In this document: in pieces, positions 1-46,967 of the stretch
How the letters are laid out: every line of letters begins with the position of its first letter
Numbering within the stretch: the first letter of the stretch is position 1
Assembly: GCF_009695635.1 (NCBI RefSeq)
Contig: NZ_VUNN01000018.1
Location: forward strand, 1-46,967
Source of the DNA: Bullifex porci
GTDB taxonomy: Bacteria; Spirochaetota; Spirochaetia; Sphaerochaetales; Sphaerochaetaceae
Direction of reading: 5' to 3'
Length of the DNA: 46,967 bases
Program-made: the position numbers and the translations under genes
Notes under the pieces: generated by a model
What the model was told of the DNA's origin: nothing
What the model saw: only the letters and a program-made list of their open reading frames with translations
Database searches by the model: none

Positions 1-127
1 TATATCAAAATTACTTAAGATGCTTTTTCCTTTTTTAACTGACTTTTTTTGTCCCTTTTTAGTTGACTACTTTTAAATTGTCCCTTTTCATTTGACTATT
101 TCTGGCCCTTTTCTGTTGACTCTAACA
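1..127. mobile_element. Terminal end of an IS21-family element (cut by window edge)
   Basis: The last ~105 bases hold four degenerate copies of a ~24 bp unit of the form TCCCTTTT-n-TTGACT, ending in TGACTCTAACA. Read on the minus strand this starts TGTTAGAGTCA, which matches the tip at 46537 (TGTCAGAGTCA) in the opposite orientation. Multiple internal repeats with TG...CA tips are typical of IS21 ends. This end has four units against three at the right-hand copy, so it may be the other (istA-side) end of the same kind of element. No transposase gene lies inside the window here. Confidence 0.75.
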
Positions 128-1114
128 TACATACTCACCATCATTCTGGAAGTCCATGGCGAAGATCGGCTTGGTAGCCCGGATGTCCCGGATCCTGTGA
201 TACATGAATTCCCGCTGCTCAGGATTAGGCAGTAGTTCCGGCACTGCATCATTGCCCACTGGCATGTAGTGGAAGTACCAGACAAACCGAGCACCCCACT
301 GAATCATCTGATCAATAAATTCATAGGAGCTGATAGAATCCAGATTCTGGCTGGTGTAGCAGCAGGACAGGCCGAAAGGCAGATGCTTCTCCTTCAGGAT
401 TGCCATTGCCTGAATCACTTTCTGGTAGGTACCGTTGCCACGGCGGCCATCGGTGGCAGACTCAAAGCCCTCCACGCTGATGGCAGGGATAAAATTCTTC
501 ACCCGGAGCATCTCGTTTGCAAAAGCTTCGTCGATCAATGTGGCGTTTGTGAAGGAAAGGAACTGGCAGTCGCTGTGCTTTTCACATAGGGCGATCAGGT
601 CCTTTTTGCGAACCAGAGGCTCACCGCCGGTATATATGTACATATATACGCCCAATTCCTTGCCCTGGGTGATAATGGAATCAATCTCGTCAAAGGTCAA
701 GTTCAGCTTGTTGCCGTATTCCGCAGCCCAGCAGCCGGTGCAGTGCAGGTTGCAGGCAGAGGTAGGGTCAAGCAGAATGGCCCAAGGAATATTGCAGTTA
801 TATTTCTTCCTCAGTTCCTGCTGCTTTGGCCAACCGATGATATTCGCGTTGAGGAAGAAAGTTTCAAAGGTGGCCTTTAGGACCTCCGAATCCGTCTCCT
901 TCAGGATGCTCATAGCGAGCTGATACATATTGTTCTGCGGGTCTTCCAGCACTTGACGGACTGCCGCGCGATGGACTGGGAAACTGTCGGGGCCATCGCC
1001 AGCCAACTTATCCACCCAGGACATCAGTTTCAGAGCATTTTCTTCCGGATTTTTCTCCAAGAAGCCAAAAGCAGTACGCAGAGTTGCTTTTTTCAGTTGA
1101 TTTGTAAATGACAT
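122..1114 (-). pseudogene. Radical SAM protein, C-terminus removed by IS insertion
   Basis: The 330 readable codons carry the radical SAM cluster CNLHCTGC (CxxxCxxC) around residue 120 and a GGEP motif. The preceding ~110 residues are a helical extension seen in Clostridia-type proteins of this kind. From memory, relatives continue past NDGEYV with a Gly/Cys-rich segment (GGCIAGGR-like) and an auxiliary cysteine region. Here the frame runs into the IS tip at about base 127, which supplies the last Cys and the TAG stop. The auxiliary region is lost, so the protein is probably inactive. The ATG has a good AAGGAG site. Composition is clearly GC-richer than the core genes. The substrate of the intact enzyme is unknown. 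It lies 12 bp after an oleate hydratase stump, so both were probably one operon. Confidence 0.85.
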
Positions 1115-1126
1115 CTTTATCTCTCC

Positions 1127-1234
1127 TTATATAAGCGGGGAGGCAACACTTCCCCTCAGTGATGCTTTGTTGTCCACGCCCTCGGGCTTTCTGGTACGGG
1201 CAAAGGCTTCGTAATTACCGCTGGAATAATACAT
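1127..1234 (-). pseudogene. ohyA: Stump of oleate hydratase (N-terminal fragment)
   Basis: A 35-codon frame begins [13 protein letters not shown] and continues [13 protein letters not shown] recognise this as the N-terminus of the FAD-dependent oleate hydratase family (formerly myosin-cross-reactive antigen; usually about 580 residues). In relatives the next residues form the FAD dinucleotide fold (GSGLASLAAA-like). Here it degenerates to [10 protein letters not shown] and stops, so nearly the whole enzyme is deleted. A GAGGA sequence precedes the ATG. It sits between a TetR regulator and a radical SAM gene on the same strand. Identification rests on memory of the family motif. Confidence 0.65.
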
Positions 1235-1307
1235 AACATGGTCCTCTATGTTTTTGTTTGTGTTCTCATTATATTGGGGAAAGAATCTGTTTTATACGGA
1301 CAAAAAA

Positions 1308-1340
1308 GGCCTCCATGCCTGAAATTTAGGCATAGAGGCC
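1308..1340 (-). terminator. Rho-independent terminator after the TetR gene
   Basis: GGCCTC-n-ATGCCT pairs with AGGCAT-n-GAGGCC across a 7-nt loop. On the minus strand the stem is followed by TTTTTT. It lies 22 bp past the TetR stop and separates the regulators from the ohyA stump and radical SAM gene. Confidence 0.8.
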
Positions 1341-1362
1341 GCTTTGTCTGAAAAATTTATTT

Positions 1363-1917
1363 TTACTTTTCACATCGGGCGATCAAACGTTCAAGATCCC
1401 CCTGCTTCAATTCGTAAATCCGTTGGAATCGGGTTTGAATTCCTTCCTGCATCCCTGTTTCCAGCCAGCCGATGATAATACCGAAGCAGACGCATTTTAA
1501 GTAATCTATGATGACCTTTCGGTCTTCCGTAGAAATCTGCCTTCCCGCCAAGATCACGTCCACATAAATCGTGACCACATGCTCGCATACCCGCCACTGA
1601 TACTGCTCGTAGATATCCCGGTTGACGGAGTGGTAAATGTGCATAACCGCTTTCCGGTTTTCCAATGCAAAGCTGAGGGCGGCATTGATGCAATCCTCCA
1701 GCGATTCTACCGCTGGATGCTCCCGAATCATCCGCTCCGCATCCGCATTTACAATACTTTCCACCAATTGCGGCAGGTCCTGGTAATAGTAATAAAAGGT
1801 ATTGCGGTTCACGCCGCAGTCATCTACAATATCCCGAATGGTAATTTGGCTCAAAGGCTTCTCGTTCAATAGTTTCACAAATGAATCCCGAATAGCTTTT
1901 TTAGTAAAATTGGCCAT
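1363..1917 (-). CDS. TetR-family transcriptional regulator
   Basis: A 184-residue protein of usual TetR length. The N-terminal ~50 residues form the TetR helix-turn-helix (TKKAIRDSFVKLL, ITIRDIVDDCGVNRNTFYYYY), with a tyrosine-rich recognition helix like that of the DhaS-type subgroup. The remaining ~130 residues are the helical ligand and dimer domain. The ATG has AGGAGG 8 nt upstream, and the gene follows the Xre gene by 3 bp, so the two are co-transcribed. It ends at a strong terminator. In related Firmicutes such a regulator sits beside oleate hydratase and may sense fatty acids; that role is inference. Its probable target is now deleted. Composition is GC-richer than the core, pointing to transfer. 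Confidence 0.85.
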   Translation of the reverse strand: MANFTKKAIRDSFVKLLNEKPLSQITIRDIVDDCGVNRNTFYYYYQDLPQLVESIVNADAERMIREHPAVESLEDCINAALSFALENRKAVMHIYHSVNRDIYEQYQWRVCEHVVTIYVDVILAGRQISTEDRKVIIDYLKCVCFGIIIGWLETGMQEGIQTRFQRIYELKQGDLERLIARCEK

Positions 1918-1920
1918 GTG

Positions 1921-2145
1921 TTACGCCTCCTTTCTTTGGAGTTCAACTATGTCTGAAATATTACATTGAAGAGCAATGCAAATTTTCACAATCGTATCTA
2001 AGTGAACCGATTCGTCTCGCCCCATTTTGGCAATTACTGATGAACTGAGATGAGTCATCTTCTGTAAATCTTTTTTCTTTAATTTACGGTCAATAAGCAT
2101 TTTCCAAAGTTTATTGTAAGAAAGAACCATCTTGGCCTCATCCAT
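1921..2145 (-). CDS. Small Xre/Cro-type HTH regulator
   Basis: A 74-residue protein from the ATG at 2145, chosen because AGGAGG lies 8 nt upstream; a longer frame to 2175 has no such site. Almost the whole protein is one Cro/C1-type helix-turn-helix (KLWKMLIDRKLKKKDLQKM, SSSVIAKMGRD, TIVKICIALQCNISDIVEL). It resembles the compact HTH_26-type regulators carried by Firmicutes conjugative elements. The stop is followed 3 bp later by the TetR start. A candidate -10 box TATACT lies at 2199-2204 in the AT-rich leader. The target is unknown. Confidence 0.85.
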   Translation of the reverse strand: MDEAKMVLSYNKLWKMLIDRKLKKKDLQKMTHLSSSVIAKMGRDESVHLDTIVKICIALQCNISDIVELQRKEA

Positions 2146-2198
2146 TTTTGCTACCTCCTGACAAATAAAAACCAAACAGTCAGTTTTCCTTCATAGTT

Positions 2199-2204
2199 AG
2201 TATA
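2199..2204 (-). promoter_or_regulatory. Candidate -10 box for the xre-tetR pair
   Basis: TATACT on the minus strand sits ~54 nt before the Xre ATG in an AT-rich stretch with a poly-A/T tract just upstream. A TTGTAT hexamer lies about 19 nt before it, a loose -35 match. Bases 2205-2366 otherwise show no gene, although the GC-rich part from about 2290 onwards looks like more decayed foreign coding sequence that I cannot name. Confidence 0.4.
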
Positions 2205-2366
2205 ATCTTTTTTTTCTTTTTAAATACAATAGAATTTATACGAAAATGAATTTTTATTTTATAATTGGAATTTTTTGTGGTTTCTATTATAGGACTTACT
2301 AACATACTGGCAAGCAATGCTTTTGGCTATCCAGATAACCTCCAGGCGCTTGTTGAGGATAGTCCC

Positions 2367-2875
2367 TCAAGCCCCCTTTGAACACATGATTGCATAATGC
2401 AGCTTCGTGTTTTTCAAACGCTTATGGAACACGGCCAGCTCACTGGCCCGAACGGAATGAGGAATATCTGTGGCGAATACCATGATTTTGCTGCCGTAGG
2501 TATCCCGCAGCAAGGCGCTGATCTCTTTGGCAAAGTTGGTACGGCTGTCTACCATGGTCAGCAGAATACCATCAATTTACAGTTTGGGATTAATCGGCCT
2601 GGACGGGAATCAATACCCGGTTAGCATTGACCTTCAGCATATCTAAAGATGGCTTGCAGTCGATTAGAATGTGGGTATAATCCCGTTTCAGCGTGTCCAG
2701 ATACTGCCGCAGAATGGTTTCCCGGCTCATGGCGTTTACCAGCGATACCTCCATGCCGGAGAGGGTAACGGGGAGCTTATCCGGTTAGGGCCTGCCCTAT
2801 GCCGAGATTGGTACAGGTTGTTGTCTTTCCAACGCCACCTTTCTGGTTGACGATGGCAATGATTTGGGTATTCAT
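2367..2875 (-). pseudogene. Shredded ParA-type partition ATPase
   Basis: The minus strand from the ATG at 2875 reads MNTQIIAIVNQKGGVGKTTT, the deviant Walker A start of ParA/Soj. After NLGIGQALTG it meets a stop. Blocks in other frames then follow: SGMEVSLVNAMSRETILRQY, ILIDCKPSLDML (A-prime-like motif), VLIPVQAD, a TAA in place of a Lys codon after INPKL, and IDGILLTMVDSRTNFAKEIS to FATDIPHSVRASE, before a last frameshift. Against the ~270-residue family several internal segments are missing, so this is an old remnant. It is similar to ParA of Firmicutes conjugative elements and plasmids, and supports a mobile origin for the island. Confidence 0.85.
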
Positions 2876-3155
2876 AATTTCACGCCGCAATATCGTTTAT
2901 TCATATATGGCCTCTTTGAATTGTGTTTAGATATAAGAAAAGCCGCCACTAAAAAAGCGACGGATATCCCTCAAAGTCCAATGTTCTGTTATTTTGGAGC
3001 GATGAGAGATTTTAGTTCTAATGAAACACCTCACTTTCCGGCCCGCCTTTTGAGCCTGTTTTTTGTGGTTAAAAACCGTGGAAAAAGAATAAAGACAAAC
3101 CAGCAAACCCTTTAAATATTAGGGATTTTCCGATTTGTCTTTATTATAGTGTATG
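2876..3155. other. Non-coding remnant of the mobile island
   Basis: I see no convincing gene here. The one open frame (2864-3115, plus) has no recognisable domain and overlaps the ParA start. A 12-bp inverted repeat, AATAAAGACAAA at 3088-3099 and TTTGTCTTTATT at 3134-3145, flanks a 34-nt spacer; it may be a terminator remnant or a recombinase or excisionase site. Composition changes from GC-rich to AT-rich across the stretch. Confidence 0.5.
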
Positions 3156-3331
3156 GGCATTCACATGCAACCCTTCCAATAATATGGGTACTCCAGTAAA
3201 GCTAGTCTCTGAAAGATTAGGGCATAAAAAATATAGAAACTAATCTAAGAACGTATTCTCACCTTTATAAAGAAAAAGAAGAAGAGGTTACAGAAAAACT
3301 TGATTCGATTTGTCAAAAAGTATCCATTTAA
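3156..3331 (+). pseudogene. C-terminal fragment of a tyrosine recombinase (integrase)
   Basis: Three successive frames give HSHATL, then NMGTPVKLVSERLGHK, then HKNIETNLRTYSHLYKEK to a TAA at 3329. Joined, they match the C-terminal end of Tn916/phage-type integrases: the box II HxxR region (the Arg side is lost), LGHKN, and the catalytic Tyr in TYSHLY. Two 1-nt frameshifts and loss of the first ~85% make it non-functional. It lies at the border between the foreign island and the core genome, as expected if the island entered through it. Confidence 0.85.
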
Positions 3332-3383
3332 CCACGCTAATTTCTTTATAGGTACATAAATGGTACAATAACAATTATAAATA

Positions 3384-3420
3384 AAAGCCTAACTCATGAT
3401 ATTACAATAAGTTAGGCTTT
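3384..3420 (-). terminator. Terminator after guaA (probably bidirectional)
   Basis: An 11-bp perfect stem (AAAGCCTAACT with AGTTAGGCTTT, 15-nt loop) begins 9 bp after the guaA stop. T-rich sequence follows on both strands, so it can also stop transcription coming from the island. Confidence 0.8.
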
Positions 3421-3429
3421 ATTTTCATA

Positions 3430-4977
3430 CTATTCCCACTCAATAGTTGCAGGTGGCTTTGAGGTAATATCATAAAGGACTCTATTTACACCCTTTACTT
3501 CGTTACATATTCTTGATGCACATCTTTGCATTACATCATATGGAAGATGATACCAATCGGCAGTCATTGCATCTTGGCTTGTTACAGCACGAAGAGTACA
3601 CACTTCTCTATAGGTTCTCTCATCACCCTGTACACCTACACTCTTAACTGGTAGTAGGTCAGCTAAGGCTTGCCAAATTTCATGGTAAAGACCTGCTTTT
3701 CTAATCTCATCGATAAAGATAGCATCAACATCTCTTAGAGTATCGAGACGCTCCTTTGTGACCTCACCAATACATCTTACACCTAATCCAGGACCTGGGA
3801 ATGGATGACGATCAACAAGCTCCTCAGGAAGACCTAATTCTCTTCCAAGCTCTCTAACTTCATCCTTAAATAGCTCCTTTAAAGGCTCTAAAAGCTTCCA
3901 CTTCAAGTCCTCTGGAAGACCACCAACATTGTGGTGTGATTTAATTGTAGATGTAGGGCCACCAAATGGTGATTTCGATTCAACGATATCTGGATAGAGA
4001 GTACCTTGTGCAAGGTGAGTAATATCACCACACTTCCTTGCTTCATTATAGAAGGTATCAACAAAGAGCTTTCCAATAGTCTTTCTCTTATCCTCAGGAT
4101 CTGTTTTACCCTTTAATGCACTTAAGAAAGCATCCTCAGCATCGGCATATTGAAGTCTCATATTAAAATGCTTTCCAAATAAATCTAAAACATTTTGAGC
4201 TTCATTCTTTCTAAGCATACCGTTATTAACAAATACGCATACTAGCTTATCACCAATAGCTCTATGAATAAGTACTGCTGCAACTGAGGAATCTACTCCA
4301 CCAGAAAGGCCACAAAGAACTTGGCCATCACCAACTTCCTTTCTAATTGACTCGATAGCTTCATTGATGAAATTACCCATATTCCAGTCAGCTTTAGCAT
4401 TACAAATATCAAGTACAAAGTTTGAAAGCATCTTCTGACCATCAAGAGAGTGAGCTACCTCTGGGTGGAATTGAACTCCATAGAAGCTTCTTTTACTATC
4501 CTCAACTACTGTATATGGACAATTTGGAGTATCAGCTACTGTAACAAAGCCTTCAGGGATTTTATCAACACTATCTCCATGACTCATCCAAACCTGTGAT
4601 AGATCACTAACACCCTTTAAGAGCTTACTTTCTCTTAAGATGTTTATGTTAGCTATTCCATATTCCTTTTTCTCAGGACAGGTTACATGTCCACCTAATA
4701 CTAAAGACATTACCTGTAACCCATAACAAATACCTAAAACAGGAATACCAAGTGAAAAGATCTCCTTATCAGGACGAGGAGAGCCTTCCTGACTTACAGA
4801 TGCAGGTCCACCAGAGAAGATAATCCCCTTAGGAGCTATCTTCTTTATTTCTTCTGCACTTGTATTAAATGGTACGATTTGGCTATATACTCCAAGCTCT
4901 CTAACTCTTCTTGCGATAAGCTGACTATATTGAGCGCCAAAATCGAGTACTATTACTGTATCATGTTTCTGTTCCAT
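3430..4977 (-). CDS. guaA: GMP synthase (glutamine-hydrolysing)
   Basis: Converts XMP, ATP and glutamine to GMP, the last step of de novo guanine nucleotide synthesis. Domains in order: class I glutamine amidotransferase with nucleophile Cys84 in GICYGLQ and His171/Glu173 in HPEV; ATP pyrophosphatase with PP-loop SGGVDS at 225-230; and the C-terminal dimerisation domain ending TSKPPATIEWE. The 515-residue length fits the family. I chose the ATG at 4977; an upstream TTG at 4989 would overlap the previous gene. No strong Shine-Dalgarno is visible, which suggests translational coupling to the S-component gene ending at 4983. It is the last gene of the 11573-3430 operon and has its own terminator. 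Confidence 0.97.
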   Translation of the reverse strand: MEQKHDTVIVLDFGAQYSQLIARRVRELGVYSQIVPFNTSAEEIKKIAPKGIIFSGGPASVSQEGSPRPDKEIFSLGIPVLGICYGLQVMSLVLGGHVTCPEKKEYGIANINILRESKLLKGVSDLSQVWMSHGDSVDKIPEGFVTVADTPNCPYTVVEDSKRSFYGVQFHPEVAHSLDGQKMLSNFVLDICNAKADWNMGNFINEAIESIRKEVGDGQVLCGLSGGVDSSVAAVLIHRAIGDKLVCVFVNNGMLRKNEAQNVLDLFGKHFNMRLQYADAEDAFLSALKGKTDPEDKRKTIGKLFVDTFYNEARKCGDITHLAQGTLYPDIVESKSPFGGPTSTIKSHHNVGGLPEDLKWKLLEPLKELFKDEVRELGRELGLPEELVDRHPFPGPGLGVRCIGEVTKERLDTLRDVDAIFIDEIRKAGLYHEIWQALADLLPVKSVGVQGDERTYREVCTLRAVTSQDAMTADWYHLPYDVMQRCASRICNEVKGVNRVLYDITSKPPATIEWE

Positions 4978-4982
4978 ATTTA

Positions 4983-5498
4983 CTACCAAGAAATTGTCTT
5001 TACAGGTGGATAAGCCTTTCTAACAGCCTCACTTAAGATAAAGCCCGCAACAACACCTACACCACTTTGGATAAGGTTTCCAGGGATCTCTGCAATTGCT
5101 GTTGGGAAGCCTGTTAAGAAAAAGCCTGCTAAAAGGCAATAGCCTCCAGCAACGACTACCATACAAACTAAACCAGCAATAAGCTTTCTTGCAAAGGTAA
5201 TTGTCTCCTTACTCATAATTAAAGCCATAAGTAAGCCCTCTAAGCCATGTACAATAAAGCTTATAGCAGCCCACTGTGGGTAGCCACCAATGGCATCTGC
5301 AAGTGCTGTTCCTAGTCCTGCAGATAAGCCTGCTGTAACTGGACCTAATGTATAAGCGATAAAACAGATAGCGACGTCGCAAGGATTAAGATAACCACGA
5401 GCTGTAGGAATCTTTATAACCATAGTGAAAACACATACTACAGCGATACAAATTGCAAGAGTTGCAATTTTAACTGTATTACTCTTCTCTTTAGCCAT
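4983..5498 (-). CDS. ECF transporter S component (substrate unknown)
   Basis: A 171-residue, strongly hydrophobic protein with about five to six membrane segments, the size of an energy-coupling-factor substrate-binding (S) subunit. The pattern ARGYLNPCDVAICFIAYTLG, GLGTALADAIGGYPQWA and HGLEGLL resembles the DUF1393 / ECF-ribofla_trS group, which includes HmpT-like carriers. The sequence does not reveal the ligand. It follows ecfT with an 8-bp overlap and has GGAGG 6 nt before the ATG. With EcfT and the fused EcfA it forms a complete group I ECF importer. The downstream guaA makes a purine or purine-derived compound worth testing, but that is inference. Confidence 0.85.
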   Translation of the reverse strand: MAKEKSNTVKIATLAICIAVVCVFTMVIKIPTARGYLNPCDVAICFIAYTLGPVTAGLSAGLGTALADAIGGYPQWAAISFIVHGLEGLLMALIMSKETITFARKLIAGLVCMVVVAGGYCLLAGFFLTGFPTAIAEIPGNLIQSGVGVVAGFILSEAVRKAYPPVKTISW

Positions 5499-6264
5499 GT
5501 AAAGCCTCCAAGGTAATTAAAAATATAGCAGGAATAATAATGCTAATAGCCAAATGTGTAAACAACTTTTTGCCCCCTTCAAGGGTATAGAATTCAGCTT
5601 TATTTTTACTCCTTCCATATCCTCTGAGGTCCAATGCAGCTGCTGTTGTGTTGATACTTTTTAGTGCAACAACCAATGCAGAAGTAAATGTAGGTATTAG
5701 CTTTGTAAAGGATTTTTTCTCTCCCTCCTCGTCAGGATTAGGAAGTCTTAAGCGTTGACTATCCTTAATCCTAGTAAAGGTTGAAGCAAAGGATGGAATA
5801 AATCTTAAAGCTAGTGAAAGCACCATACAGAAAGAATCTGGAAGATGGAAACTTTTAAGAGCTAATAATATATCTCTACTTGTAGAGCTCTCTAAAAGAA
5901 GAGTACAGATCATAGAGATAAAATAGAAACGTGAAATTAAGACTAGAACTATATTTAAGCCTTCAGTTGTAATAATAGTAAAGCTCTTATAGCTTAATAG
6001 TGCACTTCCACCTCTTTCCTGAAGAGGCATAAATAAAACCATAAAGATAGTAACAGGTAGCATTAGCTTAATATTATGTAATGTTACCTTTAATTTAACT
6101 GTAGTTAAAGAAAGTAACGTTATTAATAAAGTTAACGCATAATGAACATAAAGTGGCATATCAAAGAAAACCACAATGCACATTAATATTGTAAAGATTA
6201 TCTTTGCTCTTACATCGAATCGATGATATAGGGAGGAGCCTGCAATATAGGTATTAATTTGCAT
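5491..6264 (-). CDS. ecfT: ECF transporter transmembrane coupling protein EcfT
   Basis: A 257-residue membrane protein starting MQINTYIAGSSLYHRFDVRAK, the usual EcfT opening (GSSxLHRLDPRxK). Several N-terminal membrane spans are followed by a cytoplasmic helical region with RIKDSQRLR and ALDLRGYGR, which correspond to the coupling helices that contact the two ATPases (the usual ARG motifs). It transmits ATP-driven motion to the S component. It overlaps the EcfA gene by 11 bp and the S gene by 8 bp, which indicates tight coupling. Confidence 0.92.
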   Translation of the reverse strand: MQINTYIAGSSLYHRFDVRAKIIFTILMCIVVFFDMPLYVHYALTLLITLLSLTTVKLKVTLHNIKLMLPVTIFMVLFMPLQERGGSALLSYKSFTIITTEGLNIVLVLISRFYFISMICTLLLESSTSRDILLALKSFHLPDSFCMVLSLALRFIPSFASTFTRIKDSQRLRLPNPDEEGEKKSFTKLIPTFTSALVVALKSINTTAAALDLRGYGRSKNKAEFYTLEGGKKLFTHLAISIIIPAIFLITLEALHG

Positions 6265-7630
6265 ACATCACACCATTCTCAATATAGTACCCATGATTTG
6301 TAATAGCATCAGCAAACGCTTCATCATGAGTAATTAATAATATTCCAGCTCCATTAGCTGAAAGTAGCTTAATTAGCCTAATTGATTCCTCGTAATCAAG
6401 AGCGCTATCAAGCTCATCAAGAATATAAAATGGACGATTAAGAGAGTAGTATATCGCACATTGAAGTCTCTTTCTTTCGCCATAGCTCATTAGGGAGGCA
6501 ACATCATCCCCATTTAATCTAAATAGCTTTAGTAGCTCCGTTACTCTTCTCTCCTTTTCTTTGCTAGATAGCTTTAAATAATCAAGCGCAAAGGCTAATT
6601 CATCATACGCAGTTGGTAAGAAGATTTGGAAATCAGGATTTTGGAACATATATCCCACAATCCTCGATAGCTCCTTCTTCTTTAAGCTTTTTGACCGATA
6701 TATTATCTCACCACTATCCTTTTCATATAAGCCACAAAGGATAGATGAAAATGTTGATTTACCACTTCCATTTAACCCTCTTAAAGTTATTACTTCACCT
6801 CTTTTAAGAGAGAAATTATCAACTTTAATTTTAAATGGCTCCTCCTCAAGTACAGATCTATGAGGGTGTGTGAAAGTTAAATTTTTTACTATAAGCTCAT
6901 CGGAGGATAATTTATTTTCAAATACAACATGTTCAATTTTAGAAAACTCTTCAATTGAGCTATTATCAGCAAGAGCTAATGTGCCATCAAGGATATATAC
7001 TTTATCAAATACACTATCAAAGCAATTAAGATAGTGAGATGCAAATACAACTGTTGCTCTTTTTCTCTCCTTTAATCTATCACTTAGCTTCTTTCGGTAT
7101 GAGACATCTAAATCATCAAAGGCTTCATCTAATATATTATACTTACTGTAAACGACATCAGAGGTAGCAAGCATTAAACGACGTTTTTCTCCACCACTAA
7201 GCTCAGAAGTGGAGATATTGCGATATCGATTAAGTCCCCAAAAGCTTAAAGCCTCATCTAATCTCTTTTTCATCTCTTCACGATCAAGGCAAAGAGATTG
7301 CATAGGGAAAACTACCTCCTCTTCTACAGTTGAAGTAATAATAAAGTCTGTTGCATTTTGAGGAACTAATGAAAAGATATTCATCCTTTCAAGTGCTTCC
7401 TCACATGAAAGAGAGTCATATGTAACACTTCCAGTTAGATTGCCATCATTATATTTTGGAGTTAAGCCAGATAAAATCATTGAAAGTGTAGACTTACCCT
7501 TCTCTGGGCGTCCTAAGATTAGAATATTTTCATTTTCTCTACACTCAAATGATACATTGTCAAAAAGCACCCTATTAGAGGTGCTTTCATAAACTGTATA
7601 TGAAAAGGAAAGATTATCAACCTTTAGCAT
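6254..7630 (-). CDS. Fused double ECF ATPase (EcfA-EcfA')
   Basis: A 458-residue polypeptide with two ABC ATPase domains in tandem, where most bacteria encode EcfA1 and EcfA2 separately. Domain 1: Walker A GRPEKGKST at 40-48, signature LSGGE at 144-148, Walker B ILDEA at 166-170, switch His199. Domain 2: Walker A GLNGSGKST at 285-293, a degenerate signature LMSYGE near 380 instead of LSGGQ, Walker B ILDEL at 403-407, and the LLITHDEAF switch. The altered second signature suggests the two composite ATP sites are unequal. It starts within the plsC stop (TAATG, 1-bp overlap) and overlaps ecfT. Fused EcfA proteins are known elsewhere, so the fusion itself is not novel. Confidence 0.92.
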   Translation of the reverse strand: MLKVDNLSFSYTVYESTSNRVLFDNVSFECRENENILILGRPEKGKSTLSMILSGLTPKYNDGNLTGSVTYDSLSCEEALERMNIFSLVPQNATDFIITSTVEEEVVFPMQSLCLDREEMKKRLDEALSFWGLNRYRNISTSELSGGEKRRLMLATSDVVYSKYNILDEAFDDLDVSYRKKLSDRLKERKRATVVFASHYLNCFDSVFDKVYILDGTLALADNSSIEEFSKIEHVVFENKLSSDELIVKNLTFTHPHRSVLEEEPFKIKVDNFSLKRGEVITLRGLNGSGKSTFSSILCGLYEKDSGEIIYRSKSLKKKELSRIVGYMFQNPDFQIFLPTAYDELAFALDYLKLSSKEKERRVTELLKLFRLNGDDVASLMSYGERKRLQCAIYYSLNRPFYILDELDSALDYEESIRLIKLLSANGAGILLITHDEAFADAITNHGYYIENGVMYAN

Positions 7631-8379
7631 TATTTAATCTTTTTAACCTCTGGGAGGCTTTCATAACACTTTCTAATACTTTCTTCTACAATTATATGTA
7701 TATTCTTCTTCTCTTCCTCATCCATTAAGGAGGTATCAATTGGTGGAAGGAAAGAGATATATACCTTCTTTCTAAGAAGAGTAAATGGATTTTCAAATAG
7801 GTATCTAGTACCTCTAATAGCACAAGGACAGATTATTGCATCAACACGGCTTGCCATCTTAAAGGAGCCAGCTTTAAACTCATGTACACTTCCATCCTTA
7901 CTTCTTGTACCCTCTGGGAAGATAGTCATTGCTTTACCATTTTTAATATTATCAGAGCCCTGTAATATTGCTTTAATTGAGTCACGTGGACTCTTTCTAT
8001 CGATATATACAGAGTTTAAAGCGTTAAACCAACTATTAACTATTGGAATTTTCTTAATCTCTACCTTACCAATAAAGCCTGTGAATACCTTTTTAGGATA
8101 CATTACAGCAATACAATCTAATAAGGATGTATGGTTTCCAATAAAACAAAGCTTACCACTATTAGGAATGTTATCAAGGCCTTCAACTACAACCTTACCA
8201 CCTAATACAAAAAATATAGCTCTAATTAGAAAGTGAGCTGTTTTATTTATTACAAGCTCAGATGCATTTTTATTTCCTGCTTTTTTCAAGCAAAATGCAA
8301 TAAATAGAGGAATATAGCTTAAAATAAAAAATGGAACAACAATAATAGCTGCAATTAAAATCTTTATAAATTTAATCAT
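7630..8379 (-). CDS. plsC: 1-acylglycerol-3-phosphate acyltransferase family protein
   Basis: Expected to transfer an acyl group to lysophosphatidic acid, giving phosphatidic acid at the inner membrane. The 249 residues open with a membrane anchor (IKILIAAIIVVPFFILSYIPL). The catalytic HX4D motif follows as NHTSLLD near residue 83, then the substrate-binding FPEGTRS near 155 and the KAGSFKMA block, all typical of PlsC. The ATG overlaps the exporter stop (ATGA). Association with a lipid-exporter-like ABC gene upstream is consistent with envelope lipid work. Confidence 0.93.
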   Translation of the reverse strand: MIKFIKILIAAIIVVPFFILSYIPLFIAFCLKKAGNKNASELVINKTAHFLIRAIFFVLGGKVVVEGLDNIPNSGKLCFIGNHTSLLDCIAVMYPKKVFTGFIGKVEIKKIPIVNSWFNALNSVYIDRKSPRDSIKAILQGSDNIKNGKAMTIFPEGTRSKDGSVHEFKAGSFKMASRVDAIICPCAIRGTRYLFENPFTLLRKKVYISFLPPIDTSLMDEEEKKNIHIIVEESIRKCYESLPEVKKIK

Positions 8380-10107
8380 AATACATCCCTTTTTACATTA
8401 TATAATCTTGCATATGCGCCATTCTTGGCAAGTAATTCTTGATGTGTTCCAGCTTCCTTCACACTACCCTTTTCTATAACAAAGATTTTATCGCAATCTG
8501 CAATTGTAGATAATCTATGAGCAATAACAATTGATGTCTTACCCTTTGAAATATTATTAAAGGCATCTTGAATTAATGCTTCACTCTCTGTATCTAGGCT
8601 ACTAGTTGCTTCATCAAAGATTAATATTGGAGGGTTCTTTAAAAATACTCTAGCAATAGATAATCTTTGCTTTTGGCCACCAGATAATCTTGTACCTCTT
8701 TCACCAACCTCGGTATCTAACCCCTCAGGAAGGCTTTGGACGAACTCATATAGATTTGCAACCTTCAATGCCTGCCATAGCTCTTCATCTGTTGCATCAC
8801 TCTTTCCATATCTAAGATTTTCTCTAATTGACGCATCAAACAAGAATACACTTTGCTGTACAAAGCCAATTGCCTTATGAAGGGACTCCTGTGTTACATC
8901 CTTGATATCAACACCATCAATTGTAATAGAGCCCTTATCACGCTCATAGAATCTTGCTAGTAGTGATACAATAGTAGTCTTACCTGCACCACTTTCACCA
9001 ACTAAAGCAACTCTAGAGCCACCAGGAATTGTTAAATCTAAGTGTGAAGTTACCTTCTCTCCACTTCTCGATTCATATGAGAAGGAAACATCTGAGAATT
9101 TAATAGTAGCATCCTTGACCTCAAGCGGCTTTGCATCCTTATTATCCTCGATCTCTGGCTTAATATCCATGACCTCAGTAAAGCGCTCAAAGGAAGCAAT
9201 ACCCTGCTGAAGCTGCTCTGTAAAGTTTATAAGTCTATCAATAGGTGGAAGTACAACAGATACATAAAGAACGAAGGTAAGTAAATCTGTTACCTCTGCA
9301 AAGCCTAAAGCAATTAATATTGCTCCTCCAGCAACTGTAATTAGGTAATAAGCATCTCTCATAAAGCCAATTCCAGCATGGTATGATGCCATCTGCTTAT
9401 ACATTGCTTCTCTAGTTTCCTTAAGTACTACATTTGATTTCTCAAATTTACTCTTTTGGAAATCCTCCTGAGCAAAGGATTTTACCTCTCTAATACCTTG
9501 AATTGAGTTTTCAGCATCAACATTAATATTTGCAACTGAACGTCTAACTGCTCTATTTTTTCTCCTTCAAGCGATGACCAAATACGATTCCATAGAAAAG
9601 CATAAATGGAAGAGGTATCATAGAAACAAGGGCAAGAGGAACTGAGATCATAAACATTAAAATGTATGCACCAATAATAGTTGCAACACTAATTAATAAA
9701 TCCTCAGGACCATGGTGGGCAACCTCTGCAATCTGGAACAGGTCATTTGAAATTCTTGACATTATTGTTCCAGTCTTTGTCTTATCATAGTAGGAGAAGG
9801 ATAGTGTTTGAAGATGAGCAAATAAATCAGCTCTCATCTTATTTTCCATTCTTACGCCCAAGATATGCCCCCAACGAATACGGATGTAGTTACTTACTGC
9901 TTGAATAATATAAACAGCTAGCATGATTGCAAAAATGATAATCATCATGTTGTAATCACGATTTGGGATTGGTTCATTTAACAAATATCTTGTTAATACT
10001 GGAAATAAAATAGATAAAACAGAGGAAAAGGCAGCAACTGCTATATCTAAAATGAATAATTTTAAAAATGGTATATAGTAAGCCATAAACCTTTTAAAAA
10101 GCTTCAT
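8376..10107 (-). pseudogene. ABC exporter (MsbA/multidrug type), split by a 1-nt frameshift
   Basis: The first 184 codons give the N-terminal membrane domain (MKLFKRFMAYYIPFLKLF to FGHRLKEKK) and end at TAG 9553-9555. One base further on, the frame resumes without loss (RAVRRSVANINVDAENSIQG...MYKQMASYHAG) and completes the membrane domain plus an ATPase with Walker A VGESGAGKTT, signature LSGGQKQR, Walker B LIFDEATSS and switch VIAHRLST. Corrected length is about 577 residues, normal for a half-transporter exporter. The shift is at six A's (9556-9561, minus sense); five would restore the frame. It could be a sequencing error, a fresh mutation or recoding. It overlaps the helicase and plsC genes by 4 bp each, so it has not otherwise decayed. 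Confidence 0.9.
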
Positions 10108-11573
10108 TTTTCTCTCCTAAAAAATGATAATACTTTACTTAAAAGACTCTTCTTAGGCTGAGTAGTCTTTTGAGAAGGAGCACTCTGTACCTTAGGCATT
10201 GGAGTAACAACACTTTTTTTCTTACTCTGTTCCTTTGAACCAAATGTCTTTTTATAGTAATCCATTCTCTCTTCAGGAGTCATCTTAGCAAGATTTTCAT
10301 AGCTAACACTAGCTTTTGCCTTAGCAGGCTTCTTTGGAGCTACTTTATTATTACTCTTCTTAGAATTACTAGGTCCCTTACTATTTACTTTTCTATTAGA
10401 AGGCTTATATCCAGCACTCTTATCTACAACCTCTGAAAGTCCTACCTCATCTGCCCAAACTACAGGGATTTTCATCTGGATATAGTTCTCTATTGCTTCA
10501 AGACCATAAATATACTCTTCACATGCAAGTGTAATTGCCTTACCGCTCTTTCCGGCTCTCGCAGTTCTTCCTATGCGGTGTACATATGCTTCATAGTCCT
10601 CTGGAATATCGTAGTTTACAACTAACTCAAGATCATCAATTTGAAGACCTCTAGCTGCAATATCTGTTGCAACTAATATCTTAAGCTCTCCGCTTTTAAT
10701 CTTATTAAGAGCCTCTAATCTCTCTCTTTGAGGCATATCACCCATAAGGTAGCTTGATTTATATCCATTTAATGAAAGTCGCTTTGCAACCTCTACAGCA
10801 CGGCCCTTAGTATTAGTAAATATTAAGCAGCTCTTTGGAGCAATCTTATTTAGGATTTGTAAGAGTAAATAGAACTTTTCATCCTTAGAAACATGAAAAA
10901 GCTCTTGAGTAATATTTTTTACAGTTATTTCTTCAGGCTGACTTTCAAGCTCCACTGGCTCATTCATATATTCCCAAGCAAGGTTTCTTACTCGAGTAGA
11001 AAGAGTAGCAGAAAGTAATAGAGTTTGACGGTCCTCTTTTGAGCACATCATAGAGAACATTCTCTGAACATCTGGATAGAAGCCCATATCAAACATTCTA
11101 TCTGCTTCATCGATAACAACAGTAGAAAACTGTCTAAAGTCAATCTTTCTTGATAGAGCAAAATCAATTAGTCGTCCAGGAGTTCCAACATAGAGAGAAA
11201 GCCCTGAGCTTATCTCCTCATTTTGTCTTTGATAGCCAACTCCACCATAGAAGCAGGCAACCTTGAAATCCTTCATGTGGCTTGAAAGTAATTTAGCATC
11301 CTCTTCTATTTGAAGAGCAAGCTCTCTAGTTGGAGCAATTACTAGAGAAACTGGAAGTGGAAGCCCTGCATTCTTTCTCTTTTGATATTGCTCCAAAATT
11401 GTAAGCAAATATACAGCTGTTTTTCCAGATCCAGTTTTAGACTGAACCATGACATCACGACCTGTAAGAGAAACAGGGAGAACCATTTCCTGCACGTTTG
11501 TACAAATTTCAAATCCTGCAGCCTTTATTCCTTCAAGTACACTTTCTTGCAAACCTAATTCATTAAATTTCAT
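10104..11573 (-). CDS. DEAD-box ATP-dependent RNA helicase
   Basis: Unwinds RNA duplexes; relatives act in ribosome assembly, mRNA decay and cold growth. The 489 residues carry the Q motif (FNELGLQESVLEGIKAAGF), Walker A SKTGSGKT, PTRELALQ, GTPGRLID, DEAD in VIDEADRMFDMGF, SAT, and the helicase C domain with ATDIAARGLQI and HRIGRTARAG. From about residue 385 a Lys/Ser/Pro-rich basic tail, probably RNA-binding, ends KVLSFFRREK. Closest to the RhlE/CshA group; a precise symbol is not justified. It is first in the operon, with its own promoter and a hairpin at the presumed 5' end of the mRNA. Confidence 0.95.
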   Translation of the reverse strand: MKFNELGLQESVLEGIKAAGFEICTNVQEMVLPVSLTGRDVMVQSKTGSGKTAVYLLTILEQYQKRKNAGLPLPVSLVIAPTRELALQIEEDAKLLSSHMKDFKVACFYGGVGYQRQNEEISSGLSLYVGTPGRLIDFALSRKIDFRQFSTVVIDEADRMFDMGFYPDVQRMFSMMCSKEDRQTLLLSATLSTRVRNLAWEYMNEPVELESQPEEITVKNITQELFHVSKDEKFYLLLQILNKIAPKSCLIFTNTKGRAVEVAKRLSLNGYKSSYLMGDMPQRERLEALNKIKSGELKILVATDIAARGLQIDDLELVVNYDIPEDYEAYVHRIGRTARAGKSGKAITLACEEYIYGLEAIENYIQMKIPVVWADEVGLSEVVDKSAGYKPSNRKVNSKGPSNSKKSNNKVAPKKPAKAKASVSYENLAKMTPEERMDYYKKTFGSKEQSKKKSVVTPMPKVQSAPSQKTTQPKKSLLSKVLSFFRREK

Positions 11574-11597
11574 TTTTCTTTTCCGATACTATCTGTA

Positions 11598-11619
11598 CTC
11601 TATTATTATGATAATAGAG
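11598..11619 (-). promoter_or_regulatory. 5'-leader hairpin of the helicase operon
   Basis: CTCTATTAT and ATAATAGAG form a perfect 9-bp stem with a 4-nt loop, no U-tract after it on the minus strand. It would start about 3 nt from the predicted transcript start (~11622), where a hairpin commonly protects mRNA from 5'-end decay. It could also serve as a weak attenuator. Confidence 0.45.
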
Positions 11620-11628
11620 CACTTTTGT

Positions 11629-11657
11629 CTATTAATTAGGTAGGGGCAATCAGTCAA
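11629..11657 (-). promoter_or_regulatory. Sigma70-type promoter of the helicase-guaA operon
   Basis: On the minus strand, TTGACT (11657-11652), a 17-nt spacer and TAATAG (11634-11629). The -35 box overlaps the stop codon of the aminotransferase gene upstream. The predicted start at ~11622 leaves a leader of about 49 nt. Confidence 0.55.
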
Positions 11658-12444
11658 GTTCGTGTAATCTAACGTAGGAACAAATCTTTTTTACCAGCTC
11701 AAAGTCACAAGGTATCCTTTTTCCATCTAAAGTAGATATAGGCATAGCCGCCATACTAGTTGATGAGATAAAGAGAGTATCGCCATCCTTTAGCTCAGAA
11801 AGCTTAGGAGCCTCTAGTACTACCTTTATATCTAACTCCTTTAATGCCTTCAAAACTGAAATTCTAGTAACACCAGAAAGAACGTCCTCATCACCTGCTG
11901 TATAAACACAGTTTCCCTTAACCATGTAGAAGTTTGATCTAGTACCCTCTAGGACTCTATCATTTCTATCAACTAGGAGAGCCTCAAAGCCACCCTTACT
12001 TTTTGAATCCTCTAATGCTAAGTAGCTAAGAAGTAGGTTACTAGTCTTACACTTAGGCATAAAACGCTCTCCATGATACGTTGTAACTGCTATTCCCTCA
12101 TCGTAGTAGCTATCTGGATATGTTAAGAGCTCCTGATATGTAATAAATACTTGTACATCCTTTCCTCCGACAACAAGTATCCTCATAGTTACATCATCAA
12201 GCCTATCATGCTCTATTAGCTTATTTATCCAAGACTCTAAATCAAGACTTGGAAGCTTCATATTAAGCATTGAAGCACTCTCTCTAAGCCTCTTTTCGTG
12301 GTCAGCTAAATGAACTACCTTACCATGTAGAACTCTTAAAGCTTCATAGACAGAGTAATTACACTGTACCTCCCTTAAGGTAATAGGAAGTACAGCATCC
12401 TTTTCATCTATTATTAAACCATTTTTAATTGCACTTTTACTCAT
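11650..12444 (-). CDS. Class IV aminotransferase (aminodeoxychorismate lyase / BCAT-like)
   Basis: A PLP enzyme of fold type IV. The 264 residues show the catalytic-lysine region PKCKTSNLLLSYLAL, the phosphate-binding EGTRSNFYMVKGN block and the late LSGVTR and FISSTSMAAM segments that line the active site. Size and motifs fit 4-amino-4-deoxychorismate lyase (folate pathway), D-amino acid aminotransferase or branched-chain aminotransferase; I cannot choose between them from sequence alone. I take the ATG at 12444, giving an 8-bp ATGAGTAA overlap with ftsK; the longer frame would overlap by 38 bp. It is the last gene of the mnmE-ftsK block. Confidence 0.85.
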   Translation of the reverse strand: MSKSAIKNGLIIDEKDAVLPITLREVQCNYSVYEALRVLHGKVVHLADHEKRLRESASMLNMKLPSLDLESWINKLIEHDRLDDVTMRILVVGGKDVQVFITYQELLTYPDSYYDEGIAVTTYHGERFMPKCKTSNLLLSYLALEDSKSKGGFEALLVDRNDRVLEGTRSNFYMVKGNCVYTAGDEDVLSGVTRISVLKALKELDIKVVLEAPKLSELKDGDTLFISSTSMAAMPISTLDGKRIPCDFELVKKICSYVRLHELD

Positions 12445-15400
12445 AACGTAATATTTCCCTTGGCTTAGAACCATTTGCAGGTCCTACTATACCCTCTTCT
12501 TCCATTTGTTCAACAAGTTTTGCTGCTCTGTTATAACCTATTCCTAAACGACGCTGAAGATATGAAGCTGAAGCACCCTTTCTTTCAAAGACAATTTGCT
12601 TTGCCTTCTCATACATATCCTCATCTCCGCTTCCGCTATAGTCTCCACCATCATCATAGGCTTCCTCTTCAACATCATCCTCAAAGATTGATTCATCGAG
12701 GTAATCAGGCTCACCCTGACTCTTAACGTAGGAGACAACCTTATCAACCTCTTCATCTGATAAGAATGCACCCTGGATACGGCTTAGTGAGTTAGAGCCA
12801 TTTGCTAGATATAGCATATCACCACGACCAAGTAGGTTCTCAGCTCCTGATTCATCTAAGATAATTCTTGAGTTCATTGCAGAGGAAACTGCAAATGAAA
12901 TGCGTGATGGAATATTATTCTTAATGGTTCCAGTTATTACCTCACTTGAAGGTCTTTGAGTTGCCATAACAACATGAATACCAGCCGCTCTAGCCTTTGC
13001 CATTAGACGAGCTACATAGCTCTCCATATCCTTTCCAATGACAGTCATTAGATCAGCAAATTCATCCATAATCAAAACGATGTATGGCATCTTCTCTGTT
13101 GCATAGCCTAGAGTATGAACACTTGAATTAAAACCCTCGATGTTTCTTGTTCCAATTTGAGAAAAGACTCTATAACGTCTTTCCATCTCATCTACAAGCC
13201 AAGAAAGCATCTTTAATACTCTCTTTGGTTCTGTGATTACAGGTGTTAATAGATGTGGAATTCTATTATAAACCTGAAGCTCTACAACCTTTGGGTCGAC
13301 CATGATTAATCGAACCTCTTTAGGACTCTTAGTGTACAATAGAGAAACTATAAGACCATTAATACATACACTCTTACCTGAGCCTGTTGTACCTGCAATT
13401 AGTAGGTGTGGTGTCTTTGAAACATCAAGCATCATTGGCTGACCTAAGATATTTCTACCTAAAATCATTGGGACCTTAAAGCCGCTTTGTCTTAGTGGCT
13501 CTAGAAGCTCCTTAAAGCCAACAGTTGCTCTCTTTTCATTTGGAACCTCAATACCAATAGCACTCTTTCCAGGAACAGGAGCAAGTATTCTTATCTGCTT
13601 TCCTCCAATACGCATACTAATATTGTTTTGAAGCGCAGTAACCTTAGATACCATTATTCCAGGAGCAAGGTCATATTCAAACATTGTTACTGTAGGTCCC
13701 TTGATGATATTAATCAAAGTAACATCTACTCTGAAATCGTGCATAACTGTGCACATTAATTCACCAAGTCTTCTAGTATCTTCATCTATCTCATAGCTAG
13801 CCTCAGGATAGCTCTTTAAAAGATCTGCTGTTGGAGGATTATACCCTCGATTTTGTCTAGTTATAATTGCAGACTCACCAGCATTATTACTTGCTAGCCC
13901 GCCAATACCAACCTTAAACTCTATTTGTGATGAGGAATCCTCGTTCTTTGGCATTTCACTTCCTTCAACCTTAGCATCTCCTACAGCTCTAGCTGTGCTT
14001 GCGCCTTGGTAGTAACCATCACTACGAGGAAGCTCATGTACATCATCCTTTTCAGCTGTCTTATCAAAGGATATACCTTGAGCCTCTAGCTCAGCTCTAA
14101 TCTTAGCTTCAGCCTCCTTGCGATATTGCTCTCTTAGAAGCATCTCTCTTCTAACTCTATCCTCTTCGATCATTTGAGTCTTTAATTTAAGAGCCTCTTC
14201 CTCAGCCTCTCTCTTTAGCTGTTCGTTTCTTTCTCTCTCCTCTCTTTCCTTTTCAAGTGTCTCAAGATCCTCAGCCTTCTTACGCATTCTTATAGCATCA
14301 GAAAGAGACTCTGCAATTTCAACCTTAGAGGAAGGAGACTCCTGTTTTTGAGCAGTTACAGCCTGAAAAGGTCTTGAAGGAGTTGATGATGTATCACGAG
14401 ACTCGTGTAGCGCCTGGAACATTTGGTAACGAGGATGTGTAGGAGGTAGATTTGATGGAGCAAATGAGCTTTCCTTCTTCTCCTCATCTTCCTTCTTTTC
14501 CTCTTCCTTTACGCTATCAGGCTGTTCACTATTATTCTTTCGCTTCAAAGCCTCAAACATTCTATATCTTGGATGTGTTGGAGGAAGATTAGATGGTGCA
14601 ATAGATGAAGAGACCTCCTTCTCAATCTCCTTCTTCTGTTCAAAGCCTATAATTGGACGCTGTGATGGAATAACCTCATCACCACTATTTTTAACTCGCT
14701 CAAGAGAAGAAGATAAAAAGCTTGAGGTCCTTTTAGGACTACTCTCTATCTTATTTTGTTCCTTTTCCTCAACTCTTTCCTTAGCACTTTGAAATGCAGA
14801 TAGAGATGCTGTAGGAGCCTCAATTATACTCTCAGGCTCCTCGCTATTTGGAATATCCTTACTTGAAAAGGTTGAAAAGGTTGGAAGAGTAGGAGCTGCT
14901 GGAAATGCTAAAGGAGATGAAGCATCAACCTCTTCCTCCTTTTGCTCCTCATCCTTATTCTCATTCTTTAATTCAGCCTTTCCCTTTTTATCATCTTTAA
15001 CCTTCTTAACTCTTTGATTTCTATTTGCGAATCTTGAGTTAAGAGCAGAAGTAATAATTATTAATAATAAAAAGAGTAGAATTTCTAAAATAATACATAA
15101 AAAAACCAGCGATGGTCTTTGGCTTACACGACTCATAATAATAGCTGGCTCACTATTTTTAGTAATGCTATGAGCTGCAACTAATACTGTAAAATAAATA
15201 AAGTATATATATGGAATTAATATTAGTGAAAAAGGCTTTCTTCTTCGTACTAATAAAACAAAAAATCCACTTAATATAAAAAATGCAGCAGCAATATAGA
15301 ATGAATAAATACTATTAGTAAAGCATAAATAGCTATATGCTGGTGATAATATTTTATCAACTAAAGGTACATACCTTGTCAAAGCTATAGCGGCACCAAA

Positions 15401-15460
15401 AAGTATTAATATAAAACCAAGTAAAAGTGAAAATATCTTTTTCTTCTTTTTATTTTCCAT
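12437..15460 (-). CDS. ftsK: DNA translocase FtsK/SpoIIIE
   Basis: Pumps chromosomal DNA across the closing septum and helps resolve dimers. The 1007 residues begin with four membrane helices (about 9-29, 48-71, 76-97, 116-140). A long low-complexity linker follows (about 150-500), rich in E, K, S and P, with a charged coiled coil near 390-460. The motor has Walker A GTTGSGKS at 690-697 and Walker B IVLIMDEF near 794-801. A C-terminal winged-helix gamma domain (948-1007) reads KOPS-like signals. The linker contains a duplicated APSNLPPTHPRY block at 288-299 and 334-345. It is 1 bp from rsmG. Confidence 0.96.
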   Translation of the reverse strand: MENKKKKKIFSLLLGFILILFGAAIALTRYVPLVDKILSPAYSYLCFTNSIYSFYIAAAFFILSGFFVLLVRRRKPFSLILIPYIYFIYFTVLVAAHSITKNSEPAIIMSRVSQRPSLVFLCIILEILLFLLLIIITSALNSRFANRNQRVKKVKDDKKGKAELKNENKDEEQKEEEVDASSPLAFPAAPTLPTFSTFSSKDIPNSEEPESIIEAPTASLSAFQSAKERVEEKEQNKIESSPKRTSSFLSSSLERVKNSGDEVIPSQRPIIGFEQKKEIEKEVSSSIAPSNLPPTHPRYRMFEALKRKNNSEQPDSVKEEEKKEDEEKKESSFAPSNLPPTHPRYQMFQALHESRDTSSTPSRPFQAVTAQKQESPSSKVEIAESLSDAIRMRKKAEDLETLEKEREERERNEQLKREAEEEALKLKTQMIEEDRVRREMLLREQYRKEAEAKIRAELEAQGISFDKTAEKDDVHELPRSDGYYQGASTARAVGDAKVEGSEMPKNEDSSSQIEFKVGIGGLASNNAGESAIITRQNRGYNPPTADLLKSYPEASYEIDEDTRRLGELMCTVMHDFRVDVTLINIIKGPTVTMFEYDLAPGIMVSKVTALQNNISMRIGGKQIRILAPVPGKSAIGIEVPNEKRATVGFKELLEPLRQSGFKVPMILGRNILGQPMMLDVSKTPHLLIAGTTGSGKSVCINGLIVSLLYTKSPKEVRLIMVDPKVVELQVYNRIPHLLTPVITEPKRVLKMLSWLVDEMERRYRVFSQIGTRNIEGFNSSVHTLGYATEKMPYIVLIMDEFADLMTVIGKDMESYVARLMAKARAAGIHVVMATQRPSSEVITGTIKNNIPSRISFAVSSAMNSRIILDESGAENLLGRGDMLYLANGSNSLSRIQGAFLSDEEVDKVVSYVKSQGEPDYLDESIFEDDVEEEAYDDGGDYSGSGDEDMYEKAKQIVFERKGASASYLQRRLGIGYNRAAKLVEQMEEEGIVGPANGSKPREILRYE

Positions 15461-15461
15461 T

Positions 15462-16079
15462 TTAATTTTTCTTCCTCATCAAAGCGATGATACGCTCCTC
15501 ATCTAAGAAAGGAACATGAAGATTAGTTATGCTAACATCCCAATTTGATAGATTTTCTATCTCGGAATATAAATAGCTTTTTTTACCCTTATATGGCGCA
15601 AAGACACCATTTGGAGATAGAATTCTATCAACATCATCTATTATGTCAAATATTGGATGAAATGCTCGGCATGTTACGATATCAAACCTCTCTTCCACCT
15701 CGCTAACATCCTTTGAAACGATTCTAACATTCTTTAAGTTACACCTTAAAATAACATTCTTCAAGAAATCAACACGTCGCTTCATCCTCTCAACTAGGAC
15801 GATTGGTCTATCGAGCATTATAGCTAAAACAACTCCAGGAAAGCCTGCTCCTGTACCTAAATCGGCTATAGAGGAGCCCTCTAAGGCTTCAAATACCTTT
15901 ACTCCAGCTAGAGAGTCTAAAATATGCCTAATTATTAATTCATCTTTATCCTGGTAGGAAACAAGCTTATAAATAGGATTAAATAGCTCAATTTCAGATA
16001 TATATTTTTCAAGCCTTTCTCTTTGAAGAGATGTTAAATCAAGCTTAAGCTTTTCAGCACCCTCAAGTAGTAAATCCAT
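15462..16079 (-). CDS. rsmG: 16S rRNA (guanine-527-N7) methyltransferase
   Basis: Adds the m7G527 methyl group to 16S rRNA using S-adenosylmethionine. The 205 residues match the RsmG/GidB size, with an N-terminal helical region (ISEIELFNPIYKLVSYQDKD), the SAM-binding motif I ADLGTGAGFPG near 71-81 and the acidic VERMKRR loop. The ATG has AAGGAG 6 nt upstream. It overlaps the mnmG end by 17 bp; the gidA-gidB neighbourhood is widely conserved. Loss of RsmG is known to give low-level streptomycin resistance in other bacteria. Confidence 0.95.
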   Translation of the reverse strand: MDLLLEGAEKLKLDLTSLQRERLEKYISEIELFNPIYKLVSYQDKDELIIRHILDSLAGVKVFEALEGSSIADLGTGAGFPGVVLAIMLDRPIVLVERMKRRVDFLKNVILRCNLKNVRIVSKDVSEVEERFDIVTCRAFHPIFDIIDDVDRILSPNGVFAPYKGKKSYLYSEIENLSNWDVSITNLHVPFLDEERIIALMRKKN

Positions 16080-17880
16080 TTTGACTCCTTGTTTTAATAT
16101 ACATCATCAAAAGAGCAACATCTGAAACTCTTACACCACTAATTCTCATTGCTTGGCCCACATTAGTTGGCTTTATTAGCTTAAACTTCTCTCTAGATTC
16201 ACTTGATAGCCCATCGATTGCGTCGTAGTTTATATCCTCTGGAATTAATATCTTCTCACTTCTATCAAACTTAGAGGCTTCAGTTTCCTGTCTCTTAAGG
16301 TAGCCAGCATATTTGATATCAAGCTCAACTTCTCTCTTTACAGATAGAGAGAAATCCTTGATTTTATCAACTCTACTCTCAAGATATGCCATATCTACTT
16401 CAGGCTCCTTGAGTAGATCAAGTCCATTTTTACCTCGTTCCTTATATGACTTAATCACGCTCTTAAGCATATCCATCTTTTGAATTTTATCATTTAGTCG
16501 CTCTAAGCGCTCAAGGGAAGCAGAATGCTTTTCATAAGCAAGCCTTGTTAATCTTAAATCTGCATTATCGTGTCTTAATGAAAGACGATACTCGGCACGA
16601 GATGTAAACATTCTATATGGCTCTTTAGTTCCCTTAGTGACAAGATCATCAATTAGGACACCAATGTAAGCCTCAGTTCTCTTTAATACTAATGGCTCCT
16701 CACCTCTAAGCTTTAATGCTGCATTAATACCTGCCATTAAGCCTTGAGCTGCAGCCTCCTCATAACCAGAGGTACCATTTGTTTGTCCAGCTACAAATAG
16801 GTTTTCAAGAAGCTTTGATTCAAGAGATGGATAAAGTCCTGTTGGATCAAGATAATCATATTCAACTGCATATGCAGGGCGCATAATCTCACAGTGTCTT
16901 AAGCCAGGGAGAGTTCTAATAAATTTGTGCTGAACCTCCTCAGGAAGAGATGAGGAAAGACCATTTAAATACATCTCCTCAGTTCCATTTCCCTCTGGCT
17001 CAACAAAGATTTGGTGTCTTTCTCTCTCTGGAAATCTTACAACCTTATCCTCAATTGAAGGACAATATCTAGGACCCTTTCCTACAATCTTTCCACCATA
17101 AAGAGGAGAGCGGTGAATATTATCTCTAATAATCTTATGTGTCTCATCATTAGTCCAGGTTACATAGCATGGTAGCTGAGCTCTAATTATCTCTTCATTC
17201 TCAAAGGAAAATGGAATTATCTCCTCATCACCATCTTGAATCTCAAGCTCATCAAAATCTAGTGAGGATTTTCTGACTCTTGCAGGAGTACCTGTCTTCA
17301 TTCTACCAACAGTAAAGCCTAGCCTTCTAAGGTTGTCTCCAAGACCAATAGCTGCCATCTCACCAAGACGTCCACATGGAGCATCATACTCACCTATGAA
17401 GATTCTACCATTCATGAAGGTACCAGTTGTGAGTACAACTGCCTTAGCTGAGATATTCCACCCTCTCTCAGTTACTACACCAATACATTTACCATTTTCT
17501 ATGAGTAAATTAGTAACTGTATCCATGAAAAGTGATAGATGAGGTGTCTTCTCAAGGGTCTCCTTAGCTAAGCGTGAATATGAAAATTTATCTGCCTGGG
17601 CACGTGGTGCCTGTACTGCAGGTCCTCTTCTTTTATTTAATATCCTAAATTGGATGAAGGTATCATCGATTAAATGACCCATTACACCACCTAGTGCATC
17701 TATTTCTCTAACAAGATTACCCTTAGCTAAGCCTCCAATTGCAGGGTTACAGGATAGTCTTCCGATAGCATCTAGTGATTGAGTAATCATCAAAGTATCA
17801 AAGCCCTGACGAGCAGCTGCACTTGCAGCCTCTATTCCAGCGTGTCCACCGCCAATAACAATTATATCGTAATCTCTCAT
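16063..17880 (-). CDS. mnmG: tRNA U34 carboxymethylaminomethyl synthesis protein MnmG
   Basis: FAD-dependent partner of MnmE that installs the cmnm5 (or nm5) group on wobble U34 of certain tRNAs. The 605 residues start with the FAD dinucleotide fold VIGGGHAGIEAA, followed by the family signature RLSCNPAIGGLAKGNLVREID. GPRYCPSIEDKVVRF and the AGQTNGTSGYEEAAAQGL block near 370 are also diagnostic, and the C-terminal helical domain is present. It starts 1 bp after the mnmE stop, so the two subunits are made together. Length is normal. Confidence 0.97.
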   Translation of the reverse strand: MRDYDIIVIGGGHAGIEAASAAARQGFDTLMITQSLDAIGRLSCNPAIGGLAKGNLVREIDALGGVMGHLIDDTFIQFRILNKRRGPAVQAPRAQADKFSYSRLAKETLEKTPHLSLFMDTVTNLLIENGKCIGVVTERGWNISAKAVVLTTGTFMNGRIFIGEYDAPCGRLGEMAAIGLGDNLRRLGFTVGRMKTGTPARVRKSSLDFDELEIQDGDEEIIPFSFENEEIIRAQLPCYVTWTNDETHKIIRDNIHRSPLYGGKIVGKGPRYCPSIEDKVVRFPERERHQIFVEPEGNGTEEMYLNGLSSSLPEEVQHKFIRTLPGLRHCEIMRPAYAVEYDYLDPTGLYPSLESKLLENLFVAGQTNGTSGYEEAAAQGLMAGINAALKLRGEEPLVLKRTEAYIGVLIDDLVTKGTKEPYRMFTSRAEYRLSLRHDNADLRLTRLAYEKHSASLERLERLNDKIQKMDMLKSVIKSYKERGKNGLDLLKEPEVDMAYLESRVDKIKDFSLSVKREVELDIKYAGYLKRQETEASKFDRSEKILIPEDINYDAIDGLSSESREKFKLIKPTNVGQAMRISGVRVSDVALLMMYIKTRSQNGFTT

Positions 17881-17881
17881 A

Positions 17882-19198
17882 TTATTTTCCTAAGCAGAAT
17901 TTTGAAAAGAGTGTATCAAGGATTTCCTCGTTAGTAACCTCTCCTGTGATTTCACCTAAAATAGAGAGAGCACTTTGGAAAAATAGTGCCATGATATCTA
18001 CACTCTCATTCTCATTACTAAGTATAAAGCGAAGCATCTCAACTAGCTTTACTAATAAATCTCTCTGTCTCTCACTATCGATTGAAATAGCACCGCTTTC
18101 TGAATTATCGCAGCCGTTTAAAAGCTCCTCATGAATTCTCTCGATAAGAGCCCCAATACCCTCTCCACTTAAAGTAGATATAGCTAAGCCATCTCTCTTT
18201 TCAAGATCATTTTTAGACTTAACTACTATAGTCTTAGTCTTCCAGGTAATGTGCTCCTCTTCTCCTGGAGATATTAAAAGTATTACTAAATCTGATTCAT
18301 CGATAAGTCTTTCGCTTCTTTTAATACCCTCACTCTCAATTACATCATCGCTATCTCTTAAGCCCGCAGTATCAAAAAGCCTTACAGGGATATCCATTAT
18401 AGTTGTATATGCTTCTATGTAATCACGAGTAGTACCAGCAATAGGAGAAACTATAGCTCTATCCTCTTTAGTTAACAAATTAAATAGAGAGCTCTTTCCA
18501 GCATTAGTAGAACCAGCTAAGACGATTTTAGCACCCTCTCTATATATCGTTCCTGCACTATAGGTTCTTATCATCTCCTCAAGAGCTTTAATAATATTAT
18601 TTATTTCCTCTCTAGGCATTACCCAATCTTCTAATATTTCATCCTCTGCATAGTCTAGCTGAACCTCTAAGGAGGCAAGCATCTCTACTAGAGAACTCTT
18701 AATCTTTAATAGTCTACTCTTAAGACCACCCTCTAAGCGCTCTAGAGCAGAAGCCTGCCCTCTAACGCTCTTTGAAGAAATTAACTCCTCAACTGCTTCA
18801 GCTTGAGTTAAATCTAAGCGCCCATGCATGAATGCTCTATATGTAAATTCACCCTTTTTAGCTTGCTTTATACCGATTGACTCTAAAAGTGAAAAAATTC
18901 TCTTAAGTCCAGTTAAGGAACCATGAGCATTAATCTCTATTGCTTCTTCTCCAGTGTATCCATGTCCCTCTCTATATACTGCAAGGACAACCTCATCTAC
19001 ACTATCTCCAGCTTGGTCAACTAAACAGCCATGAACTAAGGTATTACTCTTAGCCTTTATTAGCTTTTCCTTTCTAGAGAAAACATTTGCGATTAAATTA
19101 ATAACACCATCTCCACTAGTTCTTACAATTGCAATTGCCGATGGCGCATAAGGTGTTGCTAATGCATAAATTGGTTCATTTGTGGTATAAGCATCCAT
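17882..19198 (-). CDS. mnmE: tRNA modification GTPase MnmE
   Basis: GTPase partner of MnmG in wobble-uridine modification. The 438 residues show the N-terminal folate-binding domain (IYALATPYAPSAIAIVRTSG, GYTGEEAIEINAHG), a helical domain, and an inserted G domain: G1 AGSTNAGKSS near 224-233, G2 AGTTRD, G3 DTAGL. The C-terminal FCLGK retains the essential cysteine (usual FCIGK). The ATG at 19198 lies only 8 nt from a strong -10 box, with no Shine-Dalgarno, so the mRNA is probably leaderless. It heads the mnmE-mnmG-rsmG-ftsK block. Confidence 0.97.
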   Translation of the reverse strand: MDAYTTNEPIYALATPYAPSAIAIVRTSGDGVINLIANVFSRKEKLIKAKSNTLVHGCLVDQAGDSVDEVVLAVYREGHGYTGEEAIEINAHGSLTGLKRIFSLLESIGIKQAKKGEFTYRAFMHGRLDLTQAEAVEELISSKSVRGQASALERLEGGLKSRLLKIKSSLVEMLASLEVQLDYAEDEILEDWVMPREEINNIIKALEEMIRTYSAGTIYREGAKIVLAGSTNAGKSSLFNLLTKEDRAIVSPIAGTTRDYIEAYTTIMDIPVRLFDTAGLRDSDDVIESEGIKRSERLIDESDLVILLISPGEEEHITWKTKTIVVKSKNDLEKRDGLAISTLSGEGIGALIERIHEELLNGCDNSESGAISIDSERQRDLLVKLVEMLRFILSNENESVDIMALFFQSALSILGEITGEVTNEEILDTLFSKFCLGK

Positions 19199-19206
19199 AG
19201 CGTGTT

Positions 19207-19235
19207 ATTATAGCTTGTTGATACAATCTACACAA
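19207..19235 (-). promoter_or_regulatory. Promoter of mnmE (leaderless transcript predicted)
   Basis: On the minus strand, TTGTGT (19235-19230), a 17-nt spacer and a perfect TATAAT (19212-19207). Only 8 nt separate the -10 box from the mnmE ATG, so transcription should start at or within 1-2 nt of the start codon. Confidence 0.75.
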
Positions 19236-19253
19236 GAAAGGTAAGAGGACCAC

Positions 19254-20237
19254 ATGTTTGATATTGAAAGCCAAAAAGAAAGAAGCTTAATGAATAAAGC
19301 AATTAGAGATTTTTTTGATTCAAGAGATTATCTTGAGGTATTTACTCCAACACTCTCTCCAGATTTAATTCCTGAACCAACTATACAAAACTTTGAAACA
19401 AGATTTATCAATGAGTTTGAGGGCTCCTTAGATATGTATCTAATACCATCTCCTGAGGTATTTATGAAAAGATTACTAGCTAATGGCTTTCCTTCTCTCT
19501 ATCAAATCTCAAGCTGCTTTAGAAATAGTGAGCAGCTAGGATTAATTCATAATCCTGAGTTCTCGATGCTTGAGTACTACACTCTTGGCTTCAATGAAAT
19601 AGATTCTATAGCTTTAACAGAGGAGCTTTTAAGAGCAGTTAAGAGACCACAAACTCCTAGCTATGCACTTCCTCCTTTTATTACTATGAGTGTTTCAGAG
19701 GCTGTAAAAGCCTATTCAGGAGTAAATCTTGATGATAACCAAGAGTATGAGCGCCTCAAAGAGAGTGCTGAAAAGCTTGGTCTCTATGTCCCAAATGGAG
19801 AATCGTGGGATGATACATTTAATAGAATTTTTATTAATTTTGTAGAGCCTGCACTTCCTAAGGATAAGCCGGTAGTATTAACAGATTATCCATATCAAAT
19901 TGATTGTCTTGCAGAAAAATACCAGGATAAGCCATATAGACATCGCTGGGAAATGTATATCAATGGTACAGAGGTTGCTAACTGCTATAAGGAAGAGACC
20001 TCAAAGGAAGTAACAAAGACTTACTATGAAAAGGAATATGAAAAGCTTTGTCTTCAAAGAAAGGAGTCTGGTCTACCTATTCCTAAGATCGACCCCGCTT
20101 TTTATGAGCTAAATATCCCTTCTTCTAGTGGTGTTGCTATTGGTCTTGACAGACTCTTAATGTGCATAACAGGAAAAGCAGAAATAACACCTTTACTTTT
20201 ATTTCCTCTTTCTGATATGATACAAAACGGACTGTAA
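19254..20237 (+). CDS. epmA: EF-P--(R)-beta-lysine ligase
   Basis: A truncated class II lysyl-tRNA-synthetase paralogue (also GenX/PoxA/YjeA) that activates (R)-beta-lysine and attaches it to a lysine of EF-P. The 327 residues, close to the ~325 of E. coli EpmA, hold only the catalytic core without the tRNA anticodon-binding domain. Motif 2 is present as QISSCFRNSEQ with NPEFSMLEYY, and motif 3 as SGVAIGLDRLLM. The ATG has AGAGGA 6 nt upstream. It is followed after 44 bp by its substrate gene efp. The epmB gene for the beta-lysine-producing aminomutase lies 4 kb downstream, supporting the assignment over a tRNA role. Confidence 0.95.
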   Translation: MFDIESQKERSLMNKAIRDFFDSRDYLEVFTPTLSPDLIPEPTIQNFETRFINEFEGSLDMYLIPSPEVFMKRLLANGFPSLYQISSCFRNSEQLGLIHNPEFSMLEYYTLGFNEIDSIALTEELLRAVKRPQTPSYALPPFITMSVSEAVKAYSGVNLDDNQEYERLKESAEKLGLYVPNGESWDDTFNRIFINFVEPALPKDKPVVLTDYPYQIDCLAEKYQDKPYRHRWEMYINGTEVANCYKEETSKEVTKTYYEKEYEKLCLQRKESGLPIPKIDPAFYELNIPSSSGVAIGLDRLLMCITGKAEITPLLLFPLSDMIQNGL

Positions 20238-20281
20238 GTCAAAAAGTAATAAGTAAATAAACTAATATTTGAGGTATAATA

Positions 20282-20845
20282 ATGATTAAAGCAGGTCAGA
20301 TTGATAAGGGTACTGCACTTTTAATTAAGGGTCAGCCTTTTGTTTGTATCGATCGCGAATTCGTTAACCCAGGTAAGGGTTCTGCATTCGTTCGCTTAAA
20401 GCTTAAGAGCCCAAGCACAGGTCAGGTTCTCGCAGAGACAATGAAATCTCAGGATAACGCAGAGGACATCACAGTTGAGGATAAGGATCTCCAGTATCTC
20501 TACAACGATGGAACAAACTTCGCATTCATGAACGTTGAATCTTTTGATCAGATTGAAGTTCCAATGGCTTCATTCCCTGATTATGAGTACTTCATGAAGG
20601 AAGGTGAAACATATCGTGCAACCTTCTGGGAAGATCAGGTTCTTGATATCATCATCCCAGCAAAGATTGTATTCACAGTAGCTGAAGCAGAAGAAGCTGT
20701 TAAGGGTGATACAGTTCAGGGTGCTACAAAGTATGTAACAACTGAAACAGGACTCAAGGTAAGAGTACCTATCTTTATCAAACAGGGTGAAAAGATCCGC
20801 GTCAACACAGAGACTAAGGAATACCTTGAAAGGGTAAACAAGTAA
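20282..20845 (+). CDS. efp: Translation elongation factor P
   Basis: Relieves ribosome stalling at consecutive prolines. The 187 residues have the three-domain length of EF-P: a KOW-like domain I with the modified loop NPGKGSAFVR, where Lys32 is the expected beta-lysylation site, then two OB-fold domains ending VNTETKEYLERVNK. The loop PGKG matches the lysine type, not the arginine (rhamnosylated) type, in agreement with epmA/epmB nearby. TTTGAGG precedes the ATG. Codon use looks more biased than in neighbours, as expected for a highly expressed gene. A strong terminator follows. Confidence 0.97.
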   Translation: MIKAGQIDKGTALLIKGQPFVCIDREFVNPGKGSAFVRLKLKSPSTGQVLAETMKSQDNAEDITVEDKDLQYLYNDGTNFAFMNVESFDQIEVPMASFPDYEYFMKEGETYRATFWEDQVLDIIIPAKIVFTVAEAEEAVKGDTVQGATKYVTTETGLKVRVPIFIKQGEKIRVNTETKEYLERVNK

Positions 20846-20857
20846 GATACTTGATAC

Positions 20858-20885
20858 GGCGGCTCATAAGGCCGCCTTATTTTTT
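20858..20885 (+). terminator. Terminator after efp
   Basis: GGCGGC and GCCGCC pair around a 7-nt loop and are followed by TTATTTTTT. The DUF362 start codon lies only 5 nt past the T-run, so that gene needs read-through or its own promoter. Confidence 0.85.
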
Positions 20886-20890
20886 AAGCT

Positions 20891-21970
20891 ATGACAGAGA
20901 AAGACATATTCGTAACATATTCAACTAATATTGAGAAGGCCACTAGAGAGCTACTTGAAAAGCTAGATATTGAAAAAGAGATCCCTAATAAGGATGCTAA
21001 AATCGGTCTTAAGCCAAATCTTGTAATTGCAGCTACTCCAGAGTATGGAGCAACAACTCATACTGAGATTATTAGAGAGCTAATATCCTTTTTAAATGAT
21101 CATGGATATCACAATATAATAATTATTGAATCTGCATGGGTTGGTGATTCAACAGAGAGAGCCTTTAAGGTAAATAACTATAAGAGCTTTGGAGTTCCAC
21201 TTGTAGATGTAAAGAAGGATAGCTATGAAAAGGTAACTGTTAAGGGCCTTACAATGGAAATTTCAAAAACAGCCCTCAACCTCGATTACTTAATCTCACT
21301 TCCAGTTTTAAAGGGACACTGTCAAACATTAATGACATGTGCGCTTAAAAATCAAAAGGGACTTCTTTCAGACCGCTCAAAGAGACAATTCCATACTTGG
21401 GGACTTATGAAGCCTATTGCTGCACTAAATGCTGCTATTAAAGCAGATTTAATCCTAGTTGACTCAATTTGTGGGGATTTAGATTTTGAGGAGGGAGGAA
21501 ACCCAGTAGTTACTAATCGCCTATTACTTGCAAAGGACCCTGTACTACTCGATACCTATGCAGCTTCCCTACTTGGATATGACATTGCTGATATTGAGTA
21601 CATCCCACTTGCTCATAGCTTTGGAGTTGGAAGCACAGATATTTTAAATGCAAATATTGAAGTTCTTTCAAAGCCTGAAAATGTTTCTATGCCTCAACCA
21701 ACAGGAGCTTGCAGAAGTCTTGCAAAATATGCAGATGCTAATAATGCTTGCTCCGCATGTTATGCATCCTTGATGCATGCATTAAAGCGTCTTAAGGATG
21801 AAGGTATTATTAATCGTTTAGATAGTAAGGTCGCTATTGGTCAAGGGTGGAAGGGAAAAAGCACAGAGCTTGGCGTTGGAGCCTGCACCTCATGTGCTAA
21901 ATTCAATGTAAAGGGATGTCCTCCAACAGCTAAAGCTATTTATGATACACTTAGTGATTTACTTTTCTGA
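20891..21970 (+). CDS. DUF362 family protein (probable iron-sulfur protein)
   Basis: A 359-residue protein matching the DUF362 layout: IGLKPNLV near the N-terminus, the long middle region with LDYLISLPVLKGHCQTLMTCALKNQKG and KDPVLLDTYAASLLG, and two C-terminal cysteine groups, CSACYASL near 290 and CTSCAKFNVKGCPP near 335. The cysteine spacing suggests a cluster site, though not a standard ferredoxin pair. The function of this family is not established. No Shine-Dalgarno is visible and the ATG abuts the efp terminator. Its 3' end overlaps the convergent EamA gene by 12 bp inside an inverted repeat. Location between efp and epmB may be chance. Confidence 0.85.
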   Translation: MTEKDIFVTYSTNIEKATRELLEKLDIEKEIPNKDAKIGLKPNLVIAATPEYGATTHTEIIRELISFLNDHGYHNIIIIESAWVGDSTERAFKVNNYKSFGVPLVDVKKDSYEKVTVKGLTMEISKTALNLDYLISLPVLKGHCQTLMTCALKNQKGLLSDRSKRQFHTWGLMKPIAALNAAIKADLILVDSICGDLDFEEGGNPVVTNRLLLAKDPVLLDTYAASLLGYDIADIEYIPLAHSFGVGSTDILNANIEVLSKPENVSMPQPTGACRSLAKYADANNACSACYASLMHALKRLKDEGIINRLDSKVAIGQGWKGKSTELGVGACTSCAKFNVKGCPPTAKAIYDTLSDLLF

Positions 21971-21980
21971 AATCACTAAG
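21950..21980. terminator. Bidirectional terminator inside both convergent gene ends
   Basis: CTTAGTGATTT and AAATCACTAAG make an 11-bp perfect stem with a 9-nt loop. It overlaps the last codons of the DUF362 gene (plus) and the EamA gene (minus), so it is both coding and a likely two-way stop. The T-rich tracts are weak. Confidence 0.55.
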
Positions 21981-22828
21981 CCAATTATTACTAAAATTGT
22001 TCCTGCTATCATATAGATATTCATACCTTCATTTAAAAAGAAATATGAGAACACAACTGTGATAGCAGGTACAAGGTAAATATATACACCACTTACTAAG
22101 GCCCCTAAGCTTTTAATTGCAAAGTTCCATACTGCAAAGCAAATTGCAGAGGCTCCAAGGCCTAAATAAATAACATTGATTAATACATTTAAATCCTTAA
22201 AATTATTAGCGCTTACATCAAAGCCTAAAAGAAGAGATATCGGTAATAAAACTATTAAGCCATAGAAGAAGGTTCTTCGAGTTAGTGCTATTGTATCGAC
22301 ACTTTGCTTTCCAGCTCTTTTTATAAACACAGAGTAAATACCCCATAAAATAGCTCCAAGTAATGCTAAAATAAAGCCAGTTAGGTCAAAGGAAAAGCCA
22401 CCCTCACTATAGTTCATTAAAGCAATACCACCTATTGCGAGTATGAAGCCTAAAAAGAAATATATTGATAGCTTTTCATCACTTTCCTTTAATAATCTAA
22501 AGGTAATCGCAATAAAAAATGGTGCGGTAGAGACTATAAGGGAAACATTTCCAGCACTTGTATATTCAAGAGCATAGTTCTCAGCAAGGTAATATAGCGC
22601 AATACCAAAGACACCTGCAAAGAAGGCATTAGCTTCCCACTTAATTCCTTGAAATGGTAGTGTCTTAGGTCTCACGGCCCATAGGAGTAAATACCCTAAT
22701 ATAAATCTGATAACTAATATTTCTATTGGAGTAAATGTAGAAAGAACGACCTTCGTTGAAATAAAGGTCGTTCCCCAAATTACAGCACAAAGCAAAGCTG
22801 CCATGTGCCCTAAGGCTTTCTTATTCAC
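21959..22828 (-). CDS. EamA/DMT-family transporter
   Basis: A ten-helix drug/metabolite transporter of about 289 residues made of two EamA repeats. The repeat starts are visible as ALLCAVIWGTTFISTKVVL and LALLGAILWGIYSVFIKRA, and the repeats end with the usual hydrophobic helices (FLGFILAIGGIALMNY, MIAGTILVIIGLVISEK). Substrate is not predictable; relatives export amino acids or metabolites. I chose the GTG at 22828, which overlaps the MFS stop (GTGAATAA) and gives the usual short N-terminus; TTG at 22852 or ATG at 22804 are alternatives. It is co-transcribed with the MFS gene. Confidence 0.85.
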   Translation of the reverse strand: MNKKALGHMAALLCAVIWGTTFISTKVVLSTFTPIEILVIRFILGYLLLWAVRPKTLPFQGIKWEANAFFAGVFGIALYYLAENYALEYTSAGNVSLIVSTAPFFIAITFRLLKESDEKLSIYFFLGFILAIGGIALMNYSEGGFSFDLTGFILALLGAILWGIYSVFIKRAGKQSVDTIALTRRTFFYGLIVLLPISLLLGFDVSANNFKDLNVLINVIYLGLGASAICFAVWNFAIKSLGALVSGVYIYLVPAITVVFSYFFLNEGMNIYMIAGTILVIIGLVISEK

Positions 22829-24116
22829 CGTCTTCTGGCTCTCCACGGTCAACCTTACTCATAGTAAAGCATGCGATCGTCATAAAGATAGCTGCGTAGA
22901 TAAACAGACTTGGATAGCCAAATATATCTATACATGCACCTGAAAGTGGAGGTGAAATAATAGATGCTGCCTGTGAGAAGAAATAATACAAGCCAGTATA
23001 AATACCTACTGTTGAGAATGTAGACATCTGCCAAAGCATTGGGAATGAGTTAGTTACTATTGTTACCCAGAAAATACCAAAGCAGAATAGAAGTGCCCAG
23101 AAGGTAATAAGCTTAACTGTACCAGGTAAGCCCTTTAATAAAACTCCATGTAAGAATACTAAGATAAGAACTGTAACTAAGCAAATTAAGGCGCCTCTAA
23201 TAGTCTTTTTTCTTCCATGCTTATGAGCAAACTTTCCTGAAGGAATTGCGAAGATAGCATATGCAATACCAACCATACCAGCAGCAAGAGATGCTGTACC
23301 AGAGCTTGTTCCAAGTACCTCTACACTGTACTTTCCAACAAATGGAAGTACTCCCTGATATGCGATAAACCAACAAAGAAGACTGATAAGAATATAAAGT
23401 GCTGACTTATTCTTTTCTCCAAGAACTACCTTTAAGCTCTTTAAGATTGGTTCCTTCTTCTCTTCCTTCTGTTTGTCATCATTTCTAACCTTACTATTCT
23501 TTTCCTTAACAAAGATAAATAAGAGAACTACTGCAACAATTACAAATATAGAAGCTACAGGGAAAGCTAATACGTTATCAACACTGCCAAAGCCTGGAAG
23601 TGTAATCTTTACATTCATAAGTCTTGCAAGCAATATTGTTCCTAAAATAGTTGCAATACCACCCATTGTATTTATTACACCGTTAGCTTCACTTCTTAAG
23701 TCTCCTGGTACCATATCAGGCATCAAGGCAACAACAGGTCCTCTTACAGCCTGTTTAGCTAAATTGAGTACAAAAATTAATGCAATTAGAGCCCATAGTG
23801 ATGAAAGAGCTGCTATTGGAATAAGTCCAAAGGCAACAGCTGCTAATGGTAGCATTGTTATGATAAAAGGCATTCTTCTACCAATTATTGTATCAATTCT
23901 ATCGCTATAAGCTGAGAAGATAGGAATTAAGAAAATTGCAAGGACGTTATCTAATGTCATAATCGTACCGATTAATGAATTAGAAGTAATGTACTTTCCT
24001 AAAAAGATTGGAACATAGGTATCATATAGAGGATCCATTAGACCCATAGTAAAAAATCCAAGTCCAATTAAAAACGTAATTAAGTAGTAGCCTTTTAAGC
24101 TCTTTTTGTTGCTCAT
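22821..24116 (-). CDS. MFS transporter, sugar (GPH/SLC45-like) type
   Basis: A 431-residue protein with about twelve membrane segments. After the first helix (YYLITFLIGLGFFTMGLMDP) comes the motif FSAYSDRIDTIIGRRMPFII, matching the loop 2-3 D-R-x-G-R-R pattern of sucrose/glycoside carriers. A charged central loop (KEKNSKVRNDDKQKEEKKE) separates the two halves, and a second copy of the loop motif appears as GKFAHKHGRKKTIRGA. The substrate is uncertain. GGGGGG lies just before the ATG, and a TATAAT box sits 30 nt upstream. Confidence 0.87.
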   Translation of the reverse strand: MSNKKSLKGYYLITFLIGLGFFTMGLMDPLYDTYVPIFLGKYITSNSLIGTIMTLDNVLAIFLIPIFSAYSDRIDTIIGRRMPFIITMLPLAAVAFGLIPIAALSSLWALIALIFVLNLAKQAVRGPVVALMPDMVPGDLRSEANGVINTMGGIATILGTILLARLMNVKITLPGFGSVDNVLAFPVASIFVIVAVVLLFIFVKEKNSKVRNDDKQKEEKKEPILKSLKVVLGEKNKSALYILISLLCWFIAYQGVLPFVGKYSVEVLGTSSGTASLAAGMVGIAYAIFAIPSGKFAHKHGRKKTIRGALICLVTVLILVFLHGVLLKGLPGTVKLITFWALLFCFGIFWVTIVTNSFPMLWQMSTFSTVGIYTGLYYFFSQAASIISPPLSGACIDIFGYPSLFIYAAIFMTIACFTMSKVDRGEPEDGE

Positions 24117-24145
24117 ATAGCCCCCTAGGAAACAACATAAAAGCT

Positions 24146-24151
24146 ATTATA
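24146..24151 (-). promoter_or_regulatory. -10 box for the MFS-EamA operon
   Basis: TATAAT on the minus strand, 29 nt before the MFS ATG. The -35 region (ATGCAA at a 17-nt spacing) is poor. The 89-bp gap to epmB holds this and the divergent epmB promoter. Confidence 0.5.
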
Positions 24152-24168
24152 TCAGAAATAATATATAC

Positions 24169-24197
24169 TTGCATTGTTCTTGAAAAAAATTTACATT
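24169..24197 (+). promoter_or_regulatory. Promoter of epmB (leaderless transcript predicted)
   Basis: TTGCAT (24169-24174), 17-nt spacer, TACATT (24192-24197). The ATG follows after exactly 8 nt with no Shine-Dalgarno, the same layout as at mnmE. Confidence 0.55.
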
Positions 24198-24205
24198 CTT
24201 ATTCC

Positions 24206-25231
24206 ATGGTCTTAACAAAAGAAGATTTAGAGAAAAAGCTTAAATTAACTAAAGAAGAGGAAGCTTGGTTTTCATCACCATCCTCTCTCCCTCTAACAAT
24301 TAGTGATTACTATTTCTCACTAATTGAGGATGATGCAAACGACCCTATTAGAAGGGAGGTTGTACCATCTATTTTAGAGTGTAATGACGATGCTTCAATT
24401 GATCCACTTGCTGAGGTAGACCATTCAGTAACACCTAGATTAATACATCGTTATACTCATAGAGCTGCTCTATTAACTACAGACCGTTGCTTTACATATT
24501 GTAGACACTGCTTTAGAAGACGCTTTACAGGTCTTAATTCAGGAGCAATTTCTACTCAAGATATCGATAAAGCCTCAAATTACTTAAAGGACCATAAAGA
24601 AATTAAAGAGTTACTTTTAACAGGTGGTGATTTATTTACTCTACCTATTTCAAGGCTAGATTATCTCTTTAATAGTCTTAAAAGCTCTAGACCAGATATG
24701 ATATTGCGTCTCTGTACTAGAGCCGTTGTAACTTTTCCAGAAATCTTTACGCAACAGTTAATGGATGTAATAAAAAAATACTCCTATGGAGCTCCATTTC
24801 TTTTATTAACACACTATAACCATCCAAGAGAGCTAACAAAAGAATCTATTGAAGCTGTTAATAAATTCCTTTCCTTAGGAATTCCAGCCTTTAACCAAAC
24901 GGTATTATTAAAGGGTGTTAATGATAATCCTGATACTCTAGAAGAGCTATGCAACAGCCTTCTTTATAATAGAATTAAACCATATTATCTATTCCAAGGT
25001 GATTTAGTAACAGGTACTACTCATCTAAGAGTTGATATCAAAGATGGCTTAGCTCTTGAAAAGGAACTGAGAAAGAGACTTTCTGGTCTTGCGATGCCAC
25101 AATATACATTAGACCTTCCAGAGGGTGGAGGAAAAATAATACTAACAGAAAACCACTTTATCTCAGAGGATGATAATTTCTATTACTTCTCTACTCCTGA
25201 AGGTGATAAAAGAAGATATCCTAAGAAATAG
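24206..25231 (+). CDS. epmB: EF-P lysine 2,3-aminomutase (KamA family)
   Basis: A radical SAM, PLP-dependent enzyme that converts L-lysine to beta-lysine for attachment to EF-P. In the 341 residues the cluster ligands are Cys95, Cys99 and Cys102 (CFTYCRHC), with LTGGDLF as the GGE-like motif and the PLP lysine at about Lys310 in EGGGK. The protein is short, like E. coli EpmB (~342), lacking the C-terminal extension of catabolic lysine 2,3-aminomutases. That and the nearby epmA and efp make EpmB the best name. No epmC hydroxylase gene is in the window. It is probably transcribed alone. Confidence 0.92.
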   Translation: MVLTKEDLEKKLKLTKEEEAWFSSPSSLPLTISDYYFSLIEDDANDPIRREVVPSILECNDDASIDPLAEVDHSVTPRLIHRYTHRAALLTTDRCFTYCRHCFRRRFTGLNSGAISTQDIDKASNYLKDHKEIKELLLTGGDLFTLPISRLDYLFNSLKSSRPDMILRLCTRAVVTFPEIFTQQLMDVIKKYSYGAPFLLLTHYNHPRELTKESIEAVNKFLSLGIPAFNQTVLLKGVNDNPDTLEELCNSLLYNRIKPYYLFQGDLVTGTTHLRVDIKDGLALEKELRKRLSGLAMPQYTLDLPEGGGKIILTENHFISEDDNFYYFSTPEGDKRRYPKK

Positions 25232-25313
25232 TTGAGTCAATTATTATGTAAATATTTAAACTATTTGTTATTTTTCACCCCAAAAGTGTTTTTATTACTA
25301 CTTTATATTAAAA

Positions 25314-25319
25314 TATAAT
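25314..25319 (+). promoter_or_regulatory. -10 box and 5'-leader hairpin upstream of the lipoprotein gene
   Basis: TATAAT lies 118 nt before the ATG with only a weak -35. The leader then contains an 11-bp inverted repeat, AATTAGATTTC (25380-25390) and GAAATCTAATT (25411-25421), with a 20-nt loop, ending 16 nt before the ATG and just upstream of the GGGGGA ribosome site. The stem could affect translation or mRNA life. Confidence 0.4.
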
Positions 25320-25437
25320 TACTAAAGTATTTTAAAGCCAAAGAATACTTTTAAATATTAGCCCCAATTTTTATTGCTAAATTAGATTTCTGCAGTTATT
25401 GTTTAAGTATGAAATCTAATTACAGGGGGATTAGAAC

Positions 25438-26454
25438 ATGAGAAAAAATCTAGTTTTCGTATGTCTCGCTATCTTATTAGCAATGACTCTTATCACTTCA
25501 TGCGACAATAGCAACACTACTCCTTCTAGTAGAGGAATTGCGCTTGCTGTTGATGAAGAAGGATTAATAAATGCTTTAGAGGCAGGTAAGGATGTAATTC
25601 TTTTTAAAGATGTTACACTCTCAGACCCACTTACAATTAGTAGTAGTACCCAAATAAATCTTCAGGGAAGGACACTTACTATAAATGATATTAAAATTAA
25701 GACATCTGGTGATAGTAACACAGAAGTTGTTTTTAGAAATGGTAAAATACAACGAACTTCTCAAAATATAAATATATTTTCACCTACAATAGCAGCTTAT
25801 GATAATACAAAACTCGTATTAGATGGCGTTGAGCTTTCAACAAATCAAACTGGTTTAATGGTTGCGGACTGTAATAAAAATGTTACAATCGAAGTCTTAA
25901 ACTCTAAAATAACTGCAGCTCTTTATGGCATTTCTACTAATGCAAGTAAACCAACATCAGATAACATTAAAATTAAAATTAGTAATTCAGAAATTACAAC
26001 TAAATCAAGTGATGGTGATAATACAGGAGTTCTATTTAATGTTAAGGGATCTGTTGAAATTGAAAATTCTGTAATAACAGGAGATAGGCAGGCTTTAATT
26101 TTAAGAGGTGGTGAAGGACATAAGATAACTAACTCTACTTTAGTAGTAACAGGAAATAATAGTAAAACAAAAGAATATACCGGTGGAAATTGGGGCAGTG
26201 GTAATGAAGTACCTCTTGCTTCTCTTGTAATAGGTAATAGAAGTTCTAGTGCTTATAAGTATAATACTTCTGTAGTGCTTAATAACGTTACAATTAATAA
26301 CCCAGATATAGAAAAATATTATTCAATATATGTTTACCAAAATGATACAACCAATACGGTATCAGTTTCAGGAACACTTTCAAGTACATCTCAAAATAAA
26401 GTTAACACCGAAAAGAATAGTGCTGATTACTCAGTAACAGGTGGTACAAACTAA
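25438..26454 (+). CDS. Lipoprotein with a predicted right-handed beta-helix
   Basis: A 338-residue secreted protein. The N-terminal signal (MRKNLVFVCLAILLAMTL) ends in the lipobox ITSC, so Cys22 is the probable lipid-anchored residue. The rest has short recurring Asn/Val/Ile strands (VTLSDPLTISSSTQINLQGR, IKIKISNSEITTKS, VEIENSVITG, ITNSTLVVTG), the pattern of pectate-lyase-like parallel beta-helices. I see no catalytic motif, so an adhesin or surface polysaccharide-binding role is as likely as an enzyme. A GGGGGA ribosome site and a stem-loop precede the ATG; a perfect 12-bp terminator follows. No neighbour suggests a pathway. Confidence 0.75.
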   Translation: MRKNLVFVCLAILLAMTLITSCDNSNTTPSSRGIALAVDEEGLINALEAGKDVILFKDVTLSDPLTISSSTQINLQGRTLTINDIKIKTSGDSNTEVVFRNGKIQRTSQNINIFSPTIAAYDNTKLVLDGVELSTNQTGLMVADCNKNVTIEVLNSKITAALYGISTNASKPTSDNIKIKISNSEITTKSSDGDNTGVLFNVKGSVEIENSVITGDRQALILRGGEGHKITNSTLVVTGNNSKTKEYTGGNWGSGNEVPLASLVIGNRSSSAYKYNTSVVLNNVTINNPDIEKYYSIYVYQNDTTNTVSVSGTLSSTSQNKVNTEKNSADYSVTGGTN

Positions 26455-26479
26455 TATTTTAACTTAATGACTATTACCT

Positions 26480-26513
26480 ATCCCTTATAGCATTATTAGT
26501 AGCTATAAGGGAT
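26480..26513 (+). terminator. Terminator after the lipoprotein gene
   Basis: ATCCCTTATAGC pairs perfectly with GCTATAAGGGAT (12 bp, 10-nt loop), followed by TTTTATA. It starts 26 bp past the stop. Confidence 0.85.
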
Positions 26514-26911
26514 TTTTATATTCCAGTTGTATTAGCTGTATGATTTAAATTAGATATACATGAAACTAAAAATTAAGTAAGAGCTAAACCTTTTTATGTT
26601 TTCGAACTCAAGTTATTAAATGGTTAAATAAAAAAATTAATAAGCCACAGTAGGACCATCATTTCCATTTTCCTTAGAAATATAATTCTGAAAATATAGC
26701 TTGATAAAAATTAAACTTAAAAAAAGTCACTAAAAATACTGAGTTTTTTCAATTAAAAAGCATTTTAGGCTATTAAACTGTAAAAAACTCTGACTTTTAT
26801 TTATTTTGAACGGAATAGAGTCATGGTAGGAAGAAAGGAAATTGAGGAGCAATAAGAGCCTCCTCTAATCCTTCTTTCTTATAATCTTCTAAATGTAAAT
26901 TATGCAAAAAA
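26514..26911. other. Intergenic region without a recognisable gene
   Basis: About 400 bp of very AT-rich sequence between convergent genes. No ORF with coding character or RNA gene is seen. One long-loop inverted repeat is present: GAGTTTTTT at 26741-26749 and AAAAAACTC at 26782-26790. A decayed gene or an unrecognised small RNA cannot be excluded. Confidence 0.5.
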
Positions 26912-26933
26912 AGCAGGCCATTTAAGACCTGCT
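26912..26933 (-). terminator. Terminator ending the nadE-polA-coaE block
   Basis: On the minus strand AGCAGGTC pairs with GGCCTGCT (8 bp with one G-T, 6-nt loop), followed by TTTTTTT. It lies 8 bp after the stop at 26941. Confidence 0.85.
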
Positions 26934-26940
26934 CTATTAA

Positions 26941-27951
26941 TCATTTAAGGCTATCAAGAACCTTTTTAATTGCTTCCTCACGAGCACTATTTCTTGTATC
27001 TAAATATTCAGCTTCAGGAACTGACATATTATCTAAGCTTGGAGCTACCACAATTTGGTTAACAAACCTTGGAGCCTCTGGAGGAGTTATGTTATCAACA
27101 TATGATTGAACCTTATTATTGATGATAGAATCAATTTGACTTAATACCTTATTAACAGTATCAATAATCATCTTATCCTGGTTCTCTTTATAAATTTGAT
27201 CAACAATTTCTCTAATAGCAACCTCATCAATAGGCTTTTCCTGCTGAGAGATTGTATTCATTACATCAGCTTTGAGCTCCTTAACTATTTCATCAACCTC
27301 ATCAAGTGCAGCTGTAGTCTCTTCATAAGCAATATTAATTACTTCTTGCTTTAATGCCTCTCTATCAGAAGCAATACTATCTAAGACAAGCTGAGTAACT
27401 GTTTCAATATCAAAGCCTTCCTTAGCTACGAAATCCGCATATACAGCTTCAGTTACAGGAGTAATTAATCTATCAACTAAGCCCTGTATTTCAAGAGCAC
27501 TCTCTAGCTTTGAATTAACATTCTTGTAAACCTCATCCTTATAGGAGCTAAGCATTTCTTCTATTTGTGGCTCATAAATAGAAACATAGTAATCAACTCT
27601 TTCATCAACACGAGAAGCAACAACACTATCAACCTGACTCTCAAGCTCCTGAGTAAATAAGCTATCAGCAAGAAGAGAAGCTTTAATACTTTGTGTTAAT
27701 TTTTCTAGGAACTCTGGATCCTCAGCGAGGAGCATTCTTACCTTTTGTTCAAATTCCTCTTCTTGAGAGAGTGTTTTAATATCTGTCTCAAGGGGCTTTT
27801 CAACGCTAACTAATGGGGTATTTTGTCTTTCCCTAGCAGCTGTTAAAACATTGCTATTTCCAGATGGTTTAACTACCCACATTGCTACAAAAACGAAAAT
27901 AGCCAATATTGCAGTGATCGTTAAAAATACTATGCGAGATGACCTACCCAT
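26941..27951 (-). CDS. Membrane-tethered helical protein of unknown function
   Basis: I do not recognise a family. The 336 residues open with a basic stretch and a single membrane helix (IVFLTITAILAIFVFVAMWVV). The remainder is acidic and almost wholly alpha-helical in character, rich in E, D, V and I with few Gly/Pro (for example EEIVDQIYKEN-like segments near 250), suggesting a coiled-coil or helical-bundle periplasmic domain anchored in the inner membrane. The ATG overlaps the coaE stop by 8 bp (ATGGGTAG) and GAGG lies upstream, so it is translated from the polA-coaE mRNA. Composition is like the core. A spirochaete-specific envelope or division role is possible but unsupported. Confidence 0.7.
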   Translation of the reverse strand: MGRSSRIVFLTITAILAIFVFVAMWVVKPSGNSNVLTAARERQNTPLVSVEKPLETDIKTLSQEEEFEQKVRMLLAEDPEFLEKLTQSIKASLLADSLFTQELESQVDSVVASRVDERVDYYVSIYEPQIEEMLSSYKDEVYKNVNSKLESALEIQGLVDRLITPVTEAVYADFVAKEGFDIETVTQLVLDSIASDREALKQEVINIAYEETTAALDEVDEIVKELKADVMNTISQQEKPIDEVAIREIVDQIYKENQDKMIIDTVNKVLSQIDSIINNKVQSYVDNITPPEAPRFVNQIVVAPSLDNMSVPEAEYLDTRNSAREEAIKKVLDSLK

Positions 27952-28534
27952 TTATATAACCTCTAGTTTTAAGTCTATCACAATATAGTGATAGTTGTCG
28001 ATAAAGATATTCTTTATCTTGGTCATTAATTATTGTGATAACTCTCTTTCCACTTTCAAGTAAGCTTAAACCAATATCCCTTTGATTACGATTTCTAGCT
28101 AAGAATTTTTCCTCTGTTATATCGTCTCTTTTTAAAGCTCTCATTAAGCGTTGCTCTAATGGAGCAAAAACATATAGTATTTCATCACAAAGTCTTACTA
28201 GCCCCATAGACTCTAAAAGTGCGGCATTAATAACACTATTAGGGTTAGCTTTAGTTAATCGCTCTGTTTCCTCACACATCCAAGGATGTGTAATAGAATT
28301 AAGTGTCTTTAGCTTCTCAGGATCAGAAAAAACTATAGGACCTAGGATTTTTCTATCAACACTATTATTTGTTAAAATAACATCTCCAAAGGCCTCTACT
28401 AACCTTTCTTTATTCTTCACTAGAGCCTCATGGCCGAGCTTATCTACATTAATTTCAAAAAAGCCTGCATTAACAAGAAACTTTACAGCTTCATCCTTTC
28501 CACTACAGCTTTTACCAACAACGCCTATAACCAT
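27944..28534 (-). CDS. coaE: Dephospho-CoA kinase
   Basis: Phosphorylates dephospho-CoA in the last step of CoA synthesis. About 196 residues, starting MVIGVVGKSCSGKDEA, where GKSCSGKD is the P-loop (usual GGIGSGKS, so slightly divergent). DKLGHEAL corresponds to the conserved D-x-x-x-H substrate region, ITHPWM to the HP motif, and LLESMGLVRLCDEILYV to the acidic LLFE-like block. I chose the ATG at 28534, giving the TAATG overlap with the polA stop, instead of the longer frame to 28552. The polA-coaE pairing is common in bacteria. Confidence 0.9.
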   Translation of the reverse strand: MVIGVVGKSCSGKDEAVKFLVNAGFFEINVDKLGHEALVKNKERLVEAFGDVILTNNSVDRKILGPIVFSDPEKLKTLNSITHPWMCEETERLTKANPNSVINAALLESMGLVRLCDEILYVFAPLEQRLMRALKRDDITEEKFLARNRNQRDIGLSLLESGKRVITIINDQDKEYLYRQLSLYCDRLKTRGYING

Positions 28535-31392
28535 TAGTGCATATCTCCCCAACGCTTACCAACCTCTATACCTGCCTTTAAAGGTACATTAAGCTTAGCA
28601 GCGCCTTCCATTCTACTACGAACTATCTTTTCAACCTCCTCAAGCTCATCCTCATAAACCTCAAGGATTATTTCATCATGAACTTGAAGTAGAATTTTTG
28701 ATCGAATACCCTTGTTTTTAATATCAGAGTAGATATCGATCATAGCCTTTTTCATTAGCTCCGCAGCACTACCCTGTATAACTGTATTTACAGCTACACG
28801 CTCTGCAGCACTCTTTTCATTTTTATTTCTACTATTAATTTGAGGAACAGCTCTTATATGGCCACCCATTGTTTTTACATAGCCATCACGTTCACAATCC
28901 TTAATTGTTTTATCAACAAAGGCTTTAATTCCACTATAGCGCTCAAAATAACGTTCGATAAAGGACTTTGCATCGGCTCTTGAGATACCAAGCTCATTTG
29001 AAAGCCTAAATGGAGACATTCCATACATTATTCCAAAGTTAATAGTTTTAGCTATTCTTCTCTCACTAGATGATATCTCATCAACACTCTTTGAGAAAAT
29101 TAATGAAGCTGTAAACCTATGAACATCAATTCCCTCATTAAATGCTCTTGATAGCTCCACATCACCACTGATGTGAGCAAGCATTACAAGCTCAATCTGA
29201 GAATAGTCAGCAGATAAGAACCTAGTACCCTCTTTAGCAACAAAAGCACTTCGAATTAATCTTCCATCATCTGTTCTAATAGGGATATTTTGTAGGTTAG
29301 GATTTCTACTTGAAAGTCTTCCTGTTGCAGTTCCTGTTTGTAAGTAGGATGTATGAATTCTTCCATTCTCATCACAAAGTAAAGGAAGTGCATCAACATA
29401 GGTAGATAGAAGCTTTGCGACACCTCTATACTCAAGTAATGAGTCTATAATAGGGTCCTTTCCCTTTAAAGCCTCTAGAGTTGCTGTATCTGTAGAAAAG
29501 CCTCTTTGAGTCTTCTTTACAGCCTCTAAGGCCTTCTCCTCAAAGAGTACCTTTGAAAGCTGGATAGAAGAATTAATATTAAACTCATGACCTGCAAATC
29601 CATAAATTGTATTCTTTAACTCCTCTAGACGCTTACTTAGCTTTTCATCAAGCTCTGCCATAAAGCTTCTGTCAAGTGCAACACCCTCTCTTTCCATACT
29701 AATTAATACTTCAATCAAAGGAAGCTCATATTGCTCAAAGACTTTCTTTAATCCCTTTTCTTCTAATAGACCATCAAAAAATTTATATAAGCGGAATGTT
29801 AAATCAGAGTCTTCCCCTGAGTATGAAAGAGCATCTTCAACAGAAACAGAGGAAAAATCCTCACCCTTCTTTACAACATCATCAAAGTGAATAGTGTCAT
29901 ATGCTAAATACCTAGATGCTAATTCATCTAAGGAATATTGCCCTGAATTTGAATCTATAAGCCATGATGCAATCATAGTGTCAAATAGGATATTACTTAC
30001 ACTAACCTTATATTTATTTAATAGCTCAATATCATATTTGATATTCTGGCCAATAAGCTTTAAATATCCAGTTGAAAAATAGTCTCTAAATAGAGCTAAT
30101 ACATCATCAAGCTTTAAATACTCTTTCCCTTGGCTAATGAGAGGACAGTAGAATGCTTTCTTCAGCTCATATGAAAAGCTAAAGCCAACAAGAGTTGCAT
30201 CCTTTATCTCTGTACTAGTTGTCTCTGTATCAAATGCAAGAATACCACCACTTCTCTTTGCGCTTTCAAAGTAAGCTCTAACGACCTTGATATCTGTTAA
30301 TAGTGTATATGACCCTACTCCTAAATATTCTTGAGGTGCTGTTACACTTGCTTTTTCCTCACTTTTCTTAGCAGCCTCTTCTAAAATATTTTTACCACCA
30401 CCAGATAAAGAGAGTGCAGTTCTTGCAAGAGAGTTACAGTTTCTTGCATAAAAGTCCTCAATACCAGCATTGAAGTCGATTGTTGAGGTCATAAACTCTG
30501 GACTGTCAAATGTATCTAAAGTAAAGACATCACTTTTAAGCTCAACAAGTGTCTTAGAAAGCTTAACAGAATCAACACCCTCTTCAAGCTTAGCTCTTAA
30601 CCCCTTAGAAAGAGAATCTAAGTGTCTATATATACCATCTACAGAATTATACTCCTCTAATAGCTTAGTTGCTGTCTTTTCACCAATTCCCTTAACGCCA
30701 GGTACATTATCAGCACTATCACCTAGTAAAGCGAGGTAATCAATAATCTGGGATGGCTTAACAGCATATGCCTCCTTTACCTCCTCTTCTCCAAAGAGCT
30801 CATACTTTGGCTGGTTCTTTTTAGGAGGACGAAGTGCTTTAACATGGTTATTTACTAATTGAAGAAGATCCTTATCAGCTGTAACCATTACAGTATCAAC
30901 ACCAAGCCTTGTAGCATTTACAGCAAGAGTTGCAATTAGATCATCTGCTTCAAAGCCAACCTTACTGATAGTTGGTATATTCATCTTTCTCAGAGTTTCC
31001 ATAATTATTGGAATTTGAGAGTGTAAATCATCTGGTGTTTTATCACGGTTAGCTTTGTATTCTGGGTACATCTCATGACGGAAGGTTGGACCATTTGCAT
31101 CAAATGCGATAACAAAGTAATCAAATTTATATTCCTTCAAAAGCATGAAGATAGTATTGAAAAACCCAAAGAATGAGGAAACGTTATTTCCATTCTTATC
31201 GGTAAGTGGCTTAGTAATAAAAGCAAAGTATGAGCGGTAAATTAGTGAATAACCATCGACGATAAAGAGCTTCTTATCAAATACTCTATCATCTTCCTTC
31301 TTTACCTCTTGCTTCTTTACAGCTTCTCTCTTTTTCGCATTTAACTTTAGTAGCTCCTGATCTAGCTCTACCTGAGAAAATAAAGAATCCAT
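28534..31392 (-). CDS. polA: DNA polymerase I
   Basis: Repairs gaps and replaces Okazaki primers. The 952 residues have an unusual ~35-residue charged N-terminal extension before the 5'-3' exonuclease domain (KKLFIVDGYSLIYRSYFAF, EADDLIATLA, GDSADNVPGVKGIGEKTA). The 3'-5' exonuclease domain looks active: FDTETT, GQNIKYDIEL and YSGEDSDLTFRL keep the DEDD residues, unlike Bacillus or Taq enzymes. The polymerase domain has NLQNIPIRT, SADYSQIEL, the O-helix RRIAKTINFGIMYG and QVHDEI. I chose the ATG at 31392 with AAGGAGG 6 nt upstream; the GTG one codon earlier is less likely. Confidence 0.97.
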   Translation of the reverse strand: MDSLFSQVELDQELLKLNAKKREAVKKQEVKKEDDRVFDKKLFIVDGYSLIYRSYFAFITKPLTDKNGNNVSSFFGFFNTIFMLLKEYKFDYFVIAFDANGPTFRHEMYPEYKANRDKTPDDLHSQIPIIMETLRKMNIPTISKVGFEADDLIATLAVNATRLGVDTVMVTADKDLLQLVNNHVKALRPPKKNQPKYELFGEEEVKEAYAVKPSQIIDYLALLGDSADNVPGVKGIGEKTATKLLEEYNSVDGIYRHLDSLSKGLRAKLEEGVDSVKLSKTLVELKSDVFTLDTFDSPEFMTSTIDFNAGIEDFYARNCNSLARTALSLSGGGKNILEEAAKKSEEKASVTAPQEYLGVGSYTLLTDIKVVRAYFESAKRSGGILAFDTETTSTEIKDATLVGFSFSYELKKAFYCPLISQGKEYLKLDDVLALFRDYFSTGYLKLIGQNIKYDIELLNKYKVSVSNILFDTMIASWLIDSNSGQYSLDELASRYLAYDTIHFDDVVKKGEDFSSVSVEDALSYSGEDSDLTFRLYKFFDGLLEEKGLKKVFEQYELPLIEVLISMEREGVALDRSFMAELDEKLSKRLEELKNTIYGFAGHEFNINSSIQLSKVLFEEKALEAVKKTQRGFSTDTATLEALKGKDPIIDSLLEYRGVAKLLSTYVDALPLLCDENGRIHTSYLQTGTATGRLSSRNPNLQNIPIRTDDGRLIRSAFVAKEGTRFLSADYSQIELVMLAHISGDVELSRAFNEGIDVHRFTASLIFSKSVDEISSSERRIAKTINFGIMYGMSPFRLSNELGISRADAKSFIERYFERYSGIKAFVDKTIKDCERDGYVKTMGGHIRAVPQINSRNKNEKSAAERVAVNTVIQGSAAELMKKAMIDIYSDIKNKGIRSKILLQVHDEIILEVYEDELEEVEKIVRSRMEGAAKLNVPLKAGIEVGKRWGDMH

Positions 31393-31401
31393 CACTCCTC
31401 C

Positions 31402-32166
31402 TTATATTTCAAGCACAAGTGTATCATATGCACTTTTAGCATCACTATATAAGGAATTAATCTCCTTATATGATGTCTCATGATTAATATGAGTAAAATA
31501 TATATCCCTTGCCCCAAGCTCCTTTGCAACACTATATGCTTCGCTAAAGCTATAGTGTGCCCCATGAGGCTTCTTTCTTAAAGCTCCAATTACTAGTGTT
31601 TCAACACCTTTTAAGCTCTCAATAGTTTTATCAGGCATATATGATACATCTGTAACATATGCAAATTTATCATCAATTCTATATCCTAATATCTCATTTT
31701 TCATCATTCTTCCATGAAGAATTGTGACTGGAAGAATTTCAAAACCACTAATATTTACTTTTTCATATGGAGCTAAAACATTTGCTTCAAAATGGGGAAC
31801 TCCAGGGAAAATACTATTATAAAAGGCATAAGAATAGTGTTCTTTAATAAAGTCTATTGTTTTTTCATTTCCATATATTGGAAGGTTTTTGTGCTGTGTA
31901 AATACTCTTAAATCATCTATTCCTGATAGATGGTCAGCATGAGAGTGTGTATATAATACTCCATCAATGCTATCGACTCTTGCTCTTAGCATTTGAAGTC
32001 TAAACTCATATCCGGTATCAATTACTAAGCGCTTATTATCCTTTTCAAGCATTATAGATGAGCGATATCTTTTATCTCTCTCATCGCTACTTTCACAAAC
32101 AGGGCAATGGCAGCCAATAACAGGAACTCCATGGCTTGTGCCACTGCCTAAGAAGGTTATCTTCAT
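31402..32166 (-). CDS. PhnP-like metallo-beta-lactamase-fold hydrolase
   Basis: A 254-residue metal-dependent hydrolase. It begins MKITFLGSGTSHGVPVIGCHC and has GCHCPVC, a cysteine motif seen in PhnP-type phosphodiesterases, where it binds a structural zinc. The catalytic motif is THSHADHLSG, and later ligands fit TDVSY and HINHE near the C-terminus. Relatives cleave cyclic phosphates or act as tRNase Z-like or lipoate-linked enzymes; no phn genes are nearby, so the substrate is open. The start overlaps the preceding gene by ATGA and it runs 9 bp ahead of polA. Confidence 0.88.
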   Translation of the reverse strand: MKITFLGSGTSHGVPVIGCHCPVCESSDERDKRYRSSIMLEKDNKRLVIDTGYEFRLQMLRARVDSIDGVLYTHSHADHLSGIDDLRVFTQHKNLPIYGNEKTIDFIKEHYSYAFYNSIFPGVPHFEANVLAPYEKVNISGFEILPVTILHGRMMKNEILGYRIDDKFAYVTDVSYMPDKTIESLKGVETLVIGALRKKPHGAHYSFSEAYSVAKELGARDIYFTHINHETSYKEINSLYSDAKSAYDTLVLEI

Positions 32167-32480
32167 AAGCTATCCTTAACTGTATTTACAAACTCTTTAG
32201 CACCCTCACTTGTTATAGTTCCAATCTTTACTAAGGTGTTTTTTGCCTTACCACTCTTAAGATACTCCTCCAGCTTTTCTAGCTGCTCTTGAGTATATTC
32301 TCCAGAGGAAGCGGCAATATCCATTATCACATTACTACTCTCAGAGACCTTTGAATCTCTAATACTTGTTCCAAAAAATTGTTGAGCTGCTTCTGGTGCA
32401 AATAAATATAGTAAAAAGAATACTACTATAGAAAGCAATATTACAGAAATAATAGAACCAAATAGACCACGCTTAGCCAT
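32163..32480 (-). CDS. Small single-pass membrane protein, unknown function
   Basis: About 105 residues from the ATG at 32480, chosen because GGAGG lies 5 nt upstream; the longer frame has no such support. A basic start is followed by one strong membrane helix (ISVILLSIVVFFLLYLF), then a soluble helical segment (YTQEQLEKLEEYLKSGKAK) ending with EFVNTVKDSL. I do not know the family. The U-tract of the terminator behind the upstream outer-membrane gene directly abuts its ribosome site. Its stop overlaps the PhnP-like start (ATGA). Confidence 0.75.
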   Translation of the reverse strand: MAKRGLFGSIISVILLSIVVFFLLYLFAPEAAQQFFGTSIRDSKVSESSNVIMDIAASSGEYTQEQLEKLEEYLKSGKAKNTLVKIGTITSEGAKEFVNTVKDSL

Positions 32481-32489
32481 AAAACCTCC

Positions 32490-32517
32490 AAAAAAAAGAG
32501 AGCCCAAAGACTCTCTT
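32490..32517 (-). terminator. Internal terminator after the outer-membrane protein gene
   Basis: On the minus strand AAGAGAG pairs with CTCTCTT (7 bp, 8-nt loop) and runs into TTTTTT. The GGAGG of the next gene follows at once. It may lower read-through into the downstream genes instead of ending the operon. Confidence 0.7.
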
Positions 32518-32538
32518 ATTTTACATTAAACTTTATTC

Positions 32539-33081
32539 TTAGAAAAGATTGAACATAACAGCCAATGAAAACTGGCCCTTTGAAAGGTCAACCTTGATAT
32601 CACCAATATTTGTTAATACCTTATTTGCTGCTAAGCCTGTTGGAATGTAATAGGATAGTCCTAATCCAACAAAAGAGAAATTAAGGTTAATACCTGCCTT
32701 AAAAAATAGTGGTGACTCAAAGAACTTAGATGTGTTAAATGAATTATCATTAGTATATAATACATAAGGAATTGCTGCACCTACAGAGATGTTAGCAGCA
32801 TTTGGACCTGCAACTAGATTTGCAGATAACATTGTATTAATTGCCCAAGATCCTGAATTATTAGGAAGAGAGAAAGAGCCATTAGCACCAAGCTGTAGGA
32901 AAAGCAGGTTTACTCTTGCTTCAGCACCAAACTGGTATCTATTGAAATCCTTTAAGCTATCAATATCTGAGCTAGAAGCATCGAAATTAATAGTAGCGGC
33001 AGGACCAATTTGTAAAATAGATGCAAAAGCGCTAGTTGCTATGATTAAACTTAAAGCTAAAACTGCAATAATTTTTTTCAT
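32539..33081 (-). CDS. Small outer-membrane beta-barrel protein
   Basis: 180 residues with a classic signal peptide (MKKIIAVLALSLIIATSAFA, cleavage after AFA). The mature part alternates polar and hydrophobic residues as in amphipathic beta strands (FNRYQFGAEARVNLLFLQLG, FKAGINLNFSFVGLGLSYYI) and ends in Phe (SLAVMFNLF), the C-terminal aromatic expected for BamA-dependent insertion. It fits an eight-stranded porin-like or opacity-type barrel. The exact role is unknown. GAGGAG precedes the ATG, 2 bp after the nadE stop, and a terminator follows. Confidence 0.8.
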   Translation of the reverse strand: MKKIIAVLALSLIIATSAFASILQIGPAATINFDASSSDIDSLKDFNRYQFGAEARVNLLFLQLGANGSFSLPNNSGSWAINTMLSANLVAGPNAANISVGAAIPYVLYTNDNSFNTSKFFESPLFFKAGINLNFSFVGLGLSYYIPTGLAANKVLTNIGDIKVDLSKGQFSLAVMFNLF

Positions 33082-33083
33082 AT

Positions 33084-34985
33084 TTAACTCCTCAAAATAT
33101 TACTCCAAATAGCAGATACAGCATCCGAAGGCATTCTCCAATCGGAACGTGGTGAAAGTGTTATTGTACCAACCTTTGGTCCATCTGGAAGGCATGAACG
33201 CTTGAACTGCTGGTTGAAGAAACGACGAACAAAGGTAGCAAGCCATTTATCTATCGTTTTATCATCATAAACACCATTAAAAGCAATAAGTGACAATCTT
33301 TTTATTTTTTTGGGGGAGAATGAGTGTCTTACAAAGTAATATAGGAAGAAATCATGTAGCTCATATGGACCTACTAAATCCTCAGTTACTTGGCTAATAG
33401 TACCATCCTCATTTGAAGGCAGAAGCTCTGGAGAAACAGGTGTTGCTAAAATATCATATAGAACAGAGGAAACACTTGGATCCTTATCAGCAAAGTACTT
33501 TACAAGATATCTAACTAAAGTCTTAGGTACAGATGCATTGACTGCATACATACTCATATGGTCTCCATTATAAGTTGCCCATCCTAAAGCTAATTCAGAT
33601 AAATCTCCAGTTCCAATAACAAGTCCACCTGTCTTATTTGCAACATCCATTAAAACCTGAGTTCTTTCTCTAGCTTGACCATTTTCATATGTAACATCAA
33701 ACTCCTCTAGGCTTTGTCCAATATCATTAAAGTGTGACTCAACACTCTTTGTAATATTTATATCTCTAAAAGAAACACCTAGTGCAGTAGCTAATAGCTC
33801 AGCATTAGATTTTGTTCTCTTAGTAGTTCCAAAGCAAGGCATAGTAATTGCTATAATATCCTTTCTATCACGAGCTAATAAATCCATTGCCTTTACGGTT
33901 ACTAAGAGTGCAAGAGTTGAGTCTAAGCCACCAGAAAGACCTATTACAGCACTTTTAGCATTTGTATGCTCTAACCTCTTTTTAAGGCCATATGCTTGAA
34001 GCTCAATAATCTTTTCAGCTCTCTTATTTAGCTCTCCATCACTTGAAGGCACAAATGGATGGCTAGCAAAGTATCTAGTTAGCTTTGTCTCTACTTCATC
34101 AAATGTAATATCAATGTAGGTATATGAATCATTAAAGGAAGAGAAGGTATTCTTCTTACTTCTCTCAGTAGAGAGCTTATTAACATCAAGCTCAGTAATT
34201 AATAGCTCATCCTCCTTCTTAATTGATTCAGCTAAAATAGAACCATCCTCACAAATAATATTATGAGCTGTAAATACCATATCTGTTGAGCTCTCTCCAG
34301 AGGAGGTATCACAATAGATATATCCAGCGGTAAGCTTTCCACTGTGGATTCTTACTAAATCTCTTCTATATTCCTCTTTTCCTATTAGCTCATCACTTGC
34401 AGATAGATTTGCTATTACAGTTGCGCCATTTAAAGCATGCTCAGTAGATGGTGAATTTGGAGCCCATAGATCCTCACAAATTTCACATGATAATCTGAAG
34501 TCAGGAATATTTTTGCATTCTATTACTACCTTCTTACCAAAAACTACCCTCTCTCCGCAAAAATCAATCACCATATTATTTTCTTTTGCAGGAGTAAACC
34601 ATCTAGTTTCATAGAATTCAGAATATGATGGTAAATGTGTCTTTGGAACAAGTGCAAGGACTCTTCCCCTTTGAATAATAGCTGCAACGTTATATAGCTT
34701 ATCTAAAACCTTTAAAGGCAATCCAACTACAACTATTAAATCACTTGACTTACTTACTTCCTTTATATCCTCAATAGCAGATAAGCAGCTTTGCAAAAAT
34801 AAAGGATGAAAGAAAAGGTCAGCACTTGTATAACAGGTTAAAGTAAGCTCAGGTAATACAAGTAGCTTTACTTGTTCGTCTATAGCCCTTTTAATTAGGG
34901 AAATTGTTTTTTCCTTGTTAAATGAAACATCAGCAACCTTAAGCTTTGGGGTAGCTGCAGCAACTTTAATAAATCCATCTCTCAT
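33084..34985 (-). CDS. nadE: Glutamine-dependent NAD+ synthetase
   Basis: Makes NAD from deamido-NAD, ATP and glutamine-derived ammonia. The 633 residues from the ATG at 34985 fuse a nitrilase-like glutaminase (Glu in LPELTLTCY, Lys in VPKTHLPSYSEFYE, Cys in LSCEICEDLW) to an ATP pyrophosphatase synthetase with PP-loop SGGLDSTLAL near 350. The long two-domain form predicts use of glutamine. A frame extending to a TTG at 35051 exists but adds residues unlike the family. No Shine-Dalgarno precedes 34985, and a TATATT box ends about 7 nt upstream, so a leaderless start is possible. It is divergent from the mannosidase gene. Confidence 0.94.
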   Translation of the reverse strand: MRDGFIKVAAATPKLKVADVSFNKEKTISLIKRAIDEQVKLLVLPELTLTCYTSADLFFHPLFLQSCLSAIEDIKEVSKSSDLIVVVGLPLKVLDKLYNVAAIIQRGRVLALVPKTHLPSYSEFYETRWFTPAKENNMVIDFCGERVVFGKKVVIECKNIPDFRLSCEICEDLWAPNSPSTEHALNGATVIANLSASDELIGKEEYRRDLVRIHSGKLTAGYIYCDTSSGESSTDMVFTAHNIICEDGSILAESIKKEDELLITELDVNKLSTERSKKNTFSSFNDSYTYIDITFDEVETKLTRYFASHPFVPSSDGELNKRAEKIIELQAYGLKKRLEHTNAKSAVIGLSGGLDSTLALLVTVKAMDLLARDRKDIIAITMPCFGTTKRTKSNAELLATALGVSFRDINITKSVESHFNDIGQSLEEFDVTYENGQARERTQVLMDVANKTGGLVIGTGDLSELALGWATYNGDHMSMYAVNASVPKTLVRYLVKYFADKDPSVSSVLYDILATPVSPELLPSNEDGTISQVTEDLVGPYELHDFFLYYFVRHSFSPKKIKRLSLIAFNGVYDDKTIDKWLATFVRRFFNQQFKRSCLPDGPKVGTITLSPRSDWRMPSDAVSAIWSNILRS

Positions 34986-35079
34986 AGTCGATAATATATC
35001 ATGAGAATAATAAATGTTCCATAAAAGCTTAAGCTCTACCCTTATTCGCAATTAATTAGCTTTATATTAGAAATATCTA

Positions 35080-35088
35080 TGGTATAAT
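35080..35088 (+). promoter_or_regulatory. Extended -10 promoter of the mannosidase gene
   Basis: TGGTATAAT, an extended -10 box, ends 20 nt before the ATG. A normal -35 is not evident. AGGAGA sits 4 nt before the start codon. Confidence 0.6.
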
Positions 35089-35108
35089 TTCAAAACATAG
35101 GAGATAAA

Positions 35109-37586
35109 ATGCAAACACAGCTTTTAGACGGTACTTGGTCACTTTCCTCTGTTGATCCAAGTGCTATTGTCAACAATTGTTCTTATTTTAGCAATATTAA
35201 CCGTATAGATATAGATATTCCAGGTGATGTCCACTCCACATTACTTGATAGAGGCTTTATCAAGGACCCATATTATGCTTCTGATGAGCTATCAACTCTT
35301 TGGGTTGGACAGAACGATTGGAAAATTGAGAGAGATTTTACATATAAAAAATCAGAGAAAAAAGTAATACTTTCTCTTACACGAGTTGATACCTTTGCTT
35401 GTATTATTCTTAATGAAAAGGAAATAGCAAATACAGATAACTTTTTTGCTCGCTGGAATATCGATGTAACAGATGTAATAAATGATGGAGAAAACCACAT
35501 TGAATTCATCTTTACTTCAGCAGAAAAGGTAGCTATAAGCAGAAATGCAGAGCTAAAATATCCAATTCCATGCTCTCTATATCCTAATGGCTCTCCAAAT
35601 AGAAATTTAGTCAGAAAGCCTCAATGCAATGCAGGCTGGGACTGGGGTCCATGCGTAATGTCTATGGGTATCTATGATCCTGTAAGGCTTATTGGAGTTA
35701 ATGAAGTATTTGTTAAGTCTTGGAACTGTATTCCTAAGCTTATTGACCACAATTGGATTTGTAAAGCAGAAATTACTGCAAATGTTTTTGAAGAGAGTGA
35801 TGTAGATTTCAATATTCACTTAGCAGGACGAGATGAGCATACCATCGTTCACGTAAAGCCTGGCAAGGAGTATTACTCATTTACATTCTGTATCCCTGAG
35901 GAGGATGTTGAGCTTTGGTATCCAGCTGGACAGGGTGGACAGCATCTATATCCAATGTATATCTCCTTTGCAGACTTCTCTGATAAGAGAATGGTTGCAT
36001 TTAGAACCTTAGAAATAAAAAATAATATTACTATGGGTGGTAAGGAGCTTACTGTTTGTGTAAATGGTAAGGATATCTTTATGAAGGGTGTTAACTGGAT
36101 TCCAATGGATGCCCTCTACTCAAGAATAACAACCTCTAGATACATTAAGTTACTACAATCTGTAACAGATGCTAACATGAACATGGTTAGAATTTGGGGT
36201 GGTGGCTTCTATGAAAATGAAGCCTTCTATGATACCTGTGATAGACTTGGTATCTTAATTTGGCACGATTTAATGTTCGCATGCTCAACCTATCCATCAG
36301 AGGAATGGTTCCTAAAGAGCGTTGAAAAGGAATTAAAATATCAAATTCTAAGATTAAAGAGTCACCCTAGTATCGCACTTTGGTGTGGAAATAATGAGGA
36401 CCTTGGAGCTCTAACCTGGTATGAGGAATCTATTAAGAATCGTGACAGATATGTTATGGATTACGATAGATTAAATGAGGGTGTTTGTGGTCGTCTAGTT
36501 AGAGAGCTTGATCCATCAAGAGTATTCTGGCCATCAAGTCCATGTGCAGGTCCGGGAGATTTCTCTGATAACTGGCATAATGATGGCTCTGGTGATATGC
36601 ACTTTTGGACAGTATGGCATGAAGGAGCATCCTTTGATAAATATAGAAGCGTTAAGCCTCGCTTCTGTTCAGAGTTTGGATATCAAAGCTTCCCTTCACT
36701 ATCAACAGTAAAAAGCTATTGTCCAGAGGAACAATTAAATCTTACATCCCCAATAATGGAGCACCACCAGAAGAATCCAAGAGGAAATTCAATTATTCTT
36801 GAAAACTTCTCAAGGTACTTTAGGTTCCCTAATTCACTTGAAAAGATGCTTTATCTTTCACAGGCACAGCAGGCTTGGGCTATGCAGATAGCTTGTGAAT
36901 ATTGGAGGACGCTCCGCCCATATTGTATGGGAACATTAATTTGGCAGCTGAATGATAACTGGCCAGTAGCCTCTTGGTCTGCTATTGAGTATAGCGGAAA
37001 GTGGAAGCTGTTGATGTACCATGCAAAGAATTTCTTTGCACCTATTACACCTATTGGCTATATAGAGGATGGAAAGCTTAAGGTATTTATTACTAACGAC
37101 ACAGATAAAGCTGAGGATGTTAAGGTAAGTGTAAAGTTCTCAACATATCGTGGAGAAAAGGTAAGACAGCATGTATTTAGAGTTACAGTAGAGCCTCAAA
37201 GTGTATTAGAGGTAACTAGTAGCGAGCTTGATGATATCGATGTAACTAATACATTTGCATATCTAAAGGCATCAACTCAGAATATTTATAGAGAGTCTGT
37301 AATATTCTTAACTGAGCCAAAAAAATGTGCTTTAGAGGATCCTCAATTGAAAACTCAAATTCGTAAAGTTGGAAAAGGCTTCCAAATTGAAGTTAGCTGC
37401 TCTCGACCAGCATTCTGGGTTAGCTTAGATGCTAATAGCATCAAGGGTCAATTCTCAGATAATATGTTCTCAATTAGGCCAACAGCACAAAAGGTAGTGA
37501 CCTTTACTCCTGAAAGCGATGATATAACGCTAGAGGAATTTGAGAAAAACCTTTCAATATACGACCTATATTGGGCTGGTTATTGA
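35109..37586 (+). CDS. Beta-mannosidase, glycoside hydrolase family 2
   Basis: Releases mannose from the non-reducing end of beta-mannosides. The 825 residues have no signal peptide, so it is probably cytoplasmic and acts on imported oligosaccharides. An N-terminal jelly-roll domain (IDIPGDVHSTLLDRGFIKDP, the usual beta-mannosidase opening) and an Ig-like domain precede the TIM barrel. The acid/base is Glu430 in WCGNNED and the nucleophile Glu522 in FCSEFGYQ, as in GH2 mannosidases. Also seen are NMVRIWGGGFYE and WQLNDNWPV. A terminator follows, but the next genes in the same direction handle sugar phosphates and uptake, which fits a shared sugar diet. Confidence 0.93.
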   Translation: MQTQLLDGTWSLSSVDPSAIVNNCSYFSNINRIDIDIPGDVHSTLLDRGFIKDPYYASDELSTLWVGQNDWKIERDFTYKKSEKKVILSLTRVDTFACIILNEKEIANTDNFFARWNIDVTDVINDGENHIEFIFTSAEKVAISRNAELKYPIPCSLYPNGSPNRNLVRKPQCNAGWDWGPCVMSMGIYDPVRLIGVNEVFVKSWNCIPKLIDHNWICKAEITANVFEESDVDFNIHLAGRDEHTIVHVKPGKEYYSFTFCIPEEDVELWYPAGQGGQHLYPMYISFADFSDKRMVAFRTLEIKNNITMGGKELTVCVNGKDIFMKGVNWIPMDALYSRITTSRYIKLLQSVTDANMNMVRIWGGGFYENEAFYDTCDRLGILIWHDLMFACSTYPSEEWFLKSVEKELKYQILRLKSHPSIALWCGNNEDLGALTWYEESIKNRDRYVMDYDRLNEGVCGRLVRELDPSRVFWPSSPCAGPGDFSDNWHNDGSGDMHFWTVWHEGASFDKYRSVKPRFCSEFGYQSFPSLSTVKSYCPEEQLNLTSPIMEHHQKNPRGNSIILENFSRYFRFPNSLEKMLYLSQAQQAWAMQIACEYWRTLRPYCMGTLIWQLNDNWPVASWSAIEYSGKWKLLMYHAKNFFAPITPIGYIEDGKLKVFITNDTDKAEDVKVSVKFSTYRGEKVRQHVFRVTVEPQSVLEVTSSELDDIDVTNTFAYLKASTQNIYRESVIFLTEPKKCALEDPQLKTQIRKVGKGFQIEVSCSRPAFWVSLDANSIKGQFSDNMFSIRPTAQKVVTFTPESDDITLEEFEKNLSIYDLYWAGY

Positions 37587-37591
37587 TTACA

Positions 37592-37613
37592 TGCGCTCCT
37601 TCTAAGGGGCGCA
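37592..37613 (+). terminator. Terminator after the mannosidase gene
   Basis: TGCGCTCC pairs with GGGGCGCA (8 bp with one G-T pair, 6-nt loop), followed by ATAATTTT. It lies 5 bp past the stop. Confidence 0.75.
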
Positions 37614-37699
37614 ATAATTTTGTTCTAATAATCTTAATTTTTTACAACATTACTATAAAAAAACCACCTCTATAATCATTATGTGGGGAGGATATTACC

Positions 37700-39106
37700 G
37701 TGTTATCTATTGCTGATAGTCTATTTCATCTATCAGATATAAGAGCTGATAGTTCACTGTTTTCTAGTGAGACTATAGATAGATTGACAAATGCTGAGGC
37801 CTTATATTTTTATAAGGATTTAGGAGTAAATACGGTCATACTTGCCCGAGATGCTCGATTAAGTGGAAGTGATATCTTAGACACTAAATGTAATATACTT
37901 CTATCATTAGGCTTTGATGTAATATTATATCAAAACCCTATCTCTACACCATTTTTCTATTTCGCCTGTCTAAATTATATAGATGCAGCAGGAATTATGA
38001 TTTCAGCCTCTCACAACCCCAAAAACTATAATGGCGAAAAGCTAATAGGACCAAATTTAATTCCAATATCATCAAATTATGAGAAAACAGGTTCATTAGA
38101 TAAAATAAGAAACTACTTTGAATCAGGTTGTAAAATTGAAAACCCAGCAAGAAAAGGAAAGGTAATCATAAAAGATTTAAAGGATAGCTACATAGAGTTT
38201 GCTAAAAACTATATAGATAATGAAGGCTCATATTTTAAGGGCTCTATACTATTTGATTTCCTTTCAGGCTCTGCCTCTGTAGAGCTACTCCCATATCTTA
38301 CAACCTTTTCTTCATTTTCTTTTAAGAACTTTGTTCCTAATGGAAGCTTTCCTCAAGGAGATCCTAATCCAATAAAGAGAAAGATAACTTCCTTTGATGA
38401 GGATTATTTAATAATGTTTGATGGAGATGGCGATAGAATGGATGTTATTTCTAAGGATTTAAAGCAAATACCTCCTTCTGCTATCTTTACTTTAATTCTA
38501 CCTTATATCTCAAAGAAAAAGGGTACAGTTTGCTTAGACCCAAAGGCCTCTCCTCTAATTATTAAATATTTAAACTCTAATGGTTATAAGACTTTAACTG
38601 TCCCTAATGGACACTCTCAAATTAAGAGAATAATGAATGATGATAAGAGTATCATTGCTGCAGTTGAGGAATCTGGGCACTACTACATTAACATTAAGTA
38701 TAACGACAATATTTATGCGACAGAGAATATAGCAATAGTTCTCTTAGCTCTACTTAAGGCTCTTGAAAATGATAGTGAAAAGCTAAGCTTTTTAATTTCA
38801 TTAACAAATTCCTACTTTAGAGAAAGAGAATGGACATATAGCTTTGAAGATAATGAAGTAAGAAAAGCAAAACTAAGAGAGATAACTGAGATATTCCTTT
38901 CTCTTGGATATAGCAAGAAGGATACTCTCTATGATGGAACTCCTCTTGGTTCTGTAATTCTAACAAAGGACACAGACAATTGGGTTCAAGTAACCTTAAG
39001 AGCAAGTGAAACTGAGCTTTTTATTGCTCGCTTTGAGGTTTTAGCAAAAGCCCAAGAGGAAGGTAAAAAGGTTAAGGCTTTAATTATGGATGTTTTATCA
39101 AAATAA
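37700..39106 (+). CDS. Phosphohexomutase (phosphoglucomutase/phosphomannomutase family)
   Basis: Interconverts hexose 1- and 6-phosphates through a phosphoserine. The 468 residues include the active serine Ser104 in ISASHNPKNYNG, the Mg loop FDGDGDRMD (Asp241, 243, 245) and the sugar-binding EESGHYY near residue 325, in the usual four-domain order ending with the phosphate-binding VTLRASETE. Whether it prefers glucose, mannose or glucosamine cannot be read off. It starts with GTG, 9 nt after GGGAGG. The importer genes follow after 35 bp, so it heads the importer-phosphatase operon; a mannose-phosphate role would link it to the mannosidase upstream. Confidence 0.9.
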   Translation: MLSIADSLFHLSDIRADSSLFSSETIDRLTNAEALYFYKDLGVNTVILARDARLSGSDILDTKCNILLSLGFDVILYQNPISTPFFYFACLNYIDAAGIMISASHNPKNYNGEKLIGPNLIPISSNYEKTGSLDKIRNYFESGCKIENPARKGKVIIKDLKDSYIEFAKNYIDNEGSYFKGSILFDFLSGSASVELLPYLTTFSSFSFKNFVPNGSFPQGDPNPIKRKITSFDEDYLIMFDGDGDRMDVISKDLKQIPPSAIFTLILPYISKKKGTVCLDPKASPLIIKYLNSNGYKTLTVPNGHSQIKRIMNDDKSIIAAVEESGHYYINIKYNDNIYATENIAIVLLALLKALENDSEKLSFLISLTNSYFREREWTYSFEDNEVRKAKLREITEIFLSLGYSKKDTLYDGTPLGSVILTKDTDNWVQVTLRASETELFIARFEVLAKAQEEGKKVKALIMDVLSK

Positions 39107-39141
39107 AATATCTAGAAAAATAAACGAAAGGAGTAAAAAAA

Positions 39142-40293
39142 ATGAAAAAATTTTTCATGCTGGCATTAATTGCCCTCATGGTATTCGCACCAATCTTTGC
39201 TTCTGGCGCAAAGGAAGAAGCAGCTACTACAGCTCCAGCTCAAGTAGAAGAGAAAGAAATGACTCATGATGAGCTTGTTGCCGCAGCAAAAGCAGAAGGT
39301 AAAGTAGTAGTTTATGCTACCTCATCAAGAATAGCAAAAGCCGCAGCTGCTTTTACTGAAAAATATGGTATTGAATGTGAAACCTCTAACCTTAAGGACT
39401 ACGAATTAATAGAAAAGGTTGCTAAGGAAGGTGAAGCAGGTATCACAGGTGCAGACTTTGTTCTTGCTCAGGATGCTGGTCGTCTTTTTGGTGAATTAAT
39501 GGAACCAGGATATCTCTATAACTATGTTCCACCTACACTAAAGGATGTTATCCCTGAGAGTATGCAGAATCCTCTCCAGGCTTTCCAGATTAACAAGGTA
39601 TTTATCTATAACGATGAAAATACAACAGAAAGCCCATACTACAATATTTGGCAGTTTGCAGATCCAAAGTATAAGAGTACTCTTAACTTCAAGAACCCGT
39701 TCCAGGAGGGTGTTAACTCTAACTTCTTAACAATGGTTACAAGTCCTGAGGTTTCAGCTGAAATTGCAAAGGCTTACAAAGACTACTATGGTAAGGATAT
39801 TGTACTCACAACTCCAAACGCAGGTTATGAATGGATTAAGGCTATCTATGAAAATGACTTAATCAGCGGCACAAGTGATACAACTATTGCAGAAAACGTA
39901 GGTATCAAGGGTCAAAACAAAGCTAATACACCTGTAGGTCTCTTTGTATTCTCAAAGGCAAGATATGCTACAACTAAGAACTTAGCATTAAAGCCAGCTA
40001 TGAATATGGAGCCATTCTGTGGATTCTATTACAGCTTATACCCACTTATGTGTTCAAGTGCAGCTCATCCAAATGCAGCTAAGCTCTTTATTGAGTTCTT
40101 ATTCTCAGAGGAAGGATTTGCTCCATGGGGTAAGGATTGTGGTACATATAGTGCTAACCCTAATATTGGTGTTCAGGAAGATATCGACTACCCATTCTCA
40201 ACTTGGGAACCTCTTCTTGTTAAGGAAGATGCAGAATACTGCTTTGAAAACCGTGCTGATGTTGAGGAGTTCCTTAACCTCTACATTTATTAA
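39142..40293 (+). CDS. ABC importer solute-binding protein (iron / sugar-phosphate type)
   Basis: A 383-residue exported binding protein. The leader MKKFFMLALIALMVFAPIFA is followed by SGAKEE, a spirochaete-style mature start without a lipobox Cys. The mature part opens with LVAAAKAEGKVVVYATSSR, the usual start of the Fe(3+)/2-aminoethylphosphonate/AfuA-type cluster, and ends with FIEFLFSEEGF. I see no unambiguous paired-Tyr iron site, so iron is not proven. The mutase before it and the phosphatase after it suggest a phosphorylated sugar, as in AfuABC. AAAGGAG lies 8 nt upstream. A hairpin follows the gene. Confidence 0.85.
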   Translation: MKKFFMLALIALMVFAPIFASGAKEEAATTAPAQVEEKEMTHDELVAAAKAEGKVVVYATSSRIAKAAAAFTEKYGIECETSNLKDYELIEKVAKEGEAGITGADFVLAQDAGRLFGELMEPGYLYNYVPPTLKDVIPESMQNPLQAFQINKVFIYNDENTTESPYYNIWQFADPKYKSTLNFKNPFQEGVNSNFLTMVTSPEVSAEIAKAYKDYYGKDIVLTTPNAGYEWIKAIYENDLISGTSDTTIAENVGIKGQNKANTPVGLFVFSKARYATTKNLALKPAMNMEPFCGFYYSLYPLMCSSAAHPNAAKLFIEFLFSEEGFAPWGKDCGTYSANPNIGVQEDIDYPFSTWEPLLVKEDAEYCFENRADVEEFLNLYIY

Positions 40294-40301
40294 TTTAGAT
40301 T

Positions 40302-40330
40302 ATGGCTACAGGGGTAAGCTCTGTAGCCAT
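40302..40330 (+). promoter_or_regulatory. Intercistronic hairpin between binding protein and permease
   Basis: ATGGCTACAG and CTGTAGCCAT form a 10-bp perfect stem with a 9-nt loop and no T-run. Such hairpins after a binding-protein gene stabilise its mRNA and keep permease expression lower. An ATG at 40302 within the stem is in frame with the permease but is not its likely start. Confidence 0.7.
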
Positions 40331-40343
40331 ACCATATAAAATC

Positions 40344-42146
40344 ATGAAACAAAAATTTAACGCATTATTAAAATATCTGAGAAAGCCTCAGAACATAATA
40401 TTATTGATATTACTAATTGTTCTTGGCTACCTCACTATTGTCCCTCTTATTACAATTATTGCTGATACATTCACAGTTCACTCTAGTGAAGTTAGAGCAA
40501 TAAAGGGTTCAAAGGCTGGTGAATTCACACTATACCACTGGAAGAAGATGTTTGCTTCAGGTCAAACAAGTATGAAGGTCTTCTATGAACCTTTCTGGAA
40601 CACACTAAAGATTGCATTTTTAAGCTGTATGGTTGCAATTATTTTAGGTGGTTCATTTGCTTGGATAATTACACGAACAAACATTAAGGCAAAGAGCTTC
40701 TTGTCTACTGTTTTTGTTTTTCCATATATCATGCCTGCGTGGACACTTGCTATGGCTTGGTTAAACTTCTTTAGAAACTCAAGAATTGGAGGAGCACCAG
40801 GACTATTTCAAGTATTAACAGGAATAGAGACTGCAGACTGGTTTGCATATGGATTATTCCCAATCGTAATAGTACAGGGACTACACTATGCACCATTTGC
40901 ATACATTCTTATTGGTGGAATATTAAGAAACATGGATGCAAACCTGGAGGAAGCAGCATCTCTACTCCATGCTTCAAGATTCACAATTATGAGAAAGGTA
41001 ACTATACCAATAGTTAGACCTGCCTTGTTATCAACATTCCTTCTTGTATTCTCTTCAACTATGTCTGCATTTGCTGTTCCGGCATTCCTAGGTACACCTG
41101 TAAGATATAATGTATTAACCACACAAATGTATAGAACACTTAATGGAATGAACCCTGGCTATGGCTACATTATGGCTTTAATCATGATTGTTATCGGTGT
41201 TGGTATTTTGATGGTAAACCAATGGATTACTGGACGTAGAAAGGCATATACAACAGTTACAGGTAAGAGCAGTAATATTGCTCTAGTAAATTTAAAGAAG
41301 GCAAGAACACCTCTCACAGTTCTTTTAATCTTTATTTTAATTGTTATAGCAATCGTTCCTCTAATTTCATTTGCTGTTGAGTCATTTATTATGGCACCAG
41401 GTGATTACTCATTTAGTAACTTCACAGCTGAGTTCTGGATTGGAGAAGGAAGAGCAGATATTGCAAATAGTGAGCCAGGTATTTTAAGAAATAAATCTAT
41501 TTATACAGGCTTAATGAATTCTCTCAAGCTTTCTGTAGTAGTATCACTAGTAGCTGGTACAGTTGGTATTCTCGCAGGATATGCTATTGCAAAGAAGAGA
41601 GGCTCCCACCTTGCTACTATTGTAAATAACATTACATTCTTCCCTTACTTGATGCCTGCTATGGCCTTTGGTGCAATTTATCTATCGATGTTTGCAGTAA
41701 GAAGAGGCTTTATCCCAGCTCTTTATGGTTCATTTGCACTTCTAGCACTTTGTGGCTCTGTAAAGTACCTCCCATTTGCTTCAAGAAGTGGTATTAATGC
41801 GATGCTACAGCTCTCAGGCGAAATAGAAGAAGCTGCAGAAATTCAAGGTATTTCCTGGTTCAAGAGAATGACTAGAATTATTATTCCTATTCAGAAATCT
41901 AGCTTCCTATCAGGATATCTACTTCCATTTATTTCCTGTATGAGAGAGCTCTCTCTATTTATCCTTTTAGTTTCCCCATCTACAAGGATTCTTACTACAC
42001 TTCTATTCCAGTACAACGAAAAGGGATGGAACCAATATGCTAACGCGATTAACTTAATTATTATCGTAATCGTTGTAAGCTTTAACTTAATCGTCAACAA
42101 GCTAACGGGGGCGTCTATCGATAAGGGTATCGGTGGCAATAGCTAA
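40344..42146 (+). CDS. ABC importer permease, two fused membrane domains (FbpB-like)
   Basis: A 600-residue inner-membrane protein with about twelve helices made of two homologous halves. Each half has the EAA loop that contacts the ATPase: EEAASLLHASRFTIMRKVTIP near 210 and EEAAEIQGISWFKRMTRIIIP near 510. The fused layout is that of the FbpB/AfuB family for ferric iron or hexose phosphates. I chose the ATG at 40344 (MKQKFNALLKYLRKPQ), the natural start before the first helix; the frame to 40302 would translate the hairpin. No clear Shine-Dalgarno is visible. Confidence 0.88.
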   Translation: MKQKFNALLKYLRKPQNIILLILLIVLGYLTIVPLITIIADTFTVHSSEVRAIKGSKAGEFTLYHWKKMFASGQTSMKVFYEPFWNTLKIAFLSCMVAIILGGSFAWIITRTNIKAKSFLSTVFVFPYIMPAWTLAMAWLNFFRNSRIGGAPGLFQVLTGIETADWFAYGLFPIVIVQGLHYAPFAYILIGGILRNMDANLEEAASLLHASRFTIMRKVTIPIVRPALLSTFLLVFSSTMSAFAVPAFLGTPVRYNVLTTQMYRTLNGMNPGYGYIMALIMIVIGVGILMVNQWITGRRKAYTTVTGKSSNIALVNLKKARTPLTVLLIFILIVIAIVPLISFAVESFIMAPGDYSFSNFTAEFWIGEGRADIANSEPGILRNKSIYTGLMNSLKLSVVVSLVAGTVGILAGYAIAKKRGSHLATIVNNITFFPYLMPAMAFGAIYLSMFAVRRGFIPALYGSFALLALCGSVKYLPFASRSGINAMLQLSGEIEEAAEIQGISWFKRMTRIIIPIQKSSFLSGYLLPFISCMRELSLFILLVSPSTRILTTLLFQYNEKGWNQYANAINLIIIVIVVSFNLIVNKLTGASIDKGIGGNS

Positions 42147-42160
42147 TAGGAGAAAAGAAA

Positions 42161-43261
42161 ATGCCTAAAATTGTTTTAAAGAATGTTACAAAAAGATTTG
42201 GTAAATTTGTTGCTGTAGATAATTTAAACCTTGTAATCGATGATAGATCATTTATCACACTACTCGGTCCATCAGGGTGTGGAAAGACTACAACACTCAG
42301 AATGATTGCTGGTCTAGAAACTCCTACAGAGGGTGAAATAACAATTAACGATAGAATTGTATTTTCCTCAGAGAAGGGGATCGATATCGCTGCTAGTAAG
42401 CGAGATGTAGGCTTTTTATTCCAAAACTATGCACTATGGCCTCATATGACTGTAACAAAAAATATTTCCTTTGGTCTTGAGAACCTTAAGTGGCCTAAGG
42501 ATAAAATCCAAGCTAGAGTAGATGAGCTATTAAAGATGCTAAGAATTGAGGAATTTAAGGATCGCTACCCAGCAGAGCTTTCAGGAGGACAGCAGCAGAG
42601 AGTTGCTATTGCAAGAACTCTTGCTACAGGTCCTAAGGTTCTATTTATGGATGAGCCACTCTCTAACCTTGATGCTAAATTAAGAATGGAGATGAGAACT
42701 GAGCTAAAGCGCTTACACCATGACACAGACTCAACCTTTGTATATGTAACACATGACCAGCTTGAGGCTATGACACTATCAACAAAGATTTGTCTAATGA
42801 AGAATGGTGTTTTACAGCAATATGCAAATCCATTAGAGGTATATAGAAATCCTGCAAATACCTTCACTGCAGACTTTGTTGGCTCTCCTAACATAAATCT
42901 TTTAAACTTTACCTTAAAGGATATGACATTAAAAAATAGTGATGGCTTAACACTTAAGATTGCTATGTGTGACAATAGTAAGGTAAATGACCAAGATGTT
43001 ATCCTAGGTCTTAGACCTGAATATGTACAAATCTCTAACGAAGGCTCTGTTAAGGGTGAAATATACTCATCTCTTCCATCAGGTATGGAGACTATCGTTA
43101 AGGTAAAAATTGGTTCAATTCAGCTTAACTCTGTTATCTTTGGTGATGGAGACTTTACCGTTGGAGATAACCACCCTATTGCATTCCCAGGAATTTATAA
43201 TTTATTCGATAAGGATGGAAATAGAATAGGAAGATGTAAGATAATATCTGCAAGCTTATGA
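42161..43261 (+). CDS. ABC importer ATPase (FbpC/AfuC-like)
   Basis: The 366-residue ATPase of the importer. Walker A GPSGCGKTT near 37-45, Q-loop FQNYALWPH, signature LSGGQQQRVAIARTLA near 141, Walker B VLFMDEPLSNLD, switch YVTHDQ. After about residue 240 a TOBE regulatory domain follows (VILGLRPEYVQIS), as in the MalK/FbpC group. AGGAG precedes the ATG, 15 bp after the permease. Its stop overlaps the phosphatase start (ATGA), so the importer and phosphatase are translationally coupled. Confidence 0.93.
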   Translation: MPKIVLKNVTKRFGKFVAVDNLNLVIDDRSFITLLGPSGCGKTTTLRMIAGLETPTEGEITINDRIVFSSEKGIDIAASKRDVGFLFQNYALWPHMTVTKNISFGLENLKWPKDKIQARVDELLKMLRIEEFKDRYPAELSGGQQQRVAIARTLATGPKVLFMDEPLSNLDAKLRMEMRTELKRLHHDTDSTFVYVTHDQLEAMTLSTKICLMKNGVLQQYANPLEVYRNPANTFTADFVGSPNINLLNFTLKDMTLKNSDGLTLKIAMCDNSKVNDQDVILGLRPEYVQISNEGSVKGEIYSSLPSGMETIVKVKIGSIQLNSVIFGDGDFTVGDNHPIAFPGIYNLFDKDGNRIGRCKIISASL

Positions 43262-43899
43262 AAAAACGAATTATATTAGTCCGTCATGGAAGACAGAACA
43301 GTAATAAATGTAATGTAGATGTACCACTCGCGCCTGAAGGAGTACTTCAGGCAGAGCTATTAGCAAAAAGACTTAAGGGTGAGAGCTTTGATATTATGTA
43401 CACAAGTACATTAATAAGAGCTATTCAAACTGGTGATATTATTAATCAAGAATTAGGCCTAGATGTTGTTAGAAGAGCTGGTATAAACGAAATCGATTGG
43501 GGTGATATCGTTGGTTTAGATCATAAAGAGAGATTTGAAAAATACTCTTTTTTTATGCATGAACGCTCTCTTCGCACAAGTGATCTTCCATTCCCTGGTG
43601 GAGAGAGTGGAGAAGAGTGCTTTAATAGAGCATACCCTGTAATAAAGGAGATAATCTCAAGCGAATATAATTCTATTTTAGTTGTTACACATGGAGGACT
43701 AATTAGAGCTCTTATTTGTGGTCTGTTGGGTATACCATTTAAACATAAGCTAGACTTTGGCTCATCCTTAGAGAATACTTCGTTAACAGAATTCTTATAC
43801 GATAGTGAAACAGAGCTATTCTCTCTAGAAAGACTAAATGATTACAACCATCTTGAGGGACACATAGAGCTAATGCGTTCCTCATGGAAAGAGAAATAG
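43258..43899 (+). CDS. Histidine phosphatase (phosphoglycerate mutase-like)
   Basis: A 213-residue member of the histidine phosphatase superfamily. The RHG motif gives the phospho-accepting His10 (LVRHGRQNS); Arg54 lies in TSTLIRAIQT; the acid is in NEIDWG; and the second His is in VVTHGGLIRALI. The length and EIDWG pattern fit broad phosphatases such as CobC/PhoE/GpmB-like enzymes, not glycolytic mutase. It is coupled to the importer ATPase by a 4-bp overlap, so a sugar phosphate brought in, or made by the mutase, is a plausible substrate. This is inference. Confidence 0.88.
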   Translation: MKKRIILVRHGRQNSNKCNVDVPLAPEGVLQAELLAKRLKGESFDIMYTSTLIRAIQTGDIINQELGLDVVRRAGINEIDWGDIVGLDHKERFEKYSFFMHERSLRTSDLPFPGGESGEECFNRAYPVIKEIISSEYNSILVVTHGGLIRALICGLLGIPFKHKLDFGSSLENTSLTEFLYDSETELFSLERLNDYNHLEGHIELMRSSWKEK

Positions 43900-43909
43900 A
43901 ACTATTTCT
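43892..43909. terminator. Short palindrome across two convergent stop codons
   Basis: AGAAATAG and CTATTTCT form an 8-bp palindrome with a 2-nt centre that includes the stop of the phosphatase gene (plus) and touches the stop of the dipeptidase gene (minus). It is AT-rich and lacks a T-run, so as a terminator it is weak. Confidence 0.35.
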
Positions 43910-44843
43910 ATAGTAATCGTAAAATATTTTTATAAAACATCTTTTCAATTACTTCCTCTTTTAAGCCCGCTTTTCTTAAAGCAGCCTCTAGAAGAGGAAA
44001 TTTATCTGGTCCATCGATTTCAAGCTTTCCACCTATTCCATCAAAGTCACTTCCCATAGCTAAGATATCCTCTCCACCCACATTTAAAAGATGCTTTGTA
44101 TGTATGACCATATCACTTACTCTTGATTCATGGCTTTTATCATCTGTTAAAAATGGAGAGCAGAAATTTAACCCAACTACACCACCCTTATCTGCTAAGG
44201 CTCTTATCATATCATCTGTTAAATTTCTTCCAGTGTTAGTTACTGCTCTGCAATCAGAATGGGTTGCTAAGACCTTATTACCACTTTTTATTACATCCCA
44301 AAAGCCACCATCACTAAGATGAGAGACATCAATAATAATATCCTCTTGATTAAATCGCTCTAAGACCTCAAAGCCAAAGTCCTTTAATCCACTTTGCATA
44401 ATAGCTTTATCTTCACTTTGTGGATATGCAAGCTCATTCTCCCAGTTCCAAGTAAAGCCTGCGATTTTAGGCTTCCATGAGATAAGAGTATCAAGGTTTT
44501 TACGTTTCCCCTCTAGTGCATCTAACCCCTCTATAGTAAGCATTACAGATATAGAGTCCTTATTGTTAAGAATATCGTTAGCTGAGTAAGCTCTTTTAAG
44601 CTTTCCAGAGCTCTCTTCTATCTCTTTAATAAATAAATCATGTAGCCTTGATAGCCTTTCAAAGGGAGTATAAGCATCATCTGCTAGCTCATGCATCTTT
44701 GTAAAGAGTGCAAAGCATTGGCAATATACATCGCCCTTAACAAGCTTTTCATAATTAATATGACCCTTAGCATTAAATAGATTTTCACTAGGGTTTTCAC
44801 TTAATCTTAATATTGTGTCACAGTGTAAATCAATTGTTTTCAT
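43908..44843 (-). CDS. Membrane dipeptidase-type peptidase (family M19)
   Basis: A zinc-dependent dipeptidase of 311 residues, no signal peptide, so cytoplasmic. DLHCDT at the start supplies the first His/Asp metal ligands; TIEGLDAL carries the bridging Glu; DVSHLSDGGFWDV and ATHSDCRA supply the later histidines; and MGSDFDGIGG the final Asp region. Bacterial relatives cleave L- and D-containing dipeptides, perhaps from peptidoglycan turnover. It overlaps the upstream GNAT gene by 14 bp and is convergent with the phosphatase gene, 8 bp apart. Confidence 0.92.
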   Translation of the reverse strand: MKTIDLHCDTILRLSENPSENLFNAKGHINYEKLVKGDVYCQCFALFTKMHELADDAYTPFERLSRLHDLFIKEIEESSGKLKRAYSANDILNNKDSISVMLTIEGLDALEGKRKNLDTLISWKPKIAGFTWNWENELAYPQSEDKAIMQSGLKDFGFEVLERFNQEDIIIDVSHLSDGGFWDVIKSGNKVLATHSDCRAVTNTGRNLTDDMIRALADKGGVVGLNFCSPFLTDDKSHESRVSDMVIHTKHLLNVGGEDILAMGSDFDGIGGKLEIDGPDKFPLLEAALRKAGLKEEVIEKMFYKNILRLL

Positions 44844-45567
44844 AGCTCATCTCCTCCTGCTCAGCTAATACAGCTGCATCTATTTTATATAATAAACCTG
44901 CAAGCTCAGAATTACTAACAATATTAGTAAATGAGAGCTTTCCAATTTGCTTTAATGCATGATTAATTAAAACTAAATCTGGGTCTGAAAAATATACACT
45001 ACCCTCAGGTCTTACACATAAAATATTTTCATTATGCTTAAAAATGATAGCATTAGCTTCTACCTTCTCATTTTGCCACGATGGATTATAGCTCTTTGTT
45101 ATATCACTCCTACTACCTAAAGTGACCTCTTTAGATAGCTGTCCACCATTACTTAATTTAAAGCAAACAAAATGTCTTTTTCTCTTAAATCCAAGACTCT
45201 CATATAGCTTTAGTGCTCTAGAATTTGTTGAAATACACTCAAGTATAAATTCATCAAATTTATCCATCTTAGCTATGATTTTTTCAAGCATTTCTCTTGC
45301 TATACCGTTTCTTCTATATTCCTTTATTACAGCAGTACCAGCATCATAAAGTCTATTGTCTCTATGACCTACAAATACAAAGCCAACCATTTTATCACTA
45401 TCAAAGCAACCAATAGAGAGCTTTGGATCAAAGTCATTTGATTCAAGATGTGCTCTAATTTGCTTTTCATCAAGCTGCATAGGAATTGTGTAATCAGAAA
45501 AGGCTTCATTAAATATATTTTTAAGGTATGAAATAGACAGACCTGTTAGATTTGAATATGTAATCAT
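44830..45567 (-). CDS. GNAT-family N-acetyltransferase
   Basis: About 245 residues from the ATG at 45567 (MITYSNLTG); a frame to a TTG at 45591 exists without extra support. The GNAT fold occupies the first ~150 residues: DAGTAVIKEYRRNGIAREML is motif A with the acetyl-CoA loop RRNGIA, and NSRALKLYESLGFKRKRHF is motif B. The last ~95 residues form a second domain that looks like a degenerate GNAT or SCP-like partner. Substrate unknown. It overlaps the dipeptidase start by 14 bp, so an action on amino acids or small peptides is possible. Confidence 0.85.
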   Translation of the reverse strand: MITYSNLTGLSISYLKNIFNEAFSDYTIPMQLDEKQIRAHLESNDFDPKLSIGCFDSDKMVGFVFVGHRDNRLYDAGTAVIKEYRRNGIAREMLEKIIAKMDKFDEFILECISTNSRALKLYESLGFKRKRHFVCFKLSNGGQLSKEVTLGSRSDITKSYNPSWQNEKVEANAIIFKHNENILCVRPEGSVYFSDPDLVLINHALKQIGKLSFTNIVSNSELAGLLYKIDAAVLAEQEEMSYENN

Positions 45568-45627
45568 AAAACCATCATAGCTATTTAACAAAGCTTTTTC
45601 TATAATAAAAGAAAGAGCCTATTACTT

Positions 45628-46401
45628 CTATTTTCTTTTCTTTACTGGTATCCAAATTTCTGAGTAATATTTTGGATCCTTTGTTCCTAAGCTATATTTT
45701 CTTGGATCATCATACCATTCAATACAATAGCCTGCTGCAAATTCATAATCCTTTTGATTACAAAGCCACTGAGTATATATCTTTTCATTTAGCTTTTGCA
45801 TTGTTTCAGGAAGATATCCGATACACTTAAATATTGCCCAATCAAAAGCAGGTATAGTTTTTATAAATAAGTTCTCTGTAACTTCCTTATCTTGATTATA
45901 AAAGTCTGCAATTAGATACTCAAATTTAACATTAGACATAGATAAATCAATGTTGATACCAAGCTCACCACAAATATATTTTCCAAGCCCCTTTGAATAG
46001 TGCTCCTGCCAAAATTGTGGAATCGCTTCCTGACATCCCTCATAGACAAATTCTCTTAGATTTGCAATTACTTTAAACTCTTCCTTTCTTTCGATTCTGT
46101 AATCCATTAAGAATCCTCCTTGTAATGATATTGTTAATTGTAGAGGAGCATATCCTTTGATATGTTTCTTATCTCTTCTCACTTCTGAAGGATGTACATT
46201 ATGAAAACGATAAAAGGCTTTGGAAAAGCTATCAGGAGACTCATATCTATACTTAAGTGCAATATCTAATACAGTTTCATCACTTATCATTAAATCGTGA
46301 GCAGCAAGTGTTAATCTTCTATTTCTTATATATTCTCCAATTGTAATTCCACAAATCATTTTGACGTACTCCCACGGGCAAGCCCATGGGAATCTGGCCA
46401 T
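45628..46401 (-). pseudogene. AraC-family regulator with effector-binding domain, N-terminus lost
   Basis: From Met at 46359 the sequence matches an AraC-type DNA-binding domain (ICGITIGEYIRNRRLTLAAH, ILDIALKYRYESPDSFSKAF, FHNVHPSEVRRD), then a GyrI-like/Cass2 effector-binding domain to the end (KVIANLREFVYEG, FDWAIFKCIGYLPE). Relatives have ~45-50 more residues forming the first helix-turn-helix. Here they are replaced by GC-rich foreign bases that supply an artificial in-frame ATG (MARFPWACPWEYVK). With one of its two HTHs gone it should not bind DNA normally. The effector domain could still fold. Confidence 0.8.
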
Positions 46402-46536
46402 GGTAACGACGGTTGCGTCCCGAAGGATGTCTTACACCGTCTCTGGCCCGCGAGACCCGTCCGGCCTCGCCTTATAGTCTAGGCGTCCTTCGCCTGTTCC
46501 ATTCGATTCATGATACGCTTTGCCTCAGCGAGTATG
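46362..46536. other. GC-rich foreign segment between the broken AraC gene and the IS
   Basis: About 175 bp, clearly GC-richer than the core. On the minus strand, directly from the IS tip to a TAG at 46479-46481, it reads HILAEAKRIMNRMEQAKDA, which looks like the C-terminal end of an unidentified protein cut by the IS. Next to the AraC junction is a near-perfect inverted repeat, TCCCACGGGC and GCCCATGGGA at about 46369-46390, which could be a terminator stem or a recombination end. I could not identify the source. Confidence 0.55.
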
Positions 46537-46967
46537 TGTCAGAGTCAGTTAAAAAGGTACAAAAAGAGTCAGCTTAAAAAGGACAAAAATAGTCAATTAA
46601 AAAGGGAAACACAATCCATACTAAAGTGCTTTTCTTAATTATTATTGATAAAGATTTATCCCAGTTACTTCAGGGACAGCACTGGTCGAGATTTTGTAAA
46701 CAGTTTTTTGCTGCCCGCGGTAACTAGCTCCACGAATATCAATAGCGATACATCTATCCATAATTCTATCTAATGCACATTTAGCAATAGAATTGTTAAA
46801 GAATAAAGTTCGCCACTCTGAAGGTTTCATATTGCTAGTAAAAATTGTAGAACCTTTACGTTTATCATATCTTCTATCAAGAATTTGAAAGAAAAGATTA
46901 GATTCACTTTCAGGTAAAGGATCGCAATATCCAACTTCATCAATGATAAGGCATGTAATGTTAGATA
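46537..46967 (-). mobile_element. IS21-family element, istB-side end (runs off the window)
   Basis: The tip TGTCAGAGTCA is followed by three ~24-bp repeats of the form AGTCAgnTTAAAAAGGnAC up to about 46610, then the 3' end of istB. The layout (IR, then istB on the minus strand) places istA farther right. The tip matches the one ending at base 127 in opposite orientation. Confidence 0.88.
46642..46967 (-). CDS. istB: IstB-like transposition ATPase, C-terminal part
   Basis: AAA+ helper ATPase of IS21 transposition. The last ~107 residues are in the window; the frame is open to the edge. Visible are Walker B LIIDEVGY, then a stretch like NLFFQILDRRYDKRKGS and TIFTSNMKPSEW, the sensor/arginine region diagnostic for IstB, and the helical end ALDRIMDRCIAIDI. 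The Walker A and IstA partner lie outside. The frame shows no damage, so this copy may be active. Confidence 0.93.
   Translation of the reverse strand, partial: SNITCLIIDEVGYCDPLPESESNLFFQILDRRYDKRKGSTIFTSNMKPSEWRTLFFNNSIAKCALDRIMDRCIAIDIRGASYRGQQKTVYKISTSAVPEVTGINLYQ

Follow-up and report, generated by a model that had tools for sequence, protein, structure and literature searches.

The ribosome is known in other bacteria to bind a 5'-terminal AUG directly, and one organism with leaderless mRNAs, Mycobacterium tuberculosis, is a high-GC Gram-positive. In spirochaetes, a dRNA-seq study of Leptospira interrogans reports ~440 mRNAs with a 5' UTR of <10 nt alongside leadered ones (PMC5243855). 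L. interrogans belongs to the same phylum as the organism studied here but to another spirochaete lineage, and its leaderless mRNAs were measured whereas we infer ours. An in silico survey counts leaderless genes in 6 of 18 Spirochaetes genomes, at a mean of 3.9% of genes (PMC3160421). Another study, in which a positive PC3 is taken to indicate leaderless or S1-dependent signals, gives six Spirochaetes a mean PC3 of -3.25 (PMC5397173); the negative mean counts against a phylum-wide trend. The report of the M. tuberculosis leaderless transcriptome (PMC3898074) describes a single genome that yields both kinds of mRNA, leaderless and leadered, the arrangement that we propose here. Our literature search yielded no paper joining Sphaerochaeta with leaderless genes and no transcript map for this lineage, and a search combining leaderless, spirochete and transcription start site returned only the Leptospira study.

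The DNA analysed here is a 46,967-nt stretch from Bullifex porci (the window), and we consider it highly probable that two of its genes, mnmE and epmB, are members of a leaderless gene class in this spirochaete. The first-pass annotation had described a TTGnnT -35 box, a 17-nt spacer, a -10 box and 8 nt to the ATG before both genes, neither with a Shine-Dalgarno (SD) site. Both layouts are borne out, as TTGTGT-17-TATAAT-8-ATG before mnmE and TTGCAT-17-TACATT-8-ATG before epmB (Table 1), with the reservation that the epmB -10 box is a weak one. A gene was counted as SD-led when an SD word lay 3-13 nt 5' of its ATG; neither gene has one there, and at SD spacing both lack GGAG, GAGG, AGGA and any 4-mer of AAGGAGGTG. 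The 55-bp divergent region at 19199-19253 is common to the leaderless-looking mnmE and the SD-like epmA.

Table 1. Coordinates of the genes, start codon and upstream elements discussed in the text (positions in the window)
Feature	Position	Strand	Remarks
mnmE, tRNA U34 modification GTPase	17882..19198	-	TIGR00450 (NCBIfam) 325 bits vs cut-off 252.6
mnmE ATG start codon	19196..19198	-	in-frame stop 2 codons upstream; homologues agree
mnmE -10 box TATAAT	19207..19212	-	8 nt before ATG; recurs in relatives
mnmE -35 box TTGTGT	19230..19235	-	17-nt spacer to -10
epmA SD-like core GAGG	19245..19248	+	epmA ATG 19254; read by eye
epmB -35 box TTGCAT	24169..24174	+	17-nt spacer to -10
epmB -10 box TACATT	24192..24197	+	4/6 consensus matches; 8 nt before ATG
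epmB-like KamA-family radical SAM gene	24206..25231	+	ATG 24206
nadE -10-like TATATT	34993..34998	-	7 nt before ATG 34985

The start codons of both genes appear secure. A usual start codon earlier than the mnmE ATG at 19196 is precluded by the in-frame stop, and the ATG of epmB is the 5'-most ATG, GTG or TTG of its frame. It could be argued that the real starts lie downstream behind ordinary SD leaders, since all starts are predicted and the first ATG of each sampled gene was assigned by rule. We regard this as extremely unlikely, given that neither gene has a further start within its first 120 nt, a point on which the first-pass annotation had let its reading hang, and that alignments of homologues begin at the first residues. 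As to the identity of epmB, the product scores above the cut-off of the KamA model TIGR00238 (220 bits against 199.2) and below that of the EpmB model TIGR03821 (206 bits against 369.3). Several aminomutase models give it somewhat more bits than EpmB, all under their cut-offs. The best match of epmA, TIGR00462, is likewise under its cut-off (240.8 bits against 286.9). The name epmB for the gene at 24206-25231 is taken solely from its neighbours epmA and efp, and is reasonable because of them.

The first-pass annotation had proposed a search for -10 boxes just 5' of start codons lacking SD sites. We carried this out on 847 kb (35%) of the organism's own AT-rich genome (G000; 2.42 Mb in 67 contigs), on four relatives (400 kb each) and on Escherichia coli K-12 (300 kb). 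Open reading frames were called by a codon-usage score, the first ATG was taken by a fixed rule blind to upstream motifs, and, as a proxy, a gene counted as the first of an operon when no called gene reached into the 50 nt upstream of it. We used 611 of 653 G000 genes, leaving out those whose first ATG lay >20 codons inside the frame, that were near the end of a stretch or that had no early ATG. Among the 323 first-of-operon genes in this set, 163 are without an SD word, and 63 of the 163 have TANNNT with a gap of 6-8 nt to the ATG (box start at -14, -13 or -12), compared with a mean of 23.5 and a maximum of 37 in 100 dinucleotide shuffles. The distribution peaks at -12 (32 genes), where 6 nt separate box and ATG. 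A clear peak is also present in G011, a relative of the same genus with 58% GC (17/61; shuffle mean 2.3, maximum 5), and is absent from E. coli (1/57; shuffle mean 3.8). In the three more distant relatives the excess is small: the count equals the shuffle maximum in G017 (7/43; mean 2.1, maximum 7), exceeds all 100 shuffles in G036 (9/63; mean 3.6, maximum 8) and falls inside the shuffle range in G060 (8/62; mean 4.2, maximum 9). The leaderless-type signal is clear within the genus and modest outside it. Expressed as excess over the null, it amounts to ~12% of first-of-operon genes in G000, ~11% in G011 and 3-4% in G017, G036 and G060. The ~12% refers to sampled first-of-operon genes, a denominator other than that of the 3.9% in the in silico survey; both works predict leaderless genes from sequence (PMC3160421).

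These counts bear on whether chance alone might place such boxes, -10-like hexamers being abundant in AT-rich DNA. At the level of single genes this concern has substance: with 23.5 of 163 expected from shuffles, roughly one candidate in three, taken singly, may be spurious. When 18900-24400 was scanned for generic sigma-70 promoters, 23 sites turned up (shuffles: 16.3, sd 4.5). Neither the mnmE nor the epmB promoter was among them, because each -35 box shares only 3 of 6 positions with TTGACA and the rule asked for 4. However, the G000 count lies above all 100 shuffles and the conservation upstream of mnmE, described below, above all 1000. Chance is contradicted for the leaderless class and for mnmE, and as the general explanation we judge it very improbable; for epmB and for nadE, each taken alone, it is possible.

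The -35 region provides separate evidence. The 63 candidates were picked on the -10 word and the absence of an SD word, and TTG played no part in their selection; TTG nevertheless lies at a spacer of 17 nt in 18 of them and of 18 nt in 8, compared with 0-3 at each of the other spacers from 5 to 30. The full arrangement, TTG-17/18-TANNNT at a gap of 6-8, is found in 26 of the 163 SD-less genes. With the window omitted, 24/157 genes have it 6-8 nt before the ATG; the background, taken from gaps of 12-44, averages 1.36 per three positions. The same arrangement occurs in 7/61 SD-less genes of G011, 4/43 of G017, 4/63 of G036 and 6/62 of G060, and in 0/57 of E. coli. SD genes of G000 have it only at gaps of at least 16, bar one at gap 1, and those of the other samples have none at gap 6-8, bar two in G017 (gap 6). 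That SD genes lack TANNNT at -14 to -12 is in part a necessity, as the SD word takes up those positions.

The arrangement before mnmE recurs in relatives. We tallied 33 mnmE upstream regions, from 26 members of the organism's family, its own genome being one of them, and 7 named spirochaete loci whose family was left unchecked. An mnmE match was present in 61 genomes, and the loci of the best 30 were used; several loci are near-identical, which makes the effective number smaller. The named loci matching MnmE come from uncultured members of the Spirochaetales/Spirochaetaceae and from Candidatus Aphodenecus pullistercoris (14 loci), which puts the organism near Candidatus Aphodenecus; L034-L038, L042 and L047 were set aside as probable duplicates of genomes already counted. 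TANNNT stands at a gap of 6-9 in 23/33 (mononucleotide-shuffle mean 3.8, maximum 11 in 1000) and the stricter TATANT in 18/33 (mean 0.34, maximum 3 in 1000). In the remaining 10 the best box is at gap 10 in seven, 14 in one and 19 in one, and one has none. TTG lies 16-18 nt 5' of the best -10 word in 26/33 (own included), and an SD word occurs in 0/33. In other families of the class, TANNNT is found at gap 6-9 before mnmE in 3 of 4 loci.

Conservation of the epmB layout is looser than that of mnmE. We tallied 11 of 16 genus loci, omitting L056, L058, L059, L060 and L062, where the match did not start at an ATG or was cut. TTG-17-TAnnn[T/C] is present upstream in 9/11 (raw count, own included), and L051 and L052 have no such promoter. 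In 7 of the 9 the box is the less canonical TAAAAC or TACAAC, and the gap is 6-10 in 8 and 17 in L057. By eye, the promoter of the omitted L059 is that of L053, and L056, L058 and L060 show no clear TANNNT/C version. We also compared orthologue pairs whose upstream DNA was free in each of the two genomes, a gap of 6-10 defining the leaderless class there. For G000 and G011, four pairs are leaderless on both sides (Fisher p=0.0095, n=40), and for G000 and G036 three are (p=0.034, n=29). Significance was not reached with the few pairs available for G017 (n=24), the named loci (n=9) or G060 (n=8).

The first-pass annotation had also proposed that two modes of initiation may coexist, and the sampled genes agree: beside the leaderless-type peak, SD words at proper spacing, mostly beginning at -13 to -9, stand before 342 of 611 G000 genes, against 54 when the interval is shifted by 25 nt (89 of 193 against 10 in E. 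coli). Clear SD sites elsewhere in the window are likewise confirmed, with AGGAG, GGAGG or longer at a listed start of 10 other genes. Since SD words are common alongside the leaderless-type class, the two modes very likely coexist in G000. Of the 16 genus genomes, 3 gave a 16S match, and in the organism's own genome the gene is fragmentary; in L207 the match stops at model position 1387, close to where the locus ends, and no anti-SD tail (CCTCC) follows it.

Absence of an SD word is also what would be seen if transcripts started further upstream and initiation were served by ribosomal protein S1 or by an unstructured AT-rich leader. The rpsA gene for S1 is present (580.1 bits, cut-off 577), the genome is AT-rich, and TANNNT is missing at gap 6-8 from 100 of the 163 first-of-operon genes that lack an SD word, such that some leadered SD-less genes, or misplaced starts, probably exist. 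Some SD-less genes of the window have no -10 box whatever, and therefore SD absence alone does not mean leaderless. However, upstream starts leave three observations unaccounted for: the peak at 6-8 nt accompanied by TTG 17-18 nt further 5', the retention of TATANT close to where mnmE starts in relatives, and the recurrence of that peak in a genus relative of 58% GC. As an account of mnmE and epmB we consider upstream starts improbable.

Two further genes of the window illustrate how far single cases can be taken. The layout before nadE had been called similar but weaker, which is a fair description: a -10-like box 7 nt before the ATG and the 17-nt spacer are there, but the -35 place holds TGGAAC, without TTG. 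The nadE orthologue in G011 is not classed as leaderless, and nadE appears a weak leaderless candidate. The gene at 20891 (+) was considered as a third leaderless gene and rejected, as its TATTTT 7 nt before the ATG belongs to the efp terminator's T-tract; it would count under the genome-sample rule were its upstream DNA free. That terminator has a GGCGGC stem at 20858-20876 and a T-tract to ~20885, a few nt from the next ATG (20891). The gene itself has no SD word, and its best NCBIfam match, the Npun_F2552 family, is far under cut-off.

The equal geometry of mnmE and epmB, to which the first-pass annotation drew attention, is real, but it does not tie the two genes to each other in any special way. 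Gaps of 6, 7 and 8 nt occur in 31, 20 and 12 of the 63 candidates, so 6 is the commonest gap and the 8 shared by mnmE and epmB the rarest of the three, and the epmB gap drifts between 6 and 17 in relatives.

A divergent upstream neighbour, such as mnmE has in epmA, is found for 38 of 58 leaderless candidates and 61 of 141 SD genes (Fisher p=0.005), and for 50 of 92 SD-less genes without a box; the upstream distance of candidates is not significantly shorter than that of SD genes (p=0.067). All four TetR-type regulators that satisfy the first-of-operon rule in G000 are leaderless candidates, but these same four had served to build the search profile. Pfam TetR_N has 16 matches in G000, 9 of which we examined for upstream layout: five have a box 6-7 nt 5' of the likely ATG (L082 5300, L103 9720, L105 9208, L110 2239 and L115 10988), two have a clear SD word, one of them the gene at 1917 of the window, and two are ambiguous. 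This distribution suggests that TetR-type regulators are enriched among leaderless genes, and leaderless repressors may be common in G000.

Transcription begins ~6-9 nt downstream of a -10 box, and at a 6-nt gap the A of the ATG would be the usual +1. Promoter-like anatomy, positional enrichment, independent enrichment of the -35 word and recurrence before mnmE in relatives all support a leaderless class, and it is from these that we infer leaderless mRNAs for mnmE and epmB. We envision a scenario in which RNA polymerase, presumably with the housekeeping sigma factor, recognizes TTGnnn-17/18-TAnnnT and starts transcription ~6-9 nt past the -10 box, at or no more than ~3 nt from the A of the ATG. 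For mnmE, the 5' end of the transcript is probably at the ATG or within ~3 nt of it; a leader of 3-5 nt would suit the mnmE and epmB data equally well. An mRNA begun in this way would be too short at its 5' end to hold an SD site, and initiation would presumably follow the leaderless route, with the ribosome binding the 5'-terminal AUG directly. Other genes of the same genome use ordinary SD leaders.

Leaderless genes are already known in spirochaetes, if seldom documented there, and mnmE and epmB would add further members. Gene finders that expect an SD site can misplace the starts of genes of this type. The part worth following is the persistence of the mnmE layout over a family. One could speculate, with little confidence, that being leaderless is an ancient trait of mnmE in this spirochaete family and is maintained by selection, the -10 box staying 7-8 nt before the ATG in most relatives while its flanks change; output of a tRNA wobble-modification enzyme would thereby be tied to conditions favouring leaderless translation, and TetR-type repressors and divergent pairs may share the trait. 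The leaderless-looking state of mnmE can be traced across many species, which makes the gene useful for addressing why some genes stay leaderless.
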